Source: Arenimonas sp.
Lineage (GTDB): Bacteria; Pseudomonadota; Gammaproteobacteria; Xanthomonadales; Xanthomonadaceae
Length of the DNA: 35,314 nucleotides
Assembly: GCF_019459675.1 (NCBI RefSeq)
Contig: NZ_JAIBFH010000078.1
Coordinates: 1-35,314, forward strand
Direction: 5' to 3'
Both the position numbers and the translations under genes were made by a program. This document shows positions 1 through 35,314 of the stretch, one piece after another. How positions within the stretch are numbered: position 1 is the stretch's first letter; every line of letters starts with the position of its first letter. Below the pieces are notes generated by a model. That model was not told the DNA's origin. It did no database searches and saw only the letters and a list, made by a program, of their open reading frames with translations.

Positions 1-1
1 C

Positions 2-1690
<1,689 letters not shown>

Positions 1691-1713
1691 GCTTCCGGCA
1701 GCGTTTACCTCTT

Positions 1714-1744
1714 GGGGCCCCGCCAGTGCGGGGCCCCATTTTTT
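1714..1744 (+). terminator. Rho-independent terminator of rpoD
   Basis: A perfect 10-bp G+C stem (GGGGCCCCGC / GCGGGGCCCC) with a CAGT loop is followed by A and six T residues. It lies 23 bases after the rpoD stop and just before the ribosome binding site of the symporter gene, so the two genes are probably separate transcription units. Confidence 0.92.
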
Positions 1745-1756
1745 GGAGCGACGGGC

Positions 1757-3067
1757 ATGGCAACGGGCGCAAGTACGGCAAGCGGCAACAAACTCACGCG
1801 CTGGATCCTGGCGGCCCTGGTGCTGGGCATCGTGGTGGGCACCACCCTCAACTACACCGTCGAAGACACCACCGCCCTGGTCGGCAACCTGGGCCTGGTC
1901 ACCACCACCTTCCTGCGCCTGATCAAGATGATCATCGGCCCGCTGGTGTTCGCCACCCTGGCGGTGGGCATCGCCAAGATGGGCGACCTGGGCACGGTGG
2001 GCCGCATCGGCCTGAAGTCGATGGTGTGGTTCATGGGTGCCTCGCTGGTGTCGCTGAGCCTGGGCCTGGTGCTGGTCAACCTGCTGCAGCCGGGCGTGAA
2101 CCTGGGCATCGAGCTGCCCGACGTGGCCGCCAGCTCCGGCGTCGTCGCCACCGGCCTGAGCCTGCAGGAGTTCGTCACCCACCTGGTGCCGACCAGCATC
2201 GCCGATGCGATGGCGCGCAACGAGATCCTGCAGATCGTGGTGTTTTCGGTGTTCTTCGGCGTGGCCTGCGCCGGCGTGGGCGACAAGGCCAAGGTGCTGG
2301 TGGATGCACTGGAAGGCCTGTCGTACGTGATGCTGAAGGTGACGATGCTGGTGATGTGGGCCGCTCCCTTCGCCGTGTTCGCGGCGGTGACGGCCGCGAT
2401 CGCCAAGAGCGGGCTGGGCGTGCTGGCGGTGTACGGCAAGTTCATGGGCCAGTTCTACCTGGGCATCGGCATCCTTTGGGTGCTGCTTTTCCTCGCGGCG
2501 TGGGCGGTGCTGGGCAGGCGCGCGGTGGCGCTGTTCAAGGCGGTGCGCGAGCCGACACTGCTGGCCTTCGCCACCGCGTCGTCGGAAGCGGCCTACCCGC
2601 GCACGCTGGCGCAGCTGGAGAAGTTCGGCTGCAGCAACCGCGTGGCCTCGTTCGTTCTGCCGCTGGGCTATTCGTTCAACCTCGACGGCTCGATGATGTA
2701 CTGCACCTTCGCGGTGATCTTCATCGCCCAGGCCTACGGCATCGACCTGACGTTGGGCCAGGAAATCGCCATGCTGCTGGTGCTGATGGTCACGTCCAAA
2801 GGCATCGCCGGCGTGCCGCGCGCTTCCCTGGTGGTGATCGCGGCCACGCTGGCGCAGTTCAACCTGCCCGAGGCCGGGCTGCTGCTGTTGCTGGGCATCG
2901 ACCACTTCCTGGACATGGCCCGCTCGGCCACCAACGTCATCGGCAACAGCGTGGCCACCGCCGTGGTGTCGAAGTGGGAGGGGCAGCTGCGCGCCGAGGG
3001 CGAACCCGTGCCCGAGGAGCTGGCGCATGCCATAGAGCCGATCACCTCGCCGGACCTTCGCACTTAG
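1757..3067 (+). CDS. Dicarboxylate/amino acid:cation symporter (DAACS family, DctA/GltP-like)
   Basis: This 436-residue inner-membrane protein belongs to the sodium/proton-coupled dicarboxylate/glutamate symporter family. Family landmarks are visible: the serine-rich HP1 hairpin (ATASSEAAYPRTLAQLEKFG), the TM7 motif YSFNLDGSMMYCTF, the HP2 hairpin SKGIAGVPRASLVV, and TM8 DMARSATNVIGNSVATAVV. TM8 has Asn in NVIGN where the glutamate transporter GltPh has Asp (NVTGD). DctA-type dicarboxylate carriers also have Asn there, so a C4-dicarboxylate substrate is a reasonable guess, not proven. The ORF track starts at a TTG inside the terminator. The ATG at 1757 with GGAG seven bases upstream is preferred. 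The gene stands alone between rpoD and a tRNA gene. Confidence 0.93.
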   Translation: MATGASTASGNKLTRWILAALVLGIVVGTTLNYTVEDTTALVGNLGLVTTTFLRLIKMIIGPLVFATLAVGIAKMGDLGTVGRIGLKSMVWFMGASLVSLSLGLVLVNLLQPGVNLGIELPDVAASSGVVATGLSLQEFVTHLVPTSIADAMARNEILQIVVFSVFFGVACAGVGDKAKVLVDALEGLSYVMLKVTMLVMWAAPFAVFAAVTAAIAKSGLGVLAVYGKFMGQFYLGIGILWVLLFLAAWAVLGRRAVALFKAVREPTLLAFATASSEAAYPRTLAQLEKFGCSNRVASFVLPLGYSFNLDGSMMYCTFAVIFIAQAYGIDLTLGQEIAMLLVLMVTSKGIAGVPRASLVVIAATLAQFNLPEAGLLLLLGIDHFLDMARSATNVIGNSVATAVVSKWEGQLRAEGEPVPEELAHAIEPITSPDLRT

Positions 3068-3132
3068 CGCGGAACTGGCCAATGCCTACCCGGACGTGGT
3101 CTTGCGGCTGGCGTATTACAACGCCTCCGCCC

Positions 3133-3138
3133 TATGAT
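3133..3138 (+). promoter_or_regulatory. Possible -10 box of the tRNA-Ile promoter
   Basis: TATGAT lies 14 bases upstream of the first tRNA base, a suitable place for a -10 hexamer. The following G+C-rich stretch (GTCGGCGACG) resembles the discriminator of stable-RNA promoters. No good -35 hexamer is found at 16-18 bp spacing, so this call is tentative. Confidence 0.35.
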
Positions 3139-3152
3139 GTCGGCGACGTACA

Positions 3153-3463
3153 GGGCCTATAGCTCAATGGTTAGAGCAGGGGACTCATCGAAAGGTGCCG
3201 CCGCTCCGTAAGGGGCGGACGGGAACGGGATGAATTCAGGGAAGCCTCAGCGGTTCGGCCGGTGGTAACCCTGAGCCAAGCCGGCGGTACACCGCCGGAA
3301 GGTGCAGAGACTACCTGAGGGCTACAGCGCCCTTGATCACAGGCTCGAGCGTCCCGCACCCCACCCGCGCACGCGGAGGGTGAAGAGATAGTCCGCGCCG
3401 GGGGGAAATCCCCGGGATACGCGAATCCCTTGGTTCCAGGTTCGAGTCCTGGTGGGCCCACCA
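3153..3463 (+). tRNA. tRNA-Ile2 (anticodon CAU), interrupted by a group I intron
   Basis: The exons are 3153-3188 and 3424-3463. Joined, they fold as a standard tRNA: acceptor GGGCCTA/TGGGCCC, D stem GCTC/GAGC, anticodon stem GGGGA/TCCCT with loop CTCATAA, T stem CCAGG/CCTGG with loop TTCGAGT, discriminator A and an encoded CCA. The anticodon is CAT. The anticodon arm pattern (GACTCATAATC) matches E. coli ileX rather than the methionine tRNAs, so C34 is expected to become lysidine (by TilS) and the tRNA to read AUA. The intron sits directly after anticodon position 36. The 3' half also serves as the attachment site of the following island. Confidence 0.95.
3189..3423 (+). ncRNA. Group I self-splicing intron in the tRNA-Ile anticodon loop
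   Basis: The 235-nt insert has all landmarks of a tRNA group I intron of the Azoarcus type. P1 forms from exon CAU plus C GAAA GGUG, with the conserved U-G wobble at the 5' splice site. P2 is a 7-bp hairpin with a GUAA loop. P3 pairs CGGGATG (3226-3232) with CGTCCCG (3350-3356). P4 pairs TCAGGG (3236-3241) with CCCTGA (3269-3274). P6a is CCGGCGG/CCGCCGG. P7 pairs AGACTA (3308-3313) with TAGTCC (3389-3394). J8/7 is AAGAGA, P8 is CACCC/GGGTG, and P9 is CCGGGG/CCCCGG. The intron ends in the expected terminal G. An extra hairpin (3314-3343) lies between P7 and P3. It has no open reading frame for a homing endonuclease. Confidence 0.95.
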
Positions 3464-3467
3464 CATT
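3441..3467 (+). other. attL: integration site in the tRNA 3' end
   Basis: P4-type integrases commonly recombine within the T-arm and acceptor 3' strand of a tRNA gene and leave the tRNA intact. The integrase gene starts 177 bases downstream, as expected. The segment TTCG..T.CTGGTGGGCC.ACCAC recurs imperfectly at 19772-19797. Confidence 0.7.
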
Positions 3468-3557
3468 GGCATCCGAGGATGTCCCGGACTGTCCCGAGAG
3501 GCGGCCAGAACCGCTTAAAATGGCCGGTAGGGCATCCGGTCGTGTCCGATGGTGTCC
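3468..3557 (+). repeat. Phased direct-repeat boxes upstream of the integrase (probable arm-type sites)
   Basis: Two units with the pattern GGCATCCG-N4-TGTCC-N5-TGTCC lie at 3468-3494 and 3531-3557. Their box positions are offset by exactly 63 bases and the spacer bases between boxes differ. The two TGTCC boxes in each unit are 10 bases apart, one helical turn. A further GCATCC lies at 3562. Position next to attL suggests binding sites for the integrase N-terminal domain or an excisionase; this is inference. Confidence 0.6.
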
Positions 3558-3640
3558 TATTGCATCCAGCCAGAATGTGAGTAAGGTGGTGAGTACGGGG
3601 CCGGTCGCCCCTCCCCGCTACTCACTGTGGCCCTGCCCCT

Positions 3641-4852
3641 ATGCTCACCGACACCAAGCTCCGTGCGCTCAAGCCCCGGGAGTCCATCTATCGGGTGGCG
3701 GATGCCAACGGCTTGGCGATTGAGGTCCGTCCCAGTGGAGCGAAGCTCTGGCGCTACCGCTACCGCTACGCCGGCAAGGCGAGCATGGCGTCCTTGGGCG
3801 AGTACCCGGCGGTAAGCCTGTCCGAGGCCCGTTCCCAGCGTGACCGCATGCGAGCGCTGCTCCGCGGTGGCGCCAATCCCGTCCAGGTAGTCCGCGCCGA
3901 GCGCACCGCAATGCTGGAGGAGGCCGGCAACACGTTCGCGTTTGTCGCCAAGGAGTTGTTGGCGAAACGGACTAGCGAGGGGTTGAGTCCTGGGTCGGCC
4001 AGACGGGAGTTGCGGCAGATCGAGAAGGATCTGGCGTCGATTGGGTCGCGCCCGGTGGGCGACATCACCGCCAAGGAACTCCTGGCCGCCCTTAGGAAGC
4101 TGGAAAAGCGCGGGATCAAGGAGACGGCGCATCGGGCTCGCTCTCTGGCCGGGCGAGTGTTCCGCTACGCCATCGCGACGGGCAGGGCAGCCAACAACCC
4201 GGCCGTGGACCTAACCGGCGCGCTGGAACAGCCCCAAAGCCGCCACTTCGCCAGCATTACCGACCCCGCGAAGATCGGGGACCTAATGCGAGCCCTGCAT
4301 GGCTACTCAGGCTCAGCCGTGACCCAAGCCGCCCTCAAGCTGGCGCCATTGGTCTTTGTGCGCCCTGGTGAACTGCGGAAGGCGCAATGGGCAGACATCG
4401 ACCTAGAAGGTGCTGAGTGGCGCTTCACCGCCAGCAAGACAGGCACTCCGCATATCGTCCCTCTCTCAGTCCAGGCCGTGGACGTGCTGACCGAGCTTTA
4501 CCCGTTGACCGGCCGCCGCGAATACGTGTTCCCCAGCGTGCGTGGAGCCAGCCGCCCGATGAGCGAGAACACGGTCAACGCAGCGCTGCGAAACCTGGGC
4601 TTTGACCGAGAAATGATCACGGGACACGGCTTTCGGGCGATGGCCCGAACGATCCTGGACGAAGTGTTGGGATTCCGGCCCGACTTCATTGAGCACCAGC
4701 TTGCGCATGCCGTTCGGGACCCGATGGGCCGGGCATACAACCGAACTGCGCATATGCCCGAACGCAAGAAGATGATGCAGGCGTGGGCCGACTACTTAGA
4801 CAGCCTGCGCACCGGAGGGAACGTCGTTCCCATCCGCGCCCGATCCGGCTAA
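3641..4852 (+). CDS. int: Site-specific tyrosine integrase, P4 type
   Basis: This 403-residue protein inserts and excises the island at the tRNA 3' end. Residues 1-85 form the DUF4102-type arm-binding domain (LTDTKLRALKPRES, GLAIEVRPSGAKLWRYRYR). A core-binding domain spans about 95-190. The catalytic domain carries Arg241 (RPGEL), His329-x-x-Arg332 (HGFRAMA), His356 (QLAHA) and the nucleophile Tyr366 (AYNR), so the active site looks complete. The ATG at 3641 gives the usual N-terminus (MLTDTKL), although no clear Shine-Dalgarno sequence precedes it. It reads away from the tRNA, and phased repeats occupy the gap. A hairpin follows the stop. Confidence 0.96.
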   Translation: MLTDTKLRALKPRESIYRVADANGLAIEVRPSGAKLWRYRYRYAGKASMASLGEYPAVSLSEARSQRDRMRALLRGGANPVQVVRAERTAMLEEAGNTFAFVAKELLAKRTSEGLSPGSARRELRQIEKDLASIGSRPVGDITAKELLAALRKLEKRGIKETAHRARSLAGRVFRYAIATGRAANNPAVDLTGALEQPQSRHFASITDPAKIGDLMRALHGYSGSAVTQAALKLAPLVFVRPGELRKAQWADIDLEGAEWRFTASKTGTPHIVPLSVQAVDVLTELYPLTGRREYVFPSVRGASRPMSENTVNAALRNLGFDREMITGHGFRAMARTILDEVLGFRPDFIEHQLAHAVRDPMGRAYNRTAHMPERKKMMQAWADYLDSLRTGGNVVPIRARSG

Positions 4853-4863
4853 CGCCGGTAATC

Positions 4864-4898
4864 GGCCCGCGCGGATGCTAGTGACACCCGCGCGGGCC
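4864..4898 (+). terminator. Hairpin after int, possible weak terminator
   Basis: GGCCCGCGCGG pairs perfectly with CCGCGCGGGCC around a 13-base loop, starting 12 bases after the integrase stop. Only TT follows, so termination would be weak or factor-assisted. A second hairpin sits in the equivalent position before the gene at 5282. Confidence 0.4.
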
Positions 4899-4934
4899 TT
4901 CCACAACCGCTCCCTTGGAGAACGACCATGGCAA
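4898..4934 (+). repeat. Leader/RBS cassette, copy 1
   Basis: From CTTCCACA through the shared ribosome-binding block GGAGAACGAC to ATGGCAA, this leader matches the one at 5252-5288 at 31 of 37 positions counted by hand. Both follow a G+C-rich hairpin and precede unrelated small ORFs. Confidence 0.7.
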
Positions 4935-5203
4935 GTGAAGTATCCACCGAAGACCCGCAAAAACGCACCCTCGAGCTCCGGACGCCGCCCAAAGGGGCGT
5001 CCATCTCCGTGCTCGGCCTGATCCCACAGCCCGGCGAGTGGGTCGTGGCTTACAGCGTCATGCGGTTGGGCTGCAAAGGCGACAGTGCCACGATCGCCGA
5101 CGTTTGCACCCTCAGCGACCTCACGGGGCCGCAGCGCAAAAAAGCTGACAACTGGATGGGCCAGCTCGGCCGCCTGATCGGCGCGTCCAATCCGGCCGCG
5201 TAG
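4928..5203 (+). CDS. Small hypothetical island protein (91 aa)
   Basis: I do not recognise this 91-residue protein. It starts at ATG 4928 with GGAG nine bases upstream. It is soluble-looking, with a charged N-terminus (MASEVSTEDPQKRTLELR), a central hydrophobic patch around GEWVVAYSVMRLG and two cysteines (GCKGD, DVCTL). No signal peptide or transmembrane segment is seen. It is the first gene downstream of int and shares its 5' leader with the next gene, which suggests regulatory or cassette-like duplication of the leader. The strong ribosome binding site and the absence of a better frame support a real gene. Confidence 0.65.
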   Translation: MASEVSTEDPQKRTLELRTPPKGASISVLGLIPQPGEWVVAYSVMRLGCKGDSATIADVCTLSDLTGPQRKKADNWMGQLGRLIGASNPAA

Positions 5204-5218
5204 TTCGAAAACTGCGCC

Positions 5219-5246
5219 GCCCGTCAGGTGTAGGAGCCTGGCGGGC
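5219..5246 (+). other. Intercistronic hairpin
   Basis: GCCCGTCAGG pairs with CCTGGCGGGC (one G-U pair) around an 8-base loop, 15 bases after the stop of the 91-aa gene. No T-tract follows. It may protect or attenuate the transcript before the five-gene cluster. Confidence 0.45.
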
Positions 5247-5251
5247 GACGT

Positions 5252-5288
5252 CTTCCACAGCCGTTCAATAGGAGAACGACGATGGCAA
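5252..5288 (+). repeat. Leader/RBS cassette, copy 2
   Basis: Near-copy of the leader at 4898-4934, again ending in GGAGAACGAC-N-ATGGCAA. The coding sequences diverge immediately after the start codons. Confidence 0.7.
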
Positions 5289-5518
5289 CACAAAGTGTAA
5301 CTCTCGATTGCAGCGCCCTCAGCATGAAGCTCTGCCATGCAAAGGCAATTGCCGACCTTCTGGGCTCTAGTGCGGGCGCGGACGCCTTGCTTGACGGCAC
5401 CGTGGAGAATGCAGGGGACGCTCTCTGCACGCTTCTTGACGAGATCAGCGAAATGATCCGCCCCGAGCCTGTTGCGTTGTCGCTCGCCACTATTCGCCAG
5501 AAGGAATCGCAAGCATGA
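5282..5518 (+). CDS. Small hypothetical island protein (78 aa)
   Basis: Unrecognised 78-residue protein. ATG 5282 follows AGGAGAACGACG. It is probably alpha-helical and mildly acidic, with several small residues and three cysteines (TLDCSALSMKLCHAK, ALCTLLDE). No membrane segment is seen. Its stop overlaps the start of the next gene by four bases (ATGA), so translation is probably coupled. It heads a cluster of four tightly packed small genes (5282-6250). Confidence 0.65.
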   Translation: MATQSVTLDCSALSMKLCHAKAIADLLGSSAGADALLDGTVENAGDALCTLLDEISEMIRPEPVALSLATIRQKESQA

Positions 5519-5793
5519 CCCTTCAAACTGAAGCTTCGACCCCCAGCATTTCCGACCTCCTCAGTAAGGTGGCGAAACTCGAGCGCGACAATCTACAGGC
5601 CTTCAATGGCTATGACGCGAGCATGTTCCGCTCTTGGGCCGCCGCCGTAGCGGACATGATCGCCTGCGGCCCCCAGAACGCTGCTCCTGAGTCCATCCCT
5701 GAGACGTTTGGCCTGATCTACCAACTGATCAAAGCAGCTGATGAGTTGGACGACAAGGAACGAGACGAGATGCGCCAGCGCAAGGCGGCCTAG
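5515..5793 (+). CDS. Small hypothetical island protein (92 aa)
   Basis: Unrecognised 92-residue protein starting at the ATGA overlap with the preceding gene; AAGGA lies upstream inside that gene. The sequence is helical, with an N-terminal part that could coil (ISDLLSKVAKLERDNLQAF) and a charged C-terminus (ADELDDKERDEMRQRK). No catalytic motif is seen. It is the second gene of the coupled cluster, and the next start codon lies two bases after its stop. Confidence 0.65.
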   Translation: MTLQTEASTPSISDLLSKVAKLERDNLQAFNGYDASMFRSWAAAVADMIACGPQNAAPESIPETFGLIYQLIKAADELDDKERDEMRQRKAA

Positions 5794-5795
5794 TC

Positions 5796-6023
5796 ATGAC
5801 CGCCACTATTCTTCAGTTCCCAACTGCTCAAGTCATCCGCACACCTAGCTCGGAGGATGATAGCGAAATCAGCCGCACCCTTGACCGATTCGCATTGCGG
5901 AAGGAACTGATCAGGCGGGGTGAGCCGAGCGAATCGATCGAGAGCACGATGGAAGTGTTTGGTGGGGCTCCTCCCCACATCCGGGCCCACTATCTCCAAG
6001 CCGTCAGGGAGGGAAAAGCATGA
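5796..6023 (+). CDS. Small hypothetical island protein (75 aa), LQFP N-terminus
   Basis: Unrecognised 75-residue protein. It begins MTATILQFPTAQ, a short N-terminal pattern that recurs in the next gene as MSAQLIPFPGAG. The rest is charged and helical (DRFALRKELIRRGEPSESIES). It overlaps the next start by four bases (ATGA). The shared N-terminal pattern may be a docking or insertion signal, but no function can be assigned. Confidence 0.65.
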   Translation: MTATILQFPTAQVIRTPSSEDDSEISRTLDRFALRKELIRRGEPSESIESTMEVFGGAPPHIRAHYLQAVREGKA

Positions 6024-6250
6024 GCGCACAACTGATCCCGTTCCCCGGTGCTGGGAAAGACTGGACCGACCTCGACCACCACGTTTTCAAACACTTCAGA
6101 AGCTGCGACGGCCTCTCAGTCGACGAGGCCCGTGGCAGAGTTGAGGCCAGTATCCACTCGCGTCGAATTGTACCGGGCGAGGATGAATCTGCGCGGCTTC
6201 TGAGGATGGCGGGGGAATCGCTTCGCCAGTTGAAAAAGCTCACGCCATAA
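6020..6250 (+). CDS. Small hypothetical island protein (76 aa), LIPFP N-terminus
   Basis: Unrecognised 76-residue protein starting at ATG 6020 with a strong upstream GGGAGGG. After the N-terminal MSAQLIPFPGAG it is soluble and charged, with a probable helical C-terminus (ESARLLRMAGESLRQLKKL). It is the last gene of the coupled cluster; a 90-base gap without a clear terminator separates it from the next gene. Confidence 0.65.
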   Translation: MSAQLIPFPGAGKDWTDLDHHVFKHFRSCDGLSVDEARGRVEASIHSRRIVPGEDESARLLRMAGESLRQLKKLTP

Positions 6251-6339
6251 CAGTTCAAACCGCGCCTAGGCTGATCCCCGAACACCGGGCACCTTCCCCG
6301 GCTGGCGCGGCTCTCATTGAAGGGCGCAGAGGTGCGCGC

Positions 6340-6855
6340 ATGGGCATGGAACCCCTCTCTCAAATTGATCTGGACAACTCAGACGAGGAACTTGGTCGCT
6401 GGCTGGCCGTGACCTGGTTGGGGTATCAGGCCGAAAAGGCGGGCATACCGATAGACCAGATTCCGGAGGATTGGGCCGCATCTGTTGTTGAGGCCTCCTC
6501 ACAGATCGACTCGGAAAACATGAAGAACGCTGGCCTCGAGTCCGCATTCCGAAAAGCATTTTCCGGCGAATACGAGTCGGCAGGAAGAATGTTGCGCTCC
6601 TATGTCCTCGCTGGTGCCCACACGCAGGTTCTGGAGAAGTATGCCGAGCGCGGCATCGCCCAGACGATCGGGGGACGCAAGGGCGCAGAGAAGAGCAAAG
6701 CCGCCCGCCGCGGCGCTGAGTCGAAGCGGGCCGCGATCCTGGACGCGGCTCGGAACTACACGGGGCCCGAGGCAGCAAAGGTTCGGACCATTGCTAGGAA
6801 GACCGGGGCGACCGCGCAGTACATCCGCAAGGTGCTGGGTGACAAGCCGGCCTGA
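6340..6855 (+). CDS. Hypothetical protein with a basic, possibly DNA-binding C-terminus (171 aa)
   Basis: The first 110 residues are acidic and unrecognised. The C-terminal 60 residues are basic and end with a helix-turn-helix-like stretch (RTIARKTGATAQYIRKVLGD), preceded by a lysine/arginine-rich linker (GGRKGAEKSKAARRGAESKR). This suggests a nucleic-acid-binding protein, possibly a regulator, by inference only. The chosen ATG at 6340 has GAGG eight bases upstream; a second ATG lies two codons later. It sits just upstream of a perfect inverted repeat and the alpA-type gene. Confidence 0.6.
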   Translation: MGMEPLSQIDLDNSDEELGRWLAVTWLGYQAEKAGIPIDQIPEDWAASVVEASSQIDSENMKNAGLESAFRKAFSGEYESAGRMLRSYVLAGAHTQVLEKYAERGIAQTIGGRKGAEKSKAARRGAESKRAAILDAARNYTGPEAAKVRTIARKTGATAQYIRKVLGDKPA

Positions 6856-6871
6856 GGCGCTGCAGAAATAG

Positions 6872-6894
6872 GAAACTGTGGCTCCTACAGTTTC
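6872..6894. promoter_or_regulatory. Perfect inverted repeat upstream of alpA, possible operator
   Basis: GAAACTGT and ACAGTTTC are perfect inverted arms separated by seven bases, 60 bases upstream of the AlpA gene. The right arm is followed by TTT, so a weak terminator for the preceding gene is an alternative. The symmetry and position suit a regulator-binding site. Confidence 0.45.
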
Positions 6895-6953
6895 TTTGGT
6901 CGCCCCGACGATTGTCCAAGGCCGCGCAATCCAGCGCGGAGGAGGACGATTAG

Positions 6954-7202
6954 ATGCGTACCGCTGCAACCATCCCTGAAACCGGCTTTCTTCGTCTTCG
7001 CGACATCATCGGCCGGGCTCCCACCGGGAACGACCCGGGCACACCGGCGATCATCCCCGTCAGCGCCTCGACCTGGTGGGCTGGTGTGAAGGCTGGGCGG
7101 TATCCCCAGCCAACCCGTGCGCTCGGAGCTCGCATTACTGCCTGGCGAGCGGAGGACATCCGCGCCCTTATCGAGGCGAACTCGCCCAAGGCAGTCGCAT
7201 GA
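6954..7202 (+). CDS. AlpA-family phage regulatory protein (first copy)
   Basis: This 82-residue protein has the winged helix-turn-helix layout of AlpA/excisionase-type regulators: FLRLRDIIG, then PVSASTWWAGVKAGRYPQPTRALGARITAWRAEDIRALIE. In P4-like elements AlpA activates integrase or excision and early genes. The ATG at 6954 has GGAGGAGG seven bases upstream, one of the strongest ribosome binding sites in the island. It stands between the small-gene cluster and the replication genes. A second, diverged AlpA is encoded at 18172. Confidence 0.88.
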   Translation: MRTAATIPETGFLRLRDIIGRAPTGNDPGTPAIIPVSASTWWAGVKAGRYPQPTRALGARITAWRAEDIRALIEANSPKAVA

Positions 7203-7213
7203 GGGCCACGCAT

Positions 7214-7247
7214 AAAAAACCCCTCGACGCTGGCGGGCGTCGAAGGG
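7214..7247 (-). terminator. Intrinsic terminator reading on the minus strand
   Basis: On the minus strand CCCTTCGACGC and GCGTCGAGGG form a stem with one bulged base, followed by a run of six T. On the plus strand the A-run precedes the stem, so it would not stop the plus-strand operon. No minus-strand gene ends here, so it may block antisense transcription. Confidence 0.55.
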
Positions 7248-7377
7248 TCGACAAAGGCCTGCTCAGCCATTGCGTGCTTCATCTTAGCGCTGCATGGGTG
7301 TCGTTCGCTAGCAGGGCTATTGCCTGCGCAAAGGCATGGGTGGTTCGCCATCCCGCCCGCTGGCCGGGAGGTGCTGC

Positions 7378-7644
7378 TTGAACGCCGCAGCGAGGCTCCA
7401 GGCGGCGCTGTACGCGCCCACCTCCACAGAGCTCACCCAACCGCTGCCCGCGATCGCTGACGTGGTCCAGGAGCGTCTGGAGGCGATCTACGAAGCTCCG
7501 ATGGTCACTGACGTTGACGCATTACTTCGTGAGCTTGGCGGGCTCACGGCCATGCTAATGCGCCTCCGCCTCGCTCTGGTGCGTGAGGACGAGGGCAGGC
7601 GGGCGGCCCACGACCATGCGGCCGGCGGTCCGGACGCCGCATGA
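7378..7644 (+). CDS. Small hypothetical island protein (88 aa), probable TTG start
   Basis: Unrecognised helical protein (LNAAARLQAALY, LPAIADVVQERLEAIYEAP, LLRELGGLTAMLMRLRLALVRE). The ORF track begins at ATG 7336, but TTG 7378 has GGAGG six bases upstream and removes a non-conserved-looking proline/arginine leader, so I prefer it. The stop overlaps the start of the primase-like gene by four bases (ATGA), which points to a shared replication operon. Confidence 0.6.
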   Translation: MNAAARLQAALYAPTSTELTQPLPAIADVVQERLEAIYEAPMVTDVDALLRELGGLTAMLMRLRLALVREDEGRRAAHDHAAGGPDAA

Positions 7645-8207
7645 GCCTCGCCCCCGCGTATCACGTCGGAAGCGTTACGGCCCAAGCTTTGCTCGACAGG
7701 CTGGAACTTGTACGCACCAGCGGAAAGGGGTGGACGGCCCGCTGCCCGGCGCACAAGGACCAGGGGCCGTCCCTGAGCGTGTCGGAAGTGTCGGACCGCG
7801 TCCTGGTCCATTGCTTCGCCGGGTGTACGGCAGGTGATGTCCTGGCGGCGGTGGGCCTGACCTGGTCCGACCTGTTCCCGCCCCGCCATTGGGTCGACGG
7901 GAAGGAGCAGCGGCTGCAGGCCCAGCGTTCCATTCGAGAGGTATCCCGTGATGCCGCCCTCGACCTCCTGGCGCTCGAATCGAAGATCACCCTGATCGCC
8001 GCTCAGCAGATCGCCGGCGGCCAGGCCTTGTCCGCAGAGGACGAAGGCCGGCTCGCGATTGCGATCGAGCGGATCGACCTGGCGGCCAACACTCTCCTTG
8101 AGCACCGCGCTCGCCCCATGGATCAGCGCGAAGAGTCACGCCTGCGGATCAAGCTGGCCCGCGCGGTCCTGCGTGGCCTCCCTGAAGCGGAGGCCTTGCC
8201 GCGATGA
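7641..8207 (+). CDS. Primase-like CHC2-type zinc-binding protein
   Basis: The N-terminal 70 residues resemble the zinc-ribbon domain of DnaG/phage primases: CPAHKDQGPSLSV, then VLVHCFAGCTAGDVLAAVG, giving a C-x2-H ... C-x2-C ligand set. This domain recognises template DNA during priming. The rest (about 100-188) is helical and charged. No Toprim motifs are present, so on its own this is a primase zinc module, not a complete primase; it presumably works with the downstream ATPase. Start and stop are both coupled by four-base overlaps with the neighbours. Confidence 0.82.
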   Translation: MSLAPAYHVGSVTAQALLDRLELVRTSGKGWTARCPAHKDQGPSLSVSEVSDRVLVHCFAGCTAGDVLAAVGLTWSDLFPPRHWVDGKEQRLQAQRSIREVSRDAALDLLALESKITLIAAQQIAGGQALSAEDEGRLAIAIERIDLAANTLLEHRARPMDQREESRLRIKLARAVLRGLPEAEALPR

Positions 8208-9460
8208 CCATTGAAGAACAGGCAAAGGCGGCTCTGCAGGCGCTCGTCCCGATCGACCTGGCCAACATCGCCACCGCGGCCGTGCCCGCCCCCCCATTCA
8301 CCATCGAGGGACTCGTACCCACGCGGGTGGTGACGCTGCTCGGGGGCCACGGCGGGGCCGGCAAATCCATCCTGGCGCTCACCCTCGCGGCCCACCACGC
8401 CGCGGGCGCCATGACCTGGGCCGGGCACCGGTTCCAAGACGGCCCAGCACTCTTCGTGAGCCTGGAAGACCCCGGCGAGGTGGTGCGCTACCGCCTCAAG
8501 AACATCATCCAGGCGTACGGGCTGGACGCCGACAAGGTGAGCCGGCGTCTCAGGGCCGTGGATGGCACGGCGGGGGATGGCGTGATCGCTCAAGAGTTCA
8601 GTGACATGGGCATGCGGCGCTTGGTCTTTACCTCGGTACTGCAGGAGATCCGGGCGCACGCTGCCGGATGCCGCCTGATCGTGATCGACAACGCCTCGGA
8701 CGCCTACGACGGCAACGAGAACGACCGTCGCTTGGTGCGCGCATTCATGCGCGGCTTGGGCGACGTGGCCCGCGAGCACGATGCCGGCGTGCTCCTGCTC
8801 GCGCACATCGACAAACAGGCGGCCCGGTTTGGCGGTAACGGCAACACGTTCTCGGGTAGTACCGCCTGGCACAACTCCGCACGATCCCGGTTGGCGCTAA
8901 TCGATGACAACGGCGCAATCACCCTGACTCCGGAGAAACTGAACCTGGGACGCAAGGCCGACCCTATCCCTCTCACGTGGACCGAGAACGGCGTCTTAGT
9001 GCCGGCGCAGGCTCGGGAAGGGCAGGCGGCTCTGGACGACGCCAGCGCGCTTCTAGGGGCCTTGCAGGCGGCTTCCGAGGGAGGAGTGGAAATCGGTGTC
9101 GCGCGGACAGGCCCGACCAACACCCACAGCGTCCTTTCCACGTTCCATGAGCTCCCCGACCGACTCAAGGGGCCGCGCGGTCGGTCCGCCTTCTGGAATG
9201 CGCTGGGGCAACTCACCGCCTCGGGTCGGGTCCGGACCATCGAGATCAGGACGGCATCCCGGAACCTGCGGAAGGTGCTGGCGATTACGCCAGGCATGGA
9301 ACCCACGCAGCCAGATCGTGCGTGCGTTAGTTCCCCACACCCCTATGCGCTTAGAGCAGCGCATGAGGGTGCGGATGTTTGTGGGGGTTCGCGTGAGTTG
9401 CCTCCCTTCAAACCCACGCAAACCCACGCAGCCGCCTACCGCGCCAGGAAGGAAGGCTGA
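8204..9460 (+). CDS. RepA-like AAA/RecA-fold ATPase (replicative helicase type)
   Basis: This 418-residue protein has Walker A GGHGGAGKS (47-55) and Walker B CRLIVIDNASD (Asp162), followed by DGNENDRRLVRAFMRGL and LLLAHIDKQ, the layout of the RSF1010 RepA/AAA_25 family of hexameric helicases. A serine/tryptophan segment (FSGSTAWHNSARSRLAL) matches the family's C-terminal core. After about residue 270 the sequence is less conserved and may be a DNA-binding tail. It follows the primase-like gene with a four-base overlap and precedes the next gene with a TGATG overlap, so the three are one replication operon. Confidence 0.88.
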   Translation: MTIEEQAKAALQALVPIDLANIATAAVPAPPFTIEGLVPTRVVTLLGGHGGAGKSILALTLAAHHAAGAMTWAGHRFQDGPALFVSLEDPGEVVRYRLKNIIQAYGLDADKVSRRLRAVDGTAGDGVIAQEFSDMGMRRLVFTSVLQEIRAHAAGCRLIVIDNASDAYDGNENDRRLVRAFMRGLGDVAREHDAGVLLLAHIDKQAARFGGNGNTFSGSTAWHNSARSRLALIDDNGAITLTPEKLNLGRKADPIPLTWTENGVLVPAQAREGQAALDDASALLGALQAASEGGVEIGVARTGPTNTHSVLSTFHELPDRLKGPRGRSAFWNALGQLTASGRVRTIEIRTASRNLRKVLAITPGMEPTQPDRACVSSPHPYALRAAHEGADVCGGSRELPPFKPTQTHAAAYRARKEG

Positions 9461-9942
9461 TGACTGCCCTCCCGACTGCCGACCCTAACGCTGACCGGGA
9501 CGCCCAGATCGCCATCGCTTTCGATCCGGAGTACGGCGAGGACCTTGGCGAGCCAGACCTTGGCCACGATGACCCGGCGCTCTACGACCAGATCATCCAA
9601 TTGCCTCCTCCGATCCTGGGCGGCGCCGAACGGTTGCTCTGGCAGCGGTGCGAGTCCCGGCGGGTGCTGGGGCTGCCGCCCGCCTCACGCCCGGAGCTGC
9701 TGATTCGATCTGTACGCAACGCCGTAATCGTCTCGGGCCTGGGCAAGAAGGTCTCCTCCGGTGCCATCGTCATCGGGACCATTCTCGCGGCTGCGCAATC
9801 GGAAGGGTTGAAGCCGAGGACGCCCTTGCGCGGTATCGCCAAGGACTTGGGTATGCGCTACGCGACCCTGCTGACCGTTCGGCGCATTGCGTTGGCCCAG
9901 ATTGGACGGCTCGGCATTCGACTTGGGATTTCCATCGAGTAG
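9460..9942 (+). CDS. Hypothetical protein (160 aa) at the end of the replication operon
   Basis: Unrecognised protein, coupled to the ATPase gene by TGATG. The N-terminus is acidic (FDPEYGEDLGEPDLGHDDPALYDQI). The C-terminal half is basic and contains a possible helix-turn-helix (LRGIAKDLGMRYATLLTVRRIAL), so DNA binding is conceivable. In many phages the gene after the replication block is a packaging or regulatory factor, but nothing here proves that. The following 59 bases are non-coding. Confidence 0.65.
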   Translation: MTALPTADPNADRDAQIAIAFDPEYGEDLGEPDLGHDDPALYDQIIQLPPPILGGAERLLWQRCESRRVLGLPPASRPELLIRSVRNAVIVSGLGKKVSSGAIVIGTILAAAQSEGLKPRTPLRGIAKDLGMRYATLLTVRRIALAQIGRLGIRLGISIE

Positions 9943-10001
9943 GGCCAAGAAATCGGGAACCTATGATGTTTGTTGAGAGTAGCCAACACGCAGGAGTCGC
10001 A

Positions 10002-10118
10002 ATGAATAGCCTTTTTGAAGAGTTCCTTTCCGAGCTCGACGCGTTGCAGGCGGAGGCCAACGCAGCCGAATCAGAAGCCGCGGCCAAGGCCGCTGCCGTC
10101 AACGGGGGAGAGAACTGA
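10002..10118 (+). CDS. Very small coiled-coil-like protein (38 aa)
   Basis: Short ORF hidden inside a longer frame of the ORF track. ATG 10002 follows CAGGAG with good spacing and the stop overlaps the next start (TGATG). The product (MNSLFEEFLSELDALQAE...) is an amphipathic, alanine/glutamate-rich helix, and it ends in AAAKAAAVNGGEN. Coupled placement directly ahead of the ejection-like proteins suggests a virion or chaperone-like accessory peptide; this is inference. Confidence 0.6.
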   Translation: MNSLFEEFLSELDALQAEANAAESEAAAKAAAVNGGEN

Positions 10119-11743
10119 TGGCTTTTTTTGACGTGAACCAGGCGATCGACAAACCGAACATGTTGGCTTCCCTGCAACAGGGCTACCAATTCGGAACACA
10201 GCAGCGCCTGCAGCGCGAGCAGGAAGGCCGCGAGAATCAGCTGCGCACACTGGCCCCGAAGGTCATCGACGGCGACCCGGACGCCTATAACCAGGCTGCG
10301 GCCATCGACCCGCGCGCCGCACAAGGCTACCAAGAGGCGGGCGATGTGCAGTTGCGCCGCCTGCAGGGCTTTTACCGCTACGTCGAAGAGGCTCGCGCCA
10401 GCGGCAACCCGGCGCGCGTGAGCGCCGCACTTCGGGCCGGCGCACCATTCCTGGCGAAACTCGTTCCCGGCAAGGCGCCGCCCACCGAATGGACTCCAGA
10501 CCTGGACGAAGGCTGGGCGCAGCTGGGCGCGAAGCTGTCCATGCTTCCCGGCGAACAGGGCCGCGACGGCAAGGTAGTTGGCAATTCGCTCATCGACCCG
10601 CAGACGGGCCGGGTGATCTACCAGGGCCCCGAGGTGCCCGTGAATGCACAACTGGTCGACATCCCCGATGGCCGCGGGGGTGCACAGAAAATGATGTTCG
10701 ACCCGCGCACCCGCCAGGTGATGCCGCTACCGGCGCCCAGCAACGGACAGCCGATGCCGGCCAGCACGACGCTACCGGCTTCCAATGGCCAGACCTCGGC
10801 CGGGACGGGCCCGCTGCAGGAGCCCAGCATTGAGCAGGCGATCGCCCGGCTTGAGCAGACAGAGGGCCCGCTGCCCGAGAACGTCAAGGCGCAGCTGCGG
10901 CAGCAGATGGCTTCGGGAAACGGCGACTTCACGGTGGCAAACCCGGGGCTGGGCGGTAACCAGACCGCCCAGTCGAATCTTCCCCAGCAGCCGTCATCCA
11001 GCCAGTTTGGCTACACGCCGCCCAAGGGGCCGCCGGTCCCGAGCGGCTATCAGATGGCCCCGGATGGCTCGCGGCTGATTCCGATGCCCGGCGGCCCCGC
11101 TGACAAGCCCGACGGAGGCCTGGTCGTCACGCTCACGCCCGCAGAGGTGAACCAGGCTGGCTTCCCCGCGGGGTCCGTTGTTCAGCGCAAGCCGGACGGC
11201 ACGCTGGTCAAGACCTTCAGCCCGACCGAACGGGACGCCAACGGCGGCCGGGCACTGCCCGCCAACGTCGTGAACGATCTCAGCAAGGACGCCGAGAAGC
11301 TCACCACGATCACCGACCTCGTAGGCAGCTTCAAGCCCGAGTTCGCGGGCAACGTGGCCGGAGGAACCTTGGAAAACATGGCCGGTCGCCTTGGCGGCGA
11401 GCGGCTGGGCCTTGCCACGCAGGGGCAGGCCGATTGGTGGCAGCAGTACGACCGACTCAAGAACGTGGTGCGCAACGAGCTGTTCGGCGCGGCGCTGACC
11501 GCCACCGAGCAAGCCGCGTTCGAGGCCGCCGACATTACCCCCAACATGGACCCGACCATCGTGGCCAACAACCTGGGTAAGCAGGGCGAGATAGTGCGCC
11601 GCGCGCTCGACCGCAAGGCCTCGGTCTGGAAGTCGCAGGGCTACAACCCCGATGCCGTCATCAACGCCACCACGGTCCGGGATGGCAGCAGAACTCCGCA
11701 GGATCTATCCGATGATGAACTGCTCAGGGAGCTTGGACTCTGA
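10118..11743 (+). CDS. Putative phage DNA-ejection / internal virion protein (541 aa)
   Basis: The protein looks like the internal or ejection proteins of podovirus-type phages. It has an N-terminal glutamine-rich helical segment (LASLQQGYQFGTQQRLQREQEGRE), a helical-repeat-like part to about residue 130, a long proline/serine/glutamine-rich linker (about 200-330), and a conserved-looking C-terminal helical domain (DWWQQYDRLKNVVRNELFG, GEIVRRALDRKASVWKSQGY). No enzymatic motif is seen. It overlaps both neighbours by TGATG. The assignment rests on architecture and context and is moderate; a different structural role is possible. Confidence 0.6.
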   Translation: MAFFDVNQAIDKPNMLASLQQGYQFGTQQRLQREQEGRENQLRTLAPKVIDGDPDAYNQAAAIDPRAAQGYQEAGDVQLRRLQGFYRYVEEARASGNPARVSAALRAGAPFLAKLVPGKAPPTEWTPDLDEGWAQLGAKLSMLPGEQGRDGKVVGNSLIDPQTGRVIYQGPEVPVNAQLVDIPDGRGGAQKMMFDPRTRQVMPLPAPSNGQPMPASTTLPASNGQTSAGTGPLQEPSIEQAIARLEQTEGPLPENVKAQLRQQMASGNGDFTVANPGLGGNQTAQSNLPQQPSSSQFGYTPPKGPPVPSGYQMAPDGSRLIPMPGGPADKPDGGLVVTLTPAEVNQAGFPAGSVVQRKPDGTLVKTFSPTERDANGGRALPANVVNDLSKDAEKLTTITDLVGSFKPEFAGNVAGGTLENMAGRLGGERLGLATQGQADWWQQYDRLKNVVRNELFGAALTATEQAAFEAADITPNMDPTIVANNLGKQGEIVRRALDRKASVWKSQGYNPDAVINATTVRDGSRTPQDLSDDELLRELGL

Positions 11744-13950
11744 TGGCTGAGAAACTCGACGTGCTGATTGAGGCGGAACGCAGGGGCATCCTTCCTGACT
11801 CAAAGCGTGAGGTGCTGGCCGAGGCCCGCCGTCGGGGTTTGGTTTCGCTGGCACCGGTTCCATTGGACCCACTTCGGGCCCCGGATCCCGGGATGCAGAC
11901 CGACGATCGAACCCAGTGGCAGATGCTTGGGGGGGATCTGAGCAATGCCGGAAAGGGGTTGTATCGGGGGCTGGAAGCCACGGCACAGGGCGGTGCGCAG
12001 CTGGCAATGCGCGCACCCCATTTGCGCGCTGGGGAGTTTGCAAGCGAGCTGACTGGGGTGCCGAACTACACGGCCATGGTCCGCCAGTCCGTAGATGACC
12101 AAGCCAAGGCTTCGGCGGATGCATTCGCCAACTCGGAAGCGGGGCAAAGCCTGGCGGGCAACGTCGGGCAGTTCACGGGCGAGGTGCTAGCCACGGCGCC
12201 GCTTGCTGTTGCGTCTTTGCCTGCGAAGGGCGCTTCACTGCCTGGATACCTCAGGAGTGCATTCGTTGGTGGTGCCACCGGCGCAGGGGTGCAGCCCGTT
12301 ACAGAGGGTGATTTCGGACCTGCCAAGTTCAACCAGGTGCTCATTGGTGGAACCGCCGGAGCCGGAACTGCCGGGTTGTTGCGTGGGGGCATGGCGACTC
12401 TTGAACGACTTGGGTACGCGCCAAACGCGCTGGCTCAGGTAGCCAACGCGGCGAACCGCGGAGCCAACCGATCGGGCTATGCGCAGGCAGGCGAAGAGCT
12501 GGCCGAGCGCACCGGTGTTCGCATGACGCCAGGCCAAGTCTCGGGGTCTCGCGTCCAGACCGCCCTTGAGAACATGAGCCGGCAGTCCGTCTTCTCGTCA
12601 GACATCGCCATGCAGGCCGATGAGAAAATCGCCGAAGACGCGGTGAGGTTCATCAATCGAGCCATGGACGGCTTGGTCCCGACCCCTGCCGGCACCGCCC
12701 AAGTGGGTGAGCGAATCCAGCTTGCGGCAAAGACGTCGGTTGCGCGGATTCTCAAGCGTCGGGAAGAAGTCGCCGGCCAGCAGTTCGGACCGATTGAGCG
12801 CGTGCTGGGCGACCGTCAGTTCGTGGACTACAGCAGCACGCGGACGACCCTCGATGACCTCATCGACGAATACAGCAGCGTGGCGACGCCCGAGGCCGAT
12901 CGCATCGTGGCCCAAGCCAAGGCCATGCGGGGGCGGCTCACGGGCCAGCACACGCTCGGCCAGTTCCAGCGCCAGCGCAGTTACTTCGGCAGGGCCAGCC
13001 AGGGGCAGGGGACAGTATTCGATGACATCGACCGCACCGTGAACCAGCGCGTGGCTAAGAGGCTATATGCGGCCATGTCGGACGACCTGGACACCTCCGC
13101 TTCACGACTGGCCGGAAACGCTGGGGCAGGCATCGTCCCCGCCAACTACTTCCAAGGCCAGGTGCAGGCCCCGGGAATTGCCGCGGCGCTTCGGGAGGCC
13201 AATGCCAACTACCGGCGCTACTCCCAGCTTGCAGATGGCCTGCGCGCACATCCAGTGGCGCGCCTGTTCGGCAAGGATGTCCAGGTCGACGGCGAGGACT
13301 GGTTCAACACCTTGGCTCCGGAGCAAGTCGTGACCCGGTTGGGCTCGATGGCGCCCACCGAGATCCGCATGGTTCGCCAGTACATGGAGGGCGCGGACCC
13401 CGAGGCTTGGCAGCAGTACAAGCGCCTGCTGGTTCAGAACGCCCTGGACGCCGCTCAGACACTTCCAGCGAGCGCGGGCCCCCGACAGGTCGCCTTCAAC
13501 GCCGGGACGTTCCTGCGGACGCTGGGAGGCGACAAGCCGGCACGGCTGGCCCAGCTTCGGGAGCTGTATAGCGCGGAGGAGATGAGCCAGATCGACGACG
13601 CCTTCAAGGTCGCCCGGCGGCTCGGGGATCGGTTCGGTTCGAACCCGAGTGGCACCGGCCCGTACATGGAGGTCCAGAGCTTCCTGGCGTCGGTCAAACA
13701 GCGCAGCGTCGAAGCGCTGGCGTCCACAGGTGGAGAGGCGCTTGGCCTGAGGAAGATCGCGAACGTGATGCTCAATGCAGATGGCCGCAGGGCGCTCATC
13801 GAGCTGTCGAAGCTGCCACCCCAGTCACGGCAGGCTGCGTCCCTTGCTGGCTTCCTTGCGGGCGTTATAGCGGGCAAGCAGGCCGTCTATCCAGACGTAC
13901 GCGACGGCCACCAGCGCCAGGATGGGAGTGGCGATCAGGGCCGGCAATAG
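11743..13950 (+). CDS. Putative phage DNA-ejection / internal virion protein (735 aa)
   Basis: Large protein coupled to the preceding gene. Glycine/alanine-rich hydrophobic stretches (SAFVGGATGAGVQPV, VLIGGTAGAGTAGLLRGG) near residues 175-225 could insert into a membrane, as expected for ejection proteins such as the P22 gp16 type. Long helical, polar regions follow. The C-terminus ends with another hydrophobic patch (AASLAGFLAGVIAGKQ) and then a tail of low-complexity appearance (RDGHQRQDGSGDQGRQ) that overlaps the convergent minus-strand gene. No lytic-enzyme motif was recognised. Function is inferred from neighbours and composition. Confidence 0.6.
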   Translation: MAEKLDVLIEAERRGILPDSKREVLAEARRRGLVSLAPVPLDPLRAPDPGMQTDDRTQWQMLGGDLSNAGKGLYRGLEATAQGGAQLAMRAPHLRAGEFASELTGVPNYTAMVRQSVDDQAKASADAFANSEAGQSLAGNVGQFTGEVLATAPLAVASLPAKGASLPGYLRSAFVGGATGAGVQPVTEGDFGPAKFNQVLIGGTAGAGTAGLLRGGMATLERLGYAPNALAQVANAANRGANRSGYAQAGEELAERTGVRMTPGQVSGSRVQTALENMSRQSVFSSDIAMQADEKIAEDAVRFINRAMDGLVPTPAGTAQVGERIQLAAKTSVARILKRREEVAGQQFGPIERVLGDRQFVDYSSTRTTLDDLIDEYSSVATPEADRIVAQAKAMRGRLTGQHTLGQFQRQRSYFGRASQGQGTVFDDIDRTVNQRVAKRLYAAMSDDLDTSASRLAGNAGAGIVPANYFQGQVQAPGIAAALREANANYRRYSQLADGLRAHPVARLFGKDVQVDGEDWFNTLAPEQVVTRLGSMAPTEIRMVRQYMEGADPEAWQQYKRLLVQNALDAAQTLPASAGPRQVAFNAGTFLRTLGGDKPARLAQLRELYSAEEMSQIDDAFKVARRLGDRFGSNPSGTGPYMEVQSFLASVKQRSVEALASTGGEALGLRKIANVMLNADGRRALIELSKLPPQSRQAASLAGFLAGVIAGKQAVYPDVRDGHQRQDGSGDQGRQ

Positions 13951-14052
13951 CATGGCCGACGGCTCGGGCTTGGTAGCGATGATCGCCCCGCCCGCCATCA
14001 CCATCCCCAGCCAGATCAGCCGTACCTTTGCCCAGTCCACCGAGGTCCCCAT
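13825..14052 (-). CDS. Small predicted membrane protein with two TM segments
   Basis: The 75-residue product starts at ATG 14052, the first ATG of the frame (the ORF track uses a TTG). It has two hydrophobic helices (VRLIWLGMVMAGGAIIA and LLPALIATPILALVAVAYVWI), then a basic tail. Such a layout fits a holin-like or accessory phage membrane protein, but no family is recognised. Its 3' end overlaps the 735-aa gene by 126 bases on the opposite strand. Its start codon shares a CATG palindrome with the start of the plus-strand gene at 14051. The clean hydrophobic pattern is the main evidence that it is real. Confidence 0.5.
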   Translation of the reverse strand: MGTSVDWAKVRLIWLGMVMAGGAIIATKPEPSAMLLPALIATPILALVAVAYVWIDGLLARYNARKEASKGRSLP

Positions 14053-14755
14053 GTCCGCTTTCCCCAAGGGTAGGAGTAAGGCCGTCAAAGCTCAAATCAA
14101 GGCGGCGGACCCGAATCGGGTCGAGGTGAAGAAGCCGCTTCTCGTGGAGCTGAGGGAAGGCGAAGACATGCCGGCGGCTGCGGCCCGCCTGATGCTCAAT
14201 CCAAACGTCGGGGCGGCGGTCACGACCGATGCCTACCGGCCCTTCGGTCTCGAGACACTTCCCCTCGGGCGCCTGATCGAGAATCTGGCGGGTCACTGCA
14301 GCGACGTAAGGTCTGGGGACCTGTCCCAAGCGGAGTCCATGCTGGTGTCGCAGGCTCACACCCTCGATGCGATCTTCAACCGGCTGGCCGTGCAAGCGTC
14401 ATTGAACATGGGGCAGCACGTCGACGCCATGGACAAGTACCTGCGGCTGGCGCTCAAGGCCCAGGCACAGTCCCGGGCCACGCTAGAGACCTTGGCCAAC
14501 ATCAAGAACCCGCCGATCGTCTACGCCCGCCAGGCGAACTTCGCCAATGGCCCGCAGCAGGTGAACAACGGGGTGACGGCAGAGCCCGCGCATGCGGCAA
14601 AAACCGAAATCGGGCAGAACGAACTTTTGGAGGTTGGACATGAGCAACGGATGGACGCCCGAGCGCAAGGCGCGACAGGCCGAGGCGATCAAGAGGTGGC
14701 AGCCGTGGTCGCGGTCCACGGGGCCCAGGACGGCAAGCGGAAAGGCCGCGGCTAG
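14051..14755 (+). CDS. Conserved hypothetical island protein (234 aa)
   Basis: The start at ATG 14051 has GAGG six bases upstream; the longer frame in the ORF track lacks a signal. A basic N-terminus is followed by a helical core (AHTLDAIFNRLAVQASLNMGQH, YLRLALKAQAQSRATLETL) and a conserved-looking stretch (IKNPPIVYARQANFANGPQQVNN). I recall similar proteins as unnamed conserved hypotheticals in many proteobacteria, but cannot check this. The last third overlaps the next gene in another frame. Function unknown. Confidence 0.7.
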   Translation: MSAFPKGRSKAVKAQIKAADPNRVEVKKPLLVELREGEDMPAAAARLMLNPNVGAAVTTDAYRPFGLETLPLGRLIENLAGHCSDVRSGDLSQAESMLVSQAHTLDAIFNRLAVQASLNMGQHVDAMDKYLRLALKAQAQSRATLETLANIKNPPIVYARQANFANGPQQVNNGVTAEPAHAAKTEIGQNELLEVGHEQRMDARAQGATGRGDQEVAAVVAVHGAQDGKRKGRG

Positions 14756-14834
14756 CCGGAACGCTTGGAAGGGGGGAGCCCGGGCGATGTTGCGCGAGCT
14801 GTCCCGTCTACTGAGGGAACGCCCAAGCAGGTAG
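14640..14834 (+). CDS. Small conserved hypothetical protein with STGPRT motif (64 aa)
   Basis: ATG 14640 has GGAGG six bases upstream. The basic 64-residue product (GWTPERKARQAEAIKRW, STGPRTASGKAAASRNAWKGG) has a recurrent motif I associate with short unnamed proteins of mobile elements. It could bind nucleic acid, given its charge. It overlaps the end of the preceding gene by 116 bases in a different frame, and both frames look protein-like, so this seems a genuine overlapping gene pair. Confidence 0.65.
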   Translation: MSNGWTPERKARQAEAIKRWQPWSRSTGPRTASGKAAASRNAWKGGARAMLRELSRLLRERPSR

Positions 14835-14854
14835 GCCGGTGCGTACGTTGCCGA

Positions 14855-15232
14855 TCATGCCTTCGGAGGAGGCGGGCAGGGATAGGCAGCAACGAGTGCG
14901 TTGAGGAATCCAGTGCCCGCTGCGGCATGGCCTTGGTTGGGGTTGTCGCCCGCCCACTTCAGAAATACCCGTGCCATCTGGAGATTGGTCACGCCCGCCG
15001 GAACGCAAAGTGGGTCGTAATCGAGCGCCCAGGCATTCGCGTAATAACCATCCACAAAGCCGTTGACGTACAGGATGCAGGCGCCCTGATTCCCGTTGAT
15101 GACCCCTGCCGAGCTGAGGCCGGCGCACATGGCCTCCAGCTTTTCGACCGTCAGGCTTTCTGCGCTCGCATCGGTTGTGATGCCACACATCACCAGCCCG
15201 ACCACCAACACCTTCAGAAGCTTGTTATTCAT
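14855..15232 (-). CDS. Rap1a/Tai-family-like periplasmic protein
   Basis: The product has a signal peptide (LLKVLVVGLVMCGITTDASA) followed by about 100 residues with the Rap1a-type pattern: CAGL, then ACILYVNGFVDGYY, CVPAGVTNLQMARVFLKW, and a final LVAAYPC. Rap1a proteins are periplasmic immunity proteins against a type VI secretion amidase in Serratia; many family members are of unknown role. No effector gene is adjacent. The second ATG (15232) has GGAG six bases upstream and is preferred to 15235. It is transcribed against the surrounding genes, as typical for cargo. Confidence 0.78.
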   Translation of the reverse strand: MNNKLLKVLVVGLVMCGITTDASAESLTVEKLEAMCAGLSSAGVINGNQGACILYVNGFVDGYYANAWALDYDPLCVPAGVTNLQMARVFLKWAGDNPNQGHAAAGTGFLNALVAAYPCPPPPKA

Positions 15233-15318
15233 CATTCACTCCGTCTCATTGCCGCTGTCTAGATCCCATCTCTGCCGCGGCACGGTGCCTGGGCAAGAGT
15301 CGTTAACCATTGGCGACT

Positions 15319-15675
15319 CTACTCGCACCCGACTCCATCGCCATCCCGATCCAAGTGCTTCCCGTATCCGGGATCGCCCCGCCTCACAGGCGCCGCCCCA
15401 GCCTGACGGGCCTCGGTGCAATTGGCGTATCGGGTAGTCGAGCTGGCTCTGGCCGGCCGTGCCCCGTACAAGGCCGCGGGCGGCGGTGCCGGCCGGGCGT
15501 CCGCCTTCTTGCCGTGGCAGTGGTAATCCCCGGTCGAACGGTTGGTGTGGCAACCCTCTGCGTTCGTCGCGCCCCTAGGGCTCAAGCTGGGAGCGCGGTT
15601 CAAGTAAGGGGGCCGAGGGATTGGCCGGAACGGGCCGCTAGATGCGTTGGCGCTATAAGCATCCGGGGCCCCCAT
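15319..15675 (-). CDS. Excalibur calcium-binding-domain protein with a CHxNxxTGxYHCH segment
   Basis: The C-terminus (YANCTEARQAGAAP, then GDPGYGKHLDRDGDGVGCE) is a clear Excalibur domain, with the DRDGDGVGCE calcium-binding loop. Upstream is a histidine/cysteine motif (GCHTNRSTGDYHCHGKK) often found with it. Family members are usually secreted, but this frame has no signal peptide and hits a stop just upstream of 15675. The start is therefore uncertain, or the gene is N-terminally truncated. The ATG at 15675 shares the CATG palindrome with the opposing start at 15674. Confidence 0.7.
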   Translation of the reverse strand: MGAPDAYSANASSGPFRPIPRPPYLNRAPSLSPRGATNAEGCHTNRSTGDYHCHGKKADARPAPPPAALYGARPARASSTTRYANCTEARQAGAAPVRRGDPGYGKHLDRDGDGVGCE

Positions 15676-16123
15676 GTCGAAAAAGGACTTCCTCCCGCTC
15701 CTGCCAGCCGGTTTTCACGCGCTCGACTGGGCGGGCTTGGAGGCGCTTTGCGTTGCCCCCTTTCCCACATCGTCGTCGCGTGGGGCGCTGGCCAGTCAGT
15801 TGCACGCGTTCCTAACGGAGCTAAGGGGCTACGGGCTTTCGGGGCAACTCTGGATCGATGGCTCATTCGTAACGGACAAGCCGGACCCCAGCGACATAGA
15901 CCTTATCTGGGTGCCCGATCCCGGCTGTTTGCCTCAGTTTCTCGCCAACGCGGGGCGACTGGATCAGTTGTTCGGGACGACTCGGGGAGCCAAGGCAATT
16001 TTCCAATGTGATGCGTACTTCGTGGATCCTGCCGACACCAACAATCTAGCCTATTGGCGCGGGTTGTTCGGTTTTTGCCATGACGCGCAGACCCCGAAAG
16101 GGCTAATCTTGGCGACTCTATGA
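15674..16123 (+). CDS. Nucleotidyltransferase-fold protein, DUF6932 type
   Basis: The 149-residue protein contains GSFVTDKPDPSDIDL (63-77), the G-S-x9-D-x-D metal-binding signature of the polymerase-beta-type nucleotidyltransferase fold, and a later CDAYFVDP that may supply the third carboxylate. The N-terminus (LPLLPAGFHALDWAGLEALCVAPFP) resembles DUF6932 proteins. These are unstudied, but similar minimal nucleotidyltransferases act as toxins or antitoxins. No Shine-Dalgarno sequence is seen; TATAAG at 15654 could be a -10 giving a very short leader. The gene overlaps the next by four bases (ATGA). Confidence 0.75.
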   Translation: MSKKDFLPLLPAGFHALDWAGLEALCVAPFPTSSSRGALASQLHAFLTELRGYGLSGQLWIDGSFVTDKPDPSDIDLIWVPDPGCLPQFLANAGRLDQLFGTTRGAKAIFQCDAYFVDPADTNNLAYWRGLFGFCHDAQTPKGLILATL

Positions 16124-17058
16124 ACAAGATCGCATGGCTGGAGCAGCAGATCGAGAAGGCCAGTGCGCTGGTGCCGCAAGGCAGCCTGGTGGCTGAGCCA
16201 TCTACGCCGTTTGCAGGTCTCGCCGCTGAATCCATGCGCGCACACCTGGCAGAGCTGCAGCATGACCTCTATCTGGCCAAGGCTGAGCGCGCCAAGGAGC
16301 TCGTTACTCTTCGATTGATTGGTCCTCGCCTTAATGCGGGGGCCATCCCGCTTGTTCTTCTGTCCAGGCTTTCGGACCGCTTTAGCCGCGCGATGGAGGC
16401 GATTTCCTACAAGCTGCAGCACGGGATAGATGAGAAGCGGTCGTCTGGCGAGCTGCAAAGCATCTTGGATTTGAGACTAGCCGACGTGGTGGCTGGGTCA
16501 ACGCAGTTGGTGATAACCGGAAATGTGACACCTGATCTGGTCGGGGATTCGCTCTTGGAATCCAGCCTAAAAGCAACTTTCCAGCTCCTGCATTCGGATG
16601 CGGCGGGGCTGGCCGCGAGTGCATTGAGCGTAGGGCCGAAAGCATCGCAGCAGGTTGGGAAGCTGTTGACGGAGCTTGAGGCAGAGAAGTGCAGCGTTGA
16701 GCTTGCTTGGACCGATCCCTCTGATGTGGAACATCGATGGACTGCATCTCCATATAGGGTGGCCGAACTAAGGTACAGACTCGCGCAGCTAGCGGAGGTT
16801 CCACCAGAGGTTCTGATGGTTTTCGCTGAGGTCGAGCTTCTAAGCGCCAGCGGACGGATTACCCTTCGAACAAGCGAGGGTGACAAGATCGCAGCCAAGT
16901 ATCCGCGTGAATTGTATCCTGCCGTCCAAGAGCTACACCTTGGACAGAAATCAGAGTTCAAAGTGCTTCTGAACCGAATGCACAATCCAAACACCGAGCA
17001 AGACGTTCAAAGCTATACGCTGCTCAGCGTGGGGCGGGCACTTCCTCGAGTTGAGTGA
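16120..17058 (+). CDS. Hypothetical partner protein of the DUF6932 gene (312 aa)
   Basis: I do not recognise this protein. Residues 1-70 are helical and probably coiled-coil (IAWLEQQIEKASALV, MRAHLAELQHDLYLAKAERAKEL). The middle (VITGNVTPDLVGDSLLESSLKATFQLL) and the C-terminal half (EVLMVFAEVELLSASGRITLRTSEGDK) look like mixed alpha/beta domains. No Walker, HEPN (R-x4-6-H), nuclease or membrane motif was found. Translation is coupled to the nucleotidyltransferase by ATGA, so both probably act together. Codon use is more AT-rich than in the phage-like part, which suggests independently acquired cargo. Confidence 0.72.
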   Translation: MNKIAWLEQQIEKASALVPQGSLVAEPSTPFAGLAAESMRAHLAELQHDLYLAKAERAKELVTLRLIGPRLNAGAIPLVLLSRLSDRFSRAMEAISYKLQHGIDEKRSSGELQSILDLRLADVVAGSTQLVITGNVTPDLVGDSLLESSLKATFQLLHSDAAGLAASALSVGPKASQQVGKLLTELEAEKCSVELAWTDPSDVEHRWTASPYRVAELRYRLAQLAEVPPEVLMVFAEVELLSASGRITLRTSEGDKIAAKYPRELYPAVQELHLGQKSEFKVLLNRMHNPNTEQDVQSYTLLSVGRALPRVE

Positions 17059-17099
17059 CGATCTCACTCCGTGAGCTAGCCGCGTGTGAGGCTCACCGC

Positions 17100-17372
17100 A
17101 TGCCCATCTGCGGAACTCGCTATCGACTCAAGCTCCGAGTGATCGGCCACCCCGATCGGGTGCTGATCGCCCACGCTCTTTACCGGGAGGTCAGGGACCC
17201 AGACCCGGTTGGCGGGCCAGGACGCCTGATCTCACGCCGGCTGGTCCATGCACTACTAAACGGCGCACCGGTCTGGGTTCTGCATGATTCGCTCCAGGAG
17301 GCCGTCGGCGCCCCGTTCGTCGTGCTTGAGCATGAGCGGGTGGATGGGCCGCGGTGGAGCAACACGAGTTAG
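17100..17372 (+). CDS. Small hypothetical protein (90 aa) following the DUF6932 pair
   Basis: Unrecognised basic protein (YRLKLRVIGHPDRVLIAHALYREVRD). Two starts are possible. GTG 17055 overlaps the preceding stop (GTGA) and would give 105 residues; ATG 17100 has TGAGG eight bases upstream and gives 90. I prefer 17100. It may be the third gene of the cargo operon. No motif or membrane segment is seen. Confidence 0.5.
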   Translation: MPICGTRYRLKLRVIGHPDRVLIAHALYREVRDPDPVGGPGRLISRRLVHALLNGAPVWVLHDSLQEAVGAPFVVLEHERVDGPRWSNTS

Positions 17373-17397
17373 CGCCCTGGGTTTGCCGGGGAATGGT

Positions 17398-17754
17398 CTA
17401 AAGGGTTACCGCCGGCAGCATCCCTGCGGCCAGTCTTTCCAAGGCCTCTCGCTTCAGAAGTGCCGCAAGCGCCATTGCCGCCGGCTCGTGGTTGGTGGCC
17501 TTCAGTATCTCAAGGTCGATCTTCGCGCGGCTGTCTAGCGCGATTGAGTAGTTGGCCGATGCCTCAGCGAATATTGCGTTCTCAGTCTCAGTGGCCCTTT
17601 CGGGGGTCATGCCTTGCTCCTGGACTAGCGACCGCCGCAAGCTGTCCCGAGACCTGCTGACGCCATCGAAATTTCTCATGGCTGCACGCTCGCCCTTCAG
17701 CGCAACCTCCCACTCCATGACCAGCTTCCTGAGCGCCGCCTCGTTGTGGTGCAT
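17398..17754 (-). CDS. Hypothetical helical protein (118 aa)
   Basis: The start at ATG 17754 has GAGAGG six bases upstream on the minus strand; the ORF track start at 17781 has none. The product is long-helical and charged (MEWEVALKGERAAMRNF, SRSRDSLRRSLVQEQGM), perhaps a coiled coil, with no recognised domain. It converges with the 17100 gene and diverges from the 33-aa membrane peptide gene. Confidence 0.6.
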   Translation of the reverse strand: MHHNEAALRKLVMEWEVALKGERAAMRNFDGVSRSRDSLRRSLVQEQGMTPERATETENAIFAEASANYSIALDSRAKIDLEILKATNHEPAAMALAALLKREALERLAAGMLPAVTL

Positions 17755-17861
17755 TCGAATCCTCTCGCTATGTGATCCCAACTAGTTTCAGACGTATACC
17801 ACCTAGGAGAGCGGTCAACCGCTTGCGCAGCTGACGCCCTCAGCGCCACAAGGAGAGAGAG

Positions 17862-17963
17862 ATGCAAAACGAAACGCCTGTGATGGAGTGCCTGACTGCC
17901 TTTGCCGTTGTTCTACTGGTAGGGGCGGTGCTCGGGTCGTACCTCGCCATGAGCCACCGTTGA
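17862..17963 (+). CDS. 33-aa single-span membrane peptide
   Basis: This ORF is too short for the track. ATG 17862 has an AAGGAGAGAGAG ribosome-binding block. The peptide has a short polar N-terminus (MQNETPVMEC), one hydrophobic helix (LTAFAVVLLVGAVLGSYLAM) and SHR at the end. A strong terminator starts seven bases after the stop, so it is a complete one-gene unit. Such peptides can be type I toxins, phage accessory peptides or membrane regulators; no choice is possible here. Confidence 0.6.
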   Translation: MQNETPVMECLTAFAVVLLVGAVLGSYLAMSHR

Positions 17964-17969
17964 TCGACT

Positions 17970-18005
17970 CCAGCCTTCCACAGACGTGGAGGGCTGGTTC
18001 CTTTT
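17970..18005 (+). terminator. Rho-independent terminator after the 33-aa peptide gene
   Basis: CCAGCCTTCCAC pairs along its full 12 bases (one G-T) with GTGGAGGGCTGG around an AGAC loop, followed by TTCCTTTT. Confidence 0.85.
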
Positions 18006-18171
18006 GCCTGAAACTTGGTGAATGAACTGGATGAGTTACGTCGAGAACTGTCGGCCCATTGGTTCGTTGATCCAAAATTGGAACAATGGGATGGCGAAGG
18101 TCACTTTCTATATTGACCAGAAAAGCGTTTAGTAGAGCTGCGGCAGTTGGCCGCGACAGTGGAGATGTGAA

Positions 18172-18408
18172 GTGAACATTGGCCCCGCTCATCGAGCGGC
18201 GGTGTTGAGGCTTAAAGAGGTACAAGCTCGGGTCGGCCTCAGTCGGTCGACAATCTACGAGCTCATTGGGAACTCTAAGCGGGCAGATCCATCGTTCCCG
18301 CGCTCATTCAAGATTGCCAACGGCGGCAGTGTTGGATTTCTGGAGTCCCAGGTTGAAAGTTGGATCCTTCAGCGTAGCGGAGTGGTGAATACCCCCACAG
18401 ACGACTAA
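18172..18408 (+). CDS. AlpA-family regulatory protein (second copy)
   Basis: The 78-residue protein has the classic AlpA pattern: VLRLKEVQARVGLSRSTIYELI, then SFPRSFKIANGG, FLESQVESWILQR. It probably controls the following initiator gene and excision. The start is GTG 18172 with GGAG seven bases upstream. It is more typical of P4/CP4-like elements than the first copy, and the two differ widely, so they were probably brought by different ancestors. About 178 bases separate it from the next gene. Confidence 0.9.
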   Translation: MNIGPAHRAAVLRLKEVQARVGLSRSTIYELIGNSKRADPSFPRSFKIANGGSVGFLESQVESWILQRSGVVNTPTDD

Positions 18409-18586
18409 TCACAAACACCAAGTTTTCGTACAACTGGCCTGCCCAGCGCGGCCTTTAAGAGTCCGATTCCTTGCCCAGCCCCCGCATTTAGGGCGCTCGT
18501 GGCTGTTTGTCATTTAGGAGTCTTTGTTATTGCTTGTCTGATTACCTAACGAGTGTTGCGCTAATGGCGCAGCCTGAAGGATCCGT

Positions 18587-19630
18587 ATGCGCACTAAAAA
18601 CAGCATCAACCTTAAAGCAGTACTTCAAAAGGCGATGGTGGTAGGGCCAGATTGCACTACACGCCTGATTACTGATGGAGCCACCTATCTCCGAGATTTG
18701 AAACTGGTCAGCGAGTTCATGGGGCAGTTGTCGAAAGGCGGCAGCGCTCCATTCTTTTCCTGTGAGTCTGGAGAACTGCTGGCCACTCCACTGGGAGCGA
18801 CGTACCTCGATCTGCTGGGGATTGACTCCGATGGAATCCGCCGCAGTTTCCCCGGGCACGCGTTCAGTCCAGCGTTCGTCGCGTTTTCTCAGCATCTGGA
18901 TGCGTCGCGCTTTGCCTGGGACGGCTTCCGGCCGCCCAACGAAATGCTCGAGACCGAGATACGTGGGCTGCAGTTGCTGGCCAAGAGTGATGGCTACAAG
19001 GGGGCCGTGGCGCTTCACAACCGGGGGAGCCGCAAGAACTTTGCTTCCTTGATGGAACTGATCGACAGCCTGTTCGAGACAAGCTCAAAGGTGCTGGCTG
19101 TTCGCGTTGACTTGGGGTTCGTCCGCAGCCAGTTGTTCGGTGGCTCGCTGAACTACATCCCCGATGCTAATCAAGCGAGGGCTTACCTCCGCACGATGTT
19201 GAAGTACTTGCGGCAGAAGCACGGCAAGATGGGGCTGCTGGCCTACGCATGGAAACTCGAGCTGGGGCCGGACAAGGGCTACCACGTCCACCTGCTGGCT
19301 CTTTATGATGGGCAGAAGGCTTGCCGGGACATCCAGCTGGGCCAGGCGATCGGCGAGCACTGGCAGCATCTGGTGACGCGAGGCCTGGGGCTGTACTACA
19401 ACTGCAATGCGAACAAGCAGGAGTACTGGAAGCTGGGCATTGGGATGATTTCGCACTCGGATACTGAATTGCGTGATGGTCTGCGCTTGGCGGCCGCCTA
19501 CCTGACCAAGCTCGATGAGCTGGTTAAGCTGGCCCTTCCGAGCCCCGCGAAGACGTTCGGCAAGTCGAAGCTTCCCAGCGCCAAGCACAGCGGCCTGGGA
19601 CGGCCGCGGCTGAAGAAGCAGGAAGAGTAA
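18587..19630 (+). CDS. Rolling-circle replication initiator, inovirus Gp2 / YagK-YfjJ family
   Basis: The 347-residue protein shows replication-initiator signatures. A histidine pair, GYHVHLLALYDG (His233, His235), is the metal-binding HUH-like motif, and YLTK (Tyr305-Lys308) in AAAYLTKLDE fits the catalytic tyrosine motif. FFSCESGELLATPLG marks the N-terminal region. Family members nick DNA at an origin and occur in filamentous phages and in cryptic elements next to alpA, as here. ATG 18587 has AAGGA six bases upstream. The basic tail (RPRLKKQEE) precedes a strong terminator. The gene is the last of the island. Confidence 0.85.
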   Translation: MRTKNSINLKAVLQKAMVVGPDCTTRLITDGATYLRDLKLVSEFMGQLSKGGSAPFFSCESGELLATPLGATYLDLLGIDSDGIRRSFPGHAFSPAFVAFSQHLDASRFAWDGFRPPNEMLETEIRGLQLLAKSDGYKGAVALHNRGSRKNFASLMELIDSLFETSSKVLAVRVDLGFVRSQLFGGSLNYIPDANQARAYLRTMLKYLRQKHGKMGLLAYAWKLELGPDKGYHVHLLALYDGQKACRDIQLGQAIGEHWQHLVTRGLGLYYNCNANKQEYWKLGIGMISHSDTELRDGLRLAAAYLTKLDELVKLALPSPAKTFGKSKLPSAKHSGLGRPRLKKQEE

Positions 19631-19638
19631 TTAGCTAT

Positions 19639-19674
19639 GGCAGGGGGCGCTCAGCCGCTCCCTGCCTCTTTCTT
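19639..19674 (+). terminator. Rho-independent terminator after the Gp2-like gene
   Basis: GGCAGGGGGCG pairs with CGCTCCCTGCC (one G-T) around a 6-base loop and is followed by TCTTTCTT, nine bases after the stop. Confidence 0.85.
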
Positions 19675-19771
19675 CGAAACGGCCAGCGTCTCCGGAAGTG
19701 AGTACGATTGCGAGTAAGTGCAGCAAGTTCTCTCAAACAAAGACATATAAAACAACACGGTAAAGCGCCAA

Positions 19772-19797
19772 TTCGGTTGCTGGTGGGCCACCACTTT
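19772..19797 (+). other. Candidate attR: imperfect copy of the tRNA-Ile 3' end
   Basis: TTCGGTTGCTGGTGGGCC followed by ACCACTTT aligns to tRNA positions 3441-3467 with 22 matches in 27 columns and one gap; the longest exact run is CTGGTGGGCC. It lies between the last island gene and the first host gene. The imperfect match means decay or coincidence remain possible. Confidence 0.45.
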
Positions 19798-19855
19798 CGC
19801 CGTTGCCGCAATCCCGTCACGTCGCGGCGCTAGCCTGCACTCCTTGAGCAACGGG

Positions 19856-20830
19856 ATGCCGGACATGTTTTCAAACACGCGCCGCGCGCTGTCTGCCGCG
19901 ATGTTGCTCGGGTTGCTTGCGGCCTGTTCGGATGAAGCGCCGCAGGCGCCGGTGACGTCAGGTACGTCCCTGGCCGCCGCGCCCATCGCTGCGCCCATCA
20001 CCGACGAAGCCGGCCTGCGTGCCGCGGCCGGCAAGGCGCTGGCCGACCAGCGCTTCTACGCACCGGCCGGCAACAGCGCGCTGGACCACTACCTCGCGCT
20101 GCGGGACATTCGCCCGGACGACGCCAACCTCGCCACGGCGCTGCTGGAACTGCTGCCCTATGCGGTGATCGGCATCGAGCAGGCCGTCGCCCGCCAGGAC
20201 CTGGACGAGGCAAGCCGCCTGCTGCGCCTGCTCGAGCGCGCCGATCCGCAGGCGCCGTCACTGCGGCGCCTGGCCGACAGCCTCGCCGCGGCGAATGCCT
20301 CCGCCGTCCAAGCCGCCGCCGAAGCGGTGGCGAAAGTCGAGCGCGACGAAGCGGCCCGGCAGGCCGAACGCGATGAACAGGCCGCCGGCCTGGCATCGCG
20401 CGCGGCGCTGGCGCCAGTGCCCGAGCCTGCGGCCGTTGCAAGTCCTGCCGCGCCGCGGCAGGCAGCGGCTGACGCTGCGCCGGCGGCAGTCCGCCCGGCC
20501 ACCGCCAGGCCCGCGCCGCCCGTGGTGGCCGCTGCGGCGCCCGCCACCGTGCCGCCACCGACGGCCGCCACCGCCACACCGAGCCTGCTCAGTGCCCCGA
20601 GCCCGCGCTACCCGCTGACGGCCTTGCGCCGCAAACTCGAGGGCCAGGTCACCGTGCAGTTCACCATCCAGCCCGACGGCAGCGTGGCTGCGCCGCGCGT
20701 CGTGTCCGCGGACCCGCCGGGAATCTTCGATGAGGCCGCGCTGATGGCGGCCAGCCGGTGGCGCTTCGAGAGCGGAAGCCGCAGCGTGCCCAGCACGCGG
20801 GTGGTGCAGTTCCGTCTGGGCGAGGGCTAG
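19856..20830 (+). CDS. Lipoprotein with a C-terminal TonB domain (energy-transducer-like)
   Basis: The N-terminus has a lipoprotein signal with lipobox LLAAC (LLGLLAACSDE). A helical region (about 50-140), an alanine/glutamate-rich segment, and a proline/alanine-rich linker follow. The last 85 residues form a TonB_C-type domain (SPRYPLTALRRKLEGQVTVQFTIQPDGSV, AALMAASRWRFESG). Classical TonB has an uncleaved membrane anchor, so this is a lipidated relative of uncertain role, perhaps envelope-associated. ATG 19856 is chosen over the track's TTG; ATG 19865 is also possible. It is the first host gene right of the island. Confidence 0.85.
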   Translation: MPDMFSNTRRALSAAMLLGLLAACSDEAPQAPVTSGTSLAAAPIAAPITDEAGLRAAAGKALADQRFYAPAGNSALDHYLALRDIRPDDANLATALLELLPYAVIGIEQAVARQDLDEASRLLRLLERADPQAPSLRRLADSLAAANASAVQAAAEAVAKVERDEAARQAERDEQAAGLASRAALAPVPEPAAVASPAAPRQAAADAAPAAVRPATARPAPPVVAAAAPATVPPPTAATATPSLLSAPSPRYPLTALRRKLEGQVTVQFTIQPDGSVAAPRVVSADPPGIFDEAALMAASRWRFESGSRSVPSTRVVQFRLGEG

Positions 20831-21018
20831 CCATCGCACCGGGTCTTGACTCGCGAAGCGGGCAGCGGTCGGCATCGGCAAACCGGTACCGGTGCTGGTG
20901 GGGTGCTCGGCAAGCATGGCCGAGTGGGCGTTCTACCAGGCATCGCCTGGCTCCGCACTTGTCACGCCACGGCCGACGGTGACACCCTAGCGCCCCCGGA
21001 AATGCAGGAAAAACTCCC

Positions 21019-21474
21019 ATGGCGATGGACGCGCAACAGGAGCAGCTGCTCGCCGACCTCGGCAAGTACGGCTGCCAGTCCATCCACGTGCAGGCCGAGG
21101 GCGACCTGCCCACGTACACGTATTCGGCTGGCGTCGGCCGCACCTCGTACGCGCCCGACATCGTGGTCTTCGGGCAGCCGCACGCCGTCGCGCATCGGCT
21201 CGTGCACATGTACTACAAGCGGCTGCGCGAGGGCGCACTGTTCGAGACCGACCAGCCGATCTCCGGCTTCCTGAGCAACCAGGACTGCCAGCTGCGCAGC
21301 GTGCATCCGTCCTGGCACACGATTCTGTTCGGCTGGAACGTCTGGCTGCACGATGGCCCGTCGTTCCGCATGCGGCAGCTGGTGTACCCCACCGTGGAAG
21401 GCATCTGGCCCTGGGATGGCCAGGCCAATGCGTGGCTGCGCCGCAACCAGCCGCTGCTGTCGCAGCCGGCCTGA
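21019..21474 (+). CDS. DUF4262-type protein
   Basis: The 151-residue protein matches the DUF4262 pattern: an N-terminal SIHVQAEGDLPTYTYSAGVGRT, DIVVFGQPHAVAHRLVHMYYKRL, and YPTVEGIWPWD. The function of this family is unknown. AGGA lies upstream of ATG 21019; ATG 21025 two codons later is an alternative. About 190 bases upstream hold no recognisable feature. Cytosolic, with no signal peptide. Confidence 0.82.
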   Translation: MAMDAQQEQLLADLGKYGCQSIHVQAEGDLPTYTYSAGVGRTSYAPDIVVFGQPHAVAHRLVHMYYKRLREGALFETDQPISGFLSNQDCQLRSVHPSWHTILFGWNVWLHDGPSFRMRQLVYPTVEGIWPWDGQANAWLRRNQPLLSQPA

Positions 21475-21587
21475 GCCCTTTCGTGATCCAGCGGCATCTG
21501 ATTGAACGCCAAACCGGGTCCATCCTCTTACCCTGCTCCCGGGTGGTGCCGTTCCGCGGGGGTGAAGCCCGGCGCCAGGCCCTCCGC

Positions 21588-21615
21588 TTGACTTGCAAAT
21601 GCGAATCATTATCAT
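21588..21615 (+). promoter_or_regulatory. hemP promoter with overlapping Fur box
   Basis: TTGACT (21588-21593) and TATCAT (21610-21615) are 16 bp apart. The 19 bases at 21595-21613 (GCAAATGCGAATCATTATC) match the Fur consensus at 15 of 19 positions and lie across the spacer and -10, so iron-loaded Fur should block transcription. Confidence 0.85.
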
Positions 21616-21647
21616 CAACTCCCGTACCGACAGGAGGCCTGAGGATC

Positions 21648-21827
21648 ATGACCCCGACCAACACCCCCGGCTTGCCCCGTGCCACCGCGTCCCGCCCGGC
21701 CTCGACGCAGGCCCAGTTCGACAGCCGTGAGCTGATGCGCGGCGCCCGCGAGGTGCTGATCCACCACGGCGGCCAGGTGTATCGCCTGCAGCACACCCGC
21801 AACGACAAGCTGATCCTGGTGAAGTAA
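21648..21827 (+). CDS. hemP: Hemin uptake protein HemP
   Basis: The 59-residue product ends with the HemP signature REVLIHHGGQVYRLQHTRNDKLILVK without the first residue changed in pattern: a short beta-rich domain with a final KLILxK. HemP/HmuP proteins help express or assemble haem uptake systems. The ORF track starts it 72 codons too early; ATG 21648 follows a purine-rich CAGGAGG...GAGG leader and the Fur-box promoter. It stands alone; no haem receptor gene is next to it. Confidence 0.9.
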   Translation: MTPTNTPGLPRATASRPASTQAQFDSRELMRGAREVLIHHGGQVYRLQHTRNDKLILVK

Positions 21828-21959
21828 GCCCAGCCCAGGGGCGACAGTGCGCCGCCCCGATGCGGCAATGCTGGCTAGAATGCCGGCAGGGCTCGACCAA
21901 AGCGTGTGCATGACTCGCCGCCGCCCGGATCCCACCCAGGCGCCGGAGCGCAATTGGCC

Positions 21960-22628
21960 ATGACCCTGCTTGAAACCATCGAACACCCCACCGGCCCCGA
22001 ACCGCGCTGGAGCATCCTGTGGCTGCACGGCCTGGGCGCCGACGGCCATGACTTCGCGCCGATCGTGCCCCAGCTGCTGCGGCCCGGATGGCCCGAGCTG
22101 CGCTTCGTGTTCCCGCACGCGCCGGTGCGCGCGGTCACCATCAATAACGGCGCCCGCATGCGCGCCTGGTACGACATCCGCAACTTCGATATCGACCAGC
22201 GCGCCGACGAAACCGGCGTGCGCGAATCCATCGCCCAGGTCGACGCGCTGATTGCGCGCGAAGTCGAGCGCGGCGTGCCGCCGGAGCGGATCATCCTGGC
22301 GGGTTTTTCGCAGGGCGGCGCCATCGCCCTGGCGGCGGGGGTGCGGCGCGAAGCGGCGCTGGGCGGCATCGTCGCCCTGTCCACCTACCTGCCCATGGCC
22401 GCGACCACGGCGCCCGAAGCCACCCGCGCCGGGCTGTCCACGCCGGTGTCCATGGCGCACGGCAAACTCGATCCGGTGGTTCCCGAATCGCTGGGCGAGC
22501 GCAGCCGCGACGCCCTGCTGGCCCTGGGCATGGCGATTGATTGGCGCAGCTATCCGATGCCGCACAGCGTCAGCGCGGCGGAAATTGACGACCTGGGCGA
22601 CTGGCTGCAGCAGCGCTTCCTTGCCTGA
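21960..22628 (+). CDS. Carboxylesterase / phospholipase-type alpha/beta hydrolase
   Basis: The 222-residue cytosolic enzyme has the serine-esterase layout: LHGLGADGHDF (oxyanion loop), GFSQGG with nucleophile Ser117, HGKLDPVVP with Asp171 and MPHSV with His202. YDIRNFDID and the overall length match the short-chain carboxylesterase (EstB/lysophospholipase) family. ATG 21960 is chosen because it starts the conserved domain and has GGAG eleven bases upstream; ATG 21906 would add an unlikely leader. The two-component genes follow 29 bases downstream. Confidence 0.92.
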   Translation: MTLLETIEHPTGPEPRWSILWLHGLGADGHDFAPIVPQLLRPGWPELRFVFPHAPVRAVTINNGARMRAWYDIRNFDIDQRADETGVRESIAQVDALIAREVERGVPPERIILAGFSQGGAIALAAGVRREAALGGIVALSTYLPMAATTAPEATRAGLSTPVSMAHGKLDPVVPESLGERSRDALLALGMAIDWRSYPMPHSVSAAEIDDLGDWLQQRFLA

Positions 22629-22657
22629 GCCTTGCAGGCTGGCCGCATAATCCCTCA

Positions 22658-23692
22658 ATGCTCACGCCCAAGCCCGCCTGGCTTCCCGACCTTTGCAGCA
22701 TCAACCGGCTGGTGGCCGTGCTGGGCGTGGCGCAGCTGGTGGTGCTGGTGATTGCGCTGGCGCCGGTGGGCGGCGATCGCTGGCGCGTGCCAGATTTTCT
22801 TTCGGTGTCCGCCTATGCGGCCTGGGTCGCGCTGGCGTCGGCCGTGCTGCTGTGCAAGCTGCGAGCCCGGATCCATGGCCTGGGGCCCTGGCTTGGCCGC
22901 GCGGTCGCGGTGGCGGCGCCCATGGCGGTGGCGGGGCTGTGCGCGTGGTCGCTGCAGTTTCTGGGGTTCGGCGATCCGCAGGCGGAAGCGGCCGGCACCG
23001 GCGGCGGATTCATTGCCAGCAGCATGGTGCTTACGGGCCTGATCGGCGGCGTGGCGCTGCGCTACTTCTACGTGCGCGACCAGTGGCAGGCGCAGGTGCA
23101 GGCGCGCGCGAAAGCATCGGTGGACGCCCTGCAGGCGCGCATCCGCCCGCACTTCCTGTTCAATTCGATGAATTCCATCGCCAGCCTGGTGCGCACCGAC
23201 CCGGTAAGCGCCGAGCGGGCGCTTGAAGACCTGGCCGACCTGTTCCGCGCCGCGCTGGGCGCCGGCGACGGCGACGCCACGCTGCAGCAGGAAATCGAAC
23301 TGGCCAGGCGCTACCTGGCCATCGAGAAACTACGCCTTCGCGACCGGCTGCGCGTGTCCTGGAAGCTGCCCGAGCCGCTGCCCGCCATCCGACTGCCCAA
23401 GCTGGTGCTGCAGCCGCTACTTGAGAACGCCGTGGTGCACGGCATCGCGCCGCTGCCCGAGGGCGGCGAGATCGAGGTGTCCATCCGCGTGGCGCGTGAT
23501 CGGCTGGAGCTGCGCATCACCAACCCCTGCCGGCACGCAGGCATGAACGACGCCGGCAGCAGCGCCGGCAATGGCCACGCCCAGGCGTCCATCGCGCAGC
23601 GGCTGGCCTTCCACTTCGGTCCGGGCGCCAAGATGACGGCCCGCCTGGTGGACGGCCACTACTTCTGCGAAATCTCGTTGCCCATGCCATGA
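22658..23692 (+). CDS. algZ: LytS/AlgZ-type sensor histidine kinase
   Basis: The N-terminal 140 residues contain four hydrophobic segments (for example LVAVLGVAQLVVLVIAL, MVLTGLIGGVAL). The kinase part starts with RIRPHFLFNSMNSIASL (His165 is the likely phospho-acceptor) and includes LVLQPLLENAVVHGI, the N-box. The order kinase, LytTR regulator, hemC is that of the AlgZ/AlgR system of pseudomonads and xanthomonads. The stop overlaps the regulator start by four bases. The signal sensed is unknown here. Confidence 0.9.
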   Translation: MLTPKPAWLPDLCSINRLVAVLGVAQLVVLVIALAPVGGDRWRVPDFLSVSAYAAWVALASAVLLCKLRARIHGLGPWLGRAVAVAAPMAVAGLCAWSLQFLGFGDPQAEAAGTGGGFIASSMVLTGLIGGVALRYFYVRDQWQAQVQARAKASVDALQARIRPHFLFNSMNSIASLVRTDPVSAERALEDLADLFRAALGAGDGDATLQQEIELARRYLAIEKLRLRDRLRVSWKLPEPLPAIRLPKLVLQPLLENAVVHGIAPLPEGGEIEVSIRVARDRLELRITNPCRHAGMNDAGSSAGNGHAQASIAQRLAFHFGPGAKMTARLVDGHYFCEISLPMP

Positions 23693-24432
23693 AGATACTG
23701 ATTGTTGACGACGAACCGCTGGCACGCGAACGCATGGCGTCCCTGCTGCATGACCTGGGCGGCTGTGAGCTGTCGGGCGAGGCGAGCAACGGCCGCGAGG
23801 CGGTCGAGAAGGCCGAGTCCCTGGGCGTGGACTTGGTGCTGCTGGACGTGGCCATGCCCGTGATGGACGGGCTGGAAGCCGCGCGGCACCTGGCCGGCAT
23901 GGCCTCGCCGCCGGCCGTGGTGTTCTGCACCGCGTTCGACCAGCACGCACTGGCGGCGTTCGAAGCGGCGGCGGTGGACTACCTGGTCAAGCCCGTGCGA
24001 CCCGAACGCCTGGCCGAAGCGATCGAGCGCGCCCGTCGCCAGCGCCTGGGGCAGCAGCAGCCGGCGCCCCCGGTACTGCCCGCCCAGGGCAGCGGCCGAC
24101 GCCGCAGCCATCTCAGCGCGCGGCTGCGCGGCTGCCTGCGCCTGATCCCGGTGGACGACATCCGCTACCTGCAGGCGGAGGAAAAATACGTCGTGGTGCA
24201 CCACGGCCGCGGCGAAGACCTCGTGGAGGAATCGCTGAAGTCGCTCGAGGCTGAATTCGGCGAACGCTTCATTCGCATCCACCGCAACTGCCTGGTGGCC
24301 TGGGCCGAGTTCGCCGAGCTGCGCCGTTCCCCCGACGGACAGGTCCATGCCATCCTGCGCAACGGCGGCACGCCGCTGGAAGTCAGCCGCCGCTGCCTGC
24401 CGCAGCTGCGCGAGCGCCTCAAGCACCTTTAG
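23689..24432 (+). CDS. algR: LytTR response regulator, AlgR type
   Basis: The 247-residue regulator has an N-terminal receiver domain (ILIVDDEP, phospho-acceptor Asp53 in LLDVAMP, Lys in DYLVKPV) and a C-terminal LytTR DNA-binding domain ([28 protein letters not shown]). AlgR homologues control exopolysaccharide, motility and virulence genes. A glutamine/proline-rich linker joins the domains. Coupled to the kinase gene by overlap; hemC follows 10 bases later. Confidence 0.93.
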
Positions 24433-24442
24433 GAATCCCGAC

Positions 24443-25354
24443 ATGACGACCCTGCGACTGGCCACACGTGAAAGCGCGCTTGCTCTCTGGCAGACCGAAC
24501 ACGTCGCCGCGCGCCTGCGCGAAGCCCACCCCGGCCTGGACGTAGTGCTGGTGCCCATGACCACGCGCGGTGACCAGCTGCAGGACCGGCCGCTGTCGGA
24601 AGTGGGCGGCAAGGGACTTTTCCTGAAAGAGCTCGAGGTGGCCATGATGGAAGGCCGCGCCGATGCCGCCGTGCATTCGCTCAAGGACGTGCCGATGGAG
24701 CTGGACGGGCCGTTCGAGCTGGCGGCCGTGCTGGAGCGCGCCAACCCGTTCGACGCTTTCGTGTCGGTAAAGTACGAGGCGCTGGAAGAGCTGCCGTTCG
24801 GCGCCAAGGTGGGCACGTCGTCGCTGCGCCGGCAGTCGCTGCTGCGCGCGCACCGCCCCGATCTCAAGTTGGTTGACCTGCGCGGCAACGTCAACACGCG
24901 CCTGGCCAAGCTCGACGCCGGCGACTACGACGCCATCGTGCTGGCCTGCGCCGGCCTCGAGCGACTGGGCCTGGGTGGACGCATCCGTGAAACGCTCACG
25001 GCGCCGCGCTTCATCCCCGCGGCCGCGCAGGGCGCCATCGCCATCGAATGCCGCCAGGGCCAGGCCGAGGTGCTGGCGCTGCTGTCGGCGCTCGACCACG
25101 CCCACACCCGCGCCTGCGTCAGCGCCGAACGGGCGATGACGCGCACCCTGGGCGGCAGCTGCCAGGTGCCCATCGCCGCCTACGCCACGCTCAACAAGGA
25201 CAAGCTGTCGCTTGAAGGACTGGTCGGCCGCGCCAGCGACGGCAAGACGGTACGCGGCTATGCCAGCGGCCCGATGTCCGAACCCGACAAGCTGGGCCAG
25301 CAGGTGGCCGACATGCTGGTGAGCCGCGGCGCCGACGCCCTGCTCGACCTCTAG
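24443..25354 (+). CDS. hemC: Porphobilinogen deaminase (hydroxymethylbilane synthase)
   Basis: HemC condenses four porphobilinogen molecules to hydroxymethylbilane in tetrapyrrole synthesis. The 303-residue protein has [13 protein letters not shown], catalytic Asp82 (HSLKDVP), the arginine-rich GTSSLRRQ and the cofactor-binding Cys240 (GGSCQVP). The ORF track starts at an upstream ATG inside algR; ATG 24443 begins the conserved sequence. The 3' end overlaps the convergent anchor-subunit gene by four bases. Confidence 0.97.
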
Positions 25355-26286
25355 TAGTAAAGCATCACCACGTGCCGGGCCTGGGCGAAGAACAGCCAGC
25401 GCTCCACCATCGCGCCCAGCAGCGCCGAAACCGCCGCCACCGACAGCGCCGAAAGCGCGAAGCCCGGGTGCAGCAGCGTGAGCGCACACGCCGCCGCGGG
25501 CAAGCCGCCGAACAGCAGCAGCGCCAGCCGGCGCAGCTTCAGCGCATGTTTGCGCGCCAGCACATAGCCCATTTCGCGGGTGAGGTAATTGGCTTCGGTG
25601 TGCGGACGTTCGAACACGGTGGCCACGCGGTCGGCGGGCAGCCCCAGCGCCGAAGCGCGCGTCACCGGCAGCTCGCCGCGATCGATGTCGCGCCAGTAGC
25701 GGCGCTTGAGCACCATCATGGCGATCGCCAGCATCAGCGCGGCCAGCACCAGAAGTTCATGCGGGGCCTGGTCGGCGGCCAGCAGGGCCAGGGCGCCCAA
25801 TCCGCCGGTCAGCAGCGCAAAGCCCAGATAGGCGGGCAGCACCAGCGCATGGCTCCAGGCCGGGATCGGCTTGAGCGAGGCGTAGATCATCGCCGTACAC
25901 GCTACGGTAGCCATGGAAAGCGCGGCCAGCAGCACCAGCAGCACAGGCACCAGCAGCTTGGAAAACGCCATGCCCGAGACCAGCAGGACCACCAGCGCGA
26001 CCAACGGCAGGTAGGTGGCCAGCGCCAGCACGCCCTCGCGCGACAGCCAGCTGGTGCGCCACTGGCTGAAGGCGCGCCAGGCGCGCAGCGGCTTGCCCAG
26101 GTGCAGGGTGGAGCTGAGCAGGCCCAGGCTTACCAGCACGAAGCCGGCGGCCAAGCCCACCAGGTGCAAGGTGTAAGCCGAAAGACCGCCCGGCGAACCC
26201 AACAGGGACAGCGACAGCCAGAACCACAGGCCGTAGCCCAGCCCCGAGGCGGTGGTGAACAAGATGACGGAAAAGGCCGGATGCAT
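25351..26286 (-). CDS. soeC: DmsC-like membrane anchor subunit (SoeC type)
   Basis: The 311-residue protein has about eight hydrophobic helices, starting [23 protein letters not shown], the usual DmsC-family opening, and including [23 protein letters not shown]. It anchors a molybdopterin/iron-sulfur oxidoreductase to the inner membrane and passes electrons to or from quinone. It begins one base after the iron-sulfur subunit gene ends, so it is the last gene of the operon. The gene symbol rests on the operon context. Confidence 0.88.
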
Positions 26287-26287
26287 G

Positions 26288-27043
26288 TCAGCGGCTCAGC
26301 GCGCGGTCCAGCCAGCGCAGCAGCGGGTTGAGGTCGGCGGTATCGAGTTTTTCAATCGGTGCCGCGGGCGCGGGCGCGGGTGCCTGCTCGCCGCCGCGGC
26401 GCGGGCGCATCGGCAGGTAGCTGTTCACCGGTGCATAGCCCAATTCGGGCATCAGCGCCACGCCGCCGCGTTCGGCCACCAGCCTGGAAACAGCGGACTC
26501 GGGATCGCCCAGGTCGCCAAAGTGGCGCGCCCGGGTCGGGCAGGCCTGCACGCAGGCCGGCTGGCGCGACACTTCCGGGATGGTTTCGTTGTAGATGCGG
26601 TCCACGCACAGCGTGCATTTCTTCATCACGCCTTCCACGGCGCTGTACTCGCGCGCGCCGTAGGGGCAGGCCCAGCTGCACAGCTTGCAGCCGATGCACT
26701 TGTCCTCGTCCACCAGCACGATGCCGTCCTCGGCGCGCTTGTAGCTGGCGCCGGTGGGGCAGACGGTGACGCACGCGGGCGTTTCGCAGTGCAGGCAGCT
26801 GCGCGGGAAATGCAGCGTGCTGGCCGCCTGTTCGGCGGTGGCCGCCACTTCGTAGCTGTGCACGCGGTTGAACCACACGCCGTAAGGGTCGGTGCCGTAG
26901 GGGTTTTCGTCGGTCAGCGGCCCGGTGATGCCGCCGGCGTTCCATTCCTTGCACGACACCGCGCAGGCATGGCAGCCCACGCAGGTGTCCAGGTCGATGA
27001 CGAGACCCAGCTTCTTCTTCGACGGCGGCGGCAGGGCGGTCAT
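26288..27043 (-). CDS. soeB: Iron-sulfur subunit of the sulfite dehydrogenase-like complex (four [4Fe-4S])
   Basis: The 251-residue protein carries four cysteine clusters of the DmsB type: CVGCHACAVSCKEWN, CLHCETPACVTVCPTG, CIGCKLCSWACPYG and CTLCVDR...CVQACPT. They relay electrons between the catalytic and anchor subunits. There is no signal peptide, so the protein is cytoplasmic. The C-terminus has a proline/alanine-rich tail. Its start overlaps the permease stop (TGATG), so the genes are cotranscribed. Confidence 0.9.
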   Translation of the reverse strand: MTALPPPSKKKLGLVIDLDTCVGCHACAVSCKEWNAGGITGPLTDENPYGTDPYGVWFNRVHSYEVAATAEQAASTLHFPRSCLHCETPACVTVCPTGASYKRAEDGIVLVDEDKCIGCKLCSWACPYGAREYSAVEGVMKKCTLCVDRIYNETIPEVSRQPACVQACPTRARHFGDLGDPESAVSRLVAERGGVALMPELGYAPVNSYLPMRPRRGGEQAPAPAPAAPIEKLDTADLNPLLRWLDRALSR

Positions 27044-28821
27044 CAGAACGGGAAGAATATCGGTATCAGGTACACCGCCAGCCCCCAGAACAGCAGGTTG
27101 AGCGGGATGCCCATCTTCATGAAGTCCACGAACCGGTAGTTGCCGGCGTTGTACACCATGGTGTTGGTCTGGTAGCCCACCGGCGTCGCGAACGCGGTGG
27201 ATGCCGCGAACATCACCGCCACCAGGAAGGGCGTCGGGCTGACGTCCATCGACACCGCGGTGGTGAAGGCGATCGGCGTGATCAGCACGGCGGCGGCGTT
27301 GTTGCTCATCATCTCGGTCAGCAGCGCCGTGATGAGGTAAATGGCCGCCAGCACGGCCAGCGGCCCGAACCCGCCCACCATGTCCACGCCGAAATCGGCG
27401 ACCAACTGCGCCAAGCCGGACTTCTGCATCGCGATGCCCAGCGGCAGCACGCCGGCCAGCAGCACGATCACGCGCCAGTCGATGGCCTGGTAGGCCTGGT
27501 CGTTGCCGATGCAGCGCGTGGCCACCAGGGCAATGCCGCCCAGGATGGCCGAGGCCACGATCGGCAGGATGCCCATCGCCGCCACCGCCACCGAAGCCAC
27601 CATGATGCCCACCGCCAGCAGGGCTTTGCGCCGCGGCTGCTTGGCTTCACCGCGTTCGTTGAGCACCACCAGGTTGGCATTGGCCTTGATCACGTCCAGG
27701 TCCGACCGGGGCGAAAGCATCAACAGCACGTCGCCGACATTCAGCGGAACGTCCTTGATCTTGTCGCGCAGCACTTCGCCACGGCGGTGCAGGGCCAGCA
27801 CGGTGGCGTTGTAATGCCACTGGAAGTCGAGCTGGGCGAGCGTCTGCCCGACCATGCGTGCGCCCGGCGCCACCATCACCTCGGCCAGCACCTGGGCGGC
27901 GTCGCCGTCTTCGCCGGTGAACTGGCTGTCCTTGAGCTTGAATTCGGAGTCCAGCTCCAGGCGCGTGGTCTCCTTCAATGCCTCGAGCTTGGTCCAGTCG
28001 CCGCGCACCAGCAGCACGTCGCCCTCGCGCAGCAGTTCGGCACGCGGGGACCAGTGCTTTTCTTCGCCGCGCAGCAGCTCCAACACGTATACGGAGTGTT
28101 TCTCCGCCAGCTGCGCCTGCGCCACCGACTTGCCGATCAGCGGGGACTTCTCCATCACGCGCAGCTCGGTGATGTACTTGCCCAGCTCGTAGGTTTCGCT
28201 GAGCGCCGAAGGCGGATGGTGCGGCAGCAGCCAGCGCCGGAAAACCAGTATGTAGAGGAAGCCCACGCCCATCACGATCAGGCCCAACGGCGCGAAGTCG
28301 AAGATGCCGAAGCCGGGATGGCCCAGGTCCTTGGCCATGGAGTTGACCAGCAGGTTGGTGGACGTGCCGATCAGCGTGCACACGCCGCCCATCTGCGCCG
28401 CGTACGACAGCGGGATCAGCAGCTGCGAAGGCGACATGCGGTTGGCGGCCGTGGCCGCCAGCACCATCGGCAGGAACACCGCCACGGCCGCGGTGTTGTT
28501 GACGAAGGCCGAAATTGGCCCGATCACGGCCATCAGCACCACCAGGAACAGCCAAGGCCGCTTGATGCGCCCAAACATCCGGCCGATCGGCAGCAGGGCG
28601 CCGGTATGCGCCAGGCCGGCGCTGAGCACGAACATCGCCGCCACCGTGATCGTGGCTTCACTGCTGAAGCCCGACAGCGCTTCGGCCGGCGACACCAGGC
28701 CCAGCACCAGCAGGCTGGCCAGCACCAGCATGGCCACCACGTCCACCGGCAGTTTCTCGGTCATGAACAGCGCCACGGCGCCGGCCAGGACCGCAAGGGT
28801 AAGCAGGGCCTGCAGTTCCAT
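27043..28821 (-). CDS. SLC13-type permease with two RCK/TrkA-C domains
   Basis: The 592-residue membrane protein has an SLC13/DASS transporter fold: TM clusters, with SAFVNNTAAVAVFLPMV and STNLLVNSM in the first half and TEMMSNNAAAVLITPIAF and ATPVGYQTNTMVYNAGNYRF in the second. Two TrkA-C type regulatory domains lie in the middle (about 200-385). Such permeases carry sulfate, other anions or sodium-dicarboxylate. The track start at 29544 is a frame extension into soeA; ATG 28821, three bases after the soeA stop, is correct. Its place inside the soe operon suggests a link to sulfite or sulfate. Confidence 0.9.
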   Translation of the reverse strand: MELQALLTLAVLAGAVALFMTEKLPVDVVAMLVLASLLVLGLVSPAEALSGFSSEATITVAAMFVLSAGLAHTGALLPIGRMFGRIKRPWLFLVVLMAVIGPISAFVNNTAAVAVFLPMVLAATAANRMSPSQLLIPLSYAAQMGGVCTLIGTSTNLLVNSMAKDLGHPGFGIFDFAPLGLIVMGVGFLYILVFRRWLLPHHPPSALSETYELGKYITELRVMEKSPLIGKSVAQAQLAEKHSVYVLELLRGEEKHWSPRAELLREGDVLLVRGDWTKLEALKETTRLELDSEFKLKDSQFTGEDGDAAQVLAEVMVAPGARMVGQTLAQLDFQWHYNATVLALHRRGEVLRDKIKDVPLNVGDVLLMLSPRSDLDVIKANANLVVLNERGEAKQPRRKALLAVGIMVASVAVAAMGILPIVASAILGGIALVATRCIGNDQAYQAIDWRVIVLLAGVLPLGIAMQKSGLAQLVADFGVDMVGGFGPLAVLAAIYLITALLTEMMSNNAAAVLITPIAFTTAVSMDVSPTPFLVAVMFAASTAFATPVGYQTNTMVYNAGNYRFVDFMKMGIPLNLLFWGLAVYLIPIFFPF

Positions 28822-28823
28822 CG

Positions 28824-31709
28824 TCAACTTTTCCTGAAGCTGGCGCCGTAGCGCAGCGGGGTAGTGGGGGGTGTGCCGGCATCCACCGCTGCAAACTGCG
28901 GCAGGCTGTCTTCGCCCGCTTCGGCGCGGGTGATGGCCACGCGCAGGTCGAACCAGGCGGCCTGGCCGGTCACCGGGTCGGCGTTGGCATAGCCCTCGCG
29001 CGGCAGAATGTCGGAGATCAAATGATTCAGCAGGAAACCCTTGCGGCTTTCGGGGGCGTCCTTGTGCAGTTTCCAGGCGCCGCGGCGCTTGCCGATGGCG
29101 TTCCAGGTCCACACCGTGTCGGGCTGCACGTTGCCGGCCAGGCGGCACTGCACCGTGATCCGGCCCTGGTGCGAATCCACGTGCACCCAGTCGTCGTCGG
29201 CCAGGCCGTGGCGCGCCGCGGTGTCGGGATGCAGGTACAGGAAGTTGCGCGCCGTGATCTGCCGCAGCCAGGCGTTCTGCGAACCCCAGGCGTGGTACAT
29301 GAACGGCGGGCGCTGGGTGACGGCGCTGAGCGGATAGCGATGGGTTTCCACCTGCGCGCCCTCGAACGGTTCGTACCAGATCGGCAGCGGGTCGAAGTAG
29401 CGCGCCACGCGCTCGCGCTCGGCCGCCGGCGGCTGCACCGGGCCATGCCCCTGGGCGGCCAGGCGGAACTTCTGCAGCGTTTCCGAATACAGCTCCAGCA
29501 CCACCGGCTCGGCACGCGCGATGAAGCCCATGCCCTGCGACCACTGCAGGTAGTCGCGGTTGGCCATCTTGAAGTAGCGCCCCGCGGCGGGCACATCCAT
29601 GTGCCAGAAGCCGCCGTTCTCGCGGTAGCGGTCGAGCTGTTGCGGGTTCGGGCTGCCCTTGCCGTGCTGCGTTCCGTCGCCGCGCCAGCCGGCCAGCAGG
29701 CCCACGCCCGGCGCGCGTTCGTGGTTGACGATGTAGTCGGCGTAGTCGGCGTAGCGCGGCGTGCCGTCTTCCTTCAGCAGCGCCGGCAGGCCGATGCGCG
29801 CGCCCAGGTCCAGCAGCACCGACTGGAAGCCGCGCACGTCGCGGCCCTCGCGCTGCACGGCCGCCGCTCCTGCGCGTCCTGCGCCTGCGGCATGGGTGCG
29901 TCCCTGCACGGCAGCGTCCAGCACCGGGTGGCGGATGGCGTCGGCGGCGCGGTCGGCGTCGGAGATCGGCCGGTCCAGCAGCGAAATGGCGTCGAAGCGT
30001 TCAAGGTACGTGGTGTCGGGCAGCACCAGGTCGGCGTAGGCCACCATCTCGCTCGAATACGCGTCCGAGTAGATGATTTTCGGGATGCGGTATTCGCCGT
30101 CCTCGCCTTTGTCGGTCAGCCAGCGCATGGTCTCGCCGGTGTTCATGGCCGAGTTCCAGCTCATGTTCGCCATGAACAGGAACAGCACGTCCACCGTCTG
30201 CGGGTCGCCGGCCCAGGCGTTGCGGATCACCGTGTGCAGCATGCCGTGCACGGCCAGCGGGTAGCGCCAGGAGTAGGCGTGGTCCAGGCGGCGCGGCTCG
30301 CCCGCGGCATCCACCAGCAGGTCCTCGGGGCCGTGGATGAAGCCCAGCGGCGGCGCGTCCAGCGCGCCGTTGGCCAGGCGGGTCTTGCCGGGCCGGTTGG
30401 CGGGCGGGATCGGGCGCGGGAACGGCGGCTGGTAGCGGAAGCTGCCCGGCGTATCCACCGCGCCCAGCAGCAGCTGCAGCAGGTGCAGCGCGCGGCAGGT
30501 GTGGAAGCCGTTGCTGTGCGCGCTGATGCCGCGCATGGCGTGGAAGGCCACCGGCCGGCCCACCATCTTTTCGTGCACGCGGCCGTGCGTGTCGGTCCAG
30601 GGCTGGTCGATCACCACCGGTTGGTCGAACGCGGCCGCGGCCAGCTCGCGGGCGATGCGGCGGATGGTGTCGGCCGGCACGCCGCAGCGATCGGCCACGG
30701 CGTCGGGCGCGTACTGCGGGTCGAGGTAGCGCTGCGCCAGCAGCTGGAACACCGGCACGGCGCGGCCACCGTCGGGCAATACGAATTCGCCGACGATGAC
30801 CGGCGACACGCCGGTACCTTCCGCCAGCCCGACCGCGCCGGCGCGGTCCCAGCACAGCGCGCGGCCGTCTGCGTCGCGGGCGAACAGTCCGTCGTCGGCG
30901 CCGCCGGGGTTTTGCCGCACCAGCCAGTGCGCATTGGTGAAGCGCACCAGGTAGTCCAGGTCCACCTTGTCGGCGGCCAGCAGTTCATGGATCAGCGCGA
31001 ACGCGAACAGGCCGTCGGTGCCGGGCCGGATGCCGATCCATTCGTCGGCGATGGCGCCGTAGCCGCTGCGCACCGGATTCACCGCCACCACTTTGGCGCC
31101 GCGGCCCTTGAGCTGGCCCAGGCCGAGCTTGATCGGGTTGGAGTCGTGGTCTTCGGCCACGCCCCACAGCATCAGGTATTTTGCATGCTCCCAGTCGGGC
31201 TCGCCGAACTCCCAGAAGCTGCCGCCCAGGGTGTACAGCCCGCCGGCGGCCATGTTCACCGAACAGAAGCCGCCGTGGGCGGCGTAGTTGATGGTGCCGT
31301 ACTGCTGGGCCCACCAGCCGGTGAGCGCCTGGGACTGGTCGCGGCCCGTGAAGAACGCCAGGCGGTTGGGGTCGCGTTCGCGGGTGTCGCCCAGCCACTT
31401 GGCCGCCAGGGCCAGGGCCTCGTCCCATTCGATCTCGCGGAACTTGCCTTCGCCGCGTTCGCCCACCCGCAGCAGCGGCTTGTCCAGCCGGGCCGGCGAG
31501 TAGTGCTGCATGATGCCGGCCGAACCCTTCGCGCACAGCACGCCGCGGTTCACCGGGTGCGCGGGGTTGCCTTCGATGTAGCGGATGCGGCCCTGGCTGA
31601 GGTGCACGTTGATGCCGCAGCGGCAGGCGCACATGTAGCACGTGGTCTGCTTGACCTCGTCGCCCACCGGCTGCTGCAATTTCAGTTCGGGTTCCCGCAT
31701 GCCCGGCAT
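28824..31709 (-). CDS. soeA: Molybdopterin catalytic subunit, SoeA-like sulfite dehydrogenase
   Basis: The 961-residue protein belongs to the DMSO reductase superfamily. Cys24, Cys27, Cys31 and Cys59 (CYMCACRCG, GVLCAKG) bind an N-terminal [4Fe-4S] cluster, and GFCSVNMAAGG carries the probable molybdenum-ligand cysteine. No twin-arginine signal is present, which fits the cytoplasmic SoeABC enzyme that oxidises sulfite to sulfate rather than periplasmic relatives. An alanine-rich stretch of about 25 residues (AVQGRTHAAGAGRAG...) looks like an insert. Either ATG 31709 or 31700 may start; a strong hairpin overlaps the first. Polysulfide or thiosulfate reductase activity remains possible. Confidence 0.85.
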   Translation of the reverse strand: MPGMREPELKLQQPVGDEVKQTTCYMCACRCGINVHLSQGRIRYIEGNPAHPVNRGVLCAKGSAGIMQHYSPARLDKPLLRVGERGEGKFREIEWDEALALAAKWLGDTRERDPNRLAFFTGRDQSQALTGWWAQQYGTINYAAHGGFCSVNMAAGGLYTLGGSFWEFGEPDWEHAKYLMLWGVAEDHDSNPIKLGLGQLKGRGAKVVAVNPVRSGYGAIADEWIGIRPGTDGLFAFALIHELLAADKVDLDYLVRFTNAHWLVRQNPGGADDGLFARDADGRALCWDRAGAVGLAEGTGVSPVIVGEFVLPDGGRAVPVFQLLAQRYLDPQYAPDAVADRCGVPADTIRRIARELAAAAFDQPVVIDQPWTDTHGRVHEKMVGRPVAFHAMRGISAHSNGFHTCRALHLLQLLLGAVDTPGSFRYQPPFPRPIPPANRPGKTRLANGALDAPPLGFIHGPEDLLVDAAGEPRRLDHAYSWRYPLAVHGMLHTVIRNAWAGDPQTVDVLFLFMANMSWNSAMNTGETMRWLTDKGEDGEYRIPKIIYSDAYSSEMVAYADLVLPDTTYLERFDAISLLDRPISDADRAADAIRHPVLDAAVQGRTHAAGAGRAGAAAVQREGRDVRGFQSVLLDLGARIGLPALLKEDGTPRYADYADYIVNHERAPGVGLLAGWRGDGTQHGKGSPNPQQLDRYRENGGFWHMDVPAAGRYFKMANRDYLQWSQGMGFIARAEPVVLELYSETLQKFRLAAQGHGPVQPPAAERERVARYFDPLPIWYEPFEGAQVETHRYPLSAVTQRPPFMYHAWGSQNAWLRQITARNFLYLHPDTAARHGLADDDWVHVDSHQGRITVQCRLAGNVQPDTVWTWNAIGKRRGAWKLHKDAPESRKGFLLNHLISDILPREGYANADPVTGQAAWFDLRVAITRAEAGEDSLPQFAAVDAGTPPTTPLRYGASFRKS

Positions 31710-31719
31710 TGTGCCGGGC
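31701..31719 (-). promoter_or_regulatory. Perfect hairpin over the soeA start
   Basis: GCCCGGCA and TGCCGGGC form an 8-bp perfect stem with a 3-base loop, including the first possible start codon (31707-31709) on the minus strand. It could lower initiation at that ATG, leaving ATG 31700 as the real start, or act as a regulatory structure. Confidence 0.5.
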
Positions 31720-31743
31720 GCGGGCGCTTACCGCGAGCGTTGC

Positions 31744-32328
31744 CTAGTTCGGGACCTTGATCTCGATGCTCGGGTCGTTGAACTGGCTGTAGCGGATCTG
31801 GTACCTGAACTTGCCCTTTTCCACGCCACCCGTGGTTTCTACCTGGATGGGCAGCCCGGTTTTCTTTGAAACATAGGTCAGCGTTTCCATCGCCTTGCCG
31901 TCCACGGTGGTCAGGAAGTAGTAGACGAGGGACGGCTCGCCCGCCACCAGCGCATTTTCCAGCTGCTTGACGTTGATGCCTGCCTGCAGCTCCTCGATGG
32001 CTTTGGGGTGGCGGTACTGGCTGGGGTCAACCTCTGGCGGCAGCGGCACGGCGAAGGTGTGGCCCTCGATGGTCATGTGCATGGTGCGGCCGATGATGAC
32101 CTGGCGACCGGGGGCGTTGGAGAGCGTTACCGAGTAGCGGTCGGGAAAGACGAACTCCAACTTGCTCACTTCGGTGTTGGTGTCGAGGTTGGTGATGGTG
32201 GCCCTGAAGGTCTTGACCTTCATGAACTTCAGGAAGGCCTCCTTCAGGTCGGCGCGGGCGTCGGCCTGGGCGGTGCCGGTGGCCAGCAGGGATGCCAGCA
32301 GGAGGGCGAGGGTGGCGGTGTGTTTCAT
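31744..32328 (-). CDS. LolA-like outer-membrane lipoprotein carrier-family protein
   Basis: The 194-residue protein has a signal peptide (ATLALLLASLLATGTAQA) and a beta-rich body with FRATITNLDTNTEVSKLEFVFPDRYSV, the LolA/LolB-like fold pattern, and later ETLTYVSKKTGLPIQVE. True LolA carries lipoproteins across the periplasm; relatives with this sequence type are often of unknown role. ATG 32328 is chosen over the much longer frame of the track because it starts the signal peptide. It is divergent from the WYL regulator with 78 bases between them. Confidence 0.78.
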   Translation of the reverse strand: MKHTATLALLLASLLATGTAQADARADLKEAFLKFMKVKTFRATITNLDTNTEVSKLEFVFPDRYSVTLSNAPGRQVIIGRTMHMTIEGHTFAVPLPPEVDPSQYRHPKAIEELQAGINVKQLENALVAGEPSLVYYFLTTVDGKAMETLTYVSKKTGLPIQVETTGGVEKGKFRYQIRYSQFNDPSIEIKVPN

Positions 32329-32406
32329 CGGGTATCCCAGGCGCTTGGAGGGAAGGAGCGCCAATGCCATGCTAAACGTTACCCTGGTACCCATCCGGAC
32401 AACTCC

Positions 32407-33375
32407 ATGGACCGCTACGAGCGCATCCTCGCCCTGCACCGCAGCCTCAAGACCTCGCGCTACCCGGTGGCCATCAAGGGGCTGATGGAGGAACTGGCCT
32501 GTTCGCGGGCCACGCTTTACCGCGACATCGCCTTCCTGCGCGACGCGCTGGGCGCGCCCATCGAAAGTGAAGGCGAGGGCAGCATCCGCTACGACCAGAA
32601 GGAAGCCGAACGCTTCGAGCTTCCGGGCCTGTGGCTGAACTCCGACGAACTGCACGCGCTGCTGGCCGCGCACCAGTTGCTCGACCGCACCGGGCAGGGC
32701 GTGCTTTCCAGCGCACTGGCGCCGTTGAAGGGCCGCATCGAATCGCTGCTGGCGCAGCAGGCGGGCGGCAAGCGCTGGCCGGTGGAGCGCGTGCGGGTGA
32801 TCGCCAGCGGCGTTCGCCGCCGCGACGAGCTGGCGTTCCGCATCGTCGCCGGCGCGGTGCTCGAGCGCCGCCAGCTGGAGTTCGACTACCTGGCGCGGTC
32901 CACCAACGAGCGCACCCACCGCAAGGTGTCGCCGCAGCGGCTGACCCACTACAAGGACAACTGGTACCTGGACGCCTGGGACCACGAGCGCGAAGGGCTG
33001 CGCAGCTTCTCGGTGGACCGGGTGCAGCACGCGAAGCTGCTTGACGGCACCGCGCGCGACCTGCCCGACGCCGAGCTCAACCAGCACCTGGCGTCGAGCT
33101 ACGGCATCTTCTCCGGTTCGCCCAAGGGCATCGCCACCCTCCTGTTTTCGCCCAAGGCGGCGCGCTGGGTGGCCGACGAGCACTGGCACTCCAAGCAGGA
33201 GGGCCGCTTCCTGCCCGATGGCCGCTACGAGCTCAAGCTGCCCTACAGCCACGCCAAGGAACTGCTGATGGACGTGCTGCGCTACGGCGCCGATGCCGAA
33301 GTGACCGAGCCCGAATCGCTGCGCCAGCAGGCGCGCACGCTGCTGCAGCTGGCGCTGTCGAACTATGAGCGTTGA
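32407..33375 (+). CDS. WYL-domain transcriptional regulator
   Basis: The 322-residue protein has an N-terminal winged helix (DRYERILALHRSLKTSRY, SRATLYRDIAFLRDALGAPIE) and a WYL ligand-sensing domain (LTHYKDNWYLDAWDHEREGLRSFSVDRV), followed by the usual C-terminal WCX-like part. Members bind ligands or nucleic acid and often regulate DNA-damage or defence genes. ATG 32407 starts the conserved region; no strong ribosome binding site is seen. It overlaps the downstream patatin gene by 11 bases. Confidence 0.92.
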   Translation: MDRYERILALHRSLKTSRYPVAIKGLMEELACSRATLYRDIAFLRDALGAPIESEGEGSIRYDQKEAERFELPGLWLNSDELHALLAAHQLLDRTGQGVLSSALAPLKGRIESLLAQQAGGKRWPVERVRVIASGVRRRDELAFRIVAGAVLERRQLEFDYLARSTNERTHRKVSPQRLTHYKDNWYLDAWDHEREGLRSFSVDRVQHAKLLDGTARDLPDAELNQHLASSYGIFSGSPKGIATLLFSPKAARWVADEHWHSKQEGRFLPDGRYELKLPYSHAKELLMDVLRYGADAEVTEPESLRQQARTLLQLALSNYER

Positions 33376-34327
33376 GGACTCCGGCACCGCGCGCCGCAAC
33401 GGCAAGCGCGTGGCCCTGGTGCTGGGGGCCGGCGGCGCGCGTGGCCTGGCCCATGTGGGCGTGGTGCAGGCGATCGAGGCGCGCGGCTACGAAATCGCCG
33501 GCATTGCCGGCGCCTCGATGGGCGCACTGGTGGGCGGCATCTACGCCGCCGGCCGGCTGGAGGAGTACAGCGAGTGGGCGCGCGGGCTTGAGCGCAGCGA
33601 CGTGCTCAAGCTGCTCGATTTCGGCTTCGGGTTTCCCGGCCTGATCCGCGGCGACCGGGTGATCGGCGCGCTGCGCGAACTGGTGGGCGACCACCTGATC
33701 GAAGAACTGGCCATTCCCTACATCGCCGTCGCCACCGACCTGGCCAGCCAGCGCGAGGTCTGGCTGACGCGCGGCAAGCTGTTCGACGCCATTCGCGCGT
33801 CCATCGCCATCCCGATGATCTTCACGCCGCAGATGCTCGACGGCCGCGAACTGGTGGACGGCGGCCTGCTGGCGCCGATGCCCATCGCAGCCACGCGCCA
33901 GATGCGGGTGGACCGCGTGATCGCCGTGGACGTGAACGGGCCGGTGAGCTGGATCAACGCCGCCCTGGAGCCCCGCGCCCAGGAAATAACCGCCGGCCAC
34001 GCCGAAGGCGAACTCGTGGAGCGGCCCGCCGACGCCGGCCCGGCCTCGCTGCGCGAGCGCATGGCCAGCCTCTGGGACGAATGGGCGGGATCGGACGACG
34101 GCGGCGCCAAGCCGGCAAAGACCCGCGGCATGATGGACCTGATGTCGCGCTCCCTGGACACCATGCAGGCGCACATGTCGCGCGTGCAGCTGGCCCAGGA
34201 CCCGCCCGACCTGCTGATCCAGATATCGCGCGAAGCCGCCACTTTCTACGAATTCTGGCGCGGCGAAGAGCTCATGGAAAAGGGCCGCGAGGCCGCTGAA
34301 AAAGCCCTCGACGCGGCCCGCCTGTAG
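33365..34327 (+). CDS. Patatin-like phospholipase (RssA-like)
   Basis: The 320-residue protein has the patatin signatures: oxyanion loop GAGGARG, nucleophile Ser51 in GASMG, and the dyad Asp165 in VDGGLLAP. It has no signal peptide, so it acts inside the cell, probably on phospholipids or lysophospholipids. The C-terminal 110 residues are helical and charged, longer than in the bare domain. It overlaps the WYL gene by 11 bases and is probably cotranscribed with it. Confidence 0.93.
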   Translation: MSVEDSGTARRNGKRVALVLGAGGARGLAHVGVVQAIEARGYEIAGIAGASMGALVGGIYAAGRLEEYSEWARGLERSDVLKLLDFGFGFPGLIRGDRVIGALRELVGDHLIEELAIPYIAVATDLASQREVWLTRGKLFDAIRASIAIPMIFTPQMLDGRELVDGGLLAPMPIAATRQMRVDRVIAVDVNGPVSWINAALEPRAQEITAGHAEGELVERPADAGPASLRERMASLWDEWAGSDDGGAKPAKTRGMMDLMSRSLDTMQAHMSRVQLAQDPPDLLIQISREAATFYEFWRGEELMEKGREAAEKALDAARL

Positions 34328-34330
34328 CCT

Positions 34331-34906
34331 TTACTGGAAGCCCGGCTGGCCCACCTGGTCGGCGAACTGGGGCACGCGCAGGAACTGCGACGTGTCGTAG
34401 CCATAGGCGCTGAACTTCGCCCGGAGGCCTTCGTACTGCGCCGCGTCCATGGCCTGGTTGCGCGCGAACACCCAGCCCATCTTGCGCTTCGGGTGGCCGA
34501 TCAGCGCCCAGGAATAGTCCGGCGCCACTTCCAGCACCAGCAGGTCGGCCTTCACCAGCCCGAGGAAGAAAGCGATTTCCCACTGGGCGTTGTTGGTGCC
34601 CGGCACCACGGTGGCGACGCCCTTCATCTGCTGCTCGGGCCTGTCGAAGGACTTGCGGTAGGCGTAGACGTTGGCGATCTTGCCATCGTCGCGCAACGTG
34701 TAGATGTCGGCGGTGGCGACTTTTCCGTTCTCGGCGAAGTAGGGAATGTTGGCAATCACCCACCACCGGCCCATGAAGCGCTCCAGGTCGATGTTCGCGG
34801 TGCTGGTCAGGGGCGGCATGGCGGTTCCTCCGGTGCTGGCGCAGGCGGCCAGCAACAGCAGGCCGGGCAGGAGCAGGATCAGGGCGAGGCGGCGCATGGC
34901 GGGCAT
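34331..34906 (-). CDS. blc: Bacterial lipocalin (Blc-like outer-membrane lipoprotein)
   Basis: The protein has a lipoprotein signal with lipobox LLAACAS and a lipocalin body: the GRWWVIANIPYFAENG first strand motif, later ALIGHPKRKMGWVFARN. Blc-like lipoproteins bind fatty acids or lysophospholipids at the outer membrane. ATG 34906 and ATG 34897 are both possible starts; the track's longer frame begins upstream of the signal. It converges with the patatin gene, four bases apart. A shared link to membrane lipid maintenance is possible. Confidence 0.9.
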   Translation of the reverse strand: MPAMRRLALILLLPGLLLLAACASTGGTAMPPLTSTANIDLERFMGRWWVIANIPYFAENGKVATADIYTLRDDGKIANVYAYRKSFDRPEQQMKGVATVVPGTNNAQWEIAFFLGLVKADLLVLEVAPDYSWALIGHPKRKMGWVFARNQAMDAAQYEGLRAKFSAYGYDTSQFLRVPQFADQVGQPGFQ

Positions 34907-35024
34907 CCGTTCGATGGAAGGCCAGCCTGCGCCCGCGGGGCTGAAGGGGGCGTCAATGCGGTCTCGGTCCGTGAGACGGGGCTGGGCGAGGCTGTTCACA
35001 AGCCAGCCCACCCAGGAGTTCGAC

Positions 35025-35314
35025 ATGCCGCACCTGCGCCCCGATGCCGCCACCCCCGCCCCGTACCTGGCCCGGACGCTTTGGCAGTGGCTGGCCCTGG
35101 GATTGATGGCCGTCGTGGCGCTGCCCGCGGCGCGCGGCCCGGCCTACCTGCTGGGCAACCTGCCGTTCTGGCTGCTGATCGTACCCAGCCTGGCCCTGGT
35201 CATCCTTTACCGGCATGCCCTGGCGGCGGCCTGGCGCCCCGTGAAAAAACGTGACCCCCCCCCCCCCCCCCGCCCCAGCCCCCGCCCACCCCCGCCCCGT
35301 ACCTGGCCCGGACG
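35025..35314 (+). CDS. Small predicted membrane protein, 3' end damaged or missing
   Basis: ATG 35025 has AGGAG seven bases upstream. The product has two hydrophobic helices (LWQWLALGLMAVVALPA and LPFWLLIVPSLALVILY), followed by AAAWRPVKKR. After that the frame runs into a poly-C tract giving only prolines and then into a repeat of its own 5' end, so the natural C-terminus is probably not represented. Unrecognised function; divergent from the lipocalin gene. Confidence 0.6.
   Translation, partial: MPHLRPDAATPAPYLARTLWQWLALGLMAVVALPAARGPAYLLGNLPFWLLIVPSLALVILYRHALAAAWRPVKKRDPPPPPRPSPRPPPPRTWPG
35050..35078 (+). repeat. 29-bp exact repeat, first (genuine) copy
   Basis: This stretch inside the start of the last gene recurs base for base at 35286-35314, after a long poly-C run. 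Confidence 0.9.
35286..35314 (+). repeat. 29-bp exact repeat at the contig end, probably an assembly artefact
   Basis: Identical to 35050-35078 and preceded by an 18-base C run and further C-rich sequence. A short exact repeat exactly at a sequence end next to a homopolymer is typical of misassembly or read error. Confidence 0.85.

Follow-up and report, generated by a model that had tools for sequence, protein, structure and literature searches.

A PDC-M63 pair in a tRNA-gene island of Arenimonas: a minimal nucleotidyltransferase with a partner that appears modular

The window analyzed here, a stretch of 35,314 nucleotides of Arenimonas sp. DNA, contains an integrative island that carries two adjoining genes, referred to below as A and B (Table 1). 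Its insertion site is the 3' end of a tRNA gene with the anticodon CAT. A relative from the same genus (G911:C74; L172/L178) provides the corresponding empty site, and att cores are found at both ends of the element, with CTGGTGGGCCCACCAC at 3449-3464 and CTGGTGGGCCACCAC at 19780-19794. The right core is missed by a pattern search because of a 1-nt deletion there. The integrase, the empty site and the two cores substantiate the tRNA island proposed in a first-pass annotation of this DNA. Its description as P4-like is right only in part; what speaks for it is AlpA, an int-alpA RNA, and an island gene with weak matches to YagK/YfjJ_C and to replication proteins. Right after the anticodon, the target tRNA gene contains a group I intron of 235 nt (Rfam RF00028, 54 bits), which is present in some genomes of the genus and absent in others. 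The spliced exons were read as tRNA-Met(cat) by ARAGORN; by analogy with known intron-bearing tRNAs, we take the target to be tRNA-Ile2.

Table 1. Features of the window discussed in the text, with positions in the whole stretch.
Feature	Position	Strand	Basis or remark
tRNA gene, anticodon CAT	3153-3463		group I intron at 3189-3423
Integrative island carrying the pair, 16.3 kb	3464..~19794	.	empty site in relative, att cores at both ends
Integrase	3641-4852		in island
int-alpA RNA (RF02996)	6259-6324		in island
Rap1a-immunity-like protein	14855-15235	-	neighbor of the pair
Excalibur-domain protein	15319-15675	-	neighbor of the pair
A, DUF6932 / PDC-M63A, minimal nucleotidyltransferase (predicted), 149 aa	15674..16123	+	Pfam, PADLOC, model, motif
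B, PDC-M63B, 312 aa	16120..17058	+	PADLOC, phrog_6603, model
B residues 1-58, N-terminal helical hairpin	16120..16293	+	model helices 3-17 and 30-58; kept when the remainder of B is exchanged or lost
B residues 59-224, alpha/beta domain	16294..16791	+	model; invariant G126-S127, G172, W197
B residues 225 to about 312, C-terminal IF-1-like OB fold	16792..17055	+	Foldseek
ORF3, 105 aa, overlapping the end of B	17055..17372	+	
AlpA	18172-18408		in island

The reading frames of A and B share 4 bp, which agrees with the translational coupling previously proposed for them. The more AT-rich codon use ascribed to these genes was likewise found, with GC3 at 0.71 in A and 0.62 in B and higher, at 0.80-0.88, in the host genes that flank them. 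ORF3 had been considered as a possible third member of the set. Its relatives are present in six other genomes of the same family, and the five that fall within a set of 150 such genomes are all without B; distant relatives were found in 3 viral contigs. Because relatives occur in same-family genomes that do not have the pair, we excluded ORF3 from it, and it is probably a real island gene.

The AlphaFold model of A, based on an alignment of 58 sequences, has a pLDDT of 94.3, and its best PDB match is 7ae2, the MNT antitoxin of a HEPN-MNT pair (probability 0.98, E 6.6e-3, TM 0.39). The signature GSFVTDKPDPSDID corresponds to G63-S64-x9-D74-x-D76. All four of these residues are invariant in 58 homologues, as are R36, K69 and K142-G143, and a third acid, D113, is conserved in 98% of them. 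In addition, a relative of A in locus L129 exceeds the Pfam NTP_transf_2 cut-off. The MNT fold and the invariant signature bear out the earlier assignment of A as a nucleotidyltransferase with an intact G-S-x9-D-x-D motif. Judged by its sequence and its model, A is a minimal nucleotidyltransferase of the MNT fold whose catalytic site is intact.

In the model of B (pLDDT 91.9, also from a 58-sequence alignment), an N-terminal helical hairpin is followed by an alpha/beta domain and, at residues 225-307, by an OB fold similar to that of IF-1, which Foldseek matched to 4ql5 (E 7.9e-4, probability 1.00). Positions fixed in the family alignment are mainly structural-looking (G126, S127, G172 and W197, with R65 at 98%). 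R65 and S127 are the only conserved polar positions, and no conserved catalytic-looking residues were found in this alignment. Because the catalytic residues of A are 98-100% conserved and the conserved polar positions of B are limited to these two, A resembles an enzyme and B a binding module. Two identities were tried for B and rejected. The best viral fold match of whole B is a DUF6575 phage protein (3.2e-15), and a DUF6575 domain has been reported in one defence system (PMC9519451). At the sequence level, Pfam detected DUF6575 neither in B nor in the family listings of the 58 homologues, and a search for DUF6575 relatives yielded one sub-threshold match; the likeness is one of fold only. 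A HEPN identity was rejected because no HEPN is present among the listed fold matches of B, the window B has no Rx4-6H motif, and no histidine column is conserved in its family. The pair thus shares with the type VII MNT-HEPN (HepT-MntA) systems the MNT fold and the GS..DxD motif of A but differs from them in B, and the first-pass annotation was correct in seeing no MNT-HEPN arrangement here.

Profile searches place both proteins in a catalogued system. A matches Pfam DUF6932 (8.5e-29) and PADLOC PDC-M63A (1.3e-37, residues 1-145 of 149), and the adjoining B matches PADLOC PDC-M63B (5e-68, residues 4-304 of 312) as well as phrog_6603 (3.6e-50). Both PADLOC profiles are matched nearly end to end, gene order and coupling are identical to those of PDC-M63, and no feature excludes the window pair, whose B is 14-35% identical to the B of other members. 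No Pfam or NCBIfam family was found for B in profile searches. It had been regarded as unrecognized, and an unknown family is ruled out by the PDC-M63B profile that covers it; PDC-M32A, considered as a relative of B, gave weak matches only. By these profile matches, A and B constitute the PDC-M63 module, an already catalogued candidate defence system, and the pair itself is not new. Of the earlier proposal of a candidate new defence or toxin-antitoxin-like pair, the candidate status is upheld by the MNT fold, the two-gene coupling and the carriage by prophages and islands; the newness is lost to the listing of PDC-M63A and PDC-M63B in PADLOC. A literature search found no paper naming DUF6932 and a single one naming PDC-M63 (PMC12409345, 2025), in which deletion of PDC-M63AB from a prophage of E. 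coli NILS69 left the plating of 10 virulent phages unchanged.

A gene-neighborhood survey of DUF6932 had been suggested in the first-pass annotation. When viral contigs and one genome per species were surveyed with A alone as the query, a B match was located directly downstream of A in 98 of the 103 loci found, so the partner co-occurs with A elsewhere. An initial scan of genome contigs with B alone gave no matches. The pair spans Pseudomonadota, Bacteroidota, Nitrospirota and Thermodesulfobacteriota, and a 4-bp overlap is the commonest spacing between the two genes (43 of 82 non-redundant pairs). No constant third neighbor gene was found among 123 flanking proteins from the species genomes. 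PDC-M63 is patchy in the family of the window because B is present in 1 of 150 same-family genomes, that one being the window's own. Of 399 genomes sampled from the phylum, 17 contain DUF6932, and among 5,426 complete E. coli genomes two close alleles are present in 18 and 96. The pair is real and widely shared.

What is new here, as far as can be read from sequences, is that the partner of A is modular: the hairpin stays, and the remainder is exchanged for HsdR, an Xre-peptidase of PD-lambda-2B type, Xre or an OB fold, or is absent. Such loci are a minority of A loci. The L129 partner joins its hairpin (8.5e-7 against the profile) to HsdR and is encoded downstream of an HsdM-HsdS fusion in the same operon, and the L118 hairpin is joined to an unknown part of ~100 residues, with the PDC-M63B profile matching residues 4-57 (1.4e-8). 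The partner consists of the hairpin and an OB fold in L124 and L131, of the hairpin and Xre only in L166, and of the hairpin, Xre and an M78 peptidase in L137, L141, L142 and L167. The PD-Lambda-2_B profile matches L142 (1e-75) and L167 (2e-86), and L137 and L141 weakly. In L122, L133, L134 and L148, the partner is a coil alone of 63-72 aa. Copies of A with exchanged partners retain GS..DxD, including those of L118, L124 and L131 and, as read from the sequences, those of L148, L166 and L167. Homology of the hairpin is significant in profile searches for L118 and L129; for L142, L167, L133 and L134 it is suggestive, with E values of 0.2-3, though they score among the highest of 11,486 ORFs. At least nine changes of partner class, three of them for coil-only partners, are required on a tree built from 85 A proteins, from whose drawing the window's own copy is absent as a collapsed duplicate; weak support for many inner branches makes this count approximate. 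For L133/L134, the coil-only pair from two species of Emticicia, dN/dS is 0.21 for A and 0.09 for the coil, values that indicate purifying selection. This pattern points to A and the hairpin as an invariant core with an exchangeable C-terminal part.

Two of these settings resemble known systems. The locus L129:2759-9044 is a type I restriction operon in which DUF6932 lies between the HsdM-HsdS fusion and the hairpin-HsdR fusion, the operon position of PrrC. PrrC is an anticodon nuclease guarded by a type I restriction system, whereas A is a nucleotidyltransferase by its motif and fold; one such locus was seen, and no hsd genes were found beside the window pair. In L142 and L167, DUF6932 replaces the HigB-like gene in PD-lambda-2-like loci, and the start of a further ORF, beta-like as read by eye, follows. 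PD-lambda-2 consists of a HigB-like protein, an Xre-peptidase and a P4-beta-like protein, and its likeness to our family lies in the DUF6932 homologues beside PD-lambda-2B-type proteins in these two loci. By contrast, the window pair begins with a nucleotidyltransferase and not a HigB-like gene, and its B lacks both an Xre and a peptidase domain and is not matched by the PD-Lambda-2_B profile.

The variety of partners also bears on whether A could work as in CBASS, synthesizing a nucleotide messenger to be sensed and acted on by the C-terminal module of B. A nucleotidyltransferase co-encoded with an OB-fold partner would suit such signaling. We nevertheless consider it very improbable, as hairpin-only partners could not serve as receptors, B contains no effector enzyme, and A, at only 149 aa, has MNT and not CD-NTase as its nearest fold and gave no CD-NTase family match.

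In the lambdoid phages mEpX1, vB_EhrS_59 and PhiR30_1, the pair is located directly behind the repressor gene cI on the same strand, and in a Klebsiella prophage it likewise follows a repressor gene on the same strand. Of 101 unique loci, 17 have a gene for a CI-like repressor no more than 250 nt upstream, and 21 have one when the limit is set at 1.5 kb. Compared by position alone, the lambdoid copies resemble lambda rexAB; the window copy differs in that it lies in an island and not behind a cI gene. This location, together with the IF-1-like OB fold of B and the single deletion test without a phenotype, would be compatible with a prophage or island regulatory pair that has no part in defence and tunes, for example, repressor activity or host translation in lysogeny. 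Such a role appears quite improbable to us, given that the rexAB position is classically the site of exclusion genes and that the partner has been exchanged into an hsd operon and PD-lambda-2-like loci, both of them defence contexts.

We tentatively prefer, at slightly less than an even chance, a model in which A is an active enzyme held by a hairpin lock, the C-terminal module of B is a sensor or regulator, and the pair is an exclusion or abortive-infection system. A would be the active, growth-arresting component and would nucleotidylate host RNA or protein. The co-translated N-terminal hairpin of B would pair with A and keep it silent until the alpha/beta and OB module sensed infection and released it, and prophages and islands would carry the pair to arrest phages by exclusion or abortive infection. 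A, and not the payload, is favored as the active part because this would more easily explain why the payload-free coil-only pair is kept under purifying selection. The conserved coupling of the two genes, the contrast between them in catalytic conservation, the retention of the hairpin through the partner-class changes on the A tree, the place of a HigB-like gene taken by A in L142 and L167, and the CI-like repressors close upstream of the pair all suggest the same model. Against it stand the hairpin homology of the Xre-type and Emticicia partners, which falls below significance by profile, and the NILS69 deletion without an effect on virulent phages (PMC12409345).

The strongest counter-evidence to the hairpin lock comes from analogy. 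In HEPN-MNT pairs the MNT protein is the antitoxin, the solved structure nearest in fold to A belongs to an antitoxin that AMPylates its partner and thereby silences it, and in PD-lambda-2 it is B, not A, that is toxic when expressed, and A rescues (PMC9519451). The main rival, a type VII-like pair, takes up this analogy: A would be an antitoxin that nucleotidylates and silences B, the alpha/beta-OB part of B would be the toxin, and MntA AMPylating HepT would be the precedent. The best PDB matches of A include AMPylation complexes (7ae2/7ae9), and the invariant S127 of B may accept a nucleotide. However, coil-only, Xre-only and OB-only partners contain no plausible toxic domain, yet the active site of A is retained beside them, and the coil-only pair is under purifying selection. 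B itself, moreover, does not belong to HEPN, and none of its conserved residues looks catalytic. We regard the type VII-like reading as unlikely.

PDC-M63 is a catalogued yet unexplained candidate, and its kept hairpin and exchanged partners offer a testable logic of enzyme, lock and sensor. The modular partner, which is not visible from a single sequence, is the informative feature, and its exchange links PDC-M63 to the experimentally active PD-lambda-2 and to type I restriction. The cI-operon position makes temperate phages relevant, and the phages used so far were virulent only (PMC12409345). In its broadest form, the hairpin-lock model would make DUF6932 a toxic nucleotidyltransferase with a lock attached to sensors that can replace one another (alpha/beta plus OB, Xre, Xre-peptidase and HsdR), a possibility that we hold with some doubt. 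If true, one toxin would be wired to many different infection alarms.
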